From a virus, in the IMG/VR virus record IMGVR_UViG_3300023208_000003, positions 1-64,000 of that record: a stretch of DNA of 64,000 nucleotides. One strand, written 5' to 3'. This document shows positions 1 through 64,000 of this stretch, piece by piece; position 1 is the first letter of the stretch, and each line of letters begins with the position of its first letter. The notes under the pieces are model-generated. The model was not told the origin of the DNA. It saw nothing but the letters and a program-made list of their open reading frames with translations, and did not search any database. A program made the position numbers and the translations under genes.

Positions 1-482
1 TAAATGTTTCATTTCATTTTCAACACGGAAATGAAAGTGAAGTCGTGCTTGCGCCAGGTATGCGATTAGCGCGAGTTGTTAAAAAATACACTGTACACGG
101 TGAAGTTGATCCAGTTGAACACGCGCAATTAGGCGCAAAAAAATCAGCTGATTTAACGGATAAATTTTTAGTTTACAAGGAAAATAATGAAACTTCTGCA
201 TTTTTAGAATCTATTTCTGATTTTGATTTTGAATCATTTCATTCTAATCATCTTGGAAATCTTCTAAAAAATGAAAATATTTTAAAACGATTATCAAATC
301 CAGCTTTTACAAAAAATGTAAATTCACTTCATGAAAAGTGGTTAAAGTTTGCCAAAACCATTGCTGATTATGACAAGTCGGCACTTAATGGAATTGATAA
401 CCCTGAAAAAATTCAAGCGTTCAAAAATTTAATTGACGCAGCAAATGAATCAGTTAGAACCAAAAAATCAAAAACAGGTTAA
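1..482 (+). CDS. ADP-ribosyltransferase, C-terminal part (gene enters from upstream)
   Basis: The reading frame is open from the first base (codons in phase with position 3), so this is the 3' end of a longer gene and not a gene starting at the GTG at 45. The first visible residues contain 'HGNESEVVLAPGMRL'; the E-S-E at bases 33-41 followed by V-V-L-A-P-G matches the E-x-E catalytic turn of arginine-type mono-ADP-ribosyltransferases such as T4 Alt and bacterial C3/VIP2-like toxins. The remaining ~130 residues are charged and mostly helical, with no recognised domain. In T4, Alt is packaged in the head and injected; that role is inferred here, not shown. The upstream catalytic R and S-T-S motifs lie outside the window. 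Confidence 0.6.
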   Translation, partial: NVSFHFQHGNESEVVLAPGMRLARVVKKYTVHGEVDPVEHAQLGAKKSADLTDKFLVYKENNETSAFLESISDFDFESFHSNHLGNLLKNENILKRLSNPAFTKNVNSLHEKWLKFAKTIADYDKSALNGIDNPEKIQAFKNLIDAANESVRTKKSKTG

Positions 483-854
483 TTGCGTCTCATTGACTTG
501 CCTTTAGATGAAGTGAGAAGTCACTTAGGTTCATTTTACGAACTCAAAGATTTTGAAATGCAAATTTCTTCAAACAGACCAAAAATTGAAGATCGCTCTC
601 TTGCCAATATTTTTACAGATCTTTACAAAAGGATTACTGGCGAAGAAGCTCCCGCCAACTTTAATCGTTTCGGATCTGAAAAGCAGATACAAGTTATTGA
701 ACCAGTTATAGATTATATTTTAAGCATAACTGATCCAAGTTCTAAAATCGAGAATAAATATTTTTCATTCCTAAATTCTATGCGTCGTCTGTATCGTAAT
801 ATTAAAATATTACGGAGCTTGAATAATATACAACGCAATTTGGAGAAAATTTAA
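483..854 (+). CDS. Hypothetical protein, TTG start
   Basis: A 123-residue protein of unknown function. It opens with TTG directly after the TAA of the preceding gene and in the same frame, so the pair could be read as one gene with an in-frame stop. I favour a separate gene because the new N-terminus (MRLIDLPLDE) resembles the M-K-L-x-E-type openings of other late genes in this window (for example 58663-59325). Only a weak AGG stands in as ribosome site. The body is helical and rich in lysine and arginine toward the C-terminus ('RRLYRNIKILRSLNNI'). Confidence 0.55.
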   Translation: MRLIDLPLDEVRSHLGSFYELKDFEMQISSNRPKIEDRSLANIFTDLYKRITGEEAPANFNRFGSEKQIQVIEPVIDYILSITDPSSKIENKYFSFLNSMRRLYRNIKILRSLNNIQRNLEKI

Positions 855-1133
855 ATGCTATTAAGTGAAATTCACTCATCACAAACTTCAGTTTCACGAA
901 AGTCAATTACTATTACTTGGCCATTTCAATTAACTGGAGAGTTTCACGATGATAAAAAAGTTAATGAGCTTCTTCAACGCTATCACTTAATGGCAGTGCT
1001 ATTACGGCGCGGTGATCAATATCATGGTCCTGAAGTAAGAGTATCTGGTTCGTATGAAAATTTGCAACAGTTCGCATCAAAAGAATTAAAAATGTCACCA
1101 TCACTTTTCGCAAGAAAAATAAATTTGAAATAA
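855..1133 (+). CDS. Hypothetical protein
   Basis: A 92-residue protein that starts at an ATG immediately after the previous stop. It opens with 'MLLSEIHSS', again the short L-x-E type of N-terminus. The rest looks like a small alpha/beta domain ('SITITWPFQLTGEF', 'GPEVRVSGSYENLQQF'). I do not recognise a family. The tight packing indicates one operon with its neighbours. Confidence 0.6.
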   Translation: MLLSEIHSSQTSVSRKSITITWPFQLTGEFHDDKKVNELLQRYHLMAVLLRRGDQYHGPEVRVSGSYENLQQFASKELKMSPSLFARKINLK

Positions 1134-1145
1134 TGGAGAAAAGAA

Positions 1146-1736
1146 ATGAAACTAATGGAAATTGTTATCCTTGCGGAAGCGCGTGATCCTGAACTTAAAT
1201 ATACTGAGAAAAAAGTAAAGGACAAAATTGACCGCGTAATTGTTGCTTTAGAGGGCAACCAATCAGGAAAATTTACAAAGCTTGCTAAGCGTTATAAAAT
1301 TTTGCAGCGCGCATTTGCTGTTTTAACTGAAAAACAAAGTCAATTAAACGCACAAATTAAAGACCAAGCGCTTGAATTTTTTAATGCTGAAGACGAAGTT
1401 CTTACTCGTGTGGTTGAAACAATTTCTTTGACAATTACTATTTCAAAGAAAACTGTTACTACGACTACTAAGGTTGATTACGACGCAATTCTTGCTCAAC
1501 TTGTTGAAATGGTTCCTGAGCTTAAGGACAAGGTTGACGAGCTCATTGCTGCGCACACTGAAATTAAGAAGACTGAAAAGTCACCTTCACTTCGAACTGA
1601 ACTTAAGGAAGGCGTTGTGGAGTGGGTTCGTCAAGTCAAACAAATCGCAAAGAACATCTTCAAGTCAATGAAACTTTGGGGCAAGAGCTACGATAAGAAA
1701 CTTGCGCTTTTAAGCAAGCAGCTTGGAACAGCATAA
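1146..1736 (+). CDS. Hypothetical coiled-coil protein
   Basis: A 196-residue charged, largely helical protein preceded by a GGAG site ('aatggagaaaag'). It opens with 'MKLMEIVILAEARD', which contains L-M-E and L-A-E, fitting the L/I-x-E cleavage rule of T4-type prohead protease. Long K/E-rich helices (residues ~15-75 and 115-195) suggest a coiled coil or helical bundle. No enzymatic motif is visible. It could be an internal head protein like the T4 IP proteins; this rests only on the N-terminus and the neighbouring ADP-ribosyltransferase. Confidence 0.6.
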   Translation: MKLMEIVILAEARDPELKYTEKKVKDKIDRVIVALEGNQSGKFTKLAKRYKILQRAFAVLTEKQSQLNAQIKDQALEFFNAEDEVLTRVVETISLTITISKKTVTTTTKVDYDAILAQLVEMVPELKDKVDELIAAHTEIKKTEKSPSLRTELKEGVVEWVRQVKQIAKNIFKSMKLWGKSYDKKLALLSKQLGTA

Positions 1737-1978
1737 TGCCAAACGCGGTTGTAAAATCATTTGCTAAAAAGGCAGGTAAGTCAGTCAACGATGTTGAAAA
1801 ACTGTGGGATGAAACAAAAGCTGACACAAAGAAAAAGTTCAAAAAGAAAGATAAGCATTATTGGGCTTATGTAAACGCTGTAACTCAGCGTAAATTAGGT
1901 ATTTCAGAATCACATACATTAAGTTCATTTCTTTTTGAGAATGATGAATCAAACTATGATGCGGATTCTGATAAATAA
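1736..1978 (+). CDS. Small basic protein with a K-S-x-x-D/E-V-E-K-L-W motif
   Basis: An 80-residue protein whose ATG overlaps the preceding stop (TAATG). The segment 'SFAKKAGKSVNDVEKLWDE' followed by 'HYWAYVNAVTQRKLG' resembles a short module I have seen in many T4-like phage proteins (F-A-K-K-S-G-K-S-x-x-E-V-E-K-L-W ... Y-A-Y-V); its role is unknown. The C-terminus holds 'LSSFLFEND'. Function not assigned. Confidence 0.6.
   Translation: MPNAVVKSFAKKAGKSVNDVEKLWDETKADTKKKFKKKDKHYWAYVNAVTQRKLGISESHTLSSFLFENDESNYDADSDK
1971..1977 (+). promoter_or_regulatory. Possible late promoter ATAAATA
   Basis: The late motif overlaps the stop codon of the preceding gene and lies 30 bases before the next start at 2007. 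It fits the T4-type late consensus, but its position inside a coding end makes a chance match possible. Confidence 0.35.
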
Positions 1979-2006
1979 TTTTTGGTAATAAAAAAGGTAT
2001 GAGGTA

Positions 2007-2192
2007 ATGACTCAAAAATACGAAACATCTTACGAAAAGTCTTCTCGCGAAATTAGAAACAAACGCAAGAAAGGTAAAAAGCAATTCAATGAAAATAGTG
2101 ATCATCAATCTCGTCGTCAGCAAAGAATCAGCTTTAAAAATTTCTTAGAAGAGCAAGACAAAAAATTTTATGAATCTGACGATTTTGAGTAA
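2007..2192 (+). CDS. Small highly charged protein
   Basis: A 61-residue, lysine/arginine-rich N-terminal half with an acidic tail; start preceded by GAGG ('tatgaggtaatg'). It contains 'ISFKNFLEEQDKKF', reminiscent of the F-K-x-F-L-x-E peptide found at the N-terminus of other late genes, but here at residues ~41-54. No family recognised. Confidence 0.5.
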   Translation: MTQKYETSYEKSSREIRNKRKKGKKQFNENSDHQSRRQQRISFKNFLEEQDKKFYESDDFE

Positions 2193-2204
2193 ATGAGGTA
2201 ATTA

Positions 2205-2678
2205 ATGTTTGTTGTTCCAATTAAAAATGATATCATAAAAACTAAAGATGGCGGAACTTTTACTGTTTTGGAATACACTAATTTCAAATCTAAGGGGCCT
2301 GCTGTTTACGTTAAAGCTGATACTCCTTTTGTGATTTACTTTTTTGACATTGATGAAATCAATGATGTAAAAGTTGATTTTAATGGAGCAACTAAAGTTT
2401 TTTCAGCGTTAGGTCATTTAAAAAGAAAAATTCACCTACCGCAAAAGCATGATACTGTTACTTTAATTGACGGTGATAATGAAAAAACACTTTTAGTAGA
2501 AACTTTAAAACTTCATAGTAAATCAATTGGTCTCTCTAGAGGACTTGTTTTTATTGATTCAGAAGGAAATAAACACTCTCTTGGATCGATCGGTGATATT
2601 GAACGTTCTACCGGCACGAGCTTTTTTGATCGTAAAAAATTCGCACATTTGTATCGTGATTATTTTGGAGAAAAATAA
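2205..2678 (+). CDS. Hypothetical protein
   Basis: A 157-residue predicted beta-rich protein ('GGTFTVLEYTNFKSKGPAVY', 'HDTVTLIDGDNEKTLLV'), with start preceded by GAGG ('aatgaggtaatta'). The pattern of alternating strands resembles SH3- or OB-like folds common in phage tails, but no signature is specific. It ends with TAATG overlap into the next gene. Confidence 0.6.
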   Translation: MFVVPIKNDIIKTKDGGTFTVLEYTNFKSKGPAVYVKADTPFVIYFFDIDEINDVKVDFNGATKVFSALGHLKRKIHLPQKHDTVTLIDGDNEKTLLVETLKLHSKSIGLSRGLVFIDSEGNKHSLGSIGDIERSTGTSFFDRKKFAHLYRDYFGEK

Positions 2679-2884
2679 TGAATTTCATGGCTGATATTGA
2701 AAGCTTAGACGGTAAAAAGCGTTATCAATCATTCTTAATTGAAATGGGAATTGAAAAAACAACGGTTCTTATTCCAATTGCGGAAGCAAATGATTTTGAA
2801 GCCAAAGCGTTAGATTTACGTCCTAAAACAAAAGCAGCTCTTTCAAAGCTTGTTTCAAAATTTAACGGTATTATTCAAGATTAA
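2678..2884 (+). CDS. Hypothetical protein
   Basis: A 68-residue protein translationally coupled to the upstream gene (shared TAATG). It holds 'YQSFLIEMGIEKTTVLIP', i.e. an internal F-L-I-E. Mixed alpha/beta, no recognised family. Confidence 0.55.
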   Translation: MNFMADIESLDGKKRYQSFLIEMGIEKTTVLIPIAEANDFEAKALDLRPKTKAALSKLVSKFNGIIQD

Positions 2885-2894
2885 AGGTTAATAC

Positions 2895-3542
2895 GTGACT
2901 CAACTATTTACAAATAACGCGATTTCGCTGTTAACAACATCACTTTCATCAAGCGGTCTAACATTTAGTGTTATAAGTGGTGATGAACACGCATTTCCAC
3001 AGCCAGTTCACGTTGATGATTTTTTTCTTGTAACGTTTGAAGATCCTCACACGCATGACATTGAAATTGTAAAAATATCTGATAGAACTGGAAATATTTT
3101 TCACATTGATCCAGCAGGTCGTGGCTTTGAAAATACAACGATTCGTGCGTGGGCACCTGACACATTAGTTGATCATCGTTTAACTGCCTATACATTAAAT
3201 AAAACCAACACTATTTCACCTGGTGATACATCAGCACCTATCATTGTTCCAAGCGCCGATATTCGTCCAGTTAATAACTTAGTAGTTACAACTTTAATTC
3301 GTACTTGTAAATGGCTAGTAACTGTAATTGATATTTCTGGTAATCGCGCTTCAATGTGTGAAGTAATGGCAGTTTATCGTGGAGCTTCAATTCTACCAGC
3401 ATATACAGTTTATGGAAAAGTAGGCGACGCACTTCGCTACTCTATTTCCGTTACTCAAAGTAGCAATGAAATGACTTGCAATGTCATTAACAATGATACA
3501 GTACCTCTTACTACTTCTATAGTAAGAATCAGCGCTATCTAA
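2895..3542 (+). CDS. Tail or baseplate fibre-like structural protein, GTG start
   Basis: A 215-residue beta-rich protein beginning with GTG after 'ttaaaggttaata'. The N-terminal ~90 residues ('DDFFLVTFED', 'EIVKISDRTGNIFHID', 'AGRGFENTTIRAWAPDTLV') have the strand-and-loop pattern of the phage fibre or baseplate attachment module in which a position-dependent payload value is followed by 'GRG..ttatAW..gt.v..r.ta'. The C-terminal ~110 residues form a separate beta domain. It is the last gene of the first operon, just upstream of a repetitive fibre gene. Confidence 0.6.
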   Translation: MTQLFTNNAISLLTTSLSSSGLTFSVISGDEHAFPQPVHVDDFFLVTFEDPHTHDIEIVKISDRTGNIFHIDPAGRGFENTTIRAWAPDTLVDHRLTAYTLNKTNTISPGDTSAPIIVPSADIRPVNNLVVTTLIRTCKWLVTVIDISGNRASMCEVMAVYRGASILPAYTVYGKVGDALRYSISVTQSSNEMTCNVINNDTVPLTTSIVRISAI

Positions 3543-3570
3543 ATTTTTCCTAAAGAAATATATGCGGTTG

Positions 3571-3577
3571 ATAAATA
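3571..3577 (+). promoter_or_regulatory. Late promoter ATAAATA
   Basis: The sequence 'ggttgATAAATAggtg' lies in the intergenic gap 52 bases before the start at 3629. It matches the T4/cyanophage late -10 element and drives the structural gene that follows. Confidence 0.65.
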
Positions 3578-3628
3578 GGTGAAATACCTATTTTAATTTT
3601 CTACCAACATATCCTTTAGGAGAAAACA

Positions 3629-5173
3629 ATGTCTGAACAATTCTTTCGTATTTTTAGAGGCCTCGAGATTGACGAGACCATTCAACTCCTTCAGGGCGCC
3701 GGCGATCCAGGTGTTTCCGGCGGCGACACTGACGCTGCTCCTGTAGGTTCCTTTTATCTTGATAATCTTACCGGTAACGCTTGGACTAAAGTAACTCCAG
3801 GTACTGGCACAGGTCACTGGTCGCTTTTAGCTTCTCAGACTTGGGTTAATAACGTTGTTGGCGCCAACATTTCTTGGCGTGAACCTGTAACCGTTTTAGA
3901 TAGCGCTGCAACTACGTTACCTACTGGTGCTCCAGCTGGAACAATTGACGGTGTTACACTTGCTACTGGTGACCGCGTTCTTTTCACCGGCGTAACACCT
4001 GCTAACGTTTATGTGTACAATGCAACATCTCAGTCATTCACTCAAGACGTAAATGCAGTATCACAGGGTGATACTGTTTATGTTGACGGTGGTACTTCAG
4101 GTGGTACTCGCTGGACTTACAACGGCACCGCGTGGGTACGCTTTGACTCGATGTCACTTGACGAACTTGCTTACATTCGTTCTTTCATTGGTAAGCCAGC
4201 GTCTGGTAACATTTCTCCAGTTTACACTTCAACTTTAGTTATTTCACAAAACTCTGATCTTACGGCTGCTATTTCTGCATTGGATTTTGAAGTTGGCGCC
4301 CAAGTTTCTACTGGCAACTGGATTTCTGCAGCAAACAAGGTTAATCAGAACCTTCAAGCTCTTGATACCGAGCTTGGCGCGAACGTAACTGATGGCTTCT
4401 ACATTCTTGCTGCTAACAAGATGAATGGCAACATTCAGGCTCTTGATAACGCTCTTGGCACTCCAACCGGTACGCACTTCTGGATTTCTGACGCGCAGAA
4501 AGTTAATGGCAACTTGATTGCTCTTGACGCAGAAATTGGCGCAAACGTTACCAATGGTAATTTTGTTCTTGCTATCAATACAGTCAATCAGAACATTCAG
4601 ACTCTTGATACTCACTTAGGTGGTGCTGTTACAACTGGCGCTTATGTTGTTAACAGTAATTCTGCAAATCAGAATATTCAAGCATTAGATACTGCTCTTG
4701 GAACTAACGTTACTAATGGCAACTTCATTCTTCATTCTAATCCTATCAATACCAACATTCAAGCAATTGATAGTGAAATTGGTGCAAATGTTACCTCTGG
4801 TACTTACATCCTTAACTCCAACTCAATCAATGAAAATATTCAGGCAATTGATGTTGCACTTACCGAAGTTTCAAAGGAATCTACTGCTTCTAACGTTACA
4901 TCTACAACAGTTGTTGATTCAATCAATGCGACCGTTGTGAAATGGATCGTTAAGGCCGTCGACACTGCAAACTCTGCAAATGTTTACGCTGCTGAAGTTT
5001 TTGCATCTTCAAATGGTTTGACTGCAGACTTTACGAAGTTCGCTGTTCTTAAGCTTGGCGCCAATATTCCAGGATTAACTTTCAGCGTTGCTCTTGCTGG
5101 TTCTAACTTACAGCTTTCTGTTGCTTCAACTGCAGCTGTTAACGTGGTCGTGAGAAGAGTTAGTTCGCTATGA
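3629..5173 (+). CDS. Tail fibre or virion structural protein with 27-residue tandem repeats
   Basis: A 514-residue protein after a strong AGGAG site. Residues ~35-65 ('DAAPVGSFYLDNLTGNAWTK') form the N-terminal attachment-type module also seen at 6435. Residues ~85-175 hold a module related to the 'DGVTLATGDRVLF...' unit of the next fibre gene. From residue ~210 to ~415 come eight tandem repeats of about 27 residues with core N-x-N-I-Q-A-L-D-x-x-L-G-A-N-V-T, which should form a long trimeric shaft. A final ~90-residue beta domain closes the protein. No catalytic motif. Confidence 0.75.
   Translation: MSEQFFRIFRGLEIDETIQLLQGAGDPGVSGGDTDAAPVGSFYLDNLTGNAWTKVTPGTGTGHWSLLASQTWVNNVVGANISWREPVTVLDSAATTLPTGAPAGTIDGVTLATGDRVLFTGVTPANVYVYNATSQSFTQDVNAVSQGDTVYVDGGTSGGTRWTYNGTAWVRFDSMSLDELAYIRSFIGKPASGNISPVYTSTLVISQNSDLTAAISALDFEVGAQVSTGNWISAANKVNQNLQALDTELGANVTDGFYILAANKMNGNIQALDNALGTPTGTHFWISDAQKVNGNLIALDAEIGANVTNGNFVLAINTVNQNIQTLDTHLGGAVTTGAYVVNSNSANQNIQALDTALGTNVTNGNFILHSNPINTNIQAIDSEIGANVTSGTYILNSNSINENIQAIDVALTEVSKESTASNVTSTTVVDSINATVVKWIVKAVDTANSANVYAAEVFASSNGLTADFTKFAVLKLGANIPGLTFSVALAGSNLQLSVASTAAVNVVVRRVSSL
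4255..4870 (+). repeat. Eight ~81-bp coding repeats
   Basis: Degenerate 81-bp units encode the N-x-N-(I/L)-Q-A-(L/I)-D-x-x-(L/I)-G shaft repeats of the fibre gene at 3629. They have diverged enough at DNA level to limit slippage while the heptad-like hydrophobic pattern is kept. Confidence 0.7.
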
Positions 5174-5175
5174 AA

Positions 5176-6345
5176 TTAGGATATCGATAAAACTAAGTTT
5201 TTATCAAATACCCAAAATTCAAAAGAGAAGCCTTGAGAAATTGAGGCTTCTCTTTTTTTCATATTTTTTTCATAATCTTTTTTAAAAGTATATTCAGACT
5301 TTACTTCAATTAAAAGATTTTTCGATTTGATATAAATGTCTGGATGGTATTTTTTTGTTTGATAACTTATTGTAAATTTTGGATTTACAATAATATCATC
5401 AATATCAAATATTTCTTCCAGTATTTTTAGTGCTAATGGTTCGTATCCTATAACTTTAACAGCTTTCCCATTTTTAAAAATAAAATCTTTTTGTTTATAT
5501 TTTTGGGATTTTTGAAAAACTATTGAAGATTGCATTGGATATTCTACACCATATCTTTCAATATTTGTTTGTTTAATTTTTTCTTTTATTTCTTCTGCTT
5601 GAAATGGGGTTTTTACTCCATATTTTTTCATATTAGTATTTTCAACCTTTTGAGGATTCCATCCATCTTTTCCATATAACTCAATTTGTTTATCTTTTGA
5701 TTTTTGTCTTATCTTTTTATTTTGTTGCGGGTTTTCAACACCATATCTTTCAATATTTGTTTGTTTAATTTTTTCTTTTATTGCTTCTGATTGAAATATA
5801 AAATCTACTCCATATCTTTCAATATTTGTTTGTTTAATTTTTTCTTTTATTGCTTCTGCTTGAACTGTGTAATCTACGCCATAACGGTCTCTACAAGTTT
5901 CAACAGACTTACGTTTTATTTCTTCACTCTGTCGTGGATTCTCAACACCATATCTTTCTAAGCAAGTTTGCTTAATCTTGTTTTTAGTAGTTTCACACTT
6001 CATTGGATTCTCAACACCATATCTTTCTAAACAGGTTTGTTTAAACTTGTTTCTATTTTTTTGTAAATTAGAAGCGCATTTAATTGAGCAAGTTTCTTGA
6101 TAATTTGTTCTAACAAATGGCGTTAAATTTCCGCAATAACATCGTGGTCTAATTAACGTTTTATTAAATAAAGCCCATCGTTTTTCTTGAAAAGTTTTAA
6201 ATTCATTTAATTGCTTATTTTGTAAAATTTCTTTTTTTAATTCTTGCCCCTTAACACCAGTCCAAAATCCACTTTTTTTCTGCATTCCATTGGTAACAGC
6301 AAGCTCATAAAATTTATTCATTAATTTATTCATTAAAATTCTCAT
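5176..6345 (-). CDS. Free-standing homing endonuclease, PD-(D/E)xK type with modular repeats
   Basis: A 389-residue protein on the opposite strand between two fibre genes. Order of parts: N-terminal basic region; a cysteine cluster ('CYCGNLTPF', then 'CSIKC', residues ~70-90) that could bind zinc; eight repeats of ~23 residues with core E-R-Y-G-V-x-x-P-x-Q-x-x-x-I-K-x-K (residues ~105-290); and a C-terminal nuclease domain with 'YHPDIYI' then 'LLIEVKSEYTF', i.e. the P-D...E-x-K catalytic motif. The repeats are probably DNA-recognition modules. Its stop lies 2 bases from the stop of the upstream fibre gene and it has its own late promoter, both typical of a mobile endonuclease gene. Confidence 0.75.
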   Translation of the reverse strand: MRILMNKLMNKFYELAVTNGMQKKSGFWTGVKGQELKKEILQNKQLNEFKTFQEKRWALFNKTLIRPRCYCGNLTPFVRTNYQETCSIKCASNLQKNRNKFKQTCLERYGVENPMKCETTKNKIKQTCLERYGVENPRQSEEIKRKSVETCRDRYGVDYTVQAEAIKEKIKQTNIERYGVDFIFQSEAIKEKIKQTNIERYGVENPQQNKKIRQKSKDKQIELYGKDGWNPQKVENTNMKKYGVKTPFQAEEIKEKIKQTNIERYGVEYPMQSSIVFQKSQKYKQKDFIFKNGKAVKVIGYEPLALKILEEIFDIDDIIVNPKFTISYQTKKYHPDIYIKSKNLLIEVKSEYTFKKDYEKNMKKREASISQGFSFEFWVFDKNLVLSIS

Positions 6346-6367
6346 TAAGATACTCTACAAACAGATA

Positions 6368-6374
6368 TATTTAT
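6368..6374 (-). promoter_or_regulatory. Late promoter for the endonuclease gene (minus strand)
   Basis: TATTTAT on the plus strand reads ATAAATA on the minus strand, 23 bases before the endonuclease start at 6345. Confidence 0.55.
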
Positions 6375-6397
6375 TGCTGTAAATAAATCTTTTTTCA

Positions 6398-6404
6398 ATA
6401 AATA
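6398..6404 (+). promoter_or_regulatory. Late promoter ATAAATA for the long fibre gene
   Basis: 'ttcaATAAATAaaac' stands 31 bases before the ATG at 6435 and is divergent to the minus-strand motif at 6368. Confidence 0.6.
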
Positions 6405-6434
6405 AAACAAAACTTATACCTTTGGAGTAGATTA

Positions 6435-9400
6435 ATGGCAAGCCGTCTAGATCGAGCTTTTAATTCTGACGCAATTTCAATTAATGATGAATTGCTTATT
6501 TTTGGTGGAAGCACAAATCCTGTTACAAATGCAGAGGAAGCTCCTATTGGTTCGCTTTATCTTCAAACTAACGGAAATATTTGGTTAAAAATTGGTGTAA
6601 ATAATACTGATTGGACATCATTACCATTAGTTGACTCTAAAGTCTCAGTTTCAATTAATGACGCAGCCCCTGGCAATCTTTTATCAAAGCTAAGTACTTC
6701 ATCAAATTTTTATGTCAATGTTGCGAACGGAAGTGCAAATGAACAATTAACAATTGATTTAAGTCCTACCGGAATAACTGCTGGAACTTATAAATCTGTT
6801 TATGTTGACACGTTCGGCAGAGTAACAGCCGGAACTAATCCTTCAACTCTTGCTGGTTATGGAATCGTTGATGCGCAAGGACTAAATGCAGCTCTTACTG
6901 CAATTAGCAACTTAACAACTCCTGGATTGTTAACCTTAACTTCAACGGGTGTTATTGTTTCACGGTCATTAAGCTCAACGACTCTTTCAATAACTAATCC
7001 TGCTGGAACTGCCGCAAACCCTACTATTGACTTATCAACGATTGGCACACCAATTTCAGATGGCTTTGTACGAATTACAACTGATGTATATGGTCGCGTT
7101 ATAACGTCAAGCGCACCGAATTCAACGAATATAACAACAGCTCTTGGTTACACACCTGTTAATAAAGCTGGTGATACGATGACTGGTATTTTAACGCTTT
7201 CAGCAGACCCAACTAATCCACTAGATGCCGCAACGAAGCAATACGTTGATAACGCAATAACCGGGCTTGATATGAAACAATCCGTCCGCGTTGCTACAAC
7301 CGCTAACATTACCTTGTCAGGAACACAGACGATTGACAGTGTTGCTGTCGTTGCTGGTAATCGCGTTCTTGTTAAGAATCAAACAACTGCTTCACAAAAT
7401 GGTATTTACGTTGTTGCAGCAGGCGCTTGGACTAGAGCGCCTGACGCCGACAATTCTGGAAATGGTTCAGAGGTTACTGCCAATCTTTATTGCTTCGTTG
7501 AGGAAGGAACAACAAATGCTGATAGTGGTTGGGTACTAACAACAAATAATCCGATTACACTTGGCACAACTGGTTTAACATTTACACAGTTTACTGGTAC
7601 TGGTCAAATTACAGCCGGTGCAGGCTTAACAAAAACCGGTAACACTCTTGACGTAGGTACTGCAGCAGTCGGGCGCATCGTAGTTAATGCGGATAACATT
7701 GACTTGGCCACCACGGGCGTGACTGCTGGTACTTACAATACAATTACTGTTGACGTGTATGGCCGCGCAACAAGTGGTTCTAATACTGTATATCTTACTG
7801 GAAATCAAACAATTACGCTTTCAGGCGATGTGACTGGTTCTGGAACAACTGCAATCACAGCAACACTTGCAACTATTGGCGCTGGCGGGACTGGAACAAA
7901 AATTACTTATAACGCAAAAGGACTTGTTACAGGCTCAAGTACTCTTGTTGCTGCGGATATTCCAAATATTGATTGGTCAAAAATTACAAGTGGCACACCA
8001 ACAACTCTTGCTGGTTACGGAATCACTGATGCTGTTAGAAATGCTGGTAGCTCGCCAAGTATTCAACAAGGCATTATTTCAGCAATGCCTGCAGCAGGAA
8101 CTTTAGGACGACTATATTACGCAACTGACGCATTTGCTTGGTATAGAGACAATGGTACTACTTGGGATTTAATTACACCTGCTCTTTCTGGCGATATTAT
8201 CAAAGCTGCAGGTTCAATAGTTACTACTCTTGCAAGCGTTGGAACACCTGGAACTTACAATAATGTTACAACTGATTTGAAAGGACGTGTTATTTCAGGT
8301 TCAAACGTTGCATACTTAACAGGCAATCAAAATATTTCAATTAGCGGTGATGCAACTGGGTCTGGTACAACGTCAATTGCTTTAACTCTTGCTACAGTAA
8401 ACAGCAATATTGGAAATTTTGGTGGGGCAGTTTCTGTTCCTATTATTACTGTAAATGGAAAGGGATTAATAACGGCTGTTTCTTCTCAAAACATTAATTT
8501 TCCAGTTACATCAGTGGCTGGAAAAACTGGAGTAGTTTCTCTAACATCGACAGATGTAGGTTTAGGAAATGTTACAAATTCACTTCAAGTTATTAACGCT
8601 GGAAATTCTCCAAGTATTGCTTCTGGAACTCTTGCTGGTCGTCCTGTTGCTGGAACTACAGGCAGACTTTATATTGCAACTGATATTTTTTCTATTTATC
8701 GTGATAATGGCACTACTTGGGATTTAATTATACCAGCTTTTTCTGGCGATATTAGCACAAGTGCAGGTAACGTTGTTACAACCTTGAGCAATACAGGAAT
8801 TACTGCAGGGACTTATTCTAAACTTACAGTTGACGCAAAAGGTAGAGCAACAGCAGGTACAAATTTAGCTCAAACTGATATAACAACAGCTCTTGGTTAC
8901 ACACCTGTTAATAGAGCTGGTGATACGATGACTGGTTTACTTACATTGAGCGGTGACCCTACGGATGCTTTACACGCGGCGACCAAGCAGTATGTGGATA
9001 ACGCGTTAAGCGGATTAATCATAAAAGATGCGTGTCGTGCGTGCACGACCGCAAATATTACATTGTCAGGCCTGCAAACAATCGATGGCGTTGCTCTTGC
9101 AGCTAATGACCGTGTCCTTGTTAAAAATCAAACAACAGCTTCTGCAAACGGCATTTATGTTGCGGCAACTGGATCTTGGACACGTGCTGAAGATGCAAAT
9201 AATGTAGGAAATGGAAATGAAGTAAAAGCAAATATTTTTACTTTTATTTCAGAAGGAACAACAAACGCAGACACTGGTTGGGTGTTAACAACTAATAATC
9301 CAATTACTCTTGGTTCAACGAACTTAACATGGACACAATTTACAGGTTCTGGTGCAATCGGCGCCGGCGCTGGTTTAACATTGGCTGGAACAACTTTAAA

Positions 9401-11330
9401 TGTAGGAACAGTAAGCTCTGCAAGAATAGTTGTAAATGCAGATAATATTGATTTAGCAACAACAGGAGTAACTGCCAGTTCTGGTTATAATACATTTACT
9501 GTTGACGCTTACGGTAGAATTACCGCAGCAAGTACAACCGCTTATCTAACTAGCAATCAAAATATTTCAATTAGCGGTGATGCAACTGGGGCTGGTACAA
9601 CAAACATTGCGTTAATATTAGCAAATTCTGGTGTAACTGCTGGTACTTATAATACAGTAACAGTAAATGCGAAAGGTTTAGTTACAAGCGCTACAAATAC
9701 TGCGTACTTAACGTCAAATCAAACAATTACATTAACTGGTGATGTAACTGGTTCTGGCACAACGTCAATTGCAGCAACTTTAAATACTGTACCTATCAAT
9801 AAAGGTGGAACAGGCGCCACTACAGCTTTAGCTGGTTTTAATGCAATTTCTCCATTAACTACAAAAGGCGATATTTTAGCGCACACTGGAGCTAATAATG
9901 TTCGTGTTCCTGTTGGAGTTGACGGAACGTTCTTAAAAGCCGATAGTACAAATATAAATGGTGTTTCTTGGGCAAGTGCAATTACAACTGATCAATTTGT
10001 TAAAATTTCAGCAACTGACACTACGTCAGGTTATGTACTAACAAAATTAGCTGCTGGTAATGGAATTTCATTAACACAAAATAATATAGGCGGAAATGAA
10101 ACTGTAACTATTGCAAGCACGATAGTTACGGGTAATGTTGCGGCTTTACAAGTAAGAACAACTACAACGGTAGCGTTATCTTCAACTGCTGTTTCAGTCA
10201 CTTGGGGAGTCAACGATTATGAAAATTTAGCAAGTGTAATTGATTGGACTACCGGCCCTAATATAACTATTGGTGAAACTGGACCATATCTAATTACTTA
10301 TACCTTACCATTTGCGGCGTTAGCTGGAACTAGAACAATTACAGCGTCAGTGCGTGTAAATGGTGGAACTGTTATAAATGGCTCACAAAAGTCAGTTGCT
10401 GCTTTAGCATCATGTGCACCAGTTCTAACAAACACATTCGTTGTTAATTTAACAGAAACAGATATTTTAGATTTACGACTAGTTTTAGCTTCAAACACTG
10501 CTACCCTTGCTGCTGGTGCCACGTTAACTATCACTCGTTTAACTGGTATGATTGGCCCAGCAGGACCTCAAGGTGTTCAAGGTATAGCAGGACCAGTAGG
10601 TCCTGCTGGGTCTCAGGGTGTTCCAGGTCCACAAGGCCCAGCAGGTTCAGGCTCTAATATTAATGTTCAGAATGAGGGAACTTATGTTCTTCCTGGTTCA
10701 TATACAGCGTTAAATTTCGTAGGCAACGCAGTAGAAGCTGTAAATGGTTCGGCAGGCGTTGTAAATATAACAGTTGACCCTAAAATGACAAATCTTTCTG
10801 ATGTTGTTATTACATCACCTGCTACAAATGACATTTTACAGTATAACGCAACAACTAGCAAGTGGGAAAATAAGGCGCTTGGCGCATATAATATGGTTGG
10901 CAGCTTGTTTACGCTTGATATGTGCGCGTATCAAACAGTTAGTAATAAATATCTCGGTGCTGATGACGTTGTTGCGAATTCTGACGCAATGCAGCATATT
11001 ATACCTTGGGATTGTAAATTAGTTGCTTGGACTTTTAGCTCAAATACAGCAAATGTTGGAACAGATTTACAGCTTAAGATGCTTCCTTGGGGAACAGGTA
11101 ATACGTCAACGTTAATTTATACCTGGCCATTACGAAATACACGTATTGCAAGAAAAACAACATTTTCACCTAAAATAACCTTTTCTGCTGGTGATAGAAT
11201 AGCACTTTACGCATTAGCTGTTTCTGGACAAACTAATCCAGCTGCAGTTAATTGTACGCTTCACTTTATGATTACTGATGATGCCGGAGGCGATGACGAC
11301 ACTAATTGGACTGGCACTACAATTGTTTAA
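6435..11330 (+). CDS. Long tail fibre protein (1631 residues) with duplicated modules and collagen-like segment
   Basis: Preceded by a GGAG site. The N-terminus ('EEAPIGSLYLQTNGNIWLK') is the same attachment-type module as in the 3629 gene. The shaft is built from many 'ITAGTY..VTVD..GRVTAG' and 'ITLSGDVTGSGTT.I.ATL' strands. A ~200-residue block appears twice, near residues 229-440 and 815-1020, beginning 'TTALGYTPVN.AGDTMTG' and including 'DRVLVKNQTTAS.NGIYV' and 'GWVLTTNNPITLG'. Near residues 1373-1405 there is a short collagen-like stretch (G-P-A-G-P-Q-G...). The C-terminal ~200 residues form a distinct globular domain, likely the receptor-binding or trimerisation tip. Confidence 0.8.
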   Translation: MASRLDRAFNSDAISINDELLIFGGSTNPVTNAEEAPIGSLYLQTNGNIWLKIGVNNTDWTSLPLVDSKVSVSINDAAPGNLLSKLSTSSNFYVNVANGSANEQLTIDLSPTGITAGTYKSVYVDTFGRVTAGTNPSTLAGYGIVDAQGLNAALTAISNLTTPGLLTLTSTGVIVSRSLSSTTLSITNPAGTAANPTIDLSTIGTPISDGFVRITTDVYGRVITSSAPNSTNITTALGYTPVNKAGDTMTGILTLSADPTNPLDAATKQYVDNAITGLDMKQSVRVATTANITLSGTQTIDSVAVVAGNRVLVKNQTTASQNGIYVVAAGAWTRAPDADNSGNGSEVTANLYCFVEEGTTNADSGWVLTTNNPITLGTTGLTFTQFTGTGQITAGAGLTKTGNTLDVGTAAVGRIVVNADNIDLATTGVTAGTYNTITVDVYGRATSGSNTVYLTGNQTITLSGDVTGSGTTAITATLATIGAGGTGTKITYNAKGLVTGSSTLVAADIPNIDWSKITSGTPTTLAGYGITDAVRNAGSSPSIQQGIISAMPAAGTLGRLYYATDAFAWYRDNGTTWDLITPALSGDIIKAAGSIVTTLASVGTPGTYNNVTTDLKGRVISGSNVAYLTGNQNISISGDATGSGTTSIALTLATVNSNIGNFGGAVSVPIITVNGKGLITAVSSQNINFPVTSVAGKTGVVSLTSTDVGLGNVTNSLQVINAGNSPSIASGTLAGRPVAGTTGRLYIATDIFSIYRDNGTTWDLIIPAFSGDISTSAGNVVTTLSNTGITAGTYSKLTVDAKGRATAGTNLAQTDITTALGYTPVNRAGDTMTGLLTLSGDPTDALHAATKQYVDNALSGLIIKDACRACTTANITLSGLQTIDGVALAANDRVLVKNQTTASANGIYVAATGSWTRAEDANNVGNGNEVKANIFTFISEGTTNADTGWVLTTNNPITLGSTNLTWTQFTGSGAIGAGAGLTLAGTTLNVGTVSSARIVVNADNIDLATTGVTASSGYNTFTVDAYGRITAASTTAYLTSNQNISISGDATGAGTTNIALILANSGVTAGTYNTVTVNAKGLVTSATNTAYLTSNQTITLTGDVTGSGTTSIAATLNTVPINKGGTGATTALAGFNAISPLTTKGDILAHTGANNVRVPVGVDGTFLKADSTNINGVSWASAITTDQFVKISATDTTSGYVLTKLAAGNGISLTQNNIGGNETVTIASTIVTGNVAALQVRTTTTVALSSTAVSVTWGVNDYENLASVIDWTTGPNITIGETGPYLITYTLPFAALAGTRTITASVRVNGGTVINGSQKSVAALASCAPVLTNTFVVNLTETDILDLRLVLASNTATLAAGATLTITRLTGMIGPAGPQGVQGIAGPVGPAGSQGVPGPQGPAGSGSNINVQNEGTYVLPGSYTALNFVGNAVEAVNGSAGVVNITVDPKMTNLSDVVITSPATNDILQYNATTSKWENKALGAYNMVGSLFTLDMCAYQTVSNKYLGADDVVANSDAMQHIIPWDCKLVAWTFSSNTANVGTDLQLKMLPWGTGNTSTLIYTWPLRNTRIARKTTFSPKITFSAGDRIALYALAVSGQTNPAAVNCTLHFMITDDAGGDDDTNWTGTTIV
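7120..9460 (+). repeat. Duplicated ~590-bp fibre module (copies ~7120-7710 and ~8875-9460)
   Basis: The two blocks encode near-parallel sequences beginning 'ITTALGYTPVN' and ending 'VVNADNIDLATTGVTA'. They differ at many codons, so the duplication is old and both copies are under selection. Boundaries are by eye. Confidence 0.65.
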
Positions 11331-11348
11331 AATTAAGAGATAAATTAA

Positions 11349-12284
11349 ATGGCAAAAATAATAAAAATTACAAATCAAGCTCATCGAGATTTAACAATTC
11401 TTGGTAAAACAATTCTTGATGGTGAAACAATTGTTTTAACTCCAGCGGAAATAGATAGTTGGCGACAAAGCGAGGAAGCATTTGATCATGTCGCTGATAA
11501 AGAAGTGCTAGTATCAAATGATAAAATGGATTTTACAAATCCAATGCTTGGGTGGAATTATATTTATGGTGAAGATCTTCCTATTTCTGAAGTAGGAAGC
11601 AAAGTGTGGGTTCACAGCTCATCTAAACCTGTTATTCCTGGAAAAGCCCTTTATGTTCAATGGATTGGTCGTGGTGATGATATAGTTAATCATGTTTTAG
11701 GTCATGGTGATTTACTTCATTTTGAATTAACAGCTGGAACGCCTGTCTTATCAAAAGACATTAAATTTGATCCTCTTTTTGGAAATGTCTACGTTCACGA
11801 AGGGTACTGCTCATGGCATAATGCAGGTTCAGGCGACACAATGTCTGCTTTGATTATGGCAGAAGCAACTCCACTTCAACCGTATATAAATTTAGATTTA
11901 ATTATTGATGAAAATGGAAATGTTCATTATTCACCGCAAGGGTCTGGTACTGGAACCCACGGTTTTGCTGCAGTACCTCATTTACTCTCTAGATCATATT
12001 CACAAGATGGAGAGTGGGATTATGATGAACAAAATGGTCTAAGACCAAACTTTACGAATACTGGATTATATAGAATATCAATCTATGAACAGGTGGTTCA
12101 CAGATTTGTAAATGATGCTCCTGTTTTCGGAACATCTGATAATTTTTTCCGAATGGTTTCTGAAGACACATTTTTGTTGCCTCTTGGTTATTTCATGAGA
12201 ATAACAGCTAATAATAATTCTAATTCAAATTGGCACTCAAGCGTAATGATGACTGTTTATCGTGAAAGAACTTTCCAACCATAA
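11349..12284 (+). CDS. Virion structural protein, beta-rich
   Basis: A 311-residue protein 18 bases after the long fibre gene. It opens with 'KIIKITNQAHRDLTILGKTI', continues with aromatic beta-strands and a glycine-rich hinge ('SPQGSGTGTHGF', residues ~195-207), and a C-terminal jelly-roll-like domain ('TGLYRISIYEQVVHRF'). The gene order after a fibre suggests a fibre partner, tip or decoration protein. No specific family recognised. Confidence 0.6.
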   Translation: MAKIIKITNQAHRDLTILGKTILDGETIVLTPAEIDSWRQSEEAFDHVADKEVLVSNDKMDFTNPMLGWNYIYGEDLPISEVGSKVWVHSSSKPVIPGKALYVQWIGRGDDIVNHVLGHGDLLHFELTAGTPVLSKDIKFDPLFGNVYVHEGYCSWHNAGSGDTMSALIMAEATPLQPYINLDLIIDENGNVHYSPQGSGTGTHGFAAVPHLLSRSYSQDGEWDYDEQNGLRPNFTNTGLYRISIYEQVVHRFVNDAPVFGTSDNFFRMVSEDTFLLPLGYFMRITANNNSNSNWHSSVMMTVYRERTFQP

Positions 12285-12315
12285 GGTAAAATAGTGAATT
12301 ATTTAGAGTTTTAAA

Positions 12316-12678
12316 ATGCCAATTAACGCATGTTCGATTAACGGATTTACGATAAACGGCATTCGTTGCAGTTCTCGTTATTCACACATTATTCCGCCTA
12401 TTTTAGAAGAGGATGCCAAGCCGTTTTCCATTCCACAGCTTATACCTCAGCGCTGGAAAGGCGAAGAAATAGAAGTTGAATCACCAATTGAAACATCTGC
12501 AATTAATGTAACAATTGAATTTAATGGAATCAAAGGCTCTGTTACACATGATGTTGACAAGTATAATCCAACAGTGTTTGTTACTGGCTTAACAATGACA
12601 TTAGCTTCTTCTAATGTAACAATTGAAAATCTCGTAATAAATAAGAAAGCAGATTACGAAACGGAATTTGACAAATGA
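12316..12678 (+). CDS. Hypothetical structural protein
   Basis: A 120-residue protein starting 'MPINACSINGFTINGIRC', the alternating I-N-G-x-x-I-N-G pattern often seen at the N-terminus of phage tail components. The second half is a beta domain ('SAINVTIEFNGIKGSVT'). The stop overlaps the next start (ATGA). Function unknown. Confidence 0.55.
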   Translation: MPINACSINGFTINGIRCSSRYSHIIPPILEEDAKPFSIPQLIPQRWKGEEIEVESPIETSAINVTIEFNGIKGSVTHDVDKYNPTVFVTGLTMTLASSNVTIENLVINKKADYETEFDK

Positions 12679-13478
12679 CAGATTTTACCTACAACATTGG
12701 TGATACTGTAGAGCTTGACTTTACAGTAAATGTAACAGGCACTAGTGCTAAACCCGCCCTTGTGCGTGTGGTTTTTTCATTACCAGGTGGTAATCAAGTA
12801 AGCATGCCTGCTAACGAAGTTGGTGACAAGCACAAGGCTATTTTTCATTTTGATCCTTATTTGTTTAGTGATGATGGTGAAATTCCGTTTAGAATTGAAG
12901 TTTTAATTGGCAATAAGCTATTTGTACCTATTAAGAAGAATGTTATATTAAAGAGAGTTTTACGTGATTTACCAAAAGACGAAATTAGAGATATTCCAAA
13001 AGACGAAGTAATAAATATTCCAGATAATCCGTTTACAGTAGAAAAGTCTGAAAAAATTGTTTTACCTAAAATTAAACAAAATGCATTTGCCGAATTTGAA
13101 CAAAGTTTACCAGTTCCTAAGATAAAACCAAGATCTGAAGTAAATTACACTGAACGTTTAGAGACTTTAAGAAAACGTCGCGACGAAACAAAAGAAGAGT
13201 TTAAAGAAGACATAAGTAAAGCAATTGAAGAACCAATAAAAAAGATAGATGTTTCACAAGAAATTATAAAATTGTTTACTAACATTGAAAACGTTTCAAT
13301 CAAAAAAACTGATATAGTAAAAGAAATTTCATCTAAATTACCAACAATTTCAGACTTAGAAGAAAATGTAAAGTTAGAAACTAAAACTTTAAATGAAGAA
13401 AAGAAATCAGTTAAAAAAGTAAAAATTAAATCTGAAATTCCATTTAGCATAACCCGTCAAAAAATTATAATGAAGTAA
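12675..13478 (+). CDS. Hypothetical protein: Ig-like domain plus charged coiled coil
   Basis: A 267-residue protein. Residues ~1-95 read as an immunoglobulin-like beta sandwich ('VELDFTVNVTG', 'LVRVVFSLPGG', 'HKAIFHFDPYLF'). Residues ~95-267 are strongly charged and helical with repeated D-I/L-P-K-D-E units ('RDLPKDEIRDIPKDE'). Such a build could serve as a tail accessory or linker, but nothing specific identifies it. Confidence 0.55.
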   Translation: MTDFTYNIGDTVELDFTVNVTGTSAKPALVRVVFSLPGGNQVSMPANEVGDKHKAIFHFDPYLFSDDGEIPFRIEVLIGNKLFVPIKKNVILKRVLRDLPKDEIRDIPKDEVINIPDNPFTVEKSEKIVLPKIKQNAFAEFEQSLPVPKIKPRSEVNYTERLETLRKRRDETKEEFKEDISKAIEEPIKKIDVSQEIIKLFTNIENVSIKKTDIVKEISSKLPTISDLEENVKLETKTLNEEKKSVKKVKIKSEIPFSITRQKIIMK

Positions 13479-13481
13479 AAT

Positions 13482-13637
13482 ATGAAATCATACTCTGACA
13501 ACATGTTATCCACCGAAGACATCACGGCGCTACGTAAACAACAAAAAGTAATGAGAATTTGTCTTCGATCGTTTATGATAATTTCAACACTTAATCTTAT
13601 AGCGACAAGTTTTCTATTTTTTAAGTTGTTTTATTAA
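13482..13637 (+). CDS. Small single-pass membrane peptide (51 residues)
   Basis: ATG at 13482, three bases after the previous stop, gives a 51-residue peptide ending at TAA 13635-13637, directly before a strong terminator. It has a charged N-terminal half ('DITALRKQQKVMR') and one hydrophobic span at residues ~30-50 ('FMIISTLNLIATSFLFF'). Upstream 'aatgaagtaaaat' gives only a weak ribosome site. Being the last gene before the terminator and having one clean membrane span argue for a real small gene; function unknown. Confidence 0.45.
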   Translation: MKSYSDNMLSTEDITALRKQQKVMRICLRSFMIISTLNLIATSFLFFKLFY

Positions 13638-13640
13638 AAA

Positions 13641-13690
13641 ACAAAAAGCTACCATTTTCACGTGGTAGCTTTTTGTTGTTATTTTTTATG
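13641..13690 (+). terminator. Rho-independent terminator
   Basis: A perfect 14-bp stem (13641-13654 with 13663-13676, 'aaaaagctacca' against 'tggtagctttttg') closes on an 8-base loop and is followed by a T-rich tract. It ends the fibre operon and isolates it from the early-type genes downstream. Confidence 0.85.
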
Positions 13691-13707
13691 TACATTTTTT
13701 CAACATT

Positions 13708-13716
13708 TGTTATAAT
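13708..13716 (+). promoter_or_regulatory. Extended -10 promoter (TGTTATAAT)
   Basis: TGTTATAAT has the TGn extension and a perfect -10. The -35 region (TGTACA at 13689-13694, spacing 16) is poor. The position 39 bases before the gene at 13755 fits a host-type early or middle promoter. Confidence 0.6.
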
Positions 13717-13754
13717 TCTTAATAACGATAACAACCTCAAAAAGGTACACTACG

Positions 13755-14024
13755 ATGAGCCGTTCTAACAACACCAACCAAGGTCGCATTTCCAGGCTTC
13801 ACAGCAGCAAATGGTCCAAATTGGTTAATGGTCGCTACAATGGCACGCTTACTCTTGATGAACAAGCCGATCTTCAAGAGGAACTCGACACTACTGGTTA
13901 CGTTCCCACTGGCACACTTCGCTTCGGCAACAATCGTGGGTACGAGCGTGATCTCAAAACCGAAGCTCGACGGAAACAACGTCGTCAAAAGCGCGTCGAA
14001 TTTTTCCAAGAACTGGATTCTTAA
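13755..14024 (+). CDS. Hypothetical basic protein
   Basis: An 89-residue protein with an AAAGG ribosome site and its own extended -10 promoter. It is rich in R, K and N; C-terminal 'RDLKTEARRKQRRQKRVEF' is a strongly basic helix that could contact nucleic acid. The DNA is visibly more GC-rich than the genes before it. Early-type expression and small size suit a host-takeover or regulatory protein, but no family is recognised. Confidence 0.6.
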   Translation: MSRSNNTNQGRISRLHSSKWSKLVNGRYNGTLTLDEQADLQEELDTTGYVPTGTLRFGNNRGYERDLKTEARRKQRRQKRVEFFQELDS

Positions 14025-14026
14025 AA

Positions 14027-14056
14027 TTGTATTTTTTCTGAAAATTGTGTTATAAT
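14027..14056 (+). promoter_or_regulatory. Sigma70-type promoter with extended -10
   Basis: TTGTAT (14027-14032), 18-base spacer, TATAAT (14051-14056), with TGT just upstream of the -10. It stands 33 bases before the RNA ligase ATG. Confidence 0.65.
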
Positions 14057-14088
14057 AATTTCAGTAAAATCAATTCTGGAGAATTATC

Positions 14089-15204
14089 ATGCTGCCCAAT
14101 TTTCCGATCATTACGACAATTGATGATCTTCGCTCGCACGTAAGTCACCTTCCCGAAATTCGTTTTGCTGTCCAGCCAAATGGATACACAGTTGTTTGTG
14201 CAATGATCGCCGACACTGATACCTACGCTGGACCAAGCGCACCTTGGGCTCGCGAATGTCGCGGTATAACCTTTGACAAAAATGGTTTAATCGTAGCCCG
14301 TCCACTTCACAAGTTTTTCAATATGAATGAACGTGAAGATACGATGGAACATAAGCTGAACTTTAACGATGCTGTTCGCATTATGGACAAGCGGGATGGA
14401 TCAATGATTCACCCCGTAATGATGGCTGATTGTTCGGTTGTAATGAAGTCAAAAAAATCTTTTGAAAGTGACGTTGCAATTGCGGCAACTAAGTATCTGC
14501 AAGCAAATACGTTAATTAAGAATTTTTGCGAGCGGATGACGGCACACGGTAAAACACCAATTTTCGAATATACTGCGCCTACCGCACGAATCGTTCTTGC
14601 ATACCCTTTTGAAGAACTACGGCTACTTCACATACGTGATAACCTAACTGGTGAATATCTCGATCTTGACGTTTTTGCGCCTAACATCCCGCGAGTTGAC
14701 AATACGAATTACGTTGATTTAGCCCCGAGCAAACCAAATTTTCTATCTTCGTTGAAAACTCACCTTGAGCTAGATTCTGGATACGAAGGCTTTGTAATTC
14801 AGTTCAGCAACGGTGATATGGTAAAAGCGAAGACTGCCTGGTATCTTGATCTTCACCACAACGTGACATTCCCTACTTACCGGTCTGTCGCAACGATGGT
14901 GCTCAATGAAACAGTTGACGATTTTCGGTCTTACCTACACCAAGCTGGTGAAAATGATCGTCTGTTAGAGATCATCAAGATAATCGAAGATCAGGTAGTC
15001 AGTGAGCTCAAAGTTATTGAACTTGACATTGAATCTGTGCTTCAAAAAGACGGAACGCTTGAACGCAAGAATTTTGCTATCAAGTACCGCGAGCACAAGT
15101 ACTTCGGACTGCTAATGGCCACGTATGTTGGCAAGGAACCAAGCTACCGTGACTACTATACAAAAAATCTGCTGAAAGATCGTTTCTCAACGGATCAAAT
15201 CTAA
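14089..15204 (+). CDS. rnlA: RNA ligase 1 (T4 RnlA type)
   Basis: A 371-residue ATP-dependent RNA ligase, close to T4 Rnl1 length (374). The adenylation motif I is 'MDKRDGSM' with Lys101, close to Lys99 of T4 Rnl1. Motif IV is 'GYEGFVIQF' and motif V 'MVKAKTAWYLDLH', the latter very like the Rnl1 signature. In T4 it seals tRNA cut by host anticodon nuclease after end-healing by polynucleotide kinase/phosphatase; no Pnkp gene is visible here. The start is set by GGAG ('ctggagaattatc'). The gene is more GC-rich than most of the window (33 of 60 bases G+C in the line at 14221), hinting at different ancestry. Confidence 0.9.
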   Translation: MLPNFPIITTIDDLRSHVSHLPEIRFAVQPNGYTVVCAMIADTDTYAGPSAPWARECRGITFDKNGLIVARPLHKFFNMNEREDTMEHKLNFNDAVRIMDKRDGSMIHPVMMADCSVVMKSKKSFESDVAIAATKYLQANTLIKNFCERMTAHGKTPIFEYTAPTARIVLAYPFEELRLLHIRDNLTGEYLDLDVFAPNIPRVDNTNYVDLAPSKPNFLSSLKTHLELDSGYEGFVIQFSNGDMVKAKTAWYLDLHHNVTFPTYRSVATMVLNETVDDFRSYLHQAGENDRLLEIIKIIEDQVVSELKVIELDIESVLQKDGTLERKNFAIKYREHKYFGLLMATYVGKEPSYRDYYTKNLLKDRFSTDQI

Positions 15205-15482
15205 TGTGCAGGGTTCTCAACAAACATCACGACCAAATTCCTGCTGATGCAGTTTACATTGGCAGACCATCTAAATGGGGGAATCCCTTTGTAATTGGTC
15301 GCGATGGTGATAGAGAACAAGTAATGCAAAAGTACTGCAATTGGATTGTAACACAAACTGGGTTAATCAGGGACGCTCAGAGAGAACTTGTAGGAAAAGA
15401 TTTAGTGTGTTATTGCTCTCCGCAAGAGTATCATGGCGATATTCTGCTAGCAATTGCGAATGCGGAGTTTATTGAGTTGTGA
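15204..15482 (+). CDS. DUF4326 protein
   Basis: A 92-residue protein coupled to the ligase gene by a TAATG overlap. It carries the DUF4326 hallmarks 'YIGRPSKWGNPFVIG' and 'LVCYCSPQEYHGDILL'. The family usually has C-x-C-x-P-x-x-C-H-G-D; here the last Cys is Tyr. The family is widespread in phages and its biochemical role is unknown to me. Cotranscription with RNA ligase is the only functional hint. Confidence 0.8.
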   Translation: MCRVLNKHHDQIPADAVYIGRPSKWGNPFVIGRDGDREQVMQKYCNWIVTQTGLIRDAQRELVGKDLVCYCSPQEYHGDILLAIANAEFIEL

Positions 15483-15493
15483 GGTGATGTGTC

Positions 15494-16558
15494 ATGATCA
15501 TTGTTATCGCTATAGTAACTATTATTTTGATGTTGAATGCTTTTAGATTAGCAAGAAAATATGCTAATTGGCACACACACCCAACTATTAAAAAATTTCA
15601 TTTTACTTTTTTCGTTCTTCTTTTACCAGCTATTGTACTGATTGCTTTATGTTATTTAGAAGAAGTAAAGATTGAAATACCTCACTCAATTCAATCTTTT
15701 ACTTCAGATAGACCAAAATGTTCTGCTGGAATTGCCGAAATGCAAAAACGAGAATATAGCAGTTCATTTGAAAATTTTTCAAACAATAATGGTTCAAGTT
15801 CAAAAGAATATACAGATGCAATGGATGCACAATATGGAATTGGTAAAACGTGTTGGACTGAATGGGACATTAGATACGCTATAGCAGACAACATTGAAAG
15901 ATCTATATTTTTTAATTTGATTTTTGTCGGGTTTCCATACGCAGGTTATGTTATTGTTGTTCTAATATTCTTTCCAATGAATTGCTTAAAAAACAATTCA
16001 TTGACAGATGTTGAAAGAGAACAAATTGAAATTTTTGGTGGTCATATTAACGATTATGAACAACTAGAGCAAAATGTAGATCCGCACAGACGACCTGATG
16101 ATACAAGTTTTAAGCGAGTCGGGCTTGACTCATATCTCAAAAATAAAGATGATCCTGAGTTGGTGTTAGGCCCAACTGATATCACACGGATCGAAAATCT
16201 TGAAAATTTATTTTATAAAGAATTAGAAGAAGAGTGGGTTGCTGAAGGTCATTACTATGAAATAACACCCGATATTGAAATCCAGCATGAGCAAAGTCAT
16301 GAATTTTGGGAAGACATTAGAAGTTCTAACAAAAAGCACTACAAAAAGAAGAAGTTGGTTCCTATATCAGTAGCATTAGAAAAAGATGGAAAACGCTATG
16401 GTAGATTTGAACATTTTCCAGTTTTTTTCTATGGTTGGAGATTCAATGATGAACCTTACAGAATTAAAGCAAAGCTAATGGCTATTGCTCGAGTATTTAA
16501 TCTAAGTGAAGAAGAAACTAAAAAGTTTGTTAACGGTAAAAAGCTTTGTGTTAATTAA
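15494..16558 (+). CDS. Hypothetical membrane protein
   Basis: A 354-residue protein starting at ATG 15494 after 'gtgaggtgatgtg'. Two N-terminal membrane spans (residues ~2-17 and ~35-55), a ~75-residue loop with several Cys and Ser, a third span (~134-158, 'FNLIFVGFPYAGYVIVVLIF') and a ~195-residue charged soluble tail. The topology suggests a membrane-anchored cytoplasmic domain. No family recognised. Its stop shares TTAA with the opposing gene. Confidence 0.65.
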   Translation: MIIVIAIVTIILMLNAFRLARKYANWHTHPTIKKFHFTFFVLLLPAIVLIALCYLEEVKIEIPHSIQSFTSDRPKCSAGIAEMQKREYSSSFENFSNNNGSSSKEYTDAMDAQYGIGKTCWTEWDIRYAIADNIERSIFFNLIFVGFPYAGYVIVVLIFFPMNCLKNNSLTDVEREQIEIFGGHINDYEQLEQNVDPHRRPDDTSFKRVGLDSYLKNKDDPELVLGPTDITRIENLENLFYKELEEEWVAEGHYYEITPDIEIQHEQSHEFWEDIRSSNKKHYKKKKLVPISVALEKDGKRYGRFEHFPVFFYGWRFNDEPYRIKAKLMAIARVFNLSEEETKKFVNGKKLCVN

Positions 16559-17457
16559 GCTTGTGCAACATTTTTGAAAATTACTACACACGCAATTTCA
16601 CGTGGATTGCAAAGCTTTAGCAGTCTAACAGTATCTTGAAGACTTGTTCCACTTGCGTAAATATCGTCTAAAACAAACACTAGCTCGTTTTCTAAATATT
16701 CTAAAGCATCGGTATGCTCAGTAGGAAAATCCATAAAATTCTTAAAGAATTTTCTATAAGGTGCGTAAATGCGTTTTACTGCTAAAGAACCTTGTCCACC
16801 TGCTATAGCACGTCGAGCTGTTGCAAATATTTCTTTTTTTGTTTTATCAGTTAATGAATTCCAATCTGGATGTTCAGTATTGACTACAGAATTAATATCC
16901 AATTCATTTTCGTGATTTAAATTACGTTTTATAAACAAATCATCAACAATTCTGATTTCTCTTTCAATTTTAGGACGTAATTTGTTTACTACATCTTTTA
17001 AAAATGGTGAACTTGAACGAGGATAAACTAAAAATGTTGGTTTAAATTTTTTAGCATGTGGAGTGTCTTTTACATTTAATAGACTTTTTGGTAACCAGTC
17101 TGCTAAATAATTTACTACAAAATTTATTAACTTTTCATAAGTTTGTGAGTTAATATGCAAATGAGCAAAATCTCCTCTTGGCGGAAGTCCTTTAATAACT
17201 CTAAGCATTTCAGAAGTCAATTCTGTTCTGCGATATGTACAAACAAAAAACAACTTGACCTTATCTTCACCAGTTTCTTCATTAGGCCATTTTTTATCGC
17301 TTGAATAACCACGTGCTTTAGATGCGGTGCTAATCGCGTCTGTCATTCCGCCAGCAGATGGATCACCTTGCTGGAAAATTAATTCACCATTTTCTTTATT
17401 AACATGAATATGTTCAACTATAAGTTGCTCTAGAAATTCTTTAAGTGAAAGTTTCAT
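16555..17457 (-). CDS. Phosphoribosyltransferase-like protein
   Basis: A 300-residue protein whose C-terminal third holds 'ELVFVLDDIYASGTSLQDTV' (residues ~257-276), the PRPP-binding loop of type I phosphoribosyltransferases (hydrophobic-D-D-x-x-x-[ST]-G-[ST]-S). It resembles ComF-like or orphan phage PRTases more than a specific salvage enzyme. It opens with 'MKLSLKEFLEQLIVE', a peptide like the T4 capsid-targeting sequence, and is read from a late promoter at 17491, so it may be packaged and injected. That is an inference. It ends tail-to-tail with the membrane protein gene (shared TTAA). Confidence 0.7.
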   Translation of the reverse strand: MKLSLKEFLEQLIVEHIHVNKENGELIFQQGDPSAGGMTDAISTASKARGYSSDKKWPNEETGEDKVKLFFVCTYRRTELTSEMLRVIKGLPPRGDFAHLHINSQTYEKLINFVVNYLADWLPKSLLNVKDTPHAKKFKPTFLVYPRSSSPFLKDVVNKLRPKIEREIRIVDDLFIKRNLNHENELDINSVVNTEHPDWNSLTDKTKKEIFATARRAIAGGQGSLAVKRIYAPYRKFFKNFMDFPTEHTDALEYLENELVFVLDDIYASGTSLQDTVRLLKLCNPREIACVVIFKNVAQA

Positions 17458-17490
17458 AAAAATCCAAATGGTTAGAAATTAAATTTGAAA

Positions 17491-17506
17491 TATTTATTGA
17501 TAAATA
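17491..17506. promoter_or_regulatory. Back-to-back late promoters
   Basis: TATTTAT (17491-17497, minus-strand ATAAATA) and ATAAATA (17500-17506, plus strand) are separated by 2 bases, giving an almost palindromic element that serves the PRTase gene (start 17457) and the small gene at 17525. Confidence 0.65.
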
Positions 17507-17524
17507 GTTGAAATTAACAATTAA

Positions 17525-17746
17525 ATGGAAAATACCATGCTTTTTGAACCGAATATTCCAGCCATTATTTCATCACACCCTTTAATTAACAAGCCTGTTA
17601 CTTCTACAGCTCGCTTGCTTTCCGTTGTCACTCTAAAAGATTTGTCTCAAGTCGAATTATACATTGATGACAAAAAATTCTACGGAGTTGTTATTAGCTG
17701 TCCAATCGGTCGTAATGTAATTTTTCCCATTTTAAATACTCAATGA
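17525..17746 (+). CDS. Hypothetical small protein
   Basis: A 73-residue protein with the late promoter at 17500 directly upstream. It is hydrophobic to mixed ('TSTARLLSVVTLKDLSQVEL', 'DKKFYGVVISCPIGRN'), probably a small beta domain. The 3' end overlaps the opposing nucleotidyltransferase gene by 15 bases. No strong Shine-Dalgarno is seen; ATG at 17537 is an alternative start. Confidence 0.5.
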   Translation: MENTMLFEPNIPAIISSHPLINKPVTSTARLLSVVTLKDLSQVELYIDDKKFYGVVISCPIGRNVIFPILNTQ

Positions 17747-18466
17747 TTTGTCGTGAAGATGCAGTTCTAGATCACTTAGCTTATCGAGATAACCAATATT
17801 TCTGATTGCTTTCCAAGCTAAATTTTCCACTGAATTTTCGCCCCCGTTAGAAAGGCCGGCCTGACGAAGTTGTTTTAATTTTGATTTGATCTGTTCAACT
17901 GCGGAATAATCATCGGCGTGATTATCAAGCAGATCATCTATTTGCTTTTTAATTTCTTCTGCTTTTGCTTTTACGCTAATGTTGTCATAAGATGGTCGTT
18001 CGCTGCTAGGCTTTTTTAACCAGCTATTTGAGTTCAAGCTATACACTCCAGCAGCTATCAAATCGTCATCATCTGGTTGTGCGTAGAGTTCCACTGGGTA
18101 ACCTTTTATCGTTATATTATGTTCCATATTCCATAATTGTTTCTTAGCCCAGAAACAATCCAGGATGAAATCACCTTCGCAAGTCGGGCAAAAGCCAGGT
18201 TCTTTTTCATTTACAACAATGTGAAGATCAATGTCAGAAAAACCTACTGCGTAGTTGAAATTACAATTTGACCCGGTAATGATTACATCACTTACTGCAC
18301 TTTTTGAAATCTCTAAAAATTCGATAAATTCATCTGCTATTTTTCTGAGAGCATCAGCAACCTCAGGTCTGAGTTGTTCACCATCCCAAAGCGCAGGATT
18401 TAAATCGCTGTGAAACTCAATGTGAGTTTCAAAATCATCATTAATAAATTGTCTAAACGTAATCAT
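17732..18466 (-). CDS. Nucleotidyltransferase-superfamily protein
   Basis: A 244-residue protein with the NTase signature: Gly65-Ser66 ('IITGSNCNF'), Asp78-x-Asp80 ('GFSDIDLHIVV') and a probable third carboxylate in 'GYPVELYAQ'. These are the metal and NTP residues of the minimal nucleotidyltransferase/pol-beta fold. A helical C-terminal region (residues ~150-244) may bind substrate. N-terminus 'MITFRQFINDDFE' resembles the capsid-targeting type. It is the second gene of a minus-strand pair (overlap with 18463-18681). Substrate unknown: RNA, protein or small molecule are all possible. Confidence 0.7.
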   Translation of the reverse strand: MITFRQFINDDFETHIEFHSDLNPALWDGEQLRPEVADALRKIADEFIEFLEISKSAVSDVIITGSNCNFNYAVGFSDIDLHIVVNEKEPGFCPTCEGDFILDCFWAKKQLWNMEHNITIKGYPVELYAQPDDDDLIAAGVYSLNSNSWLKKPSSERPSYDNISVKAKAEEIKKQIDDLLDNHADDYSAVEQIKSKLKQLRQAGLSNGGENSVENLAWKAIRNIGYLDKLSDLELHLHDKSLSI

Positions 18467-18681
18467 ATTACCTTTACATATTTGTTAATTAACAGTGTTT
18501 CAATTTTATCAAGCGCTTGTTTTAAATCGTTAGCATATGACGCGTTTCTTTCCAAAAGAAAAATCCAACTATCATAAAGTGTATTTTTAATCTCTAAAAG
18601 CTGCTCAGCTGGTAGTGAAGCCCAAGTATCGGGGTGAGGAATTGTATTGCTATCTTCAGGAGCAGATGAAATGACTTTCAT
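18463..18681 (-). CDS. Hypothetical small helical protein
   Basis: A 72-residue protein upstream of and overlapping the nucleotidyltransferase gene by 4 bases (ATGA type). 'LPAEQLLEIKNTLYDSWIFL' and 'YANDLKQALDKIETLLINKY' form two predicted helices. It could be a partner of the NTase, much as MntA/HEPN pairs are adjacent, but the HEPN R-x(4-6)-H motif is not present, so no such claim is made. Late promoter at 18709. Confidence 0.55.
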   Translation of the reverse strand: MKVISSAPEDSNTIPHPDTWASLPAEQLLEIKNTLYDSWIFLLERNASYANDLKQALDKIETLLINKYVKVI

Positions 18682-18708
18682 TTTAAATCTCGATTAAAAA
18701 CTATGTTG

Positions 18709-18733
18709 TATTTATTATGACAACCAATAAATA
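18709..18733. promoter_or_regulatory. Divergent pair of late promoters
   Basis: TATTTAT at 18709-18715 (minus-strand gene starting 18681) and ATAAATA at 18727-18733 (plus-strand gene starting 18770) are 11 bases apart. Confidence 0.6.
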
Positions 18734-18769
18734 AATCAAACAATAATATCTTTGTGAGCGTCAATCAAC

Positions 18770-19138
18770 ATGAGACTTTTTGAAATTAAGCAACTTAACG
18801 AAGGACTAGTTCCTATTCATCTTACGATGATTCTTCGTGAAATCATAGCTGCCGGTAAAGCAACGAATACCGTACATTTTGTTATTCTTGCCCAACTCAT
18901 CGAATTTTTTAAGTACTGCTCAGCAACAGCAATTCATAATTACAATGAGCATCCTTCTAATAAGGAACTCTTAGACTCTATCAAAGAACTTTCTGATAAA
19001 GATCAAACTGGGTTAGCAACTTGGTTATTAGAAAGATTTGAAGCTGGAGAGCTTGAAGCTGAACAATGCGCCCAATGGGCATGTCCTCAAATGACATTGA
19101 ACCAATGGGTAGGTTGGGTACTGCGAAAACAAGATTGA
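18770..19138 (+). CDS. Hypothetical late protein with cargo-type N-terminus
   Basis: A 122-residue, mostly helical protein. It begins 'MRLFEIKQLNEGL', where L-N-E followed by G fits the T4 prohead protease rule and the start resembles 'MKLFEV' and 'MKVFEV' of the 59322 and 60188 genes. Tryptophan-rich C-terminus ('QWVGWVLRKQD'). Driven by the late motif at 18727. No enzyme motif seen. Confidence 0.55.
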   Translation: MRLFEIKQLNEGLVPIHLTMILREIIAAGKATNTVHFVILAQLIEFFKYCSATAIHNYNEHPSNKELLDSIKELSDKDQTGLATWLLERFEAGELEAEQCAQWACPQMTLNQWVGWVLRKQD

Positions 19139-19187
19139 AGTAATATAACGAAGTACGCAGTGCCTCTTTTAATTTTCTGGAGGCAAT

Positions 19188-19976
19188 ATGACAAAACGTG
19201 CGTTATCTTCTAAACAAAAATATCCACAAGATATCAAGGAGAATGAATTAAGCTTAAAAAGAAAAATACTTTCCAAAAATTCAGCACAATCCTATTATCT
19301 AGATTGTCTTGAGCATGAGACAATTACATTTGGTGTCGGGCCTGCAGGTACCGGCAAAACCTATTTGGCCGTTGGCGTCGCTCTTAAAAAACTCATAGCG
19401 AACCAAGTTGCCCGTTTAGTAATAACGCGTCCTGTTGTTGAAGCAGGCGAAAAGCTTGGTTTTCTACCTGGCACACTCGAAGAAAAAATTCACCCATATT
19501 TACTGCCAATTGTTGATTCTATCGAAGATTGGGTAGGTCCAACAAAAGCTAAGCAACTCTTTACAGGAGGAAAAATAGAGGTCGCCCCTCTAGCTTACAT
19601 GCGAGGCCGCACATTCAATGACAGCTTTCTTATTCTTGATGAAGCACAAAATGCAACAGTAGAACAAATGAGAATGTTTCTTACACGCTTTGGTTATGGA
19701 ACATTTGTTGCAGTTAATGGAGATTTGACACAGTCGGATTTACCAAATAGCGCAATTCGTGAAAATGGATTAAGATGGGCTGCCAGAAAATTAAGTGGCA
19801 AACTCTCAAACATTTGTGTAGTTAACTTTAAGGAGGAAGATATCGTAAGACACCCACTCATCACCGATATTTTAAAACACTTGGATTCACCGGACCCAAG
19901 AGTCACCAATTTTAAGTCAAAAGGAGATTTTGTTACCCAAAAACAAGAGATGTCATTGTTAGTTGCAAGTGCTTAA
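19188..19976 (+). CDS. phoH: PhoH-like P-loop ATPase
   Basis: A 262-residue PhoH family protein after a strong GGAGG site. Walker A is 'GPAGTGKT' at residues 51-58; 'RPVVEAGEKLGFLPGTLEEK' (81-100) and Walker B 'FLILDEAQNA' with Asp151-Glu152 are diagnostic of PhoH. PhoH proteins are common in marine and freshwater T4-like phages; their role is unsettled (RNA-related ATPase/helicase is favoured). The gene lies in an otherwise structural and cargo neighbourhood. Confidence 0.9.
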   Translation: MTKRALSSKQKYPQDIKENELSLKRKILSKNSAQSYYLDCLEHETITFGVGPAGTGKTYLAVGVALKKLIANQVARLVITRPVVEAGEKLGFLPGTLEEKIHPYLLPIVDSIEDWVGPTKAKQLFTGGKIEVAPLAYMRGRTFNDSFLILDEAQNATVEQMRMFLTRFGYGTFVAVNGDLTQSDLPNSAIRENGLRWAARKLSGKLSNICVVNFKEEDIVRHPLITDILKHLDSPDPRVTNFKSKGDFVTQKQEMSLLVASA

Positions 19977-19978
19977 CG

Positions 19979-19985
19979 ATAAATA
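19979..19985 (+). promoter_or_regulatory. Late promoter motif ATAAATA
   Basis: 'cgATAAATAgtta' begins three bases after the phoH stop and is the only promoter-like motif before the fibre gene at 20076. A terminator-like hairpin lies just downstream of it. Confidence 0.5.
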
Positions 19986-20002
19986 GTTAAGCAACTAATT
20001 TT

Positions 20003-20042
20003 AAGGAGGGTTGCTAAAAAACCGGGGCAGCCCTCCTTTTTT
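20003..20042 (+). terminator. Terminator-like hairpin
   Basis: AAGGAGGG (20003-20010) pairs with CCCTCCTT (20031-20038), followed by a T6 run. It would end phoH transcription, but transcripts starting at the late motif 19979 must pass it. Confidence 0.7.
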
Positions 20043-20075
20043 ATGCACGTGAACCGGCGCGTCTAGGAGAAAAAT

Positions 20076-21572
20076 ATGACAAATTATGTTATTAAACACA
20101 CAGATGATACTCTTCCAGCTATTGAGCTTGTTCCAAATACAACAATAACTCCAATACATCCTGCTTCGCAAACTAGCTTAACACTTTTTGGTAAAGGCGC
20201 TGCTAATTATGGCGAAGGTCAACAACAAAATTTCTTACAAATTCTTGAAAATTTTGCGCTTGATACTCCTCCAGTCCACCCTCAAAAGGGTCAGCTTTGG
20301 TATAACACGATTGAAAAACGCGTTAAGGTTTATGATGGAAATCACTGGAAACCAGTATCAGGCATTATTGTTGACGATGGTTTACCAACAGAGCCACCAG
20401 CTTTTGATTTCGGAGATTTTTGGTGGGATACTACATCACAAAAACTTAAAACTTGGGATGGTGGAAAATGGGTAGTTGTTTATCCAGTTCCAATCAGAGT
20501 TGCTTATATTGACGAATACAATGATATTGTTTCAACAATTAATCAAATTATTGGAGCTCCTCAAGGCAGTACGTCAGCTGATGCAATTGGTTATGGTCAA
20601 ACACCTATTTCAAGCTGGCCAACAGATATCGAATTAAAAAATGACGATTGGACATTTTTACTTGACATTATACGTCGAATTGGGCAAATTGAAGGTCAAC
20701 CTTCTGATATTGTTTCAGACGTTAGTGCGTTTGGATTTATTCATGATAACACAAGCGCGATTTCTTTTGGAATCATTACATCAATCCAAAACTTCACAAC
20801 TACGTATAATACATTAAACATTTTTAAAGATAATGTTAATTCATTTGGCTATTATGGTTCACCAGTTTTATTTGATTCACAAGCTTTAACAATAGGTTCT
20901 CCGCAACGAACTGCTGCGTGGAATTCAACAAAGAGCTTTACTGAAACATTTACATTTACTAGTGCAACTGCAGCAAAAGCATTTTTTAACACGGGTGGTT
21001 TATTAACTCTTGGAGGTTCCGTAGACACAACTGGACAACCTCCAGGCAGTCCTGGTGAAGCGTGGACTTCCTTATTTGCTGAAATGGGGCAAATCTCAAT
21101 TGGTAAAATTGCAACTTTTCAAAATGGAAATGTTTATTTAAACTTCGGTGGTTCTGGAAACGTTGGAACTGGTGGATTTGGTCATGGGCCTTTTGGCACA
21201 GGAACATTCTTATTTGGCGGAAGTAATTTTATCCCAAATACTTCATCGTTGGGCTTCTATGATTTAACTAGCGTCAATCAAGTTTATTTCCAACTTATGA
21301 GTGAAGATGGATTTAGACAGCTAACAATTTATTTTCGTTTAATTAATGGCGGAACTACTGTTGAAGCAACTATTGAAATGGCTGTTTTACCAGGAATGCC
21401 AGGCCCAATAAATGGTCGCGTTCAATTAAATACCTACATAACAAAGTTAATTGACAGCAACGACCAAGCTGCGCTTTGGCAATTTTCATCAGGAAATCAT
21501 TGGAACGTACAAGTTGCTTTACCAGTTGTAGCAAAGGATCTAACTTCTACATTTTTAGATTCAAATCTTTAA
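20076..21572 (+). CDS. Tail fibre-like structural protein
   Basis: A 498-residue protein after AGGAG. Residues ~45-100 contain 'NYGEGQQQNFLQILENFALD' and 'HPQKGQLWYNTIEKRVKVYD', the N-terminal attachment module also present in the fibre at 34230 ('[20 protein letters not shown]', '[16 protein letters not shown]'). A second 'FGDFWWDTTSQKLKTWDG' copy follows. The C-terminal half is glycine- and serine-rich beta structure ('NFGGSGNVGTGGFGHGPFG'), likely a tip domain. Transcribed late. Confidence 0.75.
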   Translation: MTNYVIKHTDDTLPAIELVPNTTITPIHPASQTSLTLFGKGAANYGEGQQQNFLQILENFALDTPPVHPQKGQLWYNTIEKRVKVYDGNHWKPVSGIIVDDGLPTEPPAFDFGDFWWDTTSQKLKTWDGGKWVVVYPVPIRVAYIDEYNDIVSTINQIIGAPQGSTSADAIGYGQTPISSWPTDIELKNDDWTFLLDIIRRIGQIEGQPSDIVSDVSAFGFIHDNTSAISFGIITSIQNFTTTYNTLNIFKDNVNSFGYYGSPVLFDSQALTIGSPQRTAAWNSTKSFTETFTFTSATAAKAFFNTGGLLTLGGSVDTTGQPPGSPGEAWTSLFAEMGQISIGKIATFQNGNVYLNFGGSGNVGTGGFGHGPFGTGTFLFGGSNFIPNTSSLGFYDLTSVNQVYFQLMSEDGFRQLTIYFRLINGGTTVEATIEMAVLPGMPGPINGRVQLNTYITKLIDSNDQAALWQFSSGNHWNVQVALPVVAKDLTSTFLDSNL

Positions 21573-21633
21573 TTATGTACAATTAGAGAAATACATTATA
21601 AAATAATCATAGTCTTATAAAAGGATAAAAACA

Positions 21634-22209
21634 ATGTCAAAGGTAATTGCTATTTCAGGAACACAAAATACTGGTAAATCTACCATTCTAAATGAACTAA
21701 ATGATTTAGATTGGGATGTTGATGATTTTAAAGTTTCACGCGTTATCCAAGCTGAATGGAATAAAACGCTTGCTGAAATCGTTCAATTTGAACAGCAAAT
21801 GATTGATTTTCAGGAAGAAGTTATTAAGCGAAAATATGAACATGATCTCGCGCTTGTTAATGATGGACACAATGATATTATTTTAACTGAGCGCTCATTT
21901 GCTGATATTGCAGCTTACGCTCAACAGTGGGTTGAGCAATCAGAAAATGATCTCTACGCGTGGTTAAATTCTTATCGTGAGCGCTGTAAAAAATATCAAC
22001 AAATTTATAGCGCTATTATTTTGCTTCGCCCATTTAAGAACATTAAATTTGAAAAAGATCCAAATAGAGACAGTGAGCAAAATCAAAGCAACATTGATAA
22101 GTTGCTAGATAAAAATTTAAAAGATTTTGACGTAAAAATTATTGAAATAACAGAGTCAAATCATAAAATACGTATATCACAAATTAGTAGAGCTTTAGCG
22201 GATATTTAA
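21634..22209 (+). CDS. P-loop NTPase, nucleoside kinase-like
   Basis: A 191-residue protein with Walker A 'GTQNTGKS' (residues 9-16). 'IILTERSFADIAAYAQQW' matches the NadR/AAA_28-type 'dR...D...Y' lid and substrate region. These proteins phosphorylate small substrates such as nucleosides, ribosylnicotinamide or dNMPs; the substrate cannot be told from sequence. It opens a run of tightly spaced genes, so its exonuclease neighbour may be co-expressed. Ribosome site 'aaaagga'. Confidence 0.7.
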   Translation: MSKVIAISGTQNTGKSTILNELNDLDWDVDDFKVSRVIQAEWNKTLAEIVQFEQQMIDFQEEVIKRKYEHDLALVNDGHNDIILTERSFADIAAYAQQWVEQSENDLYAWLNSYRERCKKYQQIYSAIILLRPFKNIKFEKDPNRDSEQNQSNIDKLLDKNLKDFDVKIIEITESNHKIRISQISRALADI

Positions 22210-22210
22210 A

Positions 22211-22816
22211 ATGACAGTTAAACAAAAGCAGCCGATATTTGGAATGTGTATTGATTGGGAAACAACTGGTATTGACTGGAATAATCCAACAAATACTCCA
22301 GTTAAATACCAAGGCATTTCATTTGGTCTTGTAATCTTTCGTTTCAAAAATTTTGAAATTGTTGATACATTGTATCGTGAAATTAAGTTTGTTGAATCTG
22401 AATACAAATGGGATGATTCAGCAGAAAAAATTCATGGGTTAAGTCGAGAACATCTCGAAGCAAATGGAATAAGTCAAGAAGACGCTCTGTGTGATTTCAT
22501 TGAATTTACTGAACCATATTTTGGTTCACCATTATCAAATGTTTGGTTAATGGGGCATCACATTGATTTTGATATTCGAATGACAGATCACCTGTTTAAA
22601 AAGTTTGGAATAGAACTTCCATTTGATAAGTTTTTTAAACTTGACACTGTCGCAGCATCAATGATTGCGTTTGGTGATTACAAATCAGAAGCGCTATTTC
22701 AACGCTTAGGGTTTGAAGAACGAACCACGCACAATGCACTTGAAGATGCAATTAAAACCGTAGAAGCTGCCCAAGCAATTCACGCGCTAGTACAAATAGG
22801 GTTAGGTGAAATTTAA
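22211..22816 (+). CDS. DEDDh 3'-5' exonuclease (DnaQ/DexA-like)
   Basis: A 201-residue exonuclease. ExoI is 'CIDWETTG' with Asp15 and Glu17, ExoII lies in 'LMGHHIDFDIRM', ExoIII is 'HNALEDA' giving the His and last Asp, so all four acidic residues and the His are present. T4 DexA and the Pol III epsilon subunit share this fold. It starts 2 bases after the kinase-like gene. The likely role is degradation or repair of DNA ends, or RNA trimming. Confidence 0.85.
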   Translation: MTVKQKQPIFGMCIDWETTGIDWNNPTNTPVKYQGISFGLVIFRFKNFEIVDTLYREIKFVESEYKWDDSAEKIHGLSREHLEANGISQEDALCDFIEFTEPYFGSPLSNVWLMGHHIDFDIRMTDHLFKKFGIELPFDKFFKLDTVAASMIAFGDYKSEALFQRLGFEERTTHNALEDAIKTVEAAQAIHALVQIGLGEI

Positions 22817-23004
22817 TGGATACATTTGTTTTTGATGGAACTGAAGTAACAAAAACTGGAAGAATAGCCTCACGTACAAAAATGCGGCGCTCTAAAACCG
22901 AAAATCAGGAAATTGAAATATTAGTTGAAGTTGTGCCAGTTGATGATCCTATTTGGAAAAAGTGGGTAAAGGAAACAGATCTTTTTTTAATTGAGCAAAA
23001 ATGA
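22816..23004 (+). CDS. Hypothetical small protein
   Basis: A 62-residue protein whose ATG overlaps the exonuclease stop (TAATG) and whose own stop overlaps the next start (ATGA). Basic centre ('RTKMRRSKTE'), acidic and aromatic end. No family recognised. Confidence 0.55.
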   Translation: MDTFVFDGTEVTKTGRIASRTKMRRSKTENQEIEILVEVVPVDDPIWKKWVKETDLFLIEQK

Positions 23005-24104
23005 AAAATTTTATTACATATCGCTGTGATACTTGTAAGAGAACAAAAGATGTAAAAACTGACATTATTAGAAGCTTTATAAATCGCTGCACGATAACAT
23101 ATGGTTGTTTAGGGACTTTATTTCCAATTGGTTATAAAAGTGTTCGAAACATTTTACCTACTTCACCAGCGTCTGGTCTTGAAGATTGGAGACCGGCTAA
23201 TTCATCTATTATTAATGAAGCTCAGTCACAAGTAAATAATGTGTCTCTTTATTCAGGAATTGGTTCTGTTGCAATTGCTGTTAAGGGAATAAATGGTGAT
23301 ACGTTAGATGTTCAATTTTCAATTTTAAAAAATAATTCTCAGGATTTTCAGGATTTTACATTTGAAATGCCTGTTGCATTTACTATTATAAGTGGGCAAG
23401 ATAGCTCAATCCCTCGTAAAAATCTTCTTTTTAAACCAACTGATAGCTTACAGGTTTTTGTAAATGAAGTTGAATTTACTGAAGACGAACCTGGTGAAAC
23501 AGGTTTTATTCGCATTGATAATAACATTATCAAATTTAACGTTGAACAACCACCTCAGTCTATAGTAAGAGTTGCTGCGTTTTCAGCAGTTAATCTCGAT
23601 AGCATAACTCTTAGATTAGTAAGAGTTTCTGGTTTAAATTTTGAAGGAAATGCTTGGGGTAATATTGACAACTTTACATTTGAATCAGATGATAAATATT
23701 ACATCTATGCAACGAAAGATTTATCAGCTATACCGGTTAACTCGACTTTAAAGATATTTCCTGGCAATCAAGCAAAGGTAAATGTGGGGAGCGGGCACGC
23801 TGATATACCAGTTGATAATATGTTCTTTTTACTTGCTGATGAACCATATAGTCGCGTTGACCGTAATATGCGTCAATTTGTAAGACTTGAAAGCATTGGA
23901 ACTTCTCAAGATTTTCAAATTGATTATAAGCAAACAGCTAACGAAGGCTTGTTATTAACAGGCAAAGCTGAAATAATTGATAGCGTGTTACCAATATTTT
24001 TTTCACTGAGAGTAATTGATGTAAATTTTGAATTAGATATTCCTACTAGCGTTGGTGTGACATCAGGTAGCGCGCATCCTAACATTATAGGACCGCATAA
24101 ATAA
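23001..24104 (+). CDS. Virion structural protein with N-terminal Cys motif
   Basis: A 367-residue protein. The first ~35 residues hold 'YRCDTCKRTKDV' and, further on, two Cys ('NRCTITYGCLGTL'), which could form a four-Cys zinc knuckle. The rest is beta-rich with proline turns ('FKPTDSLQVFVNEVEFTEDE'), typical of baseplate or tail proteins. Unknown in detail; the zinc knuckle plus beta body may suit a baseplate wedge-type part. Confidence 0.55.
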   Translation: MKNFITYRCDTCKRTKDVKTDIIRSFINRCTITYGCLGTLFPIGYKSVRNILPTSPASGLEDWRPANSSIINEAQSQVNNVSLYSGIGSVAIAVKGINGDTLDVQFSILKNNSQDFQDFTFEMPVAFTIISGQDSSIPRKNLLFKPTDSLQVFVNEVEFTEDEPGETGFIRIDNNIIKFNVEQPPQSIVRVAAFSAVNLDSITLRLVRVSGLNFEGNAWGNIDNFTFESDDKYYIYATKDLSAIPVNSTLKIFPGNQAKVNVGSGHADIPVDNMFFLLADEPYSRVDRNMRQFVRLESIGTSQDFQIDYKQTANEGLLLTGKAEIIDSVLPIFFSLRVIDVNFELDIPTSVGVTSGSAHPNIIGPHK

Positions 24105-24115
24105 AGGAGTAATAC

Positions 24116-24532
24116 ATGTACTTTTACTTTTTAGACGCAACTGATGATTTAATTGAAAAAATTTGTCCACGTTTAATAAAATATGGAATTGAACGTGTTT
24201 CAGTTGTTTCAAAAGATTTTGACCACGATATTTCAGCGCTAGTTAGTGCTGAAACAATGATTGAAAATATTACAGGCGCTAATATTTCTCAACTTCAAAA
24301 TCTTGAAAGAAAATACAATTCTAATTTCTTTCCAAAAAGCTTACATTTAGATTTTTTTCCTGATGATTCTGTAGAATCAAATGATGTAGATGAAAATCCT
24401 GTTATAAGAGAACTAAGAATGGAAGATTATCTTGAAACAGAATATAATTTAAACGTTAATACTAACTCTCATCTTAACATTAAGTTATACTTGCACCCCA
24501 GCTCAACTCACGAACAATCAAATGTCCATTGA
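24116..24532 (+). CDS. Hypothetical protein
   Basis: A 138-residue acidic protein with GGAG ribosome site ('aaaggagtaatac'). Mixed alpha/beta ('MYFYFLDATDDLIEKICPRL'), ending in a low-complexity N/S/H-rich tail. It overlaps the following gene by 11 bases. No family recognised. Confidence 0.55.
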   Translation: MYFYFLDATDDLIEKICPRLIKYGIERVSVVSKDFDHDISALVSAETMIENITGANISQLQNLERKYNSNFFPKSLHLDFFPDDSVESNDVDENPVIRELRMEDYLETEYNLNVNTNSHLNIKLYLHPSSTHEQSNVH

Positions 24533-24923
24533 ACAAGGTAAGTACTTTTTTAAAATTAAAGTGGCTCTATCAAGTGATGATTTTAAGAATTACACGTTAA
24601 CTAAATTTTTTCCTGATGGGCAAGAAGCTGAGTTAGAATCAATTACTTACAACAATTATAAAGATTGTGCAGATACTATAAGCGGCATTATTCAAGATAT
24701 TGCTGTTGAATTGAATTCAAAAAGTGATAATACTTTTTCAATAACTTGGGAAGCGAATCCTAAGTTTGACACAAAAAACAGAGCCCGTAATAATTCAGTA
24801 CGCTCAATGCCTTGGCGTGACAATGAAATTATTAGAATGTACATTATCAATGTTTCTGCATTTAAAACTAAAAATATAACTGCAAATGCATTTGGTTCTA
24901 TATTTAACAATTTGCAAGATTAA
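24522..24923 (+). CDS. Hypothetical protein
   Basis: A 133-residue protein that starts inside the end of the previous gene, so it is probably translated by coupling. 'GKYFFKIKVALSSDDFKNYT' and 'TFSITWEANPKFDTKNRARN' suggest a small beta-rich domain. It is the last gene before the early-type promoter at 24928. Confidence 0.55.
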   Translation: MSIEQGKYFFKIKVALSSDDFKNYTLTKFFPDGQEAELESITYNNYKDCADTISGIIQDIAVELNSKSDNTFSITWEANPKFDTKNRARNNSVRSMPWRDNEIIRMYIINVSAFKTKNITANAFGSIFNNLQD

Positions 24924-24927
24924 TTGT

Positions 24928-24956
24928 TTTACTTTCAATAGTTTAAGTTGTATAAT
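24928..24956 (+). promoter_or_regulatory. Sigma70-like promoter
   Basis: TATAAT at 24951-24956 preceded by TTG, with a weak -35 (TTTACT, 24928-24933) at 17 bases. It stands 40 bases before the DsbA-like gene and heads the replication block. Confidence 0.5.
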
Positions 24957-24996
24957 ACAACCTTAAATCTATCTCACCAACAAATAGGAGACTACC

Positions 24997-25290
24997 ATGG
25001 CTAAACAAGCTAAAGCAGAGTCGCGCGACTTGACAAGCATTATTAACAATCCTTCTGATCGTGTAAAGCTTCAGAATTTTGTTGATGAAGCTGCAAATTG
25101 TATGACTCGAATTGCTGATGAGCGCCTTTCAATTAAGGACATTCGAGATGAAGCGATTGACAAACTCGGTATTGATCCAAAGCTTTTCAATTTTCTTGTA
25201 AAAACAACATTTGATAATTCTTCAAGCGAAAAGAAAGCTGAAATTGAAGCTTTCGAAATTGCACTTACAACTTTTTTTAACATGGAATAA
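24997..25290 (+). CDS. dsbA: DsbA-like double-strand DNA-binding protein
   Basis: A 97-residue protein after a strong AGGAG site. The segment 'RLSIKDIRDEAIDKLGIDPKLFNFLVK' lines up by eye with T4 DsbA ('LKISGYNELIKDIRIRAKDE' and 'LGVDGKMFNRLL'), and size and charge agree (T4 DsbA 89 residues). T4 DsbA binds double-stranded DNA and enhances late transcription in vitro. It sits immediately upstream of the polymerase gene. Identification rests on a short alignment. Confidence 0.6.
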   Translation: MAKQAKAESRDLTSIINNPSDRVKLQNFVDEAANCMTRIADERLSIKDIRDEAIDKLGIDPKLFNFLVKTTFDNSSSEKKAEIEAFEIALTTFFNME

Positions 25291-25293
25291 CGC

Positions 25294-27699
25294 ATGTCAT
25301 ATATCGGAGCATCAATAAGCGCCGATGAATCAAAAGTTTTAGTGTGGGAACGTATTAATGGCGAGCGTGTTGTCAAAGAATACGATATTCCATATTATTT
25401 CTATTATCCTGATGAAAATGGTCCGTACACATCAATGTACGGTGACACTCTATCAAAAAAAGAAATCTATTCAGAATTTCAATATACAAGAAAAGAATGG
25501 GATAAAATTCGCGATTCACATTTAGCAGAGTTTGGAAAGCTCTTTGAATCTGATATTGACCCCGTAGTAAAAGTTCTTATGAATAATTACTACGGAAAAC
25601 CAGCTCCTAATCTAAATGTAGGTTTTATCGATATTGAAGTTGACGCTGACCCAAATATTGGGTTCTCAACTATCAATAATCCGTATTCTGAAATTACTGC
25701 GATAACAATCTACAAGCGCTGGCTTGATGAATATATCGTACTTGCCGTTCCCCCTAAAGAATATAAAGGCAATCTTGGTGAAACGTTAAGTCTTGATGAA
25801 TTTGATGATTACAAAGATGAGAAAGCTAAGCTTTTTCTTTTCAAATCTGAAAAAGAACTTTTAGGTAGATTCATAACAGAAATTAGAGATGTTGACGTTT
25901 TAACCGGTTGGAACTCTGAGTTTTACGATATGCCAATGTTACTACGTCGAGTTGCCCATGTTCTTGACGGAGTTTCAATAAAATCTAACTCTCAAGAAAA
26001 TACATACGCTCCAACATTATTTCGTTTTGATGATTACAAAAAAATTAACAATCAAGTTAAACATTTCTGCTTTGAAAAAGCAACTCCACCAAGTTTAAAA
26101 ATAAAGCCTGATCGCTTCGGTGTTGACTCTATCGTAAGTAAAATTTGGGGGAGAAGTCACCTTGATTACCTTCGTCTTTTCAAAAAATTTACGTTTGAGG
26201 GCAGAACGTCTTGGTCATTAAACTCAGTTCTTGAAGATGAGCTAAACATTCAAAAGCTTTCATATGAAGGAACTCTTATTGACCTATATCGAAAGGATTT
26301 TGAGCACTACATTAAGTACAACTTAGTTGACGTAGTTGGTCTTAAGCGACTTGATGATAAGCGAAAATTCATTCAGCTTGCCAATAACATGGCGCATCAA
26401 AACACCGTTCTTTTAGAGAGCGTGTTAGGTACTGTATTAATAACTGAAACAGGCGTCGCTAATCACGCTCATAACGTTCTTAATGTCATTGTGTGCGATA
26501 AGCCAAAACATAAGTCGCATGATAAAGTAGAAGGAGCAATTGTTCTTAATCCAAAAATCGGATTGCATTGGTGGTTAGGATCGGTTGATATCAATTCTCT
26601 ATATCCAAATACTATTAGAAGCATTAATATTTCTCCTGAGTGTATTATTGGTCAGTTTGAAGAATTTGAAAAAGCATGGTTTGGAATTCGTAATAAAGAC
26701 AATCAGCAGTATACTTTAGCATTTGAAGAACCAGGAAAAACTCGTACTTTAACTGGAGCTGAGTGGAATGAAGAGTTGTTAAAGTCTTCATGGGCCGTTT
26801 CAGCTTATGGCACTGTCTTTAACCAAGAAAAAGAAGGAATAATTCCTTCGATGTTAGGATACTGGTACAGTGAACGTAAGAAAATGCAGGCTGAAAAGAA
26901 AAAATGGACAAAGAAAATTATCGAGCTAAAAGAAGCAGGTGCAAGTAAAGAAGAAATAACTGAAGCACGTGTAAAAGAAGAAGAATTTGATTTGTTACAA
27001 CACACAATGAAAATTTCCTTGAACTCAGCTTATGGCGCGCTTCTCAATTTATTCTTTCGATTTAGTGATCCACGAATGGGGGCTTCTGTTACTGCTACTG
27101 GACGTCAAATTACAACGCATATGATGGGTATAATTGGTGAGGTAATTACTGGTTTATTTGCTGAACTTATAAAAACTACAACAGGCAAAAAAGAAGATTC
27201 AAATAAGGAAGATTTTGTAAATTTTATTGAATATGAAAATAAAGATTCTTATCTAGCTCTTCCATCATCAAGAGATATTAATGTTGTGATTGTTCAAAAT
27301 TCATACGTAACTGACAATGATGCTATAATTTATGGCGATACTGACTCCGTTGAGGAAAATTCTCTTATTACGATAAACGGAATTAAAGATACTTGCAAAA
27401 ATCACTGGCAAAATTTAAATGGAACTAGAATAGGTCATAAAAAGAAAGAATTTCTTTTAGGTAATTTCAAAACACTAGCGTTTGAAAATAATGAAATAAA
27501 AGAGAAAAACGTTAAAGCGTTTTATCGACATAAAGTAACAAAAGACAAATGGAAAATAACTCTTGAAAATAATCAATTTGTTATTGTAACAGAAGATCAT
27601 TCTATTATGGTAAAGCGTAACGGAAAACTAATAGAGGTAAAACCTCAAGATATAAATAGAGATACTGATATTTGTATCTCTATAAAGGAAACAAAATGA
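25294..27699 (+). CDS. 43: DNA polymerase (B family, gp43), N-terminal half fused to N-half of a split intein
   Basis: An 801-residue protein. Residues 1-684 are the N-extein: exonuclease motifs 'GFIDIEVDAD', 'VLTGWNSEFYDMP' and 'YNLVDVVGLKRL'; polymerase motif A 'GSVDINSLYPNT', motif B 'MKISLNSAYGALLN' and the start of motif C 'IIYGDTD'. At codon 685 (base 27346) intein sequence begins with Ser ('SVEENSLITINGIKD', block A), with block B 'VTEDHSI' at intein residues 81-87; it stops after 117 residues. The polymerase therefore lacks its thumb and is completed by trans-splicing with the product of 28652-29629. The stop overlaps the next ATG (ATGA). T4 gp43 has 898 residues; the spliced product here would have 964. 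Confidence 0.9.
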   Translation: MSYIGASISADESKVLVWERINGERVVKEYDIPYYFYYPDENGPYTSMYGDTLSKKEIYSEFQYTRKEWDKIRDSHLAEFGKLFESDIDPVVKVLMNNYYGKPAPNLNVGFIDIEVDADPNIGFSTINNPYSEITAITIYKRWLDEYIVLAVPPKEYKGNLGETLSLDEFDDYKDEKAKLFLFKSEKELLGRFITEIRDVDVLTGWNSEFYDMPMLLRRVAHVLDGVSIKSNSQENTYAPTLFRFDDYKKINNQVKHFCFEKATPPSLKIKPDRFGVDSIVSKIWGRSHLDYLRLFKKFTFEGRTSWSLNSVLEDELNIQKLSYEGTLIDLYRKDFEHYIKYNLVDVVGLKRLDDKRKFIQLANNMAHQNTVLLESVLGTVLITETGVANHAHNVLNVIVCDKPKHKSHDKVEGAIVLNPKIGLHWWLGSVDINSLYPNTIRSINISPECIIGQFEEFEKAWFGIRNKDNQQYTLAFEEPGKTRTLTGAEWNEELLKSSWAVSAYGTVFNQEKEGIIPSMLGYWYSERKKMQAEKKKWTKKIIELKEAGASKEEITEARVKEEEFDLLQHTMKISLNSAYGALLNLFFRFSDPRMGASVTATGRQITTHMMGIIGEVITGLFAELIKTTTGKKEDSNKEDFVNFIEYENKDSYLALPSSRDINVVIVQNSYVTDNDAIIYGDTDSVEENSLITINGIKDTCKNHWQNLNGTRIGHKKKEFLLGNFKTLAFENNEIKEKNVKAFYRHKVTKDKWKITLENNQFVIVTEDHSIMVKRNGKLIEVKPQDINRDTDICISIKETK

Positions 27700-28673
27700 T
27701 AGAATGTCTTGAATGCGGAAAAAAACTAAAAGTAATAAAACACACACATTTAAAATTTAAATGCACAGGCAAATTAAAAAATGTCGCAGAATATTTAACA
27801 AAGTATCCGAACGCTTTAACAGTTTCACCTGAAATAAGCGAAAAGATAGGTAAAGGAAACACTTTAGCTGGGTTTATTGAAAAATATGGTAGTGAAGAAG
27901 GTGAAAAACGGTTTAATCAATATCGTAAAAAGCTAAGTGACAAAAATTCATTTGAAAATATGTCTAAAAAACGTAATTGGACATTTAAACAATGGGACGA
28001 ATATAATAAAAGTAGAGGAATAACCGAACAAAATTTAATAAAAAAATATGGTGAGGAAGAAGGTAAAAAACGTTTTTCACAGTACTGTGAAAAACAAAAA
28101 GATGCTGGTAATTCATTAAAATATTTTGTTGAAAAATATGGTGAGGATGAAGGTTCTCAAAAATATCAAGAAGTCTGTAAATTAAAAGGCATTACTTTAG
28201 AAAATATGATACGGGTTCATGGAACAGATAAAGGACTAATTAAATATCATAAATGGCTTGAATCAACAAAGGGAAACTTTATTTCATTAACTGCTTCACA
28301 ATTTATAAAAGATATTACTGATGAATTACCAGATACCTTTATATTTCACGATGGAATTTATTCAAAAGAATTTTGTATCTATAATGAGCGTCCATTTTTA
28401 TTTGATTTTGTAATTACGGATCCAATTAAACTTTGTATAGAATTCAATGGAGATTTTTGGCACGCAAATCCAAAAGTCTATAAAAAAGATGATATAATAC
28501 CCTTGCGTGGTGGATCATTAACAGCTGGCGAAATTTGGACGCGAGACGCGCATAAGCTAAATCTGATAAAAAATAGAGGATTTGAAGTTTTGGTTATTTG
28601 GGAAAATGATTACTTATCAGATCGTAAAAACACTATTAAAAGAGTTCAAGAATGTATACAGTCTCTGAGTTAA
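27696..28673 (+). CDS. Free-standing homing endonuclease in the gap of the split polymerase, Vsr-like EDxHD type
   Basis: A 325-residue protein starting at ATG 27696 with an AAAGGA site; the in-frame TTG at 27672 lies inside the intein code and is less likely. N-terminal 'CLECGKKLK...H...C' could bind zinc. Four repeats with core K-Y-G-x-x-E-G-x-x-R-F-x-Q-Y (residues ~60-190) are likely DNA-binding modules. The C-terminal ~110 residues contain 'LCIEFNGDFWHANP' and later 'IWTRDAHKLNLI' and 'EVLVIWENDY', matching the Vsr-like E...D-x-x-H...D nuclease of fractured genes (I-Bth0305I family). It overlaps both neighbours (4 and 22 bases), so all three are read as one message. Confidence 0.85.
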   Translation: MIECLECGKKLKVIKHTHLKFKCTGKLKNVAEYLTKYPNALTVSPEISEKIGKGNTLAGFIEKYGSEEGEKRFNQYRKKLSDKNSFENMSKKRNWTFKQWDEYNKSRGITEQNLIKKYGEEEGKKRFSQYCEKQKDAGNSLKYFVEKYGEDEGSQKYQEVCKLKGITLENMIRVHGTDKGLIKYHKWLESTKGNFISLTASQFIKDITDELPDTFIFHDGIYSKEFCIYNERPFLFDFVITDPIKLCIEFNGDFWHANPKVYKKDDIIPLRGGSLTAGEIWTRDAHKLNLIKNRGFEVLVIWENDYLSDRKNTIKRVQECIQSLS

Positions 28674-29629
28674 AAATTTCAGCTGTTGAGAAACTTCCAA
28701 ATTTTGATGATGAATATGTATATGATGTAGTAATGGAAGATGATTCTACACCTTATTTTTTTGCAAATGATATTTTAGTTCATAATTCCTGTTATTTCCA
28801 TACTTTCGCAAATAATAAAGAGGATGCGGTCGTTATAGCTGACAGCGTAGCTGAAGAAGTTAACTTAAGCTTTCCAAGTTTTATGAAAGAAGCATTCTTT
28901 TGTAAACCAGGTTTTGTAGACTACATTAAAGCCGGTCGTGAAATCGTTGGAAAAAGTGGTTTATTCCAGGCAAAGAAAAAGTATACAATTAAAATTGTTG
29001 ATTTAGAGGGAAATGCCGTAAGTAAGATAAAATCAATGGGTTCAGAAATTAAAAAATCTGATACACCTCGGGTTGTTCAGAAATTTCTAAAAGAAACAGT
29101 TGATATGATTCTAGAAGGGCACACGTATCAAGAGCTTGAAGCCTTCATAAATTCTAAGCGTGAAATAATGTTTAGAAATATTGATCCAAATGAAAGCATA
29201 AAGATGGGAATTGCTAAAGCTGCAAATAAAGTTGAATACTTCACACAAGCTTATAAAGCTGAGCAGAATAAAACTCCAATGATTAACGATAAAACAGGAA
29301 GAAAAGTTACTGTTCCAGGCCACATTAGAGCTGCTATTAACTACAATATTTTAGCGCAAGAACACGAAGGAATGAGCGCAATTCAAATTAAATCAGGAGA
29401 TAAAGTTCTTGTCTTTTACTTGAAAGGAAATCATCGAGGATGGAATTCTATAGGAATTCCATCCGATTTTGACTCATTTCCAACATGGCTACTGAATGAA
29501 GTTTCGATAGATTTAAAAACCACTGAAATGAAAATGATTGATAGTAAATTAACCGGGGTTTTTACAGCTTGGGGTTATGAAGTACCAACCATGCAATCCG
29601 CGTTCTTAAACGCCCACATTGTTTGGTGA
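28652..29629 (+). CDS. 43: DNA polymerase (gp43), C-terminal half preceded by C-half of the split intein
   Basis: A 325-residue protein. Residues 1-45 are the C-intein, with block F 'YVYDVVMEDDSTPYFFAND' and block G 'ILVHN'; the nucleophile Ser46 (codon at 28787) starts the C-extein 'SCYFHTFANN'. Joined to the N-extein it restores motif C as Y-G-D-T-D-S. The remainder carries palm and thumb features of T4-type polymerase: 'QAKKKYTIKI', 'MGSEIKKSDTP' and the terminal thumb region ending 'AFLNAHIVW', which may be the clamp-binding tail. No strong Shine-Dalgarno is seen; translation probably depends on coupling to the endonuclease gene. Confidence 0.9.
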   Translation: MYTVSELKISAVEKLPNFDDEYVYDVVMEDDSTPYFFANDILVHNSCYFHTFANNKEDAVVIADSVAEEVNLSFPSFMKEAFFCKPGFVDYIKAGREIVGKSGLFQAKKKYTIKIVDLEGNAVSKIKSMGSEIKKSDTPRVVQKFLKETVDMILEGHTYQELEAFINSKREIMFRNIDPNESIKMGIAKAANKVEYFTQAYKAEQNKTPMINDKTGRKVTVPGHIRAAINYNILAQEHEGMSAIQIKSGDKVLVFYLKGNHRGWNSIGIPSDFDSFPTWLLNEVSIDLKTTEMKMIDSKLTGVFTAWGYEVPTMQSAFLNAHIVW

Positions 29630-29635
29630 TATAAT
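29627..29635 (+). promoter_or_regulatory. Extended -10 promoter (TGATATAAT)
   Basis: TGATATAAT overlaps the polymerase stop codon and lies 24 bases before the clamp ATG. It is the same extended -10 form as at 37135. Confidence 0.55.
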
Positions 29636-29658
29636 AGACAAAACTTGAGAATTATATT

Positions 29659-30411
29659 ATGAATTTTAAACCAGCAGATTTAACTGCGCTTGAAAAAATA
29701 TTAAAAATTGCGAATATTGCTGATATAAATAGTGTATTAGTTAATGGTTCTTTTGTTTCAGGAATCAATGATACGAATACATGTGTCATTACAAGCAGCA
29801 CATCAGGAATTGAGTTATCACAAGATGATGAACCAATTAAGCTTGCAATCAATCGTCTTGATTTATTGCAAACGCGTCTTAATATCTTCAAAAATGATGC
29901 TTATACTATAACAGCTAATGTTAAAGAAGATAAAAAGTTTGATTTTAAATTAATTGATCTTCTTGATATTAAAGGAAAAAGCGCAAAATGCTCTTTTAGG
30001 GCTGCCTCACCTGAAGCAGTAAGAGCTCCAAAAGGAGTAAACACAAATATAGTTGCTGAATTTTTAATTCAAAAGGATGAATTTTCTCTAATTATGGCAG
30101 CATCAAAAGCAATGGGTGAAAAAACAATGCTTTTAGCTTTAAAGCGTGACGGTATGGTTTCGTTTGAATTCAATGATTCAGTAAAAGATCGCTTTACAAT
30201 TGATCTTCAAAACCCATTCACTATCTTATCTGACGACGACAAACTTTCAATCGTAGCAAAATATTTTTCAGATTTGTTTTTTGCGTTTGTCAAAAAAGCA
30301 GGATTTGATAATCCTAATACAACTGAATTCAAAATAAAAATTAGCGATAATGGAATTCTTAAATTTGAGCTAAATGATTTTGAAATAACAATAATGCCCG
30401 CAAAGGAATAA
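29659..30411 (+). CDS. 45: Sliding clamp (gp45-like)
   Basis: A 250-residue protein with two repeated alpha/beta halves and the strand pattern of PCNA-type clamps ('TTEFKIKISDNGILKFELND' near the C-terminus; 'DLLDIKGKSAKCSFRAASPE' mid-way). T4 gp45 has 228 residues. It lies directly downstream of the polymerase under its own extended -10 promoter. No short motif is diagnostic, so the assignment rests on size, pattern and position. Confidence 0.6.
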   Translation: MNFKPADLTALEKILKIANIADINSVLVNGSFVSGINDTNTCVITSSTSGIELSQDDEPIKLAINRLDLLQTRLNIFKNDAYTITANVKEDKKFDFKLIDLLDIKGKSAKCSFRAASPEAVRAPKGVNTNIVAEFLIQKDEFSLIMAASKAMGEKTMLLALKRDGMVSFEFNDSVKDRFTIDLQNPFTILSDDDKLSIVAKYFSDLFFAFVKKAGFDNPNTTEFKIKISDNGILKFELNDFEITIMPAKE

Positions 30412-30415
30412 TATT

Positions 30416-30757
30416 ATGGAACTCCCAAAACACGCGCTTGATGATTTTAAAACTGATCAAGCAATTAAAATACTAAGAGAAGACCGCGATCGTTATAAAA
30501 CACAAGCGCATCTTTGGACACCAAATTTTGATATTACACGAGATGCAGAAACAAACAACGTTATAATCATTGTAAAAGTAAGAGATCAATCAAAGCGATT
30601 TACTCTGGAAGCTGAAACAATAAAAGATTATCCGGTAGAACAGATAACAAGAATTGTTGTCGATGAAGCGCTTGAAATTTTTCAAAATCTTTTAATAAAA
30701 GATTTAGGACCTGTTTTCAATGGAATAAAATGGAATGTAGAGGAAAAAACAAAATGA
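30416..30757 (+). CDS. Hypothetical protein in the replication operon
   Basis: A 113-residue protein starting 4 bases after the clamp gene. Central beta strands ('NNVIIIVKVRDQSKRFTL') followed by a helix ('ITRIVVDEALEIFQNLLI'). The T4 order places clamp-loader genes after 45, but size and sequence do not match gp44 or gp62. Unknown. Confidence 0.6.
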   Translation: MELPKHALDDFKTDQAIKILREDRDRYKTQAHLWTPNFDITRDAETNNVIIIVKVRDQSKRFTLEAETIKDYPVEQITRIVVDEALEIFQNLLIKDLGPVFNGIKWNVEEKTK

Positions 30758-31062
30758 TAAGATTAGCAAAATTTACAAATTGGCTTACTGAAAAAATTCA
30801 AAACAGAAGTAAGAAACCGTGGGGTCAATTCACTGTTTCAGGTGTAAGTGATGGAATGTTGCGTTTTGAAATGGCTTGGAACCCCGCGTTTTTAAAAAAT
30901 CTCCATGATAATGGGTTTAGAGGTGTTTCAGATGAAGAAACAGTTCAGAACTTTCTGCTTGGTTCCTTAATGTGGCCGAAAGAAATGAACGTTGATAACA
31001 CCATTAATTCTGATGCCCATCCTTTCCTTGACAAACCAGAAGATGGACGAATTGTTCAATGA
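30754..31062 (+). CDS. Hypothetical protein
   Basis: A 102-residue protein with the ATG at 30754 (ATGA overlap, AGAGGA upstream); an in-frame ATG at 30730 is less well placed. 'RLAKFTNWLTEKIQNRSKKP' then 'GMLRFEMAWNPAFLKNLHDN'. Not recognised. Its last 7 bases overlap the opposing HNH endonuclease gene, suggesting the mobile gene was inserted at its 3' end. Confidence 0.6.
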   Translation: MIRLAKFTNWLTEKIQNRSKKPWGQFTVSGVSDGMLRFEMAWNPAFLKNLHDNGFRGVSDEETVQNFLLGSLMWPKEMNVDNTINSDAHPFLDKPEDGRIVQ

Positions 31063-31949
31063 TGAAAATAAGATAAAATTTTAGAAATTTCATTCTGCGA
31101 TATTCTATGTGATTTTACGCAATTTTCATATTCAGAAATGAATTGTAAATTGCGAATATCACCAATAATTAATGGATCAATTTTATTCTTAAATCCTATA
31201 ACAATAGGAATTTTATGATCAAGATGAAATTTATTTTTACCTCTACCTCTTTTTTCAAAATTCAATAAAATATGTATTGGTTGACAATTTGTAATTTGAC
31301 GCACTTTTTTACGGTATTTTAAATATTCATCTTTTTCGTTGAAACTAATCCAATCACCTCTCAGTTCTCTGGTTTTACGAATTTTATTTAATCGTTCATC
31401 GTATAAAAACGTGTTTCTAATTTTATTATGATAATTTTTCGTCGCTGCTGATAATTTTAAATTACCAATATTTGATTTACGAATTTTTTCTCTAACTTCA
31501 GCTGTATGTAAATGATTGGTTTTTACTTTTATATTACGCTTAATTTTTGTAATATTTGCCTTTGCGGCTCCTCGTTGAGATGATGTTAATCCATCTTTAC
31601 CAACAATTGAAAGAGCTTTTTTAATTTTAGCATTTATTAAAAGCCTTTTATCTTCAATTTTCGGTTTTGAAATTTTACAAATATGGATGTAATGGCAAGC
31701 TTTAGAGCATGTTTTTGAATAACAATATTTTCCATCAGTTTTTATAAAACGCGCGCTTGTTTGGCAAACAACACATTTTGGAACTTCATTTAAATCATGT
31801 TGAATATGAAACAAACGTTCAATAATTTTACAATTTTCAGAAAGATATTTTGTTCGTTCTTTAATTATTAAAAAAAGATCAAAACGTTTTTCAACCATTT
31901 TAACTGCTTGTTTTTTCAGATGAGAACCTGAAAACAGTATGTTTATCAT
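31056..31949 (-). CDS. HNH homing endonuclease
   Basis: A 297-residue protein. Residues ~58-85 hold a Cys cluster ('CVVCQTSARF', 'CYSKTCSKAC') like a zinc ribbon. A basic central region contains a NUMOD3-like segment ('TAEVREKIRKSNIGN'). The C-terminus carries the HNH motif: 'FHLDHKIPIV', then 'DIRNLQFISEYENCVKSHRI'. It sits between the replication genes and RNase H on the opposite strand, with its own late promoter, as free-standing HNH homing genes of T4-like phages often do. Confidence 0.8.
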   Translation of the reverse strand: MINILFSGSHLKKQAVKMVEKRFDLFLIIKERTKYLSENCKIIERLFHIQHDLNEVPKCVVCQTSARFIKTDGKYCYSKTCSKACHYIHICKISKPKIEDKRLLINAKIKKALSIVGKDGLTSSQRGAAKANITKIKRNIKVKTNHLHTAEVREKIRKSNIGNLKLSAATKNYHNKIRNTFLYDERLNKIRKTRELRGDWISFNEKDEYLKYRKKVRQITNCQPIHILLNFEKRGRGKNKFHLDHKIPIVIGFKNKIDPLIIGDIRNLQFISEYENCVKSHRISQNEISKILSYFHH

Positions 31950-31967
31950 GAAATGTCTCTTAACTCA

Positions 31968-31983
31968 ATAAATAAGTATTTAT
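31968..31983. promoter_or_regulatory. Paired late promoters (overlapping, both strands)
   Basis: ATAAATA at 31968-31974 (plus, toward RNase H at 31995) and TATTTAT at 31977-31983 (minus, toward the HNH gene starting 31949). The two elements face each other across two bases. Confidence 0.5.
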
Positions 31984-31994
31984 AGGAAATAAAA

Positions 31995-32978
31995 ATGAAA
32001 AGATTAATTTTTGACACTGCGAATGTTCTTTTTAGAACTCACGCGGCGCATTCAAAATATCATTCTGATGGTGAAAATTTAGGTTTATGTCTTCATATTG
32101 TGTTAAACACTTTTCTCAAATATTATCGTCAGTTTCAACCAGATCAAATCGCGTTGACTTTTGAAGGTTCAAATAACTGGAGAAAAAATTATACCAAATC
32201 ACACGCATGTGTTTCAAAAAGAATCTATAAAGCCAATAGAGTAAAGGATCCATCAATGGAACCATATTTTGCTTTAATGAGATCATTTGAGCAGCTAGTG
32301 CGTGAACATACAAGTCTTGTTTGTCTATCGGCGCCCGAAGTTGAAGGTGATGATCTTTTTGCTGGATATGTTCAACGATTTACTGAAGAAGGTGATGAAG
32401 TTATTGGAATCTCTGGTGACAAAGATTTTGTTCAGCTCTTAAAATACCCAGGATTTAGATTGATTAATCCTGACGATGGTAAAGATAGAACATGTGAAGA
32501 TCCACTTTACTTTATCTTTGAAAAATGCATTCGTGGAGATTCTGGGGATAATGTAATGTCAGCATTTCCACGAGTAAGAAAAACTCGTTTGAATAAAGCG
32601 TACAATGATGAATATGAGCTCATTCAATTAATGCAGGAACAGTGGGAAAGTTCACATCCAGATACTGGTGAAACTTTAAAATTCACGGTGCAAGATTTAT
32701 TTATCGAAAATATTTTACTAATGGATCTTGAAGCTCAACCTACAAATATTCGTGAAATTATTAGTAAAACTCTTGATCATGAGCTAACAAATCATGGAAA
32801 ATTTTCATTATTTCATTTCCAGAAGTTTCTTGGAAAATATGATTTGCGTCAAATTTCTGATAATGTAATGCAATACGTTGATATGTTTAGCGTAACTGGA
32901 TTACGCTCACCACATCACCAAACTGAACAACCAGTTAAAAATTCAATTACATCACCTGAATCGGCAATTATGTTTTGA
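31995..32978 (+). CDS. rnh: RNase H / 5'-3' exonuclease (T4 Rnh type, FEN-like)
   Basis: A 327-residue flap-endonuclease-family protein (T4 RNase H 305 residues). Metal-binding acidic residues are visible in 'LIFDTANVLFRTH' (Asp7), 'EVEGDDLFAGYV', 'ISGDKDFVQLL' and 'CIRGDSGDNVM', in the right order for the FEN/PIN-like fold. It removes RNA primers and flaps from lagging-strand fragments. The late motif upstream is probably linked to the inserted HNH gene rather than its native control. The 3' end overlaps the opposing gene by 11 bases. Confidence 0.85.
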   Translation: MKRLIFDTANVLFRTHAAHSKYHSDGENLGLCLHIVLNTFLKYYRQFQPDQIALTFEGSNNWRKNYTKSHACVSKRIYKANRVKDPSMEPYFALMRSFEQLVREHTSLVCLSAPEVEGDDLFAGYVQRFTEEGDEVIGISGDKDFVQLLKYPGFRLINPDDGKDRTCEDPLYFIFEKCIRGDSGDNVMSAFPRVRKTRLNKAYNDEYELIQLMQEQWESSHPDTGETLKFTVQDLFIENILLMDLEAQPTNIREIISKTLDHELTNHGKFSLFHFQKFLGKYDLRQISDNVMQYVDMFSVTGLRSPHHQTEQPVKNSITSPESAIMF

Positions 32979-33300
32979 AGTTTGAAATTAATTGCTTTGG
33001 ATCTTCGCGCTTTAGAACTGACCAACCTTTACTCTTTCCTCTTGATACTGGGCTACTGTCTTTTTGCTGCGCCTTATGACGTAAAATTGAGTAGCCCAGA
33101 TTATAGAGTTCACAAAAACCTGTAATATCCTTTGTTATAAAAAATTTGCCTGTTGGGCTTTCTAATGTCCAAAGCAGCGCTCTGTGATGTCTGCCTCCCA
33201 TTAATCGTATTGAAAGTTTTATTCTCGTTGACATTGAACGAGTTTTACCGATTTTTGCTTGACTAATTTTTTGTTTGTGTTCAAATGTTAAATTGCGCAT
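32968..33300 (-). CDS. Orphan NUMOD-type DNA-binding protein (endonuclease remnant)
   Basis: A 110-residue protein with a perfect AGGAG site (33304-33310) and a late promoter. 'LTFEHKQKISQAKIGKTRS' is NUMOD3-like; 'LESPTGKFFITKDITGFCEL' followed by 'SPVSRGKSKGWSVL' matches the C-terminal DNA-recognition part of T4-like HNH homing endonucleases. The HNH nuclease part, normally N-terminal, is absent, and no remnant of it is visible upstream. Strong expression signals suggest it is still made, perhaps as a DNA-binding repressor of homing or simply a recent deletion. Confidence 0.65.
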   Translation of the reverse strand: MRNLTFEHKQKISQAKIGKTRSMSTRIKLSIRLMGGRHHRALLWTLESPTGKFFITKDITGFCELYNLGYSILRHKAQQKDSSPVSRGKSKGWSVLKREDPKQLISNFKT

Positions 33301-33315
33301 TTGCTCCTCCTTTAG

Positions 33316-33353
33316 TATTTATTGATAAAACACTTTAAAAAAGCAAATAAATA
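33316..33353. promoter_or_regulatory. Divergent pair of late promoters
   Basis: TATTTAT at 33316-33322 (minus, gene start 33300) and ATAAATA at 33347-33353 (plus, gene start 33396). Confidence 0.6.
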
Positions 33354-33395
33354 CTTTTGAAATTAACACAACCTATTCCTTGGAGAATAATAAAA

Positions 33396-33902
33396 ATGTC
33401 ATCAAATCAAATAGAACAACGTTCACGTCAGAATTCTCGTCAAGCCGCAGTTAAAAATCAATTTGAAGGCAAAAAAACTAATCTTCCTCACATTGAATTA
33501 ATTGACATTGATGAAACTGGTCTTTTAAAAGAAGTTGCAGTTGTTAAGCGTGAGTCAGATGGAACTCTTTATTACATTGACATTGATGTTTTACATCCTG
33601 TCGATAAGGCACGAATCAAGAAGATTGTAACTTCTGTACACGCCGATAAATACCCCCTTTGGGAACTTATGAGTCAAGCCACTTTGAATAATGGTCTTAA
33701 TGCGCTTGATTATTTCCACTATAACATGGTTAAAGTAAAGCGTCCAAAGGGTGTACGCGCTGCTAACCAAGTTAACTCCATCGCTAATGTAAACGTCAAC
33801 ATGTCTGAAAACATGATCGGTTCTGAATTTACTAATCCAGCAGAAGCTGAACTTGATATGAACACACAGTTATTTAATAACGGTGTTCGTTCTGCGCTAT
33901 AA
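33396..33902 (+). CDS. Late protein, probable virion component
   Basis: A 168-residue protein; the ATG at 33396 follows GGAGA, so the in-frame TTG at 33357 is rejected. The N-terminus is rich in Q, R and N, the centre is beta-rich ('HIELIDIDETGLLKEVAVVK', 'GTLYYIDIDVLHPVDKAR'), and a short V-K-V-K-R-P-K-G-V-R basic stretch follows. A dedicated late promoter and a dedicated strong terminator mark it as a monocistronic, probably abundant late product. Family not recognised. Confidence 0.6.
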   Translation: MSSNQIEQRSRQNSRQAAVKNQFEGKKTNLPHIELIDIDETGLLKEVAVVKRESDGTLYYIDIDVLHPVDKARIKKIVTSVHADKYPLWELMSQATLNNGLNALDYFHYNMVKVKRPKGVRAANQVNSIANVNVNMSENMIGSEFTNPAEAELDMNTQLFNNGVRSAL

Positions 33903-33955
33903 AACCATAAATTTTATAAGACCATAGGCTAATCTCCTGTTAACTTGGATGCCTT

Positions 33956-33987
33956 AAGAGGGAAGCTAATAACTTCCCTCTTTTTTT
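33956..33987 (+). terminator. Rho-independent terminator
   Basis: AAGAGGGAAG (33956-33965) pairs with CTTCCCTCTT (33973-33982), 7-base loop, then a T7 run. It ends the transcript of the gene at 33396. Confidence 0.85.
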
Positions 33988-34155
33988 ATGTCATATAAAA
34001 ATCCATTAAAAATTCAAAAAATGAGAAAGCTTCGTTTTCGAAAATTGCTTTCTTTTAAGATCAAAGCGTCTCAAAAAATCCCAATAAAATTACGTGTACG
34101 AATTTCTAGAGCTAAATATATCAGACTTTTTTGGAAATTCTTCAACAGAAGATAG
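33988..34155 (+). CDS. Possible 55-residue basic peptide
   Basis: ATG at 33988 opens a 55-codon frame to TAG 34153-34155. The product is extremely basic ('KLRFRKLLSFKIKASQK'), with about 20 K/R. It starts at the foot of a terminator hairpin with no ribosome site, so it may be a chance frame in the 327-base gap between 33902 and 34230. Apart from this frame the gap holds only the terminator and the late promoter at 34177. Confidence 0.2.
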   Translation: MSYKNPLKIQKMRKLRFRKLLSFKIKASQKIPIKLRVRISRAKYIRLFWKFFNRR

Positions 34156-34176
34156 CCAAACTATTTTAACCTCTAC

Positions 34177-34184
34177 TATAAATA
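34177..34184 (+). promoter_or_regulatory. Late promoter TATAAATA
   Basis: 'ctacTATAAATAaact' is a perfect match to the T4 late consensus, 45 bases before the ATG at 34230. Confidence 0.75.
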
Positions 34185-34229
34185 AACTAGAAAATTCTTA
34201 AAAATCTCGTTAAGGGAGCAACAAGACAA

Positions 34230-35657
34230 ATGGCTTATATAATTAATAGAACGGCTAATGGAGTAGTTTTAAACATGACTACTTCTGAAATAAATGGACC
34301 AGGCCAAACAAATAGCAATTTTGACTTTTCGTTAATTGGTGAAAATAACACCAATTGGGGTGAAGCTTTAAACGAATCGATATTTCGGTTAGCTGAAAAT
34401 TTTGCGTGTCCTGAATTAACATCGGGAGTGCCAAAAAATTCATCTAATCTTGGTGTCGGTTTTGGTATCAATAACCCAGTTATTGGTCAAACTTGGTTTA
34501 ATACATCAACTGATACTCTATATGTTTACACTACAGCTAATACTTGGGCGCAAGTTGGTGCAGGATTGCAAGCAATTCCCGACCCACTAACTCTTGGCCA
34601 AGTTATTTTAACTACTGTAGTTGATGATGCATCAGCAGATAATGTTGCGGCAACGAAAAAATATGTTTTTGACCGTTCATCAGCGTCATATAATTCAGGA
34701 ACTGGTGTTCTAACAATTGGAACGCAATCGTTCAACCTACCGACTGCAACTGGTGGCGCACAAGGTCCTACAGGTGCAACTGGCCCACAAGGTCCTACAG
34801 GTGCAACTGGCCCACAAGGTCCTGCTGGTCCAACTGGCCCACAAGGTCCTGCTGGTCCAACAGGACCACAAGGTCCTGCATCATTTGGATTTGGTGTAAT
34901 TGATACTAACAAGTCATTGACAGCAACTGATCAATGGACATTAAAATACAAAGATTTTATTGGTCCTGCAGCTGGCACATCAGGTAATACTTATTCATGG
35001 ACTCCTCCAAATACTTTAATTAATGCAGGTGGTTTAGTATTCATTGAACTCGTTGGCGGTGGTGGCGGTGGTGGTGGCAACGGTCATAAAGCGGTAAGTG
35101 GATCTACTTGGTTCTCTGCCGGTGGTGGTGGTGGCTCTGGGTATTATGTTTCATATTGGGGTCGCTTAACATCGACAGCAGCAATTAGCATTACTGTTGG
35201 CGGAGGCGGATTGGGTGGAACAGGAAATTCAACAAATGGTGATGAGTATGGTCACTCAGGTTACAGTACAACTGTTTCAGGAAACGCATTGCCTTCTTTA
35301 ATCGCGGCAGGCGGAGGTGGTGGCCATGGTTGGCAAGATATGTCAAGAGCAGGATATGGTGCTGATCCTGGTAATAATGGTGTTTTTTCAACTACTGCTA
35401 ATAGAAACGGTGGAGCTGGTGGTAGTGGTAAAACTTTTTACGGAGTTTCAGCAAACTTAGCATCAGATGGTACTAATAACTCAGATGTATCGGTTCCAAT
35501 TGGAGGTTGGGGCGGGCCTAAGGGTGGTGGCAATGGTGGTGGCGGAGGTGGTGGCGCATCACGCCCATCTAGCGTAAATGACATCTGTCCTGGCGGCAAA
35601 GGTGCCACTGGCCATGTTCGAATTTGGGCATGGGTACCAAGTAACGTGACACTTTAA
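34230..35657 (+). CDS. Adhesin-like tail fibre with collagen-like stalk and glycine-rich tip
   Basis: A 475-residue protein after AAGGGAG. The N-terminal attachment module ('[17 protein letters not shown]', '[16 protein letters not shown]', residues ~50-110) is shared with the 20076 fibre. Residues ~178-217 are collagen-like (G-P-T-G-A-T/G-P-Q repeats). The C-terminal ~200 residues contain many glycine clusters ('[13 protein letters not shown]', '[10 protein letters not shown]', '[15 protein letters not shown]') separated by variable loops. This is the layout of the T-even/S16 gp38-type adhesin, where polyglycine helices carry receptor-binding loops. The role in host recognition is inferred from that layout. 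Confidence 0.75.
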
Positions 35658-35668
35658 GGAGAAAACAC

Positions 35669-36079
35669 ATGACAACATTCGCTTTAATTAATTCAAACAA
35701 CATTATTGAGCATTTGCTTTTAGCTGAATCAAAAGAAGCAGCTGAAGAGTTTGGATTTACCGCTATTGAAATAAATGAGACAAATCCACCTAAACTCGGT
35801 TTCGTCTATGATATTGATTCTGATACATTTTCTAATCCAGATGCTGGTGTAGAAGATCCAAATAAAATTTTAGATCATGAAGTTAATTTCATGACATTAT
35901 TTTCGCCGGCTGATTTAGGAGCAATCTATACCAATGCAGGCTCAAATATTCAAACTGCAATTATGTTAGATAAACTCAGAACTACAAATATGATTTTTAT
36001 GAGTTCTGACACTGAGGTTTCTACGTGGCTTGACGCACTTGTAACTGCAGGTGTACTTAGCGAGAAGCCAGTGATATAA
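35669..36079 (+). CDS. Small protein downstream of the fibre, possible fibre assembly partner
   Basis: A 136-residue protein with a strong AAGGAG site, 11 bases after the fibre stop. It begins 'TTFALINSNNIIEHLLLAES' and contains 'LGFVYDIDSDTFSNPD', the short 'G..yd...d.F..P' pattern common in small proteins encoded next to fibres and tail fibre assembly factors. The C-terminus is helical. Function inferred from position. Confidence 0.5.
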   Translation: MTTFALINSNNIIEHLLLAESKEAAEEFGFTAIEINETNPPKLGFVYDIDSDTFSNPDAGVEDPNKILDHEVNFMTLFSPADLGAIYTNAGSNIQTAIMLDKLRTTNMIFMSSDTEVSTWLDALVTAGVLSEKPVI

Positions 36080-36099
36080 TTTAACAACGTAATAGCTTA

Positions 36100-36123
36100 T
36101 AAGGGCAGCACGTGCTGCCCTTA
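36100..36123. repeat. Perfect 24-base palindrome
   Basis: Bases 36100-36123 ('TAAGGGCAGCAC' followed by its exact reverse complement) form a perfect inverted repeat 20 bases after a stop codon. There is no T tract on either side, so it is not a standard terminator; it could act as an mRNA 3' stabiliser or a protein-binding site. Confidence 0.6.
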
Positions 36124-36223
36124 GTAATCTATAGGAGGGTATAATTAGCGCGTAAAATCATTATCATTTAATTTTTGTTTTTAAAATCAAACACGCACCG
36201 GCTGAAACACGCCACACTTCAAA

Positions 36224-36242
36224 TTGACATGCCTAATGTCAA
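36224..36242 (+). promoter_or_regulatory. Inverted repeat overlapping a -35-like TTGACA
   Basis: TTGACAT-gccta-ATGTCAA is a 7-bp inverted repeat whose left arm contains a consensus -35. A -10 is only weakly matched downstream (TAAATA at 36246-36251, spacing 16). The 277-base non-coding stretch 36080-36356 also holds small hairpins (CCAAC/GTTGG, AACAC/GTGTT) before the transglycosylase start. A regulated promoter with a structured leader is plausible. Confidence 0.4.
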
Positions 36243-36356
36243 ATCTAAATACTTAGCGCTACTATAAAGGCTGAGACCAGAGTTACCAACAAAAAAGGAA
36301 GTCTGTTGGAAACCGCAATCTAAACACTTGCGTGTTACAATTATGAGGGAGAACTC

Positions 36357-37076
36357 ATGAGACTCACTAAAACACTAGTGACGGCTGCGTCTCTGTTATT
36401 TTTTACAGGTATGACCACCGTCGTGGAAGCGAAATCCCATAAGGCTAAACATCACGTTGTTGGGCATTCGTCACACAAAGGGGGAAAGCATGATCATGTA
36501 CGTCATGGCAGCTTTTCAGAAGAGCAACTCAACATTTTATCATTCGCACACAAGGTAGGTGTACGTGATAGACTGTGGAACCCTAAGATATTACAGGGTA
36601 TTTTGCTTCAAGAATCAAGTGCAACCAACCCGCCAATCGGTAAGCATAGCTACTATGGTGTAGGTCAAATAAAGGTTGGTACCGCAATGGAGGTTCTTGA
36701 TCAATATCCTAACTTGAAGACCGATTATGGGGTGAAAACGAGAAATCATCGTGAAATTGCTAGAAAGTTAGCAAATGATCCACACTTCAACATTGAAGTT
36801 GCATCAAAGCTTTTGAAAAATTATCACGCTGAAAAGTCTAACGATTCATTTGCCATAGCGGCATATAATCTTGGGTTAGGAGGAGCTAGACATCGACGTA
36901 ATCACGACAGTCTTGGTTATGTTAGAGGAGTAAAACACAAGATGACTTGGCTAGCTTCAATTGAACCTTGGCAGCAACCAGAAGTTGCAAAGCCTAAACC
37001 ACTTTTTGGCGTAGATGCACCATTTCCTACACATTCAGAGAAAAAGGGAAGGGTCTACGCAGTCTTGATGCCTTAA
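36357..37076 (+). CDS. Secreted lytic transglycosylase-like protein
   Basis: A 239-residue protein after GAGGGAG. A signal peptide spans residues ~1-25 ('LVTAASLLFFTGMTTVVEA'), followed by a His/Lys-rich linker. The SLT-type domain has 'ILQGILLQESSATNPPIGKH' with catalytic Glu86, then 'YYGVGQIKVGTA' and 'SFAIAAYNLGLGGARH', the three usual segments of goose-type/SLT transglycosylases. Export by Sec suggests action in the periplasm, as endolysin or as a murein modifier. It has its own non-late upstream region and a terminator directly after. Confidence 0.8.
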   Translation: MRLTKTLVTAASLLFFTGMTTVVEAKSHKAKHHVVGHSSHKGGKHDHVRHGSFSEEQLNILSFAHKVGVRDRLWNPKILQGILLQESSATNPPIGKHSYYGVGQIKVGTAMEVLDQYPNLKTDYGVKTRNHREIARKLANDPHFNIEVASKLLKNYHAEKSNDSFAIAAYNLGLGGARHRRNHDSLGYVRGVKHKMTWLASIEPWQQPEVAKPKPLFGVDAPFPTHSEKKGRVYAVLMP

Positions 37077-37082
37077 ACATTT

Positions 37083-37114
37083 AGAGGGGAACTTTGGTTC
37101 CCCTCTCTTTTTTG
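37083..37114 (+). terminator. Rho-independent terminator
   Basis: AGAGGGGAA (37083-37091) pairs with TTCCCCTCT (37098-37106), loop of 6, then a T-rich run. It separates the transglycosylase from the primase gene. Confidence 0.85.
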
Positions 37115-37134
37115 TGTACTAAATCATAAGTTAT

Positions 37135-37143
37135 TGATATAAT
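37135..37143 (+). promoter_or_regulatory. Extended -10 promoter placed for a leaderless message
   Basis: TGATATAAT ends 7 bases before the primase ATG at 37151, so the expected transcription start (+6 to +7) falls on or next to the A of ATG. No Shine-Dalgarno is visible. Confidence 0.55.
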
Positions 37144-37150
37144 ATTACAT

Positions 37151-38113
37151 ATGATTGCATTAGGCCAACTTATAAAAGAACATGTTTTGCTTGGAAAAGA
37201 ATCCAATAAAGGTTTCTTTCCATTAAAATGCCCACTATGCAATGATTATAAAGAAAGAGCTGGATTTAAATTTTCTGAAACAAGCGTTGGATTTCACTGT
37301 TTTAATTGCAGTGTCAAATTAATTTATAATGAAGGTGATATTTCACTTTCACATAAATTTGAAAAACTTCTTAAAGAACTCGACGTTCCAAATTATGAGC
37401 AAGCAATTGGTCAGGGGTGGATTAAAAAACAATCTGAGCCCGAAATAATCACGCTTCAGTCGCTCACTGCTAAAAAGACTACGACTCCTGAAATTAAATT
37501 ACCACAGGGTAGTATCCTTTTAGGTAAAGTTGGTTTGGAAGACGCACAAAAACAAGCGATTGCGTACCTAGAAAGTCGTAAAATTAACCCAACTTCTTAC
37601 CCATTTTATGTAAATGGTTCAGATTGGCTAAAAAACAGAATAATTATACCGTGCTATAGAGCCCGCAAATTAATTTACTGGCAAGCTAGAACCGTTGTAA
37701 ATAACCAGCCACGTTATTTAAGTTGTTCTGCCGTTAAAGACGCTGTTATGTTCAACATGGATGAATTAAATCGCTGGTCAAGTCTTCCACTTTTTATTAC
37801 TGAGGGGATTTTTGATGCCTTACAAGTAAATGGTGTAGCACTTTTAGGTTCTACTTTAACAGAACCTAAGTTAGAATTACTTAGTAAAAGTAAACGACGT
37901 CTTATCTTTGTCATAGACCAAAATCAAAATGGAAAGCTTCTTGGTGAAGAAGCCTTAGCTAATAACTGGGAAATTACATTTCCTCCTGGAAACAAAACTG
38001 ATATTAATTCGGCTATACTTCAGTATGGTCGTCTCTTTACCACCTATACGTTGATGAAAAGCGCTGCTCGTGGTTTTGATGCGCAAGTTCAATTAAACGT
38101 AAGGTGCACTTAA
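37151..38113 (+). CDS. 61: DNA primase (gp61 type)
   Basis: A 320-residue protein. The zinc-binding domain has Cys27/Cys30 ('LKCPLCND') and Cys50/Cys53 ('FHCFNCS'). The catalytic TOPRIM domain shows 'LFITEGIFDALQ' (E-G-x-x-D-A) and 'RRLIFVIDQNQNG'. T4 gp61 has 342 residues. It makes lagging-strand primers with the helicase encoded next (TAATG overlap). Expression is likely from the extended -10 at 37135. Confidence 0.85.
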   Translation: MIALGQLIKEHVLLGKESNKGFFPLKCPLCNDYKERAGFKFSETSVGFHCFNCSVKLIYNEGDISLSHKFEKLLKELDVPNYEQAIGQGWIKKQSEPEIITLQSLTAKKTTTPEIKLPQGSILLGKVGLEDAQKQAIAYLESRKINPTSYPFYVNGSDWLKNRIIIPCYRARKLIYWQARTVVNNQPRYLSCSAVKDAVMFNMDELNRWSSLPLFITEGIFDALQVNGVALLGSTLTEPKLELLSKSKRRLIFVIDQNQNGKLLGEEALANNWEITFPPGNKTDINSAILQYGRLFTTYTLMKSAARGFDAQVQLNVRCT

Positions 38114-39447
38114 TGGATTTAGAAAAACAAAAACTTCTTCTTCAATGTCTTCTCTCTTCCCCTGATTTATTTGCCCGTTGCTCCGCAATTTTAAAGCCGG
38201 ACTATTTTGATGCCGCGCTTAAAAAATCAGTTAACTTTGCATTAGCTTTTTTTGAACAATATCACATTGTTCCAAAACTTGAAATAATGAAAGCAGAAAC
38301 TGGCTTTAATTCTGAACATATCAGTTTAGATAAGCAAGAGTTAAAATTTGTAGCTGATGAAATTGAACATTTCTGCAGAGAACAGGCAGCGCGCCTTACA
38401 ATTCTACAAGCACCTAAGCTAATGGAAAAAGGCGATATGATGGGTGTTCTTGAAATGATGAAGCAAGCTGTTACAATTAGCTTGCTTCGTGATTTAGGGC
38501 TTGATTATTTCAAAGATATTGAAAGCAGATTGCTTGGCGAACTTGAAAATCCACCTCTTATTTCAAGTGGGTGGAAAGATGTTGACGCAAAGCTTGGTTA
38601 TCTTGAACGTCAAACGCTGTTATTATTTTCTGCAAATTCCGGCGTAGGTAAATCAATCAGCATGGCCAACCTCGCTGTAAATTTACTGCAGCAAGGTTTA
38701 AATGGAATTTATTTTACACTTGAGATGTCTGAATCAAGAATCGCAAAGCGATTTGATTCAATGATTTCAGGCGTCAGTCAAGCCGAAATTCTGAAAAATA
38801 TAGGAGTTGTTGCCAACACGATTGAAGGTGCTAGCGTTAAGATGGGCAACCTTTACGTTAAACGTTTGCCTGAATCTACTACAAACGCAAATCACATCCG
38901 CGCCTACTTAAAGGAGTTTGAACAAACAAATGGATTCATACCTGATTTTATTGTTGTTGATTATCTTGATTTGATGGCGTCAACGCGAAATGTTTCTGCT
39001 GAAAATTTATTCATCAAGGATAAGTACGTAGCAGAGGAACTTCGCGCTATTGGTTTTGAATATGACTGCTTAGTTATTACTGCATCGCAGTTAGGACGAG
39101 GGGCGATTGAAGCTGAAAAAATTACTCAAGCTCACGTTCAAGGTGGTATTTCAAAAGTTCAAACAGCCGACGCAATGATAGCAATCGTTCAAACAGAAGC
39201 AATGAAAGCTGCAGGTGAATATATCTTTGAATATCTCAAAACGCGAAATTCTGATGGTGTAGGTAAGAAAACGGTTCTTCGTTGGAACCCATTAACTTTA
39301 CGAGTTACCGATCTTGATGTTCAACCTGAGTTTAAAATTGACACAAGTGTTAAAAATAAACCAAAGCTTTCAAGCTTAGGAACAAAATTCAATCCAATGG
39401 GTTCAGCTGACGCAGTGTTTGCTGCGTTTGATGCGTTTGATACCTAA
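38113..39447 (+). CDS. 41: Replicative DNA helicase (gp41/DnaB type)
   Basis: A 444-residue protein; the ATG at 38113 overlaps the primase stop and follows AAGGTG, so it is preferred to the GTG at 38104. N-terminal helical domain (residues ~1-130), then RecA-like ATPase with Walker A 'SANSGVGKS' (173-181), 'GIYFTLEMSESRIAKRFDSM' (DnaB H1a-like), Walker B 'FIVVDYLDLMA', and 'CLVITASQLGRGAIE' / 'GGISKVQTADAMIAI' DnaB motifs. T4 gp41 has 475 residues. Works with gp61 at the fork. No intein is present here. Confidence 0.9.
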   Translation: MDLEKQKLLLQCLLSSPDLFARCSAILKPDYFDAALKKSVNFALAFFEQYHIVPKLEIMKAETGFNSEHISLDKQELKFVADEIEHFCREQAARLTILQAPKLMEKGDMMGVLEMMKQAVTISLLRDLGLDYFKDIESRLLGELENPPLISSGWKDVDAKLGYLERQTLLLFSANSGVGKSISMANLAVNLLQQGLNGIYFTLEMSESRIAKRFDSMISGVSQAEILKNIGVVANTIEGASVKMGNLYVKRLPESTTNANHIRAYLKEFEQTNGFIPDFIVVDYLDLMASTRNVSAENLFIKDKYVAEELRAIGFEYDCLVITASQLGRGAIEAEKITQAHVQGGISKVQTADAMIAIVQTEAMKAAGEYIFEYLKTRNSDGVGKKTVLRWNPLTLRVTDLDVQPEFKIDTSVKNKPKLSSLGTKFNPMGSADAVFAAFDAFDT

Positions 39448-39466
39448 AAAGTGCTTTCTGGAAAAG

Positions 39467-39473
39467 ATAAATA
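39467..39473 (+). promoter_or_regulatory. Late promoter ATAAATA
   Basis: 'aaagATAAATAatg' lies 56 bases before the ATG at 39529, after the helicase stop. Confidence 0.55.
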
Positions 39474-39528
39474 ATGTTAGCGGATACCCGCTCAAAACCA
39501 TAACAATTAAAAATGGAGATTTATACAA

Positions 39529-39795
39529 ATGGCAGAAGAACTAAAAACATTAACAATCGACGGCGTTGAATATCCTATCGCTGATTTTTCTGAAAAAGTA
39601 CAGAGACTAATTGGAATTCACCAGGCTTGGGAAGCTGATGCAGCTTCTAAGCGTCTTGAAGTTGCTAAGTCAGAAGCAGCACTTCGTGATCTTACTCGTG
39701 AAATTCTTTCTATTGTAAAGGAAGAAATTGAAGCTAAGAATGCACCTGCTGAAGTCGTTGCTGATAACACAGTTTCTACTGAATCAGTAAATTAA
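39529..39795 (+). CDS. DUF6447-like small coiled-coil protein
   Basis: An 88-residue protein after GGAG. 'LTIDGVEYPIADFSEKVQRL' followed by a helix 'AKSEAALRDLTREILSIVKE' matches the short 'I-T-I-D-G-V-E-Y...A-D-L-S-E-x-A-k...L' phage family (DUF6447-like). Late promoter and terminator frame it as a single-gene transcript, often the mark of an abundant virion or assembly protein. Function unknown. Confidence 0.65.
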   Translation: MAEELKTLTIDGVEYPIADFSEKVQRLIGIHQAWEADAASKRLEVAKSEAALRDLTREILSIVKEEIEAKNAPAEVVADNTVSTESVN

Positions 39796-39815
39796 TATGC
39801 TTTAAAAAGCATATT
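39794..39815 (+). repeat. Hairpin AATATGCTTT / AAAGCATATT
   Basis: A 10-bp stem with 2-base centre starts at the stop codon of the DUF6447-like gene. Related 'gctttttaaagc' follows at ~39830-39841. These may stabilise the mRNA 3' end before the true terminator. Confidence 0.45.
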
Positions 39816-39850
39816 GTTTAGCTTTAGAAGCTTTTTAAAGCACATATTAA

Positions 39851-39879
39851 TGGGAAGGGTTTTACTCTTCCCATTTTTG
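39851..39879 (+). terminator. Rho-independent terminator
   Basis: TGGGAAG (39851-39857) pairs with CTTCCCA (39867-39873), then ATTTTTG. It lies directly upstream of the next late promoter. Confidence 0.75.
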
Positions 39880-39887
39880 TATAAATA
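39880..39887 (+). promoter_or_regulatory. Late promoter TATAAATA
   Basis: 'tgTATAAATAgcaa' is a perfect T4 late consensus, 36 bases before the ATG at 39923. It heads the operon 39923-46613. Confidence 0.7.
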
Positions 39888-39922
39888 GCAAATCAATAAT
39901 ATTATGTTTGAGTTAAATTGAA

Positions 39923-42196
39923 ATGCTACCTAATTCATTCTTTTTTCTTACTGAAGGAATTGCTCATTTAGAAGACTTACCAATAGATGATTTTTTAAAT
40001 ATTATGTCTCGTATTGGTGTGCTTGACGCGACAGAAAAAATGGATGGTGTAAATCTATGGTTCGGGTTTGATAAAGACGGTAGTTTCTTTACTTCTCGTG
40101 AAGGTAAAAATTCACACGCTGAACGTCGCTACTCAATAAATGATTATCCTGAAATTGGATCATCAAATGTTTTTAAGGTAGCTCATTCTGTTTTAAGTAA
40201 AAAACAAAAATTTTTGGCGCGGCTAATTAAACCTGGCCAAATCGTCGAAATAGAAGTAGCGCTTGGTAGTCAACCAAATTCAATTGCTTATAATGCTGGC
40301 AATCGTGTTATTTTAATAAGAGGCGTTGGAGATAATCCTGTTTCTGGTGAAACACTTGATAAAATAGCAGAAGTTTTAAACAAGCCGATTAACGTAAATG
40401 TTGACTTACTAAAAACTTCTGATGGTAAAACTTTAAGCTCAACGCCAACTGCCTTAAGCGTTAAAATAGAGCGCGTTAAAAAAATTGATAAATCAAAGCT
40501 TCAGATTAACGCAGCTAAAAAGCTCACAACGCAACTTCAAGATTTTCTTAAAAAACCAAGTGACATAGATTCTTCAAAGTCAAATCATGACATCGCAACT
40601 TTAAACCTTACGAGCATTGATAAAAGTGAACGTGACAAGTATAAAGATGCGCGAAAAAAACTTCAAAAACAGCTTCATGATAGCTTTATGTTACCAATAA
40701 AGCAAAAACTTCTTGGTAAAATTTCAAAAGAAGATGAAACAAATGTTGAAGGAGTTGTTCTTAGTGATCCTAAAACAGGCGAGCAAATTAAGCTTGTTGA
40801 TAAGGACGTGTTTACCGCTATCAATGAATTCACACATAAAATTCGGAAAGAAATTGCTGATGTTGTTGCAACCGATGACCCCTTAGCGTCAGAGGAACTT
40901 AAAGGTGGTATCTTTGGTGAAGCAAAGCTTCGTATTGCCAGACTTCTTGGTAACTCAGCTTTAGCTAGAGGCGGCGAAGCTCGCAAAATGCTTGAAAGAT
41001 ATAAAGGGGCTAACGCAACTGAGACAGCGCAAAATTTCGCAGACGCAATTGAAGGCTTAGAATTTGAAGATGCTAAAATAAAAATTAATGCAATTTTAGA
41101 TAGTACTCAAAAGCAAATTGATAAAAAACTCGAAACATTCAAAAAGAATTCAAGTAGCTACAAACTTAAGTTAAAAACTGGAAAGGAAATAAGTTATAGT
41201 CCTGAAACAATTGATAGAACTCTACTAGCGTTTGCTGAATTAAATAAAGACATCGGAAAGTTGCGCGCTCAAATGAAAAAAGCTGATTCATTTGCAAAAA
41301 TTATTACAGTGCTTTATAGCAACCAATTAAAGTCAATTCACACTGCAAAAACAATTAAAGAAAGCTTGTTAGTTGAATACGCGAATCCTTCCACAAAGGC
41401 GCTTGATACTCTTACACATAAACAAGTTTGCGCTGCTTACACTGCTTCATTGCTTGCGTCACAGCTAATTTTACGCTGTAAGGATCGTCGTGGTGCAAAT
41501 ATTATCAAGGATCAAAAACACGTTTCACTTGCAAAGCTTGAAACTAGTGCCAGCCCGCTAAATTTTTGGGGAACAATTCTTTTTAGCTCTGATAAAGCTA
41601 AAGTAAAAATGCTTCTTAGTTCTAAAACAGCTCGCGAGTTAGAAAAAACAGCTGGTAGGTTTGTAAATAGAAGAATAAACTTTATTCATAAATCACTAGG
41701 AACTGGTAACTTTAGTCAAGATTGGTCAGAGCAACAAAAAAGCGCGCATTTAGTAGCATTAAGATTAGATACTTGCTCAAAACTAATAAATACCATAACA
41801 GTTGGTATTGCGAACTGGGATGAAATTGATCTAAGTGATAAAGCAGAAGTTGTTTCACGATTAATTATTTACGTAATGCAAAGCTGCCCAAATTCACCGC
41901 TGCTTGAACCACTTAACAGAATTTCTCAAGGAATATTGACTACTGCAAAAACAGCGGATAATACTGATAAACAAGAACTTTCAAAAATGGTTGAAAATTT
42001 AATTAAATGGGTTATGGAAGACGGAGAAGAGGGTGGTGATGCTGCTCCAGCTCCTGCTCCAGGTATAACATCAAGCAGCGCAATTGCAACTATTCCTCAA
42101 CGATTATTTAGAGGCAAGCTCGTCAGTCGCATCAAACGCACGTTTACTCGTAAACCAAAATTTCCTCGACCAAATACACAGGCAAAAACAGAGTGA
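39923..42196 (+). CDS. Large protein with N-terminal nucleic-acid-ligase-type nucleotidyltransferase domain
   Basis: A 757-residue protein. Residues ~1-300 show covalent nucleotidyltransferase motifs: I 'DATEKMDGVNLWF' (Lys39-x-Asp-Gly), Ia-like 'SFFTSREGKN', III-like 'GQIVEIEVALGSQP', IV 'NVEGVVLSDP' (Glu276) and V-like 'EQIKLVDKDVF'. This set is typical of ATP-dependent RNA/DNA ligases and capping enzymes. The remaining ~450 residues are helical, with many A, K and E, and unrecognised. The N-terminus 'NSFFFLTEGIAHLED' contains L-T-E/G, like a prohead protease site. It is late-expressed, unlike the RNA ligase 1 at 14089, so a packaged or assembly-linked role is possible. Substrate unknown. 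Confidence 0.65.
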   Translation: MLPNSFFFLTEGIAHLEDLPIDDFLNIMSRIGVLDATEKMDGVNLWFGFDKDGSFFTSREGKNSHAERRYSINDYPEIGSSNVFKVAHSVLSKKQKFLARLIKPGQIVEIEVALGSQPNSIAYNAGNRVILIRGVGDNPVSGETLDKIAEVLNKPINVNVDLLKTSDGKTLSSTPTALSVKIERVKKIDKSKLQINAAKKLTTQLQDFLKKPSDIDSSKSNHDIATLNLTSIDKSERDKYKDARKKLQKQLHDSFMLPIKQKLLGKISKEDETNVEGVVLSDPKTGEQIKLVDKDVFTAINEFTHKIRKEIADVVATDDPLASEELKGGIFGEAKLRIARLLGNSALARGGEARKMLERYKGANATETAQNFADAIEGLEFEDAKIKINAILDSTQKQIDKKLETFKKNSSSYKLKLKTGKEISYSPETIDRTLLAFAELNKDIGKLRAQMKKADSFAKIITVLYSNQLKSIHTAKTIKESLLVEYANPSTKALDTLTHKQVCAAYTASLLASQLILRCKDRRGANIIKDQKHVSLAKLETSASPLNFWGTILFSSDKAKVKMLLSSKTARELEKTAGRFVNRRINFIHKSLGTGNFSQDWSEQQKSAHLVALRLDTCSKLINTITVGIANWDEIDLSDKAEVVSRLIIYVMQSCPNSPLLEPLNRISQGILTTAKTADNTDKQELSKMVENLIKWVMEDGEEGGDAAPAPAPGITSSSAIATIPQRLFRGKLVSRIKRTFTRKPKFPRPNTQAKTE

Positions 42197-44010
42197 AAAA
42201 TTTACTTCAAGAAATTGACAACGCAATAGCTAATCCAGATCATCCTGCAAAAATTTCACCATTTGCACCTGTAGAAGATCCAAAGCTAGTTCAACAACAT
42301 TTGGATAATGCGGTAAGCGTTGATGACGGTGTTGATACGATAACATTTGGATTAGAAACTGATGATGGTGAAATAGTAAAAGTTTACGTAAATGCTTCTC
42401 AAGCTGATGAATTTGAAAAGAAGATGGGTGAGCTTTTAGGTCAAGAAGACGATATTGAAAAAGCCATTGACGCGATGGCTACTGAATTTGATATCGTTCA
42501 TGTTGAGTGGCCAGAAGATCGTCAGCATTCAGCTGATACAGAGGATGAGTTTAGTACCGATAATTCTGATATTGATGATTCTTTAGAAGATGAACCACAA
42601 TCTTTAGACATTAGCATTGATCCAGAAGAAGTAGAAGATGATAAAGAAAAAGATGATAAAGAAAAAGATGAAGAAGATCCTGACAATCTAAAATTAGATG
42701 GTGATGATGATAACATTGATGTTGGTGACTTTGGTGGTGATTCTGATAATCTTTCACTTGATGATGAAGACCTAGAAAAAGATTCAAAAGACAAGGAAGA
42801 TTCTGACGATCTTTCATTAGATGACGAAGAACCAAGTGAAGATGATGAAGATACTGACGAAGAACCTGCAAATGATGATGAAGAACCAGAAGATGATGAA
42901 TCAGAAGATACTGAAAAGAAACCAAAAAAGAAAAAATCAAAGAAAACTGACAAACCAGAGAAAAAGGAAAAAACTATGGACCACTTAGAAACAAAAAATC
43001 TTTCTATTGGTCAGCAATTTGCGCAGAGAATTCTCGGCGAAGCGAAGGACGTAAAGCCAAATTTCGATAAAGAACAAGAAGAAATAATGAGCTTAGCTAC
43101 GTCTAAGATGCAAGAAAAAATCTTAACGATTATTTTGCTTCTAAACTTTCCGCCTAAAATTCTTCGCTTAGAAAAGCCTGACCTAAAACGTAACGTTCGT
43201 GATATTGCTGTTGATTTAGTAGGCAATGCGCGCGCCAAAATGTGGATGAATCGCTTAATTAAGGAATTAGTTGGCGGTAACTCTAAAAAAGATGACAAAG
43301 AAGAAATTAAAGAGGCACGCAGCGCGTTTGATGACGCTTATGTTACTCGTACTCAGGAAATTCTTGAACAGCTTTTTGTTAAGCTTGGTGTTCCAGCTTC
43401 TTTCTTTAACCCCAAGAAGGCAATTGTAAAAACAGCTTTACGTGAAACATCAGTAATGGTTATTTCAAAGAACAGAGTTAAAACTATTCTTTTCTTACTT
43501 GCTGAATCCCTTGGCATTGATGTTAAAGTTGTAAATCAACCACCTAAAATTGATGATAAAAAAGACAACAAGAAAAAGAAGGACAAGGTAACAGAAGCTC
43601 GTGCTGACATTGACACGAAGGACCCTTATATACGCTTAGTCCTTAAAATTGTCGATGCTCTCGGTGTCCCTGCGGAACATCTAGAATGGCACCAGATGAA
43701 TTTGATAAACTCATTGAGGCAGAAAAAGAGAACCCTTAACTTTGGCTTAGTTCGCACAAAAGCAAATCAGTTACTTGATGCACTTGGAACTACAAATGAA
43801 GATCGCGAAGAAATCAACTCACTTTTCACGTTAGCTGAAAAGGAAAGTGACTACGTAGGAAAGCGCTTCATTATTAAGGAAAAAGCTAAAATCGTAATCA
43901 TTGGTCACGATAAATCTACTGATGTTCTTACTTACACGGTTGAAGGTCTTTCAAAGAAACACGAAATGACTGTTGACGCGCTTAAATTGATCGGTAAGGA
44001 GATTGCGTGA
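42193..44010 (+). CDS. Very acidic late protein with three C-terminal repeats, GTG start
   Basis: A 605-residue protein starting with GTG (GTGA overlap). N-terminal ~110 residues form a small domain; residues ~115-250 are an extreme D/E/S low-complexity tract, ending in a lysine-rich block. Then come three related helical units of ~65 residues (starting near 290, 380 and 475; compare 'VKLGVPASFFNPKKAIVKTA' with 'DALGVPAEHLEWHQMNLINS'). Each unit is preceded by an (I/L/V)-x-E-A-(K/R) site: 'ILGEAK' (280-285), 'IKEAR' (372-376), 'VTEAR' (466-470). That fits T4-type prohead protease cutting. A scaffold-like or internal head polyprotein is a reasonable guess. Confidence 0.6.
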   Translation: MKNLLQEIDNAIANPDHPAKISPFAPVEDPKLVQQHLDNAVSVDDGVDTITFGLETDDGEIVKVYVNASQADEFEKKMGELLGQEDDIEKAIDAMATEFDIVHVEWPEDRQHSADTEDEFSTDNSDIDDSLEDEPQSLDISIDPEEVEDDKEKDDKEKDEEDPDNLKLDGDDDNIDVGDFGGDSDNLSLDDEDLEKDSKDKEDSDDLSLDDEEPSEDDEDTDEEPANDDEEPEDDESEDTEKKPKKKKSKKTDKPEKKEKTMDHLETKNLSIGQQFAQRILGEAKDVKPNFDKEQEEIMSLATSKMQEKILTIILLLNFPPKILRLEKPDLKRNVRDIAVDLVGNARAKMWMNRLIKELVGGNSKKDDKEEIKEARSAFDDAYVTRTQEILEQLFVKLGVPASFFNPKKAIVKTALRETSVMVISKNRVKTILFLLAESLGIDVKVVNQPPKIDDKKDNKKKKDKVTEARADIDTKDPYIRLVLKIVDALGVPAEHLEWHQMNLINSLRQKKRTLNFGLVRTKANQLLDALGTTNEDREEINSLFTLAEKESDYVGKRFIIKEKAKIVIIGHDKSTDVLTYTVEGLSKKHEMTVDALKLIGKEIA

Positions 44011-44675
44011 AATTCACTTATGTTGAATTAAAAGCTGAAACAATTCCTGGTTTTGGAAGGGTGTATGAAACACCTGAAAACAACCTATATCCTTCCATCA
44101 CCACAATTTTGGGAAATACGATGGAAATTAAGAAGCGAGAGATATTAAAAAACTGGTCAGAATCAGTCGGTATTGAAAAAGCAGAAAAGATTACCCAAGA
44201 AGCTGCTGATAAAGGTACTAACGTCCATTTAATGATTGAGCGCAAACTACTCAAACAAGATATTAATTATGCTGAATTTCCTGATGTTGATGTAGCTGCT
44301 TTTAAAGCTTTACTTCCAAAGTTAAAGCATATAGATGAAGTGTGGGGATTAGAAGTTCCTCTTTATTCTGATTTACTGGAAGTTGCTGGGCGTACTGACT
44401 GCGTTGGAGTATACAAAGGGTTGCCTTGCATTATCGACTTCAAAACCAGTCGTCGATTGAAAAGTGAAGATGACATAAGTGATTATAAACTTCAGTTGGC
44501 TTTTTATTCAGTTGCCCACAATGAAAGATTTGGGACTGATATTACTGACGGCGTTATCTTAATGACGGCCGCACAAGGATTTCCAATGGAATTTAGAGTA
44601 GATCTAATTCCAGAAATTGAGCGCTTGGTTGCGCGAATTGACGAATACTATAACAAACTTGCGCAAGTCGCGTAA
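44007..44675 (+). CDS. PD-(D/E)xK exonuclease, RecB/Cas4-like
   Basis: A 222-residue protein with GTG start overlapping the previous stop. 'AADKGTNVHLMIE' gives the conserved His motif, 'EVAGRTDCVGVYKGLPCIID' followed by 'FKTSRR' gives the D...D-x-K catalytic core, and 'YKLQLAFYSVAHN' the downstream Q-x-x-x-Y helix. This is the RecB-nuclease/MGME1-like family. It probably trims DNA ends during recombination or packaging. The late operon context is unusual for a recombination gene. Confidence 0.8.
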   Translation: MKFTYVELKAETIPGFGRVYETPENNLYPSITTILGNTMEIKKREILKNWSESVGIEKAEKITQEAADKGTNVHLMIERKLLKQDINYAEFPDVDVAAFKALLPKLKHIDEVWGLEVPLYSDLLEVAGRTDCVGVYKGLPCIIDFKTSRRLKSEDDISDYKLQLAFYSVAHNERFGTDITDGVILMTAAQGFPMEFRVDLIPEIERLVARIDEYYNKLAQVA

Positions 44676-44685
44676 TGGAGACACA

Positions 44686-45099
44686 ATGAACACAAATGAA
44701 ATGTTTGGCGATTATGCTACGCTTTCTTATCCTACACCTGAACCTGCAGCTTCTGAAACTGAAATTTCAACAGAACCTACTCCTGAAATCACCGTAGCAG
44801 ACACAGTTGAAGTTTCACCAAGTCTAGAAGGAGAGCTTTACGCTTACCCTCTTGAAGTCACATTGACAAATTCAGACGAGCAATGGGTTTATCTTGCACT
44901 TACTCTTAACGTTTCAGTTGCAAACAATTCAGTTAAGGTTATTAAGAAACTTAAAGTTTGTAAAGAAAGCTTACGTGGGGACTTCTTAGTACAGTTAAAT
45001 AAACCTGCTACTGTTGTTGAATCAATTAAATCAAAAGATGATCTTAACAAAAGAATGCGTGAACTCGCTGGTATTCCTAACAAAAAGAACTTTGTGTAA
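44686..45099 (+). CDS. Hypothetical protein
   Basis: A 137-residue protein; ATG 44686 with GGAG upstream is preferred to an in-frame start at 44617 inside the nuclease gene. Residues ~10-50 are a T/P/E-rich disordered segment; the rest is a beta strand region ('EQWVYLALTLNVSVANNSVK') with a helical end ('LNKRMRELAGIPNKK'). Unknown. Confidence 0.55.
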   Translation: MNTNEMFGDYATLSYPTPEPAASETEISTEPTPEITVADTVEVSPSLEGELYAYPLEVTLTNSDEQWVYLALTLNVSVANNSVKVIKKLKVCKESLRGDFLVQLNKPATVVESIKSKDDLNKRMRELAGIPNKKNFV

Positions 45100-45101
45100 T
45101 T

Positions 45102-46613
45102 ATGTCAAAGCTAATTATTTTAACAACTGAACCAGAAAACTTTGTACCGATAGAATTAGAGAAGGCAGCAAAAGAAGCAGGATTAGAAGTTGAAATTCTT
45201 AATCCTGATGAATGCTACATTTCATTAAGTGAAGAACCTTATATCTCGTACAAGGGAACAAAGTTTCTTGCTGCGGATTTTTGCATTCCGCGACTATCGG
45301 AGGAAAATCTTGAATACAAAATTGCTATCGCAAATCACATTGAAAAAATGGGCGTCAAGATTCTCAATACCGGAAAATCTTTACGTGCGGCTTCAAATAA
45401 AGTCGAAACTCAAATATTACTTAATAATGACGGAATTAAAACTCCTAAAACTGCAATTCTTACATCTGATGAACAGCTTGAACACGCAATTGAAGCTATA
45501 GGCGCCGAGTTTCCAGTAATTGTTAAGACAATCTTTGGTACGCATGGTGTGGGTGTTATACGTGCCGATTCCGCGCCCTCGCTTCGTTCGATTGTTCAGC
45601 AGTTATTAAAAGCTAATGTTGAATTTATGATTCAAGAGTTTATTAAACATGAAGAAAGCGGGCGCATTATCACTCTTGGTGAGGATGTACTAATTGCAGC
45701 GATGCGTACAATTCCTGAAGGTGACTTTCGTTCGAACGCGCATCAAGGAGCAGAACTAAAACCACATGATCCATCAGAAAAAGAAATTGAAATTGCGCTT
45801 AAAAGCGCAAAAGTTCTTGGCATAAATTTTGCAGCAGTCGATTACATCTTAAGTAATGATGAAGTTATTGTTCTTGAAGTCAATGGTTCACCGGGCTTTG
45901 AAGCAATGCAAAAAATAGCTGATTTTCAAATTGCAGAAAAGATTATTACCTACATTAAAGGTGAAACTCCTGAAGAAGAGGAGGAAGAAGCTGAAGTCGT
46001 GGACGTTGATCACGAAAAAGCGGTTGAACACGACAAGGAAGAAAATAAAGATGATGAAGCTAAAAAAACTGTGACAGTTCCAGATTCTGATCCTGAAGCT
46101 CAAGTAGCAGAACCTAAGAAAGACGAAGACGAACATAAGGAAGTTGACGTAACTGGGCAAGATGATAAAGTTATTGGAACATTAACTTCAGTTATTGTTA
46201 AACACTTTAATGATGAGGCGCCAATTGAAGCTCGAGTTGATACTGGTGCGCACGTTAGTTCTATTTGTGGTCAAGATATAAAAATTTCTGGTAATACTGT
46301 TTCATTCCGCTTTAATGACACGATTTACAAATTTCACCTTTTACGAATGGCAAAAATTAAACAGGCTGACAGTGAAAAAGCTGAAGAACGCCCTGTTATT
46401 CGCGTCGATATCGTAATCAACGGTGAAACTTTACGCAACGTAGAATTCACTGTCAATGAACGTAAACATATGAAGTATACAATTCTTCTAGGTCGTCAAA
46501 CGCTTGCTGCTGCTGGAGTTCTAGTTAACCCCGCAGCAAATCTAATTGACAAGGATAATAATTACAAAGTTGATAAAAATGATGATTCAAAAACAAGCAA
46601 TGAAGAAGAATAA
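45102..46613 (+). CDS. RimK-like ATP-grasp ligase fused to RimB-like aspartic protease domain
   Basis: A 503-residue fusion. Residues ~1-290 are a RimK-type ATP-grasp amino acid ligase: 'FPVIVKTIFGTHGVGV' (nucleotide-binding Lys and Gly loop, ~137-152), 'FMIQEFI', 'AAVDYILSNDEVIVLEVNGS' and 'PGFEAMQ' (Mg-binding E and N). Residues ~290-350 are an E/D/K linker. Residues ~365-490 form a retropepsin-like domain with 'EARVDTGAHVSSIC' (catalytic Asp380-Thr-Gly), as in RimB/'ATP-dependent zinc protease'. In bacteria RimK adds Glu to ribosomal protein S6 and RimB acts on that tail. Here both are in one chain in a late operon; the target may be S6 or a phage protein. Confidence 0.8.
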   Translation: MSKLIILTTEPENFVPIELEKAAKEAGLEVEILNPDECYISLSEEPYISYKGTKFLAADFCIPRLSEENLEYKIAIANHIEKMGVKILNTGKSLRAASNKVETQILLNNDGIKTPKTAILTSDEQLEHAIEAIGAEFPVIVKTIFGTHGVGVIRADSAPSLRSIVQQLLKANVEFMIQEFIKHEESGRIITLGEDVLIAAMRTIPEGDFRSNAHQGAELKPHDPSEKEIEIALKSAKVLGINFAAVDYILSNDEVIVLEVNGSPGFEAMQKIADFQIAEKIITYIKGETPEEEEEEAEVVDVDHEKAVEHDKEENKDDEAKKTVTVPDSDPEAQVAEPKKDEDEHKEVDVTGQDDKVIGTLTSVIVKHFNDEAPIEARVDTGAHVSSICGQDIKISGNTVSFRFNDTIYKFHLLRMAKIKQADSEKAEERPVIRVDIVINGETLRNVEFTVNERKHMKYTILLGRQTLAAAGVLVNPAANLIDKDNNYKVDKNDDSKTSNEEE

Positions 46614-46622
46614 AGTTTTTTC

Positions 46623-46629
46623 ATAAATA
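46623..46629 (+). promoter_or_regulatory. Late promoter ATAAATA
   Basis: 'ttcATAAATAgaaac' lies 47 bases before the ATG at 46676. Confidence 0.65.
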
Positions 46630-46675
46630 GAAACATTGAATAAAAAATGCTCATTTACTGAGGAACAAGTAAAAA

Positions 46676-49600
46676 ATGCAATCTAAATATGGAACACTTG
46701 TAGGCTTTTTATCAGAAACCGACCTACAAAAAATTAAGGCACTTCCTGAGTTATCTGAACTTCAAGGTCAATTTGCTTCTAAAGATTACATTGACAGCGC
46801 AGTTGCTATTGCAATTGAAGCTGCAAGCTACGGGCTTTTAACAAGCAAAGGCGGTTCATTTGATACTCAAGCGCTTGCAGCAATTACTGCGTCAGTAAGC
46901 AACTTAGATGCAAAAATTAATCAAGAAGTTTCTATTAGAGCGCAGGGAGATTTAAATGGACAAGCGTTAATTAATAGTGAAATTCAAGCTCGTATCACAG
47001 GTGATGGTTTTCAAACCACAAAACGAGAAGAATTAAGTTCACTTCTTTTAGGTGTTCCAGATCCAAATGGTATTTCTTCATTTAGTTCAGGTTACATTAA
47101 AGACGTTTCAGATACTCTTGCGTCATCAGTACAAGCCGAAGCTTCAAAGCGCTCCGATTTAGTTGCTACGCTATTTGGACCAAATATTGATCCAGATAAT
47201 CTAAATGGTGTTACCCCAGCAAACTTAACCAGTGGCTTTATTAAAAGTGTAATGGATGTTACTGCTACTCCAACGGGAGCTACAGCTACTGCTATTACAA
47301 ATCTTGGCACTCAAGTTAATGATGCAATTGCTAGCGTTCAACAGGCAATGGATTCTATAGATGGTATTAAAGCTCATTACGGAGTAACCATTGATAATAA
47401 TGGCTATGTTTCAGGATTTGATTTAATTTCAGAACCTGGAATTACTGGAACCCCAGTTAGTTCATTTATTGTTCGCGCAGATAAATTTGCCGTTATTGAC
47501 CCAGCAATTTCTAACTCAGTTGGCGCCTTAGATTTAGCAAATCAAATAAGTAATTATTCGCCATTTTTCATTGAAAACGGCAACACTTACATTAAGAGCG
47601 CGCTCATCAAAGCTGCCTCAATTGATTTCGCGCAAATTTCAGATAGCATTCAATCAAGTAATTATAACGCAACAACTCACGCCGGCTGGAAGTTAAGTAA
47701 AGCTGGAACTATCGAAGCTAATGGCATTACAATTTATGGTTCTAATGGGCAAGTCGTTTTAAGCGCTGGTGGTGCTTTAAATGAAAATGTTCAAATTGGT
47801 TCAACAGGTAAAACCATAGGTCAGCTCGCGAATGATCAAGCGCTTTCACTTAATGCAGTACTAACTAATGATACTGAGCTTGTTTCTGCTTCATCAACTG
47901 GTGTTGTAAATCCAGTCGATTTAACCAATACTGGTGGACAGTTCCAGGTATTTAATGGTATTGACCAAATTGATAGTCAATTTCTTACCTTTAGTGTAGT
48001 TGCAGCTCAAACTATTGGTATCACAGCAACAATAAATTCATCAGGCGTTTATAATGTAACTGCGTTTCCTGATGCTAATGATTCTGGAACAGCAGTGTTC
48101 CAAGCTGTTTATGCTGTTGGTGGTACAACAATAGCAACAGTTCAAAAAACTTATAATATTACGAAAGTAAAATCTGCTACAGGCGCAGCGCCAATTCTTA
48201 CGTTAAAGTGCAGCGCGCTAATGATGAAATTTGATACGTCAGGAACCGCAGCTCCAACAAATCAAAGTATTACACTCGACGCTGTCATTTTAAATGGCTC
48301 AGGAACTCCTACTTGGTCAGCTACTAAATATAATTCTGCAGGTGTTTCACTTGGAGCCTGTACATTAGCAGCTGGAGCAAATGGAAATCAACGAATTCTT
48401 TCTGTTGCTAATTTTGGAAGTGCCGCGTATGTTGAAGTTGTTACATTTCTTTCAGGGGTTGGTCAAGATCAACAGCGCATTGTTCGACTCGGTGATGGTG
48501 CAGCTGGTCAACCAGGAGCAAATGGTGCAAATGGCACCTCGCCATTATTTGGTTATTTAACAAATGAAAGTCAGCCACTTCCTGCACTAGCTGACGGTAC
48601 AATAACTGATTATAGCGGTGCTTCTGGAACATTTATCGTATTCAATGGAAGCACTCAACTTGCAGCAAGCGCAGTTACATTTTCCGTAGTTACACCACTT
48701 CCAACTGGTGTAACCGCAACGATTAATACAGCTGGGGTGTATAATATTACGTCTATTCCGGCAGCAACAGCGAGCGCTGTTAACGTAACATTTAGAGCAG
48801 TTTACGCTGGAATAACAATTAATAAAGTTTTCTCAGTAACTAAATCTAAAACAGGTACTGCTGGTGCCAATGGAGCAGATGCGAAGTTACTTTGGTTGAA
48901 TTCTTCAGCAATGCACTTCTCTTATAACGGTGCAAATCAACCAATTCCAAACACACAATCAATAACTGTAAGTGCGGTTCGTCAAAATCTTGGTAACGCA
49001 ACAACTGACCCAATAACCTGGTCAATTACAAAATATGATTCCGCTGGAAATGTTTTAACGCCAGCAATTACTCCTGTAACAGGCGACACACAGACTATTT
49101 CAGTTGCCAATTTTACACCTGCGTTTAGAGTAGTAATCACCGCTTCACGTACGATTTCACCAGGTAACGTAATTTCTGATACTTTAACGCTATTCAAAGT
49201 GGCTGATGGTGCTGCCGGGGCTGCGGGTGCAGCTGGCGCACCAGGTTTAAATGGTACAAATGGTGTTTCACCAATTATTGGGTACCTTACAAATGAAAAT
49301 CAAGGTCTAGTTGCTGATAACGCTGGAGTAGTAACTGACTTCAGTAAAGCAAATGGAACATTTAACGTTTACAACGGAATAACACCAGTAACATCTGGTG
49401 TTACTTATAGCGTTGTTGCAACAACGGGATTACCTACAGGTGCTGCAACAATTAGCAATACTGGTGCATATACCGTTTCAGCTATAAATGCGGCAAATGA
49501 TTCTGCTTCAGCTACGTTCCGCGCTGCTTATGGTGGAGTTAATATTGATAAAATTTTCTCATTAACAAAAAGTAAACAGGCACAAACTCTTGATATAAGT

Positions 49601-52600
49601 AGCAACGTTTCTGCTTTTTACTTTGATAGCGCAGGAGTCGCAACTCCTGCCAATCAAACTCTTATTTGCACTGCGGCGCTACAGAATGTTTCAGGAACAA
49701 TCACCTGGACAATTACAAAATATGATGCAACGGGTGCTTCAATTGGAACAATTACACCGACCATTTCAAATACGAAAGTAACTGGCGATACTGCAACTAT
49801 TACAATTGCTAATTTTGGTGTTGCAGCAAGTATTAAAGTTGTAGCGGCGGTTGGAACACTTGTTTCCGACTCGCAGACTTTTTACAGAGTTCGTGATGGG
49901 GCAGCTGGGGCGAGCGCAAAGGGATTATCATTAGCTGCAACAAGCTACATTTTCAATTACGCTAAAAATAATACAATTTCACCATCCACAATTACGCTTA
50001 ACGCTGTTCCAATGGGTGGTTTAACAGGTCAAGTTCAATGGGCCGTAACAAGCGGAACCGCGACGCTTCCTACTCCAAGCAGCAGCGGCATTGCAGGTCT
50101 TACGAATGATGTTCTTAACATTACGCCTGCTGCAATTGCAACAAAAAGTGTTACAATTAAAGCTTATATTGGCACTGGCACAGTCGATTATGATTATATT
50201 ACAATTGCTAAAGTTGAAGAAGGAAAAGATGGTCTTGCTGGCTACTTAACAAATGAATCAGTTACGCTTAAAGCTAATAGTTCTGGAGTTGTAACATTAA
50301 CTGGCGCAACAACTGATTTTAAAGTTTATGTGGGCGCAACTGACGTTACTTCAAGCTGCACATTTACAAAAACAGATTCAGCAGGTTTAACTTCTACTCT
50401 GACTACCAGTGGTATTTGCACGATAACAGGCGCACCATTAACTGGTGGTTATGTCGACATTACTGCAACATATAACGGTGTAACTCCTGCTGTAACACTT
50501 GTTAAAAGATTCTCAATTGCAGTTATTCAGCTTGGAGCTTTAGCATCGCGTGATTCAATTGATTTAACCCAAGACGTTACTGGCCAACCACTTGACCCGA
50601 ATAACTACGTTCGCACACCAACCTTTAAAACATCTGGACAAAATTCTGGAGTTCGCACTTGGGGTAATTCACAGGCGAATAGTTTAAGTGTAACTGCAGT
50701 TACCGGGCAAGCTTGGAACGCAGCACTCACGCTTAATTATTACGTTAATACATTTGAAACTACAAACATTTTTCCAGTGCGGGCTGGTGAGGTTCTATAC
50801 TGCTACGCTGACGTAACAACAAGTGGTGAAACATCTCACACCGCTTGGGTAGGTTTAAGATTTTATACATCAGATGGGGTAACTCAAGCTGCTACTGTAG
50901 GTGCGGGGACTCTTGCTCCAAATCTAGCGTGGACAAGAATTGGCGGTCCTATTGTTGCGCCCGCTAACGCGTGTTACGCGCAGCCAATGGTTACTGGCAC
51001 TGGCGCCGCTGGTGCTTTTGCGGGCGGTTCAATCAAGTTTACTAACATTTACGTTAATCGCGTTGATGTAGGTTCGCGTACCCCGGTTACTTATTGGATT
51101 GATGACGTTGATAAGAAAAAAGGCGTGGCCTACGTAGCAGGTACGCCTGACGTATCATATGGTTATGATGGTGATATTTTCATTGACGCGCGGCTTAACT
51201 TTCCAGCAAATGGACCTGGCTCCAAATTAATGTATCTCAAAGATAGTGGAGCGTGGGTAAATATTGGTGCAGGTAGAATCAACGCGTCAAATATTGCTAC
51301 CTTCTTTGAAGGAGCTTGCATTGGCACTGCGCAAATTGGCAACGCTGCGATTGGCAACGCGCAGATCGGAAATTATATCCAGTCAACAAATTTCAACGGC
51401 TCAGCTTCAACTTTTGGTACAGCAACACAGGGTTGGAGAATTCATAAAGACCTAGGCATTGAAATGGCTGGAATTCCATTAACTATCAAAGATAGTAATG
51501 GAGTTGCAATTTTCTCAGCGGGTGTTGCATCAAGTTCAATTCTTAACAGTGCTGTTACGCTTTCATCTCTTGGAGCTGGAGCGTTTGCATCATTAAATGA
51601 AATTACTGCAGCTAATATTAGTACCTATATTGCTGATGGTGCCATTGGAAACGCCTACATTGGAAATACAATTCAATCTGCTGGTTTTACCGGAACTGCT
51701 ACAACACCAGGCTGGAAAATTGATAAGGCTGGAAATATTACAATTACCGGGGGCGCATTTACAATTTATGATACAGCTGGTAAGGCAATTTTCTCTGCAG
51801 GCGGTTCATACACGCCAATTAATTACTTAGGAGCATTTACTGGTGCCGCAGCTCCTGCTATTGCAAGTTATCCAAAAAATTCAACTTGGTATTGTAGTGC
51901 AAATGGAGGTACTCTGCCTTTTGTTAATGGCAATACTTATATTAAATCAACTGATACCGCTACTCAGTGGTCACCATGGTTATTAGCTGGTGCAATTGGT
52001 CCAACTGGTCCACAAGGAGCTCAAGGTCCACAAGGAGCAACTGGCGCTCAAGGTCCACAGGGCGCAGCGGGAACCAATGGAACTAATGGTGTAAATGGTA
52101 ATCGTGGTCCAGGAACTTTTTATTATAACGCTGGCGCAAGCGCTACAGGTTGGAGTGAGCCTCCTACTTCAGTTTATCCAGATGGTACAAAAAGATTTAG
52201 AGATACTGTTACTATGTATGGTGGAACTGGAACTGGTGCCTGGTCTCAAACAAGATTCTGGGATGGTACTACAACAACTTCTGGTACCTCAATTATAAAT
52301 GGTTGGAACAAAATAGATGTTGCTATTGACGGTAACTTGCTTGTAACAGGAACCGTAAACGGAAATAAAATTGTAGCAGGTTCAATTACCTCATCGCAGT
52401 TAACAACAACGTCTGCCGTTATTACTGGAACTTTACAAGTTGGAACTGGCGGTGTTATTACCTCACCATTATCAGCTTCTTTTGCTGATCAAGATTGGGG
52501 AAATGGCGCACATTTAATGGGTGATTACCGCACGGGTGTTAATACTCCTACTTATTATTTTTATAATTTAGGAACTTTAAATGTTCCTGCCGTTGATGTC

Positions 52601-53014
52601 GCTCATACTAAAATTGTTATTTTTTCATTTTTGTTCAAACATTCTGATCCAAGTCCAGGATTTTTCGCTGTTAATATTTTAAGAGCTCCTCAAGGAACTG
52701 CATTACCTCCGGCAGCAGATTCAAATACTACTCCATCAGGCTGGACACAGATTTGGCATGCAAGAATTGACCCAAGCACTAGATTAGCTGGTGATGACAA
52801 CTACACTAATGCCTATGATTATGATAATCAAACACCTTATACAATAGTAGATAAAGATGGTGTTTCAGCTAATGTTTCATATACATATCTTGTTAGAGGT
52901 GCACTAACAAATGCATACTATTATAGTAAAGTTTGGAAAACTTGGACATTAAATACGAATTATTGGTTGCAATTTAAAAATATGAATTTAACTATTTTCA
53001 CAGGTAAACGTTAA
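46676..53014 (+). CDS. Giant tail fibre / tail-tip protein (2112 residues)
   Basis: The N-terminal ~200 residues are helical ('FLSETDLQKIKALPELSELQ'). A block 'GWKLSKAGTIEANGITIYGS...VVLSAGG' (~residues 340-370) recurs near 1585-1615 and 1680-1710, a unit I associate with the C-terminal region of lambda J-type tip proteins. Between ~400 and 1280 are repeated Ig-like units (pattern 'PANQTLICTAALQNVSGTIT' / 'TITKYDATGASIGT', 'GYLTNE', 'FSVTKSK'), separated by short G-A-A-G-x-x-G linkers. A collagen-like stretch lies near residues 1772-1812, followed by a beta-helical or knob C-terminus. It is the largest gene in the window and likely the main host-contact fibre. Confidence 0.75.
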   Translation: MQSKYGTLVGFLSETDLQKIKALPELSELQGQFASKDYIDSAVAIAIEAASYGLLTSKGGSFDTQALAAITASVSNLDAKINQEVSIRAQGDLNGQALINSEIQARITGDGFQTTKREELSSLLLGVPDPNGISSFSSGYIKDVSDTLASSVQAEASKRSDLVATLFGPNIDPDNLNGVTPANLTSGFIKSVMDVTATPTGATATAITNLGTQVNDAIASVQQAMDSIDGIKAHYGVTIDNNGYVSGFDLISEPGITGTPVSSFIVRADKFAVIDPAISNSVGALDLANQISNYSPFFIENGNTYIKSALIKAASIDFAQISDSIQSSNYNATTHAGWKLSKAGTIEANGITIYGSNGQVVLSAGGALNENVQIGSTGKTIGQLANDQALSLNAVLTNDTELVSASSTGVVNPVDLTNTGGQFQVFNGIDQIDSQFLTFSVVAAQTIGITATINSSGVYNVTAFPDANDSGTAVFQAVYAVGGTTIATVQKTYNITKVKSATGAAPILTLKCSALMMKFDTSGTAAPTNQSITLDAVILNGSGTPTWSATKYNSAGVSLGACTLAAGANGNQRILSVANFGSAAYVEVVTFLSGVGQDQQRIVRLGDGAAGQPGANGANGTSPLFGYLTNESQPLPALADGTITDYSGASGTFIVFNGSTQLAASAVTFSVVTPLPTGVTATINTAGVYNITSIPAATASAVNVTFRAVYAGITINKVFSVTKSKTGTAGANGADAKLLWLNSSAMHFSYNGANQPIPNTQSITVSAVRQNLGNATTDPITWSITKYDSAGNVLTPAITPVTGDTQTISVANFTPAFRVVITASRTISPGNVISDTLTLFKVADGAAGAAGAAGAPGLNGTNGVSPIIGYLTNENQGLVADNAGVVTDFSKANGTFNVYNGITPVTSGVTYSVVATTGLPTGAATISNTGAYTVSAINAANDSASATFRAAYGGVNIDKIFSLTKSKQAQTLDISSNVSAFYFDSAGVATPANQTLICTAALQNVSGTITWTITKYDATGASIGTITPTISNTKVTGDTATITIANFGVAASIKVVAAVGTLVSDSQTFYRVRDGAAGASAKGLSLAATSYIFNYAKNNTISPSTITLNAVPMGGLTGQVQWAVTSGTATLPTPSSSGIAGLTNDVLNITPAAIATKSVTIKAYIGTGTVDYDYITIAKVEEGKDGLAGYLTNESVTLKANSSGVVTLTGATTDFKVYVGATDVTSSCTFTKTDSAGLTSTLTTSGICTITGAPLTGGYVDITATYNGVTPAVTLVKRFSIAVIQLGALASRDSIDLTQDVTGQPLDPNNYVRTPTFKTSGQNSGVRTWGNSQANSLSVTAVTGQAWNAALTLNYYVNTFETTNIFPVRAGEVLYCYADVTTSGETSHTAWVGLRFYTSDGVTQAATVGAGTLAPNLAWTRIGGPIVAPANACYAQPMVTGTGAAGAFAGGSIKFTNIYVNRVDVGSRTPVTYWIDDVDKKKGVAYVAGTPDVSYGYDGDIFIDARLNFPANGPGSKLMYLKDSGAWVNIGAGRINASNIATFFEGACIGTAQIGNAAIGNAQIGNYIQSTNFNGSASTFGTATQGWRIHKDLGIEMAGIPLTIKDSNGVAIFSAGVASSSILNSAVTLSSLGAGAFASLNEITAANISTYIADGAIGNAYIGNTIQSAGFTGTATTPGWKIDKAGNITITGGAFTIYDTAGKAIFSAGGSYTPINYLGAFTGAAAPAIASYPKNSTWYCSANGGTLPFVNGNTYIKSTDTATQWSPWLLAGAIGPTGPQGAQGPQGATGAQGPQGAAGTNGTNGVNGNRGPGTFYYNAGASATGWSEPPTSVYPDGTKRFRDTVTMYGGTGTGAWSQTRFWDGTTTTSGTSIINGWNKIDVAIDGNLLVTGTVNGNKIVAGSITSSQLTTTSAVITGTLQVGTGGVITSPLSASFADQDWGNGAHLMGDYRTGVNTPTYYFYNLGTLNVPAVDVAHTKIVIFSFLFKHSDPSPGFFAVNILRAPQGTALPPAADSNTTPSGWTQIWHARIDPSTRLAGDDNYTNAYDYDNQTPYTIVDKDGVSANVSYTYLVRGALTNAYYYSKVWKTWTLNTNYWLQFKNMNLTIFTGKR

Positions 53015-53412
53015 TGCAAAGTTATATTACATATAATTTAACAACAGGCGCTATTTCATCGAAAATAAGTGGTCCTGATAGTCAATTTGCAGCTGAAACA
53101 TCAAATGAAGGTTTTATTGAGGATACTATTGGCATTGATATTGAAAAGTATTATGTTGATTTGAATACAGTGACTCTTTTAGAGCGACAAAAACTTAATC
53201 TTTCAATAAACAAAACATCAATTAATAGTGATGGTATAGATAAAATTATTATTTCAAATATTCCAGTTGGTTCTCAAGTAAGAATTTTAACAGATAATTT
53301 AACAATAAATGATAGTATTTTTGAATTTACTAGTGACATAAAAGGAAAATTTCGAATTTTAATTGATAAATTTCCATTTTTACAAGAAGAGGTTATTGTA
53401 AATGCAATATAA
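53014..53412 (+). CDS. Small protein coupled to the giant fibre gene
   Basis: A 132-residue protein with TAATG overlap to the fibre gene. It begins 'QSYITYNLTTGAISSKISGP', resembling small fibre-associated proteins that start 'Y-x-x-Y...tG.i', and ends with a beta sandwich ('GSQVRILTDNLTINDSIFEF'). Probably a fibre accessory or chaperone; inferred from position. Confidence 0.5.
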   Translation: MQSYITYNLTTGAISSKISGPDSQFAAETSNEGFIEDTIGIDIEKYYVDLNTVTLLERQKLNLSINKTSINSDGIDKIIISNIPVGSQVRILTDNLTINDSIFEFTSDIKGKFRILIDKFPFLQEEVIVNAI

Positions 53413-53719
53413 AGCAACTAAACCACTAACAGAGTTGCAGGCTGAAATAAAAGCACAGATCAATAATCTGGCGTCAGAAACAATTTTAGCTCGTTACCCA
53501 CTGTGGAAACAAAATAATATGTTAGCTAGGGCAACTGAGTTACAGTCTTTAGGACAGATAAACACACCTGAGTGGGTAGATTTACAAGGCGCATGGAATT
53601 GGATTAAGGCGGTTCGTGACGCGTCTAATGCTGCTACAAATGTAATAGATGGCGCTGTTAGCACTCAAACTATTTACCTTGCCGAGGCAACGTTTAAAAA
53701 CACAATTGCTACTTTATAA
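53402..53719 (+). CDS. Tail fibre assembly-type small protein
   Basis: A 105-residue helical protein overlapping the previous gene by 11 bases. 'RYPLWKQNNMLARATELQSL' and 'WVDLQGAWNWIKAVRDASNA' match the general 'yp.wkQ.N...r...L' and 'w.wI..vR..a' pattern of tail fibre assembly chaperones and related DUF proteins downstream of fibre genes. Likely a fibre chaperone. Confidence 0.55.
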   Translation: MQYKATKPLTELQAEIKAQINNLASETILARYPLWKQNNMLARATELQSLGQINTPEWVDLQGAWNWIKAVRDASNAATNVIDGAVSTQTIYLAEATFKNTIATL

Positions 53720-53722
53720 ATA
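53715..53722 (+). promoter_or_regulatory. Late promoter TATAAATA
   Basis: A perfect late consensus that overlaps the stop codon of the previous gene, 32 bases before the ATG at 53754. Confidence 0.6.
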
Positions 53723-53753
53723 ACAAGAAACATAACAATAATTAGAGGCCTAA

Positions 53754-54392
53754 ATGCATAGCCCGTTTCATATCGTTCAGGATTTTTTGTCTCCAAAACT
53801 CTGTGATGAAATATTAAGACAGATTGAACTAAAGCAACCAAATACCGATCGTGAAGGAAAAGCGATTCCATTTGAACGGCACCATGAGGGGCTAGAAAGA
53901 TTAATTTTTCCGCTTCTTAAACAAGAAGTTCCAAACATTGAGCAGCGTTATTTTGCAAAATATAAAGGAACTGAAACTTTAGTTTTTCAGCATTTTCCTG
54001 AACGCGCTAATACAATTGCAAAGCAACCAGGTTGTGAAAACGCGCAGTACACGCGCAAAAAATGGGTTAAAATAAAAGACGTTGATCTTACTGGATTTAT
54101 CTGGTTAAAGGATTTCAATGACTCTGTGCCGCTTGACCCACGAATTGAAGTCTATGGTGGCAAGCTAGAATTTCCAGCGTACAATTTTAGCTTACAACCG
54201 CAACGCGGAACTCTCGTTCTATTTCCTGCTGGTCCTCACTTTATAAATGCAATTTCGCCTGTGCTAGTAAGTGACCTTTATCAAATTAAAGTCAATATCT
54301 GTCTTTCACCAAATGACGGAAGTGGTATTTACCTTTATCAGCCAGCGAAATTTCCTGGCAAATGGCAAGATTGGCTAAAAGAGTTTGTTTAA
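53754..54392 (+). CDS. 2OG-Fe(II) oxygenase-like double-stranded beta-helix protein
   Basis: A 212-residue protein whose C-terminal part follows the prolyl-4-hydroxylase pattern: 'LTGFIWLKDFNDSVP', 'YGGKLEFPAYNFSLQPQRGT', 'LVLFPAGPHFINAISPV' and 'YQIKVNICLS'. The distal His is present (in G-P-H). The proximal H-x-D iron ligands, expected before 'LTGFIWL', are not obvious: the region reads K-I-K-D-V-D. It may therefore be a non-catalytic relative. T4-like cyanophages carry many members of this family. Ends tail-to-tail with the PAAR gene (shared TTAA). Confidence 0.6.
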   Translation: MHSPFHIVQDFLSPKLCDEILRQIELKQPNTDREGKAIPFERHHEGLERLIFPLLKQEVPNIEQRYFAKYKGTETLVFQHFPERANTIAKQPGCENAQYTRKKWVKIKDVDLTGFIWLKDFNDSVPLDPRIEVYGGKLEFPAYNFSLQPQRGTLVLFPAGPHFINAISPVLVSDLYQIKVNICLSPNDGSGIYLYQPAKFPGKWQDWLKEFV

Positions 54393-54661
54393 CCAACCTT
54401 AACGTCACCTGACCCTGCTACTACCAACCCGTCATCTGAGTTAGGAATTACAGCGTCACCTATTCTAACAACTGGTTTATTTTCTACTTTAACAGTGCTT
54501 GAAAAAGTCTGAAAAATAGTAGGGCTTTGTCCACCTTGCCCAGCTGTTAAATCAGTTTTTCTAATGATCGGCTTGTTATTAACTTTAACAGTGCTAGATC
54601 CATGCGCGCACTTGTCACCATTTGAGATTGGGTCATTTTGTCTTGCAACTGGTCTTGACAT
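54389..54661 (-). CDS. PAAR-domain spike tip protein
   Basis: A 90-residue protein with PAAR repeats: 'SRPVARQNDPISNGDKCAHG', 'STVKVNNKPIIRKTD' and 'STVKVENKPVVRIGDAVI'. PAAR proteins form the sharp metal-bound tip of contractile tail spikes (T4 gp5.4). It has its own late promoter at 54691. This supports a myovirus with a spike assembled nearby. Confidence 0.85.
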   Translation of the reverse strand: MSRPVARQNDPISNGDKCAHGSSTVKVNNKPIIRKTDLTAGQGGQSPTIFQTFSSTVKVENKPVVRIGDAVIPNSDDGLVVAGSGDVKVG

Positions 54662-54690
54662 ATGTACATTCTTATTGAGTTGATATAGAA

Positions 54691-54697
54691 TATTTAT
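54691..54697 (-). promoter_or_regulatory. Late promoter for PAAR gene (minus strand)
   Basis: TATTTAT on the plus strand gives ATAAATA 30 bases before the PAAR start at 54661. It abuts the divergent gene starting at 54699. Confidence 0.55.
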
Positions 54698-54698
54698 T

Positions 54699-55124
54699 AT
54701 GATACCACGATTACAGCTTCGTAAGCAAGAATTTTTGAACCCATCAACAGGTAGAATTTTACTTGTTGGCGATAAGCCAGGACCTGGTATTGTAAATGAA
54801 GCAGAAGACTACATTCCTGTACCATTTTATGGTTTAAGACACTCATCAGCTTGGCTAAATAAGCTCTTAGATGATCATAATATTCCAGAGGAACAACTTA
54901 CGTGGATAAACGCGTTTTATTTAGAGAATCAACCATCACAAAATGACGAGCTTTATAAAAGACAACCACGTGCTGTGATCGGACTTGGCGGAGTTGCGCA
55001 AAAATGGTTAAGAACGGCAGACTGTGAAGATTATTATTGCGTAGATCATCCACAATATTGGAAACGCTTTAAATCTAAAGAACTTTACCCTCTCATAACT
55101 TTACTGGAGTATTTAATATGTTGA
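54699..55124 (+). CDS. Uracil-DNA glycosylase-superfamily protein
   Basis: A 141-residue protein with the UDG-fold marks 'ILLVGDKPGPG' (residues 20-30, the water-activating G-x-x-P-G loop), 'PFYGLRHSSAWLNKLLDDH', 'AVIGLGGVAQKWL' and 'VDHPQYWKRF' (the H-P leucine-loop position). It is shorter than typical family 4/5 enzymes (~200) and lacks an obvious iron-sulfur Cys set, so catalytic activity is uncertain. There is no Shine-Dalgarno before its ATG. Confidence 0.6.
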   Translation: MIPRLQLRKQEFLNPSTGRILLVGDKPGPGIVNEAEDYIPVPFYGLRHSSAWLNKLLDDHNIPEEQLTWINAFYLENQPSQNDELYKRQPRAVIGLGGVAQKWLRTADCEDYYCVDHPQYWKRFKSKELYPLITLLEYLIC

Positions 55125-55173
55125 AATACATACTTGTTTTTTCTTTCTATGTTCGTCTGCATTTGCTGACATA
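55118..55173 (+). other. Out-of-frame signal-peptide start of the next gene (apparent frameshift at T6)
   Basis: ATG 55118, with GGAG at 55106, begins 'MLKYILVF' and then runs out of frame at the T6 run 55137-55142. Adding one T would give 'MLKYILVFFFLCSSAFAD' joined to the downstream frame, a textbook signal peptide with A-F-A cleavage site. Confidence 0.6.
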
Positions 55174-55665
55174 ATGATACCAAATGTGGCCCCAAATGAC
55201 TTAACACCAGATCAAAAAGCACAAATTGCTTTACAAGCTGCTCAATTTGCAAATCAAAACAAAACAATCGTGAACACGACGCCTGAACAGGTCAAACAAT
55301 GGGCAGATGTTGCCGACGCTCTTGCCAATGGTATTGGAAAAACAGCGCATTCATTGAATGTAGAAGTGAATGAATTCATAAAAAGTCCAGTAGGTATAAT
55401 GACCGCAGTTATGTTGTTTTGGAACTACATGGGTAAGGACTTTCTTGGAATTATATTTGGTACAGGTTGGCTAGCTGTCTCTTTACCTATTTGGTTATTT
55501 TTCTTTTGGAAATCTATCAACAAAACAGAAACAGAAGAGCACGGAAGTGGAGAGAATAAACAAAGTGTAACTACTAAAACCCTAGAGTATGATGGCGGGA
55601 TAGTAAGTGGATATTTGATAACACTTGCAGTTATTATATTTATTGGACTTTTTACAATCTTTTAA
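55174..55665 (+). CDS. Membrane protein, probably exported (true start likely 55118 after frameshift)
   Basis: The uninterrupted frame from ATG 55174 gives 163 residues; no ribosome site precedes this ATG. Upstream codons in the same frame spell the end of a signal peptide ('FFFLCSSAFADIM'). The body has a helical N-terminal segment ('TPDQKAQIALQAAQFANQNK') and three hydrophobic spans (residues ~70-84, 89-110 and ~144-163). It could be a holin or an inner-membrane partner of the lysis genes that follow on the opposite strand, but no family is recognised. Ends tail-to-tail with the M23 gene. Confidence 0.6.
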   Translation: MIPNVAPNDLTPDQKAQIALQAAQFANQNKTIVNTTPEQVKQWADVADALANGIGKTAHSLNVEVNEFIKSPVGIMTAVMLFWNYMGKDFLGIIFGTGWLAVSLPIWLFFFWKSINKTETEEHGSGENKQSVTTKTLEYDGGIVSGYLITLAVIIFIGLFTIF

Positions 55666-57299
55666 GATAAATCAGTGGCGTGCGTTCGGTAATGCCGCAA
55701 AAAAGCAGGGGCGTTATCAGTTCCTTTACGCATGCCACCAAATCCTTGTCCATGAATCATATACATAAACTCACCTTTCGTAGCATTTTGATAAATGGCG
55801 GTGTTTGAATTATTTTGTACCGCTTTACCTCCAATTGTTCCATTTGCCTTATACGTTGTATAAGCCTGCTTTTCCTCCTTAAGCATTATAATCATCGCTT
55901 CGGTTGATTTTTCAGGGTCGCAACGATTCTCACAGGTAGGTTCAATTCCTGCCTTTGCATAATACTCACCAGAAGTTCCATTCAACATTTGGTACAAACC
56001 AGTTGCTGATGATTTTGGATTTTTTGCGTATGGGTTATTACCACCCTCGATTGAACATAATTTTAAAAGATACTTTTTATCTTCTTCATCGAGTTCAGGG
56101 TGCTTGTCAGCCGTAGCGCGAACTTTTGCTTGAACTTCGGCAGCGCTTGGATGATTTTGCTTATAATTAGCTGGTCTGCAGGATGGAGCAGTCGAACCAA
56201 TTATTTGCTTATCTCCTGGAGCCGACTTACCATCATTGTATGTTCTACCATCTGGGCTATTTTCAAACTTAGGGCAACCGGTTTTTGCCTTTACATCAGC
56301 GTCAGATAACTTCTTTGGTGGAGTATTATCTTTTTTAAGCTGCTGGCCTGGCGCGTTTGGATTATCAGAAGCTGGATTAGTTCCTGTCGATTCTATTTTT
56401 TTGTTATCATTGATGTATGGCCATGGGTCAGTCTTACCGCCATTTGGTAAGATTAACTCAAAATGAAGGTGATTGCCAGTTCCAACGCCGGCATGACCTT
56501 CCTTAGCAATTGCTGTTCCCGAAGTTACCTTTTGACCGACACTAACATAAACCTGAGACATATGCGCGTACAGCGTGTCAGCTAAGTGAGTACCGTCTGG
56601 TGCAGTGTGCCGAATAATTACCTTATTGCCATAACCTTGAGATGTTCCATTTGAAACTGCTGCTATAACTTCGCCATCAGCAGCTGCTACAATATCAACA
56701 ATGCGACCACCACGCATCGCTAAGTCAATTCCTTTATGAAAATCAGTACATTTAGGGCAAGGCTTAGCACGGGGACCATAATCACTGGTTTTTACAGAAC
56801 CTGGCAACGGGTTAATTAAAGTAAGTTCGTTACCATTACACTTTTTAGCAGCCATGTTATAAGTTCGCTCATCAATTTCTTTGTTGTTTGCGTCAATTGC
56901 TTTTACTGTAAAAGTCAACGTCTTCTTTTCAAATTCATCTTTAATTGTACCTGATAACTTTCCACTTGTCCCATCGAAAGTTAGCCCTAAATCACTTGGT
57001 TGCTTTTCGGCACCTTGATCATCCTTAATTTTTAACTCATATTTAGGCGGGCTTTGATATGCTGCAGAAAGTGATCCCTCAGTTAAAACAAAAGTTTCAT
57101 CCATTTTCATTTCGCAATTAGCAGAAACAGAATTGTTTTTAATTCGATCAGGCGTTGGCGGAGTCGCTTGCATTTCATCAGCATCATCATCTCTAGCTGA
57201 AGCGCACTCAATGCTCTCTCCTTTTTGAAGATAATTATGAAGAACTTTTGCAATTCCTGATGATTTTTTAGCAGAAACTGAAGCGCAAGGGCAACCCAT
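55662..57299 (-). CDS. Murein hydrolase with M23 peptidase and transglycosylase-like domains
   Basis: A 545-residue multi-domain protein. The N-terminus has Cys residues ('MGCPCAS') without a signal peptide. Residues ~65-150 resemble a cadherin-like/He-PIG Ig domain ('LGLTFDGTSGKLSGTIKDEF'). The M23 metallopeptidase has His188-x3-Asp192 ('FHKGIDLAM') and His277-x-His279 ('GNHLHFEL'). After a Pro/Lys linker, the C-terminal domain (~395-545) looks like an SLT/lysozyme fold with 'LLKLCSIEGGNNPYA' (Glu418) and 'SSATGLYQMLNGTSGEYY'. It cuts both peptide and glycan bonds. Closeness to PAAR suggests a tail-hub lysin; closeness to spanins would fit an endolysin. Confidence 0.8.
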   Translation of the reverse strand: MGCPCASVSAKKSSGIAKVLHNYLQKGESIECASARDDDADEMQATPPTPDRIKNNSVSANCEMKMDETFVLTEGSLSAAYQSPPKYELKIKDDQGAEKQPSDLGLTFDGTSGKLSGTIKDEFEKKTLTFTVKAIDANNKEIDERTYNMAAKKCNGNELTLINPLPGSVKTSDYGPRAKPCPKCTDFHKGIDLAMRGGRIVDIVAAADGEVIAAVSNGTSQGYGNKVIIRHTAPDGTHLADTLYAHMSQVYVSVGQKVTSGTAIAKEGHAGVGTGNHLHFELILPNGGKTDPWPYINDNKKIESTGTNPASDNPNAPGQQLKKDNTPPKKLSDADVKAKTGCPKFENSPDGRTYNDGKSAPGDKQIIGSTAPSCRPANYKQNHPSAAEVQAKVRATADKHPELDEEDKKYLLKLCSIEGGNNPYAKNPKSSATGLYQMLNGTSGEYYAKAGIEPTCENRCDPEKSTEAMIIMLKEEKQAYTTYKANGTIGGKAVQNNSNTAIYQNATKGEFMYMIHGQGFGGMRKGTDNAPAFLRHYRTHATDLS

Positions 57300-57300
57300 C

Positions 57301-57570
57301 TTACTTCACCTCATAAAAATGTTTTATTGCCTTAAGCTTTTCCTCGATAATATTCATTCTTTCCTCTGAGCGAATAATAAACATTGCAACATCTCGCTGA
57401 GTTATCTTATCAACGTCAAGCTGAAAGTCTTGTGGTGGTATCTCAAGCAGCTCTTGTGGCGGTTGCTTAAAAACATACTCGGTTTTAACTACTACGTTAG
57501 GTTTTGAAGGTGTTGCACAACCGCTTAAAAAAACTAACGAAAATGTTATGATAATTAGAATTTTATTCAT
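57301..57570 (-). CDS. Outer-membrane lipoprotein, o-spanin candidate
   Basis: An 89-residue protein with lipoprotein signal 'ILIIITFSLVFLSGCATPSK' (lipobox L-S-G-C at residues 15-18), then a proline-bearing linker and a helical C-terminus ('RDVAMFIIRSEERMNIIEEK'). It lies just upstream of the murein hydrolase on the same strand. Size, lipobox and helix fit an Rz1-type outer-membrane spanin. The suspected partner is at 58215. Confidence 0.65.
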   Translation of the reverse strand: MNKILIIITFSLVFLSGCATPSKPNVVVKTEYVFKQPPQELLEIPPQDFQLDVDKITQRDVAMFIIRSEERMNIIEEKLKAIKHFYEVK

Positions 57571-57576
57571 TTTTGC

Positions 57577-58218
57577 TTACAATTTTGCGTACTTTGAGAA
57601 ACCTTTTTCAATTAACTCAGCTTTTGTCTCTAAAAGATCAGATTTATTATGCACCGACTGCTTTATAATTGTAAGCACTTTTGTTAAATCTGAATTATCA
57701 TCATCGAAAAAAATACCAGGCTTTGTTTCATCAAATTTAATAAACATAATTTGAAGCGGATTTACAATTGCTTTACAACCATAAAAAACAATAGAAGCGC
57801 CTATTTTTTTCGGCAATCCTTTTAATGATGTTAAATTTACGCATCCCTCAAGAGACAGAAATCCAGTATAAGTAGGAGCGTGCTCAAGGCTTTTTAAAGC
57901 TACACAATTAACAATATACATATCACCAATTACAGTAATCGGCCCACCTTCAAGTGTTTCAAGCTTACTACAATCAGAAAGATCAAAATAGCTTTTAATA
58001 TACGAAGGAGAGCCTTTTAATGATGTAATCTTTGAATGATTAAAATCAGCATACCCCTTTAATTTGCAACCAGGAACATATTGATAAAACTTATATCTTT
58101 CAACTAAGCCATCAAGCGAATCCCAATATTGCGGTATTTCTAAATCGGCGTAGCAAATAGGAATGTTATCCGTATTAGCGACTGGTTCTTTAAAACGTTT
58201 AACTTCACTAAGCTTCAT
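57577..58218 (-). CDS. Paralogue-array member 1, leucine-rich-repeat type
   Basis: A 213-residue protein. It opens 'MKLSEVKRFKEP'. Residues ~60-150 hold LRR-like units of ~21 residues ('ITSLKGSPSYIKSYFDLSDC', 'LETLEGGPITVIGDMYIVNC', 'LTSLKGLPKKIGASIVFYGC'), a repeat common in large phages. The C-terminal module ends 'DLLETKAELIEKGFSKYAKL', shared with six other genes up to 63098. It is separated from them by the spanin-like gene. Function unknown. Confidence 0.7.
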   Translation of the reverse strand: MKLSEVKRFKEPVANTDNIPICYADLEIPQYWDSLDGLVERYKFYQYVPGCKLKGYADFNHSKITSLKGSPSYIKSYFDLSDCSKLETLEGGPITVIGDMYIVNCVALKSLEHAPTYTGFLSLEGCVNLTSLKGLPKKIGASIVFYGCKAIVNPLQIMFIKFDETKPGIFFDDDNSDLTKVLTIIKQSVHNKSDLLETKAELIEKGFSKYAKL

Positions 58219-58661
58219 TTTTTTTTACTGCTTCTAATGGTCTGAATGTCACGAAGCGTTTCGCGCAGAACCGGTGCAACCGGGCCATCGGCAAGCTTCG
58301 AGAGCTTCTTAGCTATATTGTCATATTGCTCATGGTTTTGGCGTATCACCTCGTTTAACCGGGTGACAGCTTGATATGCTTTAAGTTGTTCTTCCAGCAC
58401 CCGGTTCAAAGTTTCCTGGGTTGTACGGTTGGCATCAACTACAGTGTTTAGCTCTTGGGTAATTTGCCCAAGCTGCTGTTCGGCTTCTTTGTTCTTTTTG
58501 TTGAGGTACATCACGGTTCCTGCGGCGCCAATTAGTGCGATAGCAAGAACCCAGATTGTCCAACCTCGCTTTACAATGTTGGACGTACCTATCCAGGCAA
58601 CGCTAATTCCGTCCTTCGCTTTCTCTAACCAGGTAAGTGCTTGTTCGTTTGTATCACTCAT
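58215..58661 (-). CDS. Inner-membrane coiled-coil protein, i-spanin candidate
   Basis: A 148-residue protein with a short cytoplasmic N-terminus, one membrane span (~34-53, 'TIWVLAIALIGAAGTVMYL') and a long periplasmic coiled coil (~55-130, 'EAEQQLGQITQELNTVVDAN'). This is the layout of an Rz-type inner-membrane spanin. Its DNA is clearly GC-richer than its neighbours (34 of 60 bases in the line at 58261 against 19 of 60 at 58681), suggesting separate origin. It overlaps the 57577 gene by 4 bases. Confidence 0.55.
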   Translation of the reverse strand: MSDTNEQALTWLEKAKDGISVAWIGTSNIVKRGWTIWVLAIALIGAAGTVMYLNKKNKEAEQQLGQITQELNTVVDANRTTQETLNRVLEEQLKAYQAVTRLNEVIRQNHEQYDNIAKKLSKLADGPVAPVLRETLRDIQTIRSSKKK

Positions 58662-58662
58662 T

Positions 58663-59325
58663 TTAGTACTTCGCTATTTCTTTAAAACCATTTTCAATCA
58701 ACAACACTTTTAATCCCAGCGGATCATTTTCCTGAACATATTTTGAAACCTCTCTTTCAAAGCTTCTGCTCATTTCCCACTGTTTCATATCTGTCATAAT
58801 TTCAACAGTTTTTAGTCCTGGAATGCTGCAAAGATTTAGCCAACCCAATGTTTCAAAAGTGATTGATGCTTTTTCAGCGTGTTCAATTGTCTTTACTGCT
58901 TCAACCAAGTTAAAATTTCTATCATACTTATTGCTTGGAAAGCGAACACACTTTGATCGAATTTTTATACCTGATAGAGCGCCTTCATTAAAAGTTGTCC
59001 AGTAAAAATCAAATTTTGCTGGCTGCATTTGTTCATCATTTTTTAACAATAATTTTAAAGGTTCAATAAATTCAACGTCAACATCCATTGATTTTATTAA
59101 CGCAACTCTAAAAATTGAACTGCGAAATTTTGGATCCTTTTCTAAACCTAAGCCGCCGCCTTCAGTTAATTTTACTTTTTTTTCCGTAAAAGCTGGAATT
59201 GAATTTTTTACTTTATTATTGAACCAGCGGTGACCATGCATATTCGCATCATCAATCCAAACACTAATAAGAATTGGGTATTGAAAAAATTTAAGGCGTG
59301 CTTCTGATAATTCAATTAACTTCAT
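58663..59325 (-). CDS. Paralogue-array member 2 (most diverged)
   Basis: A 220-residue protein starting 'MKLIELSEARLKF', with L-S-E/A as a possible protease site. The C-terminus 'DPLGLKVLLIENGFKEIAKY' is a diverged form of the shared D-x-L-x-x-K-x-E-L-I-E-x-G-F-x-x-x-A-K-L module. The middle is alpha/beta ('SIFRVALIKSMDVDVEFIEP') without LRR-type units. It starts inside the stop of the upstream paralogue (ATGA). Confidence 0.65.
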   Translation of the reverse strand: MKLIELSEARLKFFQYPILISVWIDDANMHGHRWFNNKVKNSIPAFTEKKVKLTEGGGLGLEKDPKFRSSIFRVALIKSMDVDVEFIEPLKLLLKNDEQMQPAKFDFYWTTFNEGALSGIKIRSKCVRFPSNKYDRNFNLVEAVKTIEHAEKASITFETLGWLNLCSIPGLKTVEIMTDMKQWEMSRSFEREVSKYVQENDPLGLKVLLIENGFKEIAKY

Positions 59326-60191
59326 AACTTTGCGTAAGCTCCTAAGCCGTTCTCAATTAACTCTGTCTTGCACTCAAGAATATCACCTACTTCTCCATCT
59401 GCAGATCGTATATAGTTGTTTATAATTTTTACAGCAGCTTCCATATTTTTAATTTTTGGCCCGGAACTATCAAAAAATGAAGATGTTTTATCAAGATAAA
59501 TTTCCCAAAGACGCACGCACAATAATGCAGATAGTAAATTAACAGGATTTTTCGCAGCGAAGCTAAAAGACTGGAGATGATCAAACTTTTTAAGGTTTTT
59601 TATATTAATGTTATCTGCAAAAAGTTTTAAAGATACTAAGCTCTCAGGTAAACCTTTTACATCAAGACTTGAATTTGCGTAAGCGCCTACAATTCTCATC
59701 CCTTTAACAAAAGAATCTGCTATGTCAAACGCTGGATAATTTGCATTACCAAGACGAATGTCAAATCCATCACTAATCGTAGCAGGAAATTCTTCCCAAG
59801 ATTTAAAGTTGCATCTTGAAAGAAATAGTCTAGTCATTTCATCAGGAAATCCAACAAAATTTTCAAAGCTCACTTTTAAAAATGATAATCTGCCGGCGTG
59901 CGTAATCTTAACGCGAAATTTTTCAACGCCACCATCATTTATAAAAAAGTCATCTGCGGAAACTTCATTTTGGTCAAGATTAACTTCTGATTGAGACACA
60001 TTTTTTATTATAAGTTCACCTTGAGAAATTATAGTATGAAGTGAACGCGGATTTATTTTATAAAAGCTGCTGCTCAAAAGCAAAGTTTCTTCAAAAAATT
60101 TTTCAACAGCGTCATAGGTGTCAAGCATCCAAGGACGATACGGAGTAATCTTTTTTCCAATATGTGGATTTTGTACCTCAAATAATTTCAT
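59322..60191 (-). CDS. Paralogue-array member 3
   Basis: A 289-residue protein, closely related to the next member: both start M-K-(L/V)-F-E-V-(x2)-P and share 'TPYRPWMLDTYDAVEKF' / 'TPYCPWMLKTYREVQEY', an LRR-like middle ('FENFVGFPDEMTRLFLSRCN') and C-terminal 'DILECKTELIENGLGAYAKL'. This pair is the clearest recent duplication of the array. Function unknown. Confidence 0.7.
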   Translation of the reverse strand: MKLFEVQNPHIGKKITPYRPWMLDTYDAVEKFFEETLLLSSSFYKINPRSLHTIISQGELIIKNVSQSEVNLDQNEVSADDFFINDGGVEKFRVKITHAGRLSFLKVSFENFVGFPDEMTRLFLSRCNFKSWEEFPATISDGFDIRLGNANYPAFDIADSFVKGMRIVGAYANSSLDVKGLPESLVSLKLFADNINIKNLKKFDHLQSFSFAAKNPVNLLSALLCVRLWEIYLDKTSSFFDSSGPKIKNMEAAVKIINNYIRSADGEVGDILECKTELIENGLGAYAKL

Positions 60192-61009
60192 AACTTTGCA
60201 AACTCCTCAAGCTTTGCTTCAATTAATTCTGCTTTACAGTCGAGCACGTCTTTTTCTTTGTGAAGGTGTTTAACGATAATACTGCAAGCTTCGCCAGCTC
60301 TTACCATTGGTTCTTCCTTATCAATACCAGGGCCAGGACCTACAGCTATAAGTTCAGGGCAAAGCAAGAATGAAAGTAGACCAGTCGATTCTTTAAAGTA
60401 AAAAGTAAATTGACGAACGTGCGGGTAAAACTTTCCAACCTTCTTAAAGTTAATTGAGTTTCCGCCTGCAAACATCGAGCGTACATCCTGTGGGCCACCT
60501 TCAAGCGTTGGGATATCACTTTGATCGGTTACACCATAAACAAAATTCTTGCAACTTACGTGTGAGATATCAAAAGGTTTATATCCTTTCAAGTAAAAAT
60601 TTAAATCCTCATGAATAATCTGTGGAAACTCGTCAAAACTTTCAATTTCAGCTTCGTCAAGCGATAAAGTATTAACTGTATCAGGAAAACCTGCAAAATT
60701 TTTAAGTCGGACTCCTGCTGGTATTTGAAGCGTGTTAATATGCGACCACTTTGCTGGCAAAATATGGTAGCCATTTTTTTCAATGAAAAAAGAATCTATA
60801 GTTGGACCAAAAGACCCTTTAGGTTTGACAAAAATTGAATCATGACAGCTTACCTCTAAATTGCGAGGGTTGATTTTTGCCTTGTCATTGTCAAACAGTT
60901 TTAGCCCTTGAAGATACTCTTGTACCTCACGGTATGTTTTTAACATCCACGGGCAGTACGGTGTAACTTCGCGGTCTAAATAAGGTTGTAAAACTTCAAA
61001 TACTTTCAT
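60188..61009 (-). CDS. Paralogue-array member 4
   Basis: A 273-residue sister of the 59322 product, with the same N-terminal block, LRR-like centre ('LKNFAGFPDTVNTLSLDEAE') and terminal 'DVLDCKAELIEAKLEEFAKL'. Overlaps both neighbours by 4 bases. A proline/glycine insert ('VGPGPGIDKEEP') stands before the C-terminal module. Function unknown. Confidence 0.7.
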   Translation of the reverse strand: MKVFEVLQPYLDREVTPYCPWMLKTYREVQEYLQGLKLFDNDKAKINPRNLEVSCHDSIFVKPKGSFGPTIDSFFIEKNGYHILPAKWSHINTLQIPAGVRLKNFAGFPDTVNTLSLDEAEIESFDEFPQIIHEDLNFYLKGYKPFDISHVSCKNFVYGVTDQSDIPTLEGGPQDVRSMFAGGNSINFKKVGKFYPHVRQFTFYFKESTGLLSFLLCPELIAVGPGPGIDKEEPMVRAGEACSIIVKHLHKEKDVLDCKAELIEAKLEEFAKL

Positions 61010-61665
61010 AATTTTGCATTTTGTGAATATCCTTGTTCAATTAACTCAGCTTTAACGTCTAAAAGATCATGATTTGACCTAAGCGCGCCTTGAATTATTT
61101 TTGCCCAAGGAGTTTGATTTCCTGTAATAGTTATAAATTTAATGTAAGGAATTAACATTAGCCCTAAACCACCAACATTAATAAACTGCGGATTGTTTAA
61201 AATTATTTGATTTGCAAATGTAAATTTTTTATTAACACCTATTAAACTATTTAAAAAATTATGCGAACAATAAAGCTTTATTGAATAGTACTCATATGTT
61301 TCAGAATTAGGAAGTTCGCGAAAGCAAAGTTGCATATCATTGTCAATTCCAAGCTTATCACCAGTCACTTTAATTCCAACGTCATTTAAAATTTCATTTA
61401 CTTTATCAAGTTCATCCATTGTTATATTTGGTTTACAATTAAACAAGACTCTTATATAATGATTGCGTTTACCTGATAAAGTACCATTATCAAACATATC
61501 AGAATCAACATATTCAATACCTGGCAGAAATGTAGTGTCGTTAAGCGCGTCAATAACATTTTGTAAAGCAGAATAATCATCAAAGTTATTAGAAAATGAC
61601 ATTTTAGACTTAAGTGTAAGCCAATTTGGCGCCATCTCTATTAAAAATTGCTTAAAGCTTTGCAT
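61006..61665 (-). CDS. Paralogue-array member 5, capsid-targeting-like N-terminus
   Basis: A 219-residue protein opening 'MQSFKQFLIEMAPNW', close in form to the T4 capsid-targeting peptide 'MKTYQEFIAE'. The middle is an alpha/beta domain also seen in members 6 and 7; the end is 'DLLDVKAELIEQGYSQNAKL'. Its first codons are written inside the last codons of member 6 in another frame. Function unknown. Confidence 0.7.
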   Translation of the reverse strand: MQSFKQFLIEMAPNWLTLKSKMSFSNNFDDYSALQNVIDALNDTTFLPGIEYVDSDMFDNGTLSGKRNHYIRVLFNCKPNITMDELDKVNEILNDVGIKVTGDKLGIDNDMQLCFRELPNSETYEYYSIKLYCSHNFLNSLIGVNKKFTFANQIILNNPQFINVGGLGLMLIPYIKFITITGNQTPWAKIIQGALRSNHDLLDVKAELIEQGYSQNAKL

Positions 61666-62434
61666 ATTGACTAAATCCCTTTTCTATTAATTCTGCCTTA
61701 CAGTCAAGCATGTCACGTTCACCTTTTAAATGATTACTGATAATTTCAAACCATAATTCATTTTTTGTTATTGCGAAATTTGAATGAATAGAAAACTCTC
61801 CTTTTATTAATAAAATTCCAAGAACATTACTTTGAATATACGGAATAGTTCCAGCAGTAAAAACTATTTCACTAAATCCGTCTGCTAAAACACGAATATT
61901 TGAATACTGACTTTTCTTTTCATTAATAATAGTAGGGATCATTTTGTGAATATTCGTAAGTGATGTCGGTGAGCTTGCCTCAATAAAAACATCATCAACA
62001 TTATCAACTACGATACCTTTAAACGGAAGATTAATCCATACAAAACTATTAACTTCCATTTTTATGTCTGAACCAAATTCCGCACGAAGCTGTTGAATAA
62101 ACCCATTCCGTAACTTTAAGCAATCAACGCTTTGAACCAATGGAAATGACATTTCAAGTTCATATACCGGGCCATCAGCTCCAAGTGACGTTAAAATATC
62201 ATCGTCTTCATAATTATGTGTTCGCTTTAATGAAAAAGCGCGCTTAAAGTTATTTTTAACAGTGTTAAACTCTTCGACCGTAGCTGGAAATCTTCGCTCA
62301 AGATCAGATTTGCTTATTTCGTGATCTTCTCCATTAAAAAGTTCATCATCAGATTCAATAAAAATCTTAGGAACTATTTTAAAAGCTGTTACTGGTTGCA
62401 ACCCCTCTTTTAAGAAATGTTTAAAGTTTTGCAT
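61652..62434 (-). CDS. Paralogue-array member 6, capsid-targeting-like N-terminus
   Basis: A 260-residue protein. I place the start at ATG 62434 ('MQNFKHFLKEGLQ'), because it aligns with members 5 and 7 and follows a GGA; an in-frame ATG 15 bases upstream (62449) is possible. The end is 'DMLDCKAELIEKGFSQYAKL'. The centre shares 'VLGILLIKG' with 'GGLGFLLIDD' of member 7. Function unknown. Confidence 0.7.
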   Translation of the reverse strand: MQNFKHFLKEGLQPVTAFKIVPKIFIESDDELFNGEDHEISKSDLERRFPATVEEFNTVKNNFKRAFSLKRTHNYEDDDILTSLGADGPVYELEMSFPLVQSVDCLKLRNGFIQQLRAEFGSDIKMEVNSFVWINLPFKGIVVDNVDDVFIEASSPTSLTNIHKMIPTIINEKKSQYSNIRVLADGFSEIVFTAGTIPYIQSNVLGILLIKGEFSIHSNFAITKNELWFEIISNHLKGERDMLDCKAELIEKGFSQYAKL

Positions 62435-63098
62435 GCTGTCCAAATCCATTTTTAATTAATTCTGTTTTACATTCAAGCAGGTCACGATCTTCACTTTTTA
62501 AGTAACCGTTCAAAGTACTTAACCAAACCGGTATATCATCAGTATCACAACGTAAAAATTCAAGATCATCAATTAATAAAAAACCAAGACCGCCCTCTTT
62601 AAATTCATTAATATCAAAAAGACTTAAAGTCTTAAATGAAAAAGTATCCTTTGTAATTTTAATTTTTTTATGAATACCGCAAAGACTTTCAAATTTAGTG
62701 TTACCATTTAAAAACAACTTAAAACCATCTGGTGACCAGACATTGTTTGGCATTTTAAAAAGATCAGCAAATATATTAACTGAAAATATTGAATATCCTA
62801 ATTCGCTAATTTGTTTTTCAATCCATTTAAATGTAGATTGCGAAATAAGTTCAGTGCACGGTTTAATCGCTTCAAAATCAAATTCAAGTTCACTACCACG
62901 ATCTAGATAAAAATCAATCGGTCGCAAATAAGGTTTAAATGAACTTTCATTCTTAAAGCTATAAACTAAACCACCAATATTATCTTTGAAATGATTAAGT
63001 TCTTCGCTAGATCTAGTAAAATTTACATCTAATACGATTTTAAAAAGTGCGTCATAATCAGGTTCAGCTTCTATTAAAAATTGCTTAAAGTTTTTCAT
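62421..63098 (-). CDS. Paralogue-array member 7, capsid-targeting-like N-terminus
   Basis: A 225-residue protein. The start at 63098 ('MKNFKQFLIEAEPDY', L-I-E/A) gives the ATGA overlap with the upstream gene, so the in-frame ATG at 63113 is rejected. It ends 'DLLECKTELIKNGFGQHAKL'. It is the first paralogue in transcription order. Function unknown; virion cargo is suggested by the N-terminus. Confidence 0.7.
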   Translation of the reverse strand: MKNFKQFLIEAEPDYDALFKIVLDVNFTRSSEELNHFKDNIGGLVYSFKNESSFKPYLRPIDFYLDRGSELEFDFEAIKPCTELISQSTFKWIEKQISELGYSIFSVNIFADLFKMPNNVWSPDGFKLFLNGNTKFESLCGIHKKIKITKDTFSFKTLSLFDINEFKEGGLGFLLIDDLEFLRCDTDDIPVWLSTLNGYLKSEDRDLLECKTELIKNGFGQHAKL

Positions 63099-63637
63099 GG
63101 GGTCAACCAACACCTGTATTCTACGTGCATTGCATTTACAAAGATTCGCTCAAGCTCTGCTGGGCTAATACAAGTATCAGTGATTGGAAATCCGCCTTTC
63201 TTCCACATTTTTGCCGCCATTTCAGAACAAAATTCACCTTCTTCATTCACTGCTGGAAGCCAACAATATTGTTTTATGCCAGACCAAATAGCTTTCAAGT
63301 AACTGTATGGAGCTTTATTAATTTTAGAAAGTAAATCATCTGAAAATAATTTGAAATCAACATATGATGGCATCGCAAGAACATGAAGATCTTGTTTTGA
63401 ATATTCAGAAAGTGAAATAATTCTACGATGACTATCCATGGCTTCAACTAAAAACAAACGTTTTTCTTTTGTTAACTCATTTGTTAACCAAATTGCTATT
63501 CCAACATGATAAATTGGCGAGCCAGTAAAAAATGAAATCGTGCTGGCAAAAAGGGAGAATCTTTTAGGTCGAAGTATTGTTACAATATCACCACTTTCAA
63601 TTAACTCTCTACCTTGCGCGTACTGTAAAACTTTCAT
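63095..63637 (-). CDS. NlpC/P60-type (YiiX-like) cysteine hydrolase
   Basis: A 180-residue protein of the permuted papain fold: 'GSPIYHVGIAIWL' with His44 and 'EEGEFCSEMAAKMW' with Cys137, in the order His-then-Cys that marks YiiX/YaeF-like members. 'SGDIVTILRPKRFSLFASTI' is the usual N-terminal strand. It may cut cell-wall peptides or lipid/amide bonds. It stands between small structural genes and the paralogue array, with ATGA/TAATG couplings on both sides. Confidence 0.75.
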   Translation of the reverse strand: MKVLQYAQGRELIESGDIVTILRPKRFSLFASTISFFTGSPIYHVGIAIWLTNELTKEKRLFLVEAMDSHRRIISLSEYSKQDLHVLAMPSYVDFKLFSDDLLSKINKAPYSYLKAIWSGIKQYCWLPAVNEEGEFCSEMAAKMWKKGGFPITDTCISPAELERIFVNAMHVEYRCWLTP

Positions 63638-63873
63638 TAGACTATCCTTACTGAGCCAGTGCGAGCTACTGAATGATTTATTGTCAATGAATTGGCCGAT
63701 GTATACTCTATTGCTTCAGGAAACATAACAACTTTCTGCCCATTATAATCAATTCTTACGTCTAAAATTGGATACTGCTGATTTAAATTATGATTGATTA
63801 CCCAAATTGCTGAACTCGTATCTTGTGTAAAATTATAAGAAGGAACTCCAGGTGTCATTAAACTTTCAGACAT
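63637..63873 (-). CDS. Small fibre or tail protein
   Basis: A 78-residue protein after AGGAGA. 'SSAIWVINHNLNQQYPILDV' followed by 'VMFPEAIEYTSANSLTINHS' and 'GSVRIV' is a module I recognise from many phage tail and fibre proteins ('.W.i.HnLg..p..v.v.' ... 's.n.i.i.fs...sG.a.i'). The same end pattern is found in the next, partial gene. Likely a virion component. Confidence 0.6.
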   Translation of the reverse strand: MSESLMTPGVPSYNFTQDTSSAIWVINHNLNQQYPILDVRIDYNGQKVVMFPEAIEYTSANSLTINHSVARTGSVRIV

Positions 63874-63886
63874 AATTTTCTCCTGT

Positions 63887-64000
63887 TTAAGATGCTATTC
63901 TAGCTACACCAGAATATGGCGCAGAAAAAGTAATAATAACAGTTCCAACAGTATTACAATCAACACCTAATGGCACCATTTTAACCCTGCCATACCCTTC
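63887..64000 (-). CDS. Partial structural gene (C-terminal 37 residues)
   Basis: The minus-strand frame is open from the window edge and ends at TAA (63889-63887). The visible end 'TVIITFSAPYSGVARIAS' has the same terminal strand pattern as the 63637 product ('SLTINHSVARTGSVRIV'), so the two genes are probably related tail or fibre modules. The start lies beyond the window. Confidence 0.6.
   Translation of the reverse strand, partial: EGYGRVKMVPLGVDCNTVGTVIITFSAPYSGVARIAS

What the first reader, a model, noticed from the sequence alone, without database searches (positions are those of the whole stretch)
25294..29629. Fractured DNA polymerase: split intein in motif C with an endonuclease gene in the gap
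Seen: the polymerase is broken exactly inside motif C (Y-G-D-T-D | S). The first gene ends with a 117-residue N-intein (Ser1, block B T-E-D-H); the last begins with a 45-residue C-intein ending V-H-N before Ser+1. Between them is a complete Vsr-like endonuclease gene, overlapping both sides by 4 and 22 bases. Known: this 'fractured gene' layout, with split inteins and a free-standing Vsr-like endonuclease, was described from metagenomic phage genes by Dassa and co-workers. Inference: an active polymerase exists only after trans-splicing, and the endonuclease would home into the motif C codons of uninterrupted relatives. A Ser1/Ser+1 natural split intein at a polymerase active site could be a new, possibly fast splicer.
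Basis: partly seen in the sequence, partly recalled or inferred. Interest (0 to 1): 0.92.

Follow-up and report, generated by a model that had tools for sequence, protein, structure and literature searches.

The report
Phage polymerase rejoined by split intein
A bacterial virus keeps its DNA polymerase gene in two halves, with a DNA-cutting mobile gene between them, and almost certainly rejoins the two protein halves with a self-splicing split intein; this is a good new example of an arrangement already known from other phages.

Summary
A T4-like B-family DNA polymerase is broken after YGDTD in motif C. The halves end and begin with a 117-aa N-intein (Ser1, NX His62, TxxH85) and a 45-aa C-intein (VHN|Ser+1). 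A complete EDxHD/Vsr-like endonuclease gene lies between them, overlapping by 4 and 22 nt. The three genes use three different frames, so one base error cannot explain the split. The joined exteins align end to end with an uninterrupted homologue (E 4e-252).

This is a new member of a known kind. The same site, intein family and endonuclease family occur in Aeromonas phage Aes123 (crystal 9HTH, trans-splicing published), Campylobacter CP21, Tenacibaculum PTm1 and Vibrio VPALA, in huge Lak phages and in other metagenomic phages.

Three things are added here. First, empty sites exist in close relatives and the pattern is patchy. Second, a T4-type late promoter (TATAAATA, 27651) and a strong RNA hairpin precede the endonuclease, like the I-TevI/MobE timing device; hairpins recur in three relatives. 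Third, the same genome has another fractured gene: terminase with an atypically split intein and an HNH gene. Splicing, homing and timing are inferred, not shown.

The parts
25294..27345 (+). N-extein of the T4 gp43-like B-family DNA polymerase (684 aa): exonuclease motifs, palm motifs A and B, and motif C up to YGDTD
   Evidence: Pfam PF03104 and PF00136, PHROG phrog_262; T4/RB69 gp43 structures
27331..27345 (+). motif C codons YGDTD; the extein/intein junction is after 27345
   Evidence: uninterrupted relatives read YGDTDS
27346..27696 (+). N-intein, 117 aa: Ser1, NX motif Arg61-His62, block B T82-E-D-H85; stop codon 27697-27699
   Evidence: PF14890 1.5e-8, 9HTH 4e-10, alignment of 16 inteins, model closest to 9HTH
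27651..27658 (+). TATAAATA, T4-type late promoter -10 consensus, inside the last codons of the N-intein
   Evidence: late sigma factor gene elsewhere in the genome
27656..27683 (+). 10-bp RNA hairpin (loop 8) ending directly at the endonuclease ribosome-binding site
27684..27689 (+). Shine-Dalgarno-like AAAGGA, 6 nt before the endonuclease ATG
27696..28673 (+). EDxHD/Vsr-like homing endonuclease gene, 325 aa
   Evidence: phrog_22677 1e-62; relatives in Aes123, CP21, PTm1, VPALA, Lak phages
27855..28265 (+). endonuclease residues 54-190: helical repeats of the type LExxIxxYGxEEGxxKW, probable extended DNA-binding region
   Evidence: alignment A1 and model
28404..28604 (+). endonuclease catalytic domain, residues 237-303: D237, E249-F-N-G-D253-F-W-H256, D284, W302-E303
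   Evidence: invariant or nearly invariant columns in 15 relatives; fold matches I-Bth0305I 3r3p and Vsr
28652..28786 (+). C-intein, 45 aa, ending DILVHN
28787..29629 (+). C-extein of the polymerase (280 aa, begins Ser+1-Cys-Tyr-Phe) plus stop
   Evidence: PHROG phrog_1918 and phrog_262; end-to-end match to intact homologue L083

Best explanation
The phage makes its replicative DNA polymerase as two proteins. Each carries half of a class-1 (Ser1/Ser+1) split intein of the Aes123 PolB1 type. The oppositely charged halves (net +6 and -8) bind, fold into one Hint domain and splice in trans, joining YGDTD to SCYF, so motif C and an active 964-aa polymerase exist only after splicing. The gene in the gap encodes an EDxHD/Vsr-like homing endonuclease. 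It spreads the whole block (N-intein, endonuclease, C-intein) by cutting polymerase genes that lack it at or near the YGDTD^S codons and being copied in by repair. Shown: the anatomy, the conserved catalytic residues, the fold assignments, and patchy presence with empty sites in close relatives. Inferred: splicing, cleavage and homing. A secondary inference is that the endonuclease is also transcribed late, from a gp55-type promoter at 27651 inside the N-intein codons. Such a transcript would start inside an RNA hairpin next to the ribosome-binding site, the logic known for T4 I-TevI and Aeh1 MobE.
For: Frames, overlaps and junction residues. Intein: PF14890 1.5e-8, 9HTH 4e-10 by sequence and best PDB fold match. 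All catalytic residues conserved among 16 relatives, including contiguous cis inteins of the same family. The NX histidine required in Ser1 inteins (PMC10189870) is present. Published trans-splicing of the Aes123 relative at a gp43 site (PMC11923092; Aes123 layout; sequence). Same trio in CP21, PTm1 and VPALA. Endonuclease: phrog_22677 1e-62, conserved D/E-NGD-WH/D residues, I-Bth0305I (prob 0.93) and Vsr as fold matches. Mobility: in the extein tree L003 pairs with uninterrupted L083 (100/100), while in the intein tree L003 pairs with the window (98/97); exact empty sites. Protein-level constraint: window versus L003 pN about 0.24-0.39 against pS about 0.63-0.92 in all five segments. Late promoter: TATAAATA lies 10-60 nt before a gene's first ATG in 12 of 20 cases, versus 32 of 337 for control octamers; late sigma gene 9e-26. 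Hairpin: z about -5, third strongest of 209 gene starts; z <= -4 also in L005, L006 and L009.
Against: No experiment. The PDB fold hit of the endonuclease has a weak E-value (0.24, although probability is 0.93 and three Vsr-fold entries agree), and the profile search reached Vsr only at E 1.2. The two fragments could associate without splicing, as reported for split gp43A/43B of phage 25. The hairpin lies in translated codons here, so ribosomes finishing the N-intein would melt it; it does not cover the Shine-Dalgarno itself. Isolate relatives (Aes123, CP21, PTm1, VPALA) lack it. Excess silent-site conservation at the hairpin against L003 is not significant. The trees have long branches and cannot tell intein gain from repeated loss.
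Confidence: 0.9

Rival explanations
1. The two polymerase halves assemble without splicing, and the intein pieces are degenerate leftovers.
For: Split gp43A/43B of Aeromonas phage 25 co-purify and are active without an intein (PMC2988022).
Against: Every intein catalytic residue is kept while the two closest inteins have diverged to 46% identity. pN is about as low in the intein as in the polymerase. The break lies directly after the second catalytic Asp of motif C, inside the palm, where an unspliced 117-aa tail would be hard to tolerate.
Confidence: 0.05
2. The split is a sequencing or assembly artefact of a contiguous intein with a nested endonuclease.
For: Contiguous versions of this intein exist (SCTP-2, CC_R7, L042), although without any endonuclease inside. 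No second assembly of this phage was found.
Against: Three reading frames would need at least two indels, both at clean gene ends with ribosome-binding sites. The same layout occurs in relatives, three of them identical from different assemblies, and in isolate genomes.
Confidence: 0.02
3. The endonuclease no longer homes at this site: it is dead or serves another role, and the intein is inherited vertically.
For: The intein tree broadly follows the polymerase tree in deep splits. Cleavage was not tested, and the window and L003 intein copies are old (46% identity).
Against: The catalytic set is intact and pN is low. The endonuclease is kept at the same place in very distant phages. Close relatives have empty sites.
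Confidence: 0.15
4. The hairpin stimulates or does not affect endonuclease translation, and TATAAATA is incidental, so the endonuclease is simply co-translated with the N half through the ATGA overlap.
For: The hairpin is inside translated codons in the window. The Shine-Dalgarno is mostly unpaired, and the cost of opening the full ribosome footprint (14-16 kcal/mol on long transcripts) is hardly higher than at the PolN start (13.6).
Against: TATAAATA is strongly associated with gene starts in this genome, and the hairpin plus a [T/G]ATAAATA recur together in L005 and L009, where the hairpin is outside translated sequence.
Confidence: 0.45

Closest known systems
Aeromonas phage Aes123/Aes508 gp43 with the Aes123 PolB1 split intein and 'putative VSR endonuclease' (JN377899; PDB 9HTH)
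   Same: Same site (DTD^S of motif C), Ser1/Ser+1, typical split position (120+39 aa versus 117+45), same endonuclease family in the gap, overlapping genes
   Different: 33% intein and 38% endonuclease identity; Aes123 gp43 is additionally cut into 43A/43B; no hairpin/late promoter before its endonuclease
Campylobacter phage CP21, Tenacibaculum phage PTm1, Vibrio phage VPALA, Prevotella Lak phages
   Same: Same trio at the same polymerase site
   Different: Only 31-39% intein identity; hosts and backbone differ
Pseudomonas jumbo phages MIJ3/PA5oct/Paride
   Same: Split PolB intein at the same site (PMC6892783)
   Different: The gap gene is a longer endonuclease with DUF723 repeats (phrog_559/3339), not phrog_22677
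'Fractured genes' of Dassa et al. 2009 (gp41, IMPDH, NrdA and others with Vsr-like endonucleases)
   Same: Split intein halves with a free-standing Vsr-like endonuclease between them; relatives of this endonuclease also sit in fractured helicase-type genes
   Different: Paper not held here, so the comparison rests on citations and recall
T4 I-TevI / Aeh1 MobE / phage 25 seg43 translational hairpins with late promoters
   Same: Late promoter and hairpin directly before a homing endonuclease gene (PMC2988022)
   Different: Here the element lies inside N-intein codons; the hairpin abuts rather than covers the Shine-Dalgarno (as in seg43)

Membership tests
Fractured gene (Dassa-type) | Host gene split into two ORFs, each carrying one intein fragment | tested here: met
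Fractured gene (Dassa-type) | Separate Vsr-like endonuclease ORF between the halves | tested here: met
Fractured gene (Dassa-type) | Protein trans-splicing restores the host protein | not testable with these tools
   only sequence conservation and the published activity of the Aes123 relative
PolB1 (Aes123-type) Ser1 split intein | Inserted at DTD^S of PolB motif C, Ser at 1 and +1 | tested here: met
PolB1 (Aes123-type) Ser1 split intein | NX-motif His preceded by Arg/Lys, and block B TxxH | tested here: met
   YRHKV and VTEDH, aligned; motif defined
PolB1 (Aes123-type) Ser1 split intein | Homologous Hint fold | tested here: met
   (9HTH first; low TM-score, only the N fragment was modelled)
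PolB1 (Aes123-type) Ser1 split intein | No cysteine anywhere in the intein | tested here: not met
   Cys17 and Cys110 in the N fragment; non-catalytic, and the published CP21, LCGC14 and GOM-OPS members also have a cysteine, so this is not treated as a defining feature
EDxHD/Vsr-like homing endonuclease | Catalytic domain of the I-Bth0305I/Vsr fold with conserved acidic and His residues | tested here: met
   fold E-values are weak, and the sequence-profile match to Vsr itself is only E 1.2
EDxHD/Vsr-like homing endonuclease | Site-specific cleavage of the empty allele and homing | not testable with these tools
Hairpin/late-promoter-controlled T4 homing endonuclease | Late promoter so placed that late transcripts lack the hairpin | tested here: met
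   TATAAATA 27651-27658, hairpin 27656-27683; promoter significance; the transcription start itself is inferred
Hairpin/late-promoter-controlled T4 homing endonuclease | Hairpin sequesters the ribosome-binding site | tested here: not met
   Shine-Dalgarno stays mostly unpaired; the hairpin abuts it, as in seg43 of phage 25

The most novel reading that the evidence does not exclude
Fractured polymerase genes in T4-like phages carry a built-in clock. The N-intein's last codons, or the short gap after them, double as a gp55 late promoter and an RNA hairpin. The polymerase halves are made and spliced early, while the homing endonuclease is produced late, combining a split-intein element with I-TevI-type temporal control.
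Probability: 0.4. Interest if true: 0.58.

Novelty: new member of a known kind. Interest (0 to 1): 0.42.

Why it matters
It adds a divergent Ser1/Ser+1 split intein (46% to its nearest relative, 33% to Aes123) to a small family used as redox-independent protein-ligation tools. It shows occupied and empty alleles of the same polymerase site in close relatives. It also suggests, testably, that fractured-gene endonucleases are under the late promoter and hairpin control known from T4 endonucleases. Finally, it shows one phage whose replicative polymerase and packaging motor both appear to depend on protein trans-splicing, with unrelated endonucleases in the two gaps.

Tried and rejected
Read-through or frameshift giving one polypeptide: rejected, three frames; in L003 only a stop codon separates the N-intein frame from the endonuclease frame, so read-through there cannot be excluded, but the C half is in another frame. 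Self-splicing RNA intron: no Rfam match in 24-34 kb. Operator mimicry (endonuclease upstream region resembling its own homing site, as for I-TevI): 14/20 in the window, reached by 16 of 100 shuffles; 15/20 in L003, 1 of 100; inconclusive. RNA-level conservation at the hairpin against L003: 8 of 13 identical codons versus 39% background, p about 0.09. Co-conversion tracts around the L003 insertion: silent identity to L083 is lower just upstream of the site (0.35 versus roughly 0.4-0.77 elsewhere), but the protein also varies there; not interpreted. C-half protein and junction DNA as probes of IMG/VR: nothing. The original Dassa 2009 paper is not in the library. Counting TATAAATA in the window alone showed no excess (6 versus 6.65); only its placement before genes is non-random. 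The PDB top hit 6z1p by fold was set aside as a probable helical-repeat match.
Full report
Observation. The first ORF is 684 residues of a T4 gp43-like B-family polymerase ending IIYGDTD, followed by 117 residues beginning Ser-Val-Glu-Glu with block B VTEDH. The third begins with 45 residues ending DILVHN, then SCYF. Profile searches give polymerase on both halves and an intein splicing domain on the first tail, and the solved Aes123 PolB1 intein is the best PDB match of the tail by sequence (4e-10) and by predicted structure. Joining the exteins gives a 964-residue protein that aligns over residues 2-960 with an uninterrupted 948-residue ORF in locus L083 (E 4e-252), so the joint is at the right residue. 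An artefact is very unlikely: three frames, plausible ribosome-binding sites at the inner gene starts, and the same layout in the nearest relative, which is identical in three IMG/VR records from different metagenome assemblies.

The window's phage. The window is bases 1-64000 of a 197,099-base virus record. Its polymerase is closest among named phages to that of Xanthomonas phage XacN1 and other jumbo T4-related phages. It encodes a T4 gp55-type late sigma factor.

The intein. Sixteen inteins at motif C, the window's included, were aligned. Ser1, the NX-motif His (Arg61-His62 here), TxxH of block B, VYD and the final Asn are shared. The penultimate His is replaced by Lys only in two relatives (SCTP-2, L042) inserted two residues upstream (YGD^TDS). 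The NX His is a signature of Ser1 inteins and essential in those tested (PMC10189870). The net charges of the two fragments are opposite (+6 and -8), as in Aes123 (+8 and -9); the polarity is reversed in L006 and Paride, KP13-7 has a negative N fragment with a neutral C fragment, and L108 is an exception with both negative. That is what electrostatic capture would predict, but it is only consistent with it. The fragment is not cysteine-free (Cys17, Cys110). The family comes in contiguous form (SCTP-2, CC_R7, L042), in the typical split form (window, Aes123, CP21, PTm1, VPALA, Lak, Paride) and, at the same polymerase site, in splits with short N fragments (L008 with 13 aa, L009 with 38 aa).

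The endonuclease. It matches phrog_22677 over most of its length. The N-terminus has a Cys-x-x-Cys motif and is followed by helical repeats (LExxIxxYGxEEGxxKW), then a C-terminal domain with D237, E249, D253, H256, D284, W302 and E303 invariant or nearly so in 15 relatives. The model (mean pLDDT 81) matches I-Bth0305I (probability 0.93) and the Vsr structures, although E-values are weak. Relatives sit in other fractured genes with C-intein pieces behind them, several of them helicase-like. In Paride and L108 the gap of the same split intein holds a different, longer endonuclease with DUF723 repeats. PMC12350094 links such proteins to a distant branch of the EDxHD/Vsr group, so a common origin is not excluded.

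Mobility. In the polymerase tree L003, which carries the element, is sister to L083, which does not (74% identity, support 100/100). The window and two further uninterrupted relatives (L087, L097) lie in the same five-row clade. In the intein tree L003 pairs with the window (98/97). The empty alleles read YGDTDS without scar. Gain and repeated loss cannot be told apart, but the presence is patchy. In all five segments pN between window and L003 is about 0.24-0.39 against pS 0.63-0.92, so the intein and endonuclease appear as protein-constrained as the polymerase.

A regulatory element not in the original finding. TATAAATA lies at 27651-27658, 37 nt before the endonuclease ATG. In this genome 12 of 20 TATAAATA have a gene's first ATG 10-60 nt downstream, versus 32 of 337 occurrences of twelve control octamers. 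The genes behind them include a tail-fibre-like gene, a scaffold-like gene, an endolysin and another homing endonuclease. A 10-bp hairpin (27656-27683) follows and ends at the Shine-Dalgarno; its z-score of about -5 is the third strongest among 209 gene starts. Among 52 endonuclease loci of this family only four have z <= -4: window, L005, L006 and L009, all at polymerase motif C. In L005 and L009 a [T/G]ATAAATA lies in the hairpin loop. PMC2988022 describes this device for I-TevI, I-TevII, I-TevIII, segB and Aeh1 mobE, and a hairpin that only abuts the ribosome-binding site for seg43 of phage 25, which is the closest match in geometry. Caution: in the window the hairpin is in translated codons and the Shine-Dalgarno is not paired, so the late promoter is the stronger part of this claim and repression by the hairpin the weaker.

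Known or new. The arrangement, site, intein subfamily and endonuclease family are all known, and the Aes123 member has been shown to splice in trans (PMC11923092). CP21 PolB1 and others are published (PMC12707363), and MIJ3 was described in 2019 (PMC6892783). This is therefore a new, divergent member of a known kind, with some added comparative evidence and an unproven timing element.

Second fractured gene. The same record carries a terminase large-subunit gene split at about 149.4-150.3 kb, with a short N-intein (about 26 aa after ...QELDC), an HNH gene (HNH_3 2e-9) and a C-half with a long C-intein ending VSHN|C. It resembles the atypically split TerL inteins known from metagenomes (recalled) and was not pursued.

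Noticed in passing
G000:C1 about 148,490-151,030 (locus L076: 27..677, 674..1288, 1252..2349), outside the window: Second fractured gene in the same phage: terminase large subunit with an atypical, short N-intein (about 26 aa, Cys1), an HNH endonuclease gene in the gap and a C-intein ending VSHN before Cys+1.
   Followed up: partly
window 31056..31949 (-): Probable free-standing endonuclease (weak phrog_5104 match, His-rich C-terminal motif) on the opposite strand, with TATAAATA 27 nt before its start.
   Followed up: no
window 32968..33300 (-): Short ORF with a NUMOD3-like stretch and a weak match to a homing endonuclease family (phrog_314); possibly a remnant.
   Followed up: no
L067 4284..5966 and L108 2798..4522: In Paride-type phages and L108 the same split polymerase intein has a different, longer DUF723-repeat endonuclease in the gap, suggesting endonuclease replacement or independent invasion at one split site.
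   Followed up: partly
L070, L068, L042: Related inteins two residues upstream (YGD^TDS) in motif C: contiguous in SCTP-2 and L042, split with a Vsr-like gene in Klebsiella phage KP13-7.
   Followed up: partly
L008 and L009 (polymerase N-half ORFs ending at 3212 and 3463): At the same motif C site the N half ends only 13 or 38 residues after the junction: short, atypical splits with the same endonuclease family following.
   Followed up: partly
L017 904..3912: A helicase-like gene that seems to be broken twice, with intein pieces and a Vsr-like endonuclease.
   Followed up: no

What the first reader, a model, noticed from the sequence alone, without database searches (positions are those of the whole stretch)
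45102..46613. RimK-like glutamate ligase and RimB-like protease joined in one phage protein
Seen: ATP-grasp motifs up to residue ~270, an acidic linker, then an aspartic-protease core D-T-G-A-H. Known: bacterial RimK adds glutamates to the C-terminus of ribosomal protein S6 and RimB modifies or trims that tail; the genes are neighbours. Inference: a phage 'writer plus eraser' could tune host ribosomes late in infection or modify a phage protein. The acidic neighbour at 42193 and the K-L-ending paralogues are possible targets.
Basis: partly seen in the sequence, partly recalled or inferred. Interest (0 to 1): 0.68.

Follow-up and report, generated by a model that had tools for sequence, protein, structure and literature searches.

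The report
Phage RimK–RimB fusion with glutamate tail
A phage enzyme joins a domain that adds glutamates to protein ends with a protease domain related to one that removes them, and it carries at its own end the kind of glutamate stretch that such enzymes act on, so it may write and erase a polyglutamate tail on itself.

Summary
The ORF at 45102–46613 is a real fusion: a RimK-type glutamate ligase (residues 3–285), an acidic disordered linker, and a RimB-like retropepsin (373–483; DTG at 380). Both domains pass Pfam cut-offs. The architecture is known: marine phage RimK with C-terminal DUF785 (PF05618) was reported in 2008, and bacterial RimBK hybrids of opposite order in 2025. I found the K–B form in 164 of 167 similarity-picked loci.

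New is the C-terminus. In the window's phage clade 14 of 16 distinct fusions end in EEE, although the tail before it is not conserved (background: 1 of 157 ORFs). Haloarchaeal K–B hybrids end in EE in 9 of 9; bacterial stand-alone RimK ends in E in 0 of 78; but Mosig-type phage fusions end in EE in only 1 of 124. In the 197-kb genome the only EEE-stop and the only run of five Glu codons lie in this gene.

My reading: a self-primed polyglutamate writer and eraser whose own tail is an acceptor; host S6 remains a rival. 'Late infection' is not supported: neighbours are replication genes, and the YerA41 homologue is middle-expressed and virion-associated. No biochemistry was tested.

The parts
45102..46613 (+). 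RimK-RimB (K-B) fusion gene, 503 aa
45108..45380 (+). RimK pre-ATP-grasp domain (residues 3-93)
   Evidence: PF18030
45390..45956 (+). RimK ATP-grasp ligase domain (residues 97-285)
   Evidence: PF08443; predicted fold aligns with solved RimK 7qyr at Z 36.2 over 284 residues and with the RimK-RpsF complex 5zk6 at Z 35.7
45966..46163 (+). acidic, predicted disordered linker (residues 289-354; a short stretch 321-329 scores a little higher)
   Evidence: pLDDT under 50 for 289-320 and 330-354
45972..45989 (+). six consecutive Glu codons in the linker; fits the published RimB cleavage requirement of six contiguous Glu
   Evidence: only run of five or more GAR codons in the 197-kb record; RimB specificity in PMC11957791 section 7
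46218..46550 (+). RimB-like retropepsin domain (residues 373-483)
   Evidence: PF05618; sequence match to solved chains 9g59 (E 3.2e-6) and 9g58 (E 8e-6)
46239..46247 (+). catalytic D-T-G (residues 380-382)
   Evidence: present in 164 of 164 K-B ORFs; invariant in A3
46602..46610 (+). C-terminal Glu-Glu-Glu, putative built-in acceptor
   Evidence: 14 of 16 distinct clade members end in EEE; only EEE-stop in the 197-kb record
42193..44010 (+). conserved acidic neighbour protein (25% D/E), candidate trans substrate
   Evidence: no Pfam family above cut-off
44007..44675 (+). PD-(D/E)XK exonuclease-type neighbour
   Evidence: PF12705 26.0 bits, cut-off 22; phrog_298 E 3.3e-54
44617..45099 (+). small ORF directly upstream (first start 44617; 44677 tested as a later start)
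   Evidence: closest relatives have similar-sized ORFs ending in LAGI..PKNYV
53754..54392 (+). ~210-aa protein whose homologue lies directly after the fusion in several relatives; here separated by a 2112-aa ORF and two small ORFs
   Evidence: 46% identical to L002:7781-8407

Best explanation
A bifunctional polyglutamate enzyme. SHOWN by sequence and fold: a RimK-family ATP-grasp ligase with its metal-site residues, joined to a RimB-like retropepsin with its catalytic DTG. INFERRED from characterised relatives: the ligase uses ATP to add L-glutamates, by alpha-peptide bonds, to a protein C-terminus that already ends in Glu; the retropepsin, acting as a dimer, cuts Glu runs off again, and its contact stimulates the ligase. 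PROPOSED here: the acceptor is, at least partly, the enzyme's own C-terminus, kept as EEE. One molecule in an oligomer extends the tail of another and the RimB domains trim or release it, so the protein switches between tailed and untailed states, or releases poly-alpha-glutamate. In the window's phage the six-Glu linker could also be cut, separating the two enzymes. Placement among replication genes, and virion association plus middle expression of a distant homologue, suggest action from early to middle infection.
For: Domains and residues. C-terminal EEE in 14 of 16 distinct clade proteins; the last three positions are 88-100% conserved while positions -4 to -30 have a commonest residue of only 12-44%; GAA/GAG codons vary; shuffling each last-25-residue tail gives 0.23 EEE ends on average, at most 3. 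Background 1 of 157 ORFs; in the window 1 of 72 ORFs ends in EE, and that one is the fusion. Haloarchaeal K-B hybrids: 9 of 9 end in EE against 1 of 44 other genes on one such plasmid. Controls: bacterial solo RimK 0 of 78 end in E; solo RimB 4 of 72 end in EE; two B-K hybrids do not end in EE. RimK's natural acceptors, as printed in PMC11957791 Table 1, end in Glu (RpsF tails GDSEE, DNADE), and RimB cleaves runs of about six Glu, also internal ones. RimB is needed for detectable poly-alpha-Glu synthesis by SBW25 RimK in vitro. The one characterised hybrid, D. psychrophila RimBK, cleaved but was not seen to glutamylate RpsF, which leaves room for another acceptor.
Against: No activity has been measured. 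The large Mosig-type K-B group almost never ends in EE (1 of 124), so a Glu tail is not needed for a K-B fusion. Clade members L002 (DDDEK) and L011 (DEE) lack EEE. A linker run of six or more Glu is not conserved: 1 of 164 in the first survey (the window), and one further 8-Glu run (L264) in the second. NCBIfam equivalog cut-offs for S6 ligase and for RimB are not reached. The tail is disordered in the model, so its docking is not shown. EEE could serve another purpose, such as autoinhibition. The related proteins are not independent samples.
Confidence: 0.45

Rival explanations
1. Ribosome retuning: the main substrate is host ribosomal protein S6 (RpsF). The fusion sets its glutamylation level during infection, and the enzyme's own EEE is a pseudo-substrate that regulates the ligase or protease.
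For: RimK family membership; the solved RimK-RpsF complex is among the top fold matches; RimABK controls RpsF tails in Pseudomonas (PMC11957791). Mosig carries a putative S21 gene near its fusion. The 2008 authors proposed modification of translation proteins by analogy with the T7 kinase. The YerA41 homologue is found in virions and expressed in the middle phase.
Against: 158.3 bits against a cut-off of 331 for the S6-ligase equivalog. The characterised hybrid was not seen to glutamylate the tested RpsF. No S6 in the phage record. The host is unknown, so its S6 tail was not examined. Haloarchaeal hybrids occur although archaea lack bacterial-type S6 (recalled).
Confidence: 0.3
2. The substrate is a phage protein in trans, above all the conserved acidic neighbour (42193-44010), whose charge is tuned by adding and trimming Glu.
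For: An acidic protein lies two to five genes upstream in the clade loci whose maps reach that far. In L002, the clade member whose fusion ends in DDDEK, the acidic neighbour ends in EEE, and it is the only EEE-ended background ORF of 157.
Against: The neighbour does not end in EEE in the other clade loci seen (for example FLALF, NLW, DED, DEA), nor in the window (KEIA). Nothing like it is annotated beside the Mosig or YerA41 fusions.
Confidence: 0.12
3. The ligase joins another amino acid or makes free poly-alpha-glutamate, and the protease domain mainly stimulates synthesis or degrades that polymer; S6 and the tail are irrelevant.
For: RimK relatives include LysX, CofF and MptN with other substrates. 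RimK plus RimB makes free poly-Glu of up to 28-36 residues.
Against: Does not explain the conserved EEE or EE ends in two distant K-B groups.
Confidence: 0.1

Closest known systems
Marine phage RimK with C-terminal DUF785 (PF05618), PMC2530865 (2008)
   Same: Same domain order in marine phage contigs, one next to regA; more than a hundred metagenome contigs with RimK homologues, several with DUF785 (passages).
   Different: DUF785 was then of unknown function; the passages seen do not mention a protease, an acceptor tail or the window's clade.
Bacterial RimBK hybrid (Desulfotalea psychrophila), PMC11957791 (2025)
   Same: Both domains in one chain; protease activity shown on polyglutamylated RpsF.
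   Different: Opposite order (RimB at the N-terminus). Two plasmid B-K hybrids read here do not end in EE.
RimABK of Pseudomonas (separate rimB and rimK genes)
   Same: Same two enzyme families; 70 of 80 bacterial loci have one rimB and one rimK ORF within the fetched stretch, most of them adjacent.
   Different: Separate proteins; bacterial RimK ends in E in 0 of 78; RimA was not sought here.
Haloarchaeal K-B hybrids ('RimK/LysX family protein')
   Same: Same K-B order; 9 of 9 end in EE. The order was noted in 2008.
   Different: Deeply separate in the K-domain tree; cellular, on plasmids; short tails.

Membership tests
RimK family alpha-L-glutamate ligase (TIGR00768, PF08443) | score over curated cut-off | tested here: met
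   TIGR00768 194.2 bits against 143.4; PF08443 141.7 against 21
RimK family alpha-L-glutamate ligase (TIGR00768, PF08443) | ATP-grasp metal and active-site residues | tested here: met
   K142, R202, D247, E259, N261 invariant in 34 fusions, aligned with the same residues of solved RimK; their catalytic roles are recalled
S6-L-glutamate ligase equivalog (NF007764) | score over curated cut-off of 331 | tested here: not met
   158.3 bits
S6-L-glutamate ligase equivalog (NF007764) | adds Glu to ribosomal protein S6 | not testable with these tools
   needs biochemistry; host unknown
PF05618 retropepsin-like peptidase | score over cut-off and DTG motif | tested here: met
   60.2 bits against 27; DTG in 164 of 164 K-B ORFs
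RimB equivalog (NF052261) | score over curated cut-off of 200 | tested here: not met
   41.2 bits
RimB equivalog (NF052261) | cleaves contiguous Glu (about six) | not testable with these tools
   needs assay
Bacterial RimBK hybrid | RimB domain N-terminal to RimK | tested here: not met
   order is K then B
Marine phage RimK-DUF785 | phage gene, RimK followed by PF05618 | tested here: met
   prior report; that the window's habitat is marine was not tested

The most novel reading that the evidence does not exclude
K-B fusions of large phages and haloarchaea are self-primed polyglutamate enzymes: ligase, protease and acceptor tail are in one chain, so the protein writes and erases a charge tag on itself, or works as a cyclic poly-alpha-glutamate synthase that grows a chain on its own EEE and cuts it free. 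In the window's phage it could also cut its own linker.
Probability: 0.4. Interest if true: 0.78.

Novelty: new variant of a known kind. Interest (0 to 1): 0.6.

Why it matters
What RimK–RimB hybrids act on is an open question in print: the one tested hybrid cleaved but was not seen to glutamylate RpsF. A conserved Glu-ended C-terminus in two distant K–B groups names a concrete acceptor that one mass-spectrometry experiment can test. If it holds, phages carry a reversible, self-contained polyglutamylation device, a modification best known from tubulin and from bacterial ribosomes.

Tried and rejected
Chance or artefact: rejected, because full-length relatives at 28–59% identity exist in many contigs.

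EEE as a translation-start by-product of the next gene: rejected for the window, L007, L013, L089, L263, L265, L270, L272 and L273, where the next start lies about 38 bases or more downstream; possible for L008, L011, L012, L264, L279 and L284, where a reading frame can start on or beside the stop codon. The letters GAAGAAGAA are not a canonical ribosome-binding site (recalled).

Self-cleavage at the linker as a general mechanism: rejected, because long Glu runs are rare.

K–B fusion in bacteria: of 80 bacterial-genome loci one had a K–B ORF (L235), but its neighbours (clamp-loader-like ATPase and others, judged by eye) make it a phage contig in a MAG. In 398 genomes of the phylum of G003 no listed match reached the B domain (154 genomes matched; list cut by the tool; best 198.6 bits against 405–475 for phage fusions with the same model). 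This sample does not cover Flavobacteriales or archaea well.

Single origin of phage K–B: in the K tree 32 phage fusions plus the unfused Melnitz RimK form one group (support 98, quick search, long-branch warnings); the B tree does not settle it (support 0 at the key branch).

The structure job on the RimB domain alone failed (pLDDT 36) and was not used. The fold-search lists are filled by the ligase domain, so the RimB fold rests on sequence alone. T4-like prohead processing at Glu sites was considered from memory and not pursued.

Papers: PMC11957791 read as outline with abstract, passages, and sections 5, 6, 7, 8, 13, 14; PMC2530865, PMC7354516 and PMC7824862 as passages; all others as search listings only. 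No paper listed appeared, from its listing, to describe auto-glutamylation of RimK or a RimB-type protease in phage; the library is open-licence only.

Full report
WHAT IS THERE. The ORF 45102–46613 encodes 503 aa. Residues 3–285 are a RimK-family ligase (PF18030, PF08443, TIGR00768 above cut-offs) and residues 373–483 a PF05618 retropepsin-like domain. The best solved relatives by sequence are RimK (5zct, 4iwx, E about 1e-41) for the first part and 9g59/9g58 for the second (E 3.2e-6 and 8e-6). The AlphaFold2 model from 34 aligned fusions has mean pLDDT 82.4; the linker (289–320, 330–354) and the last 21 residues are disordered. The ligase part aligns with P. aeruginosa RimK at Z 36.2 and with the RimK–RpsF complex 5zk6 at Z 35.7. 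Residues invariant in all 34 aligned fusions include K142, R202, D247, E259, N261 and D380-T381-G382.

HOW COMMON. G000 is a virus record of 197,099 bases with one copy. In named phages, 32 records matched the query; the listed matches lie in the ligase part. I opened 4 of the 32: Pelagibacter phage Mosig and Yersinia phage YerA41 carry K–B fusions, cyanophage S-RIM12 and Methylophilales phage Melnitz-3 carry only RimK. In the 167 loci held, 164 have K then B in one ORF (136 distinct sequences); the other three are S-RIM12, Melnitz-3 and L045, whose ORF runs off the contig. DTG follows the K domain in 164 of 164. These loci were mostly chosen by similarity to fused queries, so this is not a prevalence.

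PRIOR ART. Marine phage RimK with DUF785 (PF05618) on the C-terminal side, and the same order in Halobacteria, were reported in 2008 (PMC2530865). In 2025 RimB was shown to be a retropepsin that removes Glu from polyglutamylated RpsF, needs about six contiguous Glu, also cuts internal runs, and stimulates poly-alpha-glutamate synthesis by RimK; a bacterial hybrid of opposite order, RimBK, had protease activity, but glutamylation of RpsF was not observed (PMC11957791). I found no listed paper that joins these two facts for phages.

THE NEW OBSERVATION: A GLU-ENDED C-TERMINUS. The window protein ends in SNEEE. A scan with the clade alignment gave more relatives. In 16 distinct clade proteins, 14 end in EEE; the others end in DEE (L011) and DEK (L002). 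Near-copies L009, L266–L269 and L271, re-fetched contigs, and L285 (cut by the contig end) were left out of the 16. The commonest residue at positions -1, -2, -3 reaches 94, 100 and 88%; at -4 to -30 it is 12–44%. Codons vary between GAA and GAG. Tail shuffles give at most 3 EEE ends in 10,000 trials. Of 157 other non-overlapping ORFs on 15 of these loci, 1 ends in EEE: the acidic neighbour in L002, the locus whose fusion ends in DDDEK. In the window, 1 of 72 ORFs ends in EE, the fusion. In G000 the patterns GARGARGARTRA and GARGARGARTAR each occur once on both strands together, at this stop codon, and five or more Glu codons in a row occur only in this gene's linker.

CONTROLS. Haloarchaeal K–B hybrids on plasmids: I opened 9 of 11 matching records; all 9 end in EE, against 1 of 44 other genes on one plasmid; one of the nine (L286) is unannotated and short, one (L293) was read stop to stop. 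Bacterial solo RimK: 0 of 78 end in E; solo RimB: 4 of 72 in EE, 1 of these in EEE; other phage K–B: 1 of 124 in EE. Two B–K hybrids end in GVE and RKA. So the Glu end marks two of three K–B groups, not retropepsins or hybrids in general; the Mosig-type group is a clear exception and the main result against a general rule.

CONTEXT AND TIMING. The clade mostly shares an order: large ORF, acidic protein, PD-(D/E)XK nuclease, small ORF, often a ~275-aa ORF, fusion, often a ~210-aa ORF. The window lacks the 275-aa ORF next door and has the 210-aa homologue at 53754. Primase and DnaB-like helicase genes lie upstream. In Mosig the neighbours are regA, clamp, ATPase and DNA polymerase genes, with a putative S21 gene nearby. 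YerA41_066 lies after ribonucleotide reductase genes and is annotated 'structural protein'; Table 3 of its paper lists g112 'Ribosomal protein modification protein' as middle-expressed and found in particles by LC-MS/MS; equating g112 with YerA41_066 is my inference from the neighbouring reductase genes. This argues against late-only action.

MECHANISM. Shown: architecture, motif conservation, conserved Glu end. Inferred from relatives: ATP-dependent Glu addition at a Glu-ended C-terminus and retropepsin trimming. Proposed: the enzyme's own tail is an acceptor. Host S6 remains a serious rival; the acidic neighbour is a weaker one. Equivalog cut-offs for S6 ligase and RimB are not reached, so I file the protein in the RimK and PF05618 families, not as an S6 ligase or RimB.

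Noticed in passing
L258:970-1878 (in the 345-kb phage record of L011): A second, stand-alone RimB-like domain (302 aa, DTGAA, ending DNDEKE) lies directly before an ORF that looks by eye like a gp25-type baseplate protein.
   Followed up: partly
L002:8468-9454: A phage contig carries an ORF that reads like a Gram-negative porin with a signal peptide (judged by eye), just after the fusion neighbourhood.
   Followed up: no
window 57577-63113 (- strand) and L264:6605-9833: Runs of paralogues, most ending in ELI(E/T).G...AKL/AKF; their ends are not Glu. Proteins with similar ends follow the fusion in several relatives.
   Followed up: partly
L287, L294 (haloarchaeal plasmids) and L297 (Phaeobacter plasmid): Genes annotated succinylglutamate desuccinylase/aspartoacylase sit beside the hybrid or beside rimB-rimK; possibly another Glu-tail enzyme.
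   Followed up: no
L235: A contig binned as Parcubacteria looks like a T4-like phage fragment with a K-B fusion.
   Followed up: partly
window 14089-15204: RNA ligase / tail fibre attachment catalyst (phrog_562), hinting at a T4-like relationship; the ORF at 39923 has only a very weak RNA-ligase match (PF09414, E 0.12).
   Followed up: no
L264:4953-6605: A close relative of the window fusion has a run of eight Glu in its linker.
   Followed up: no
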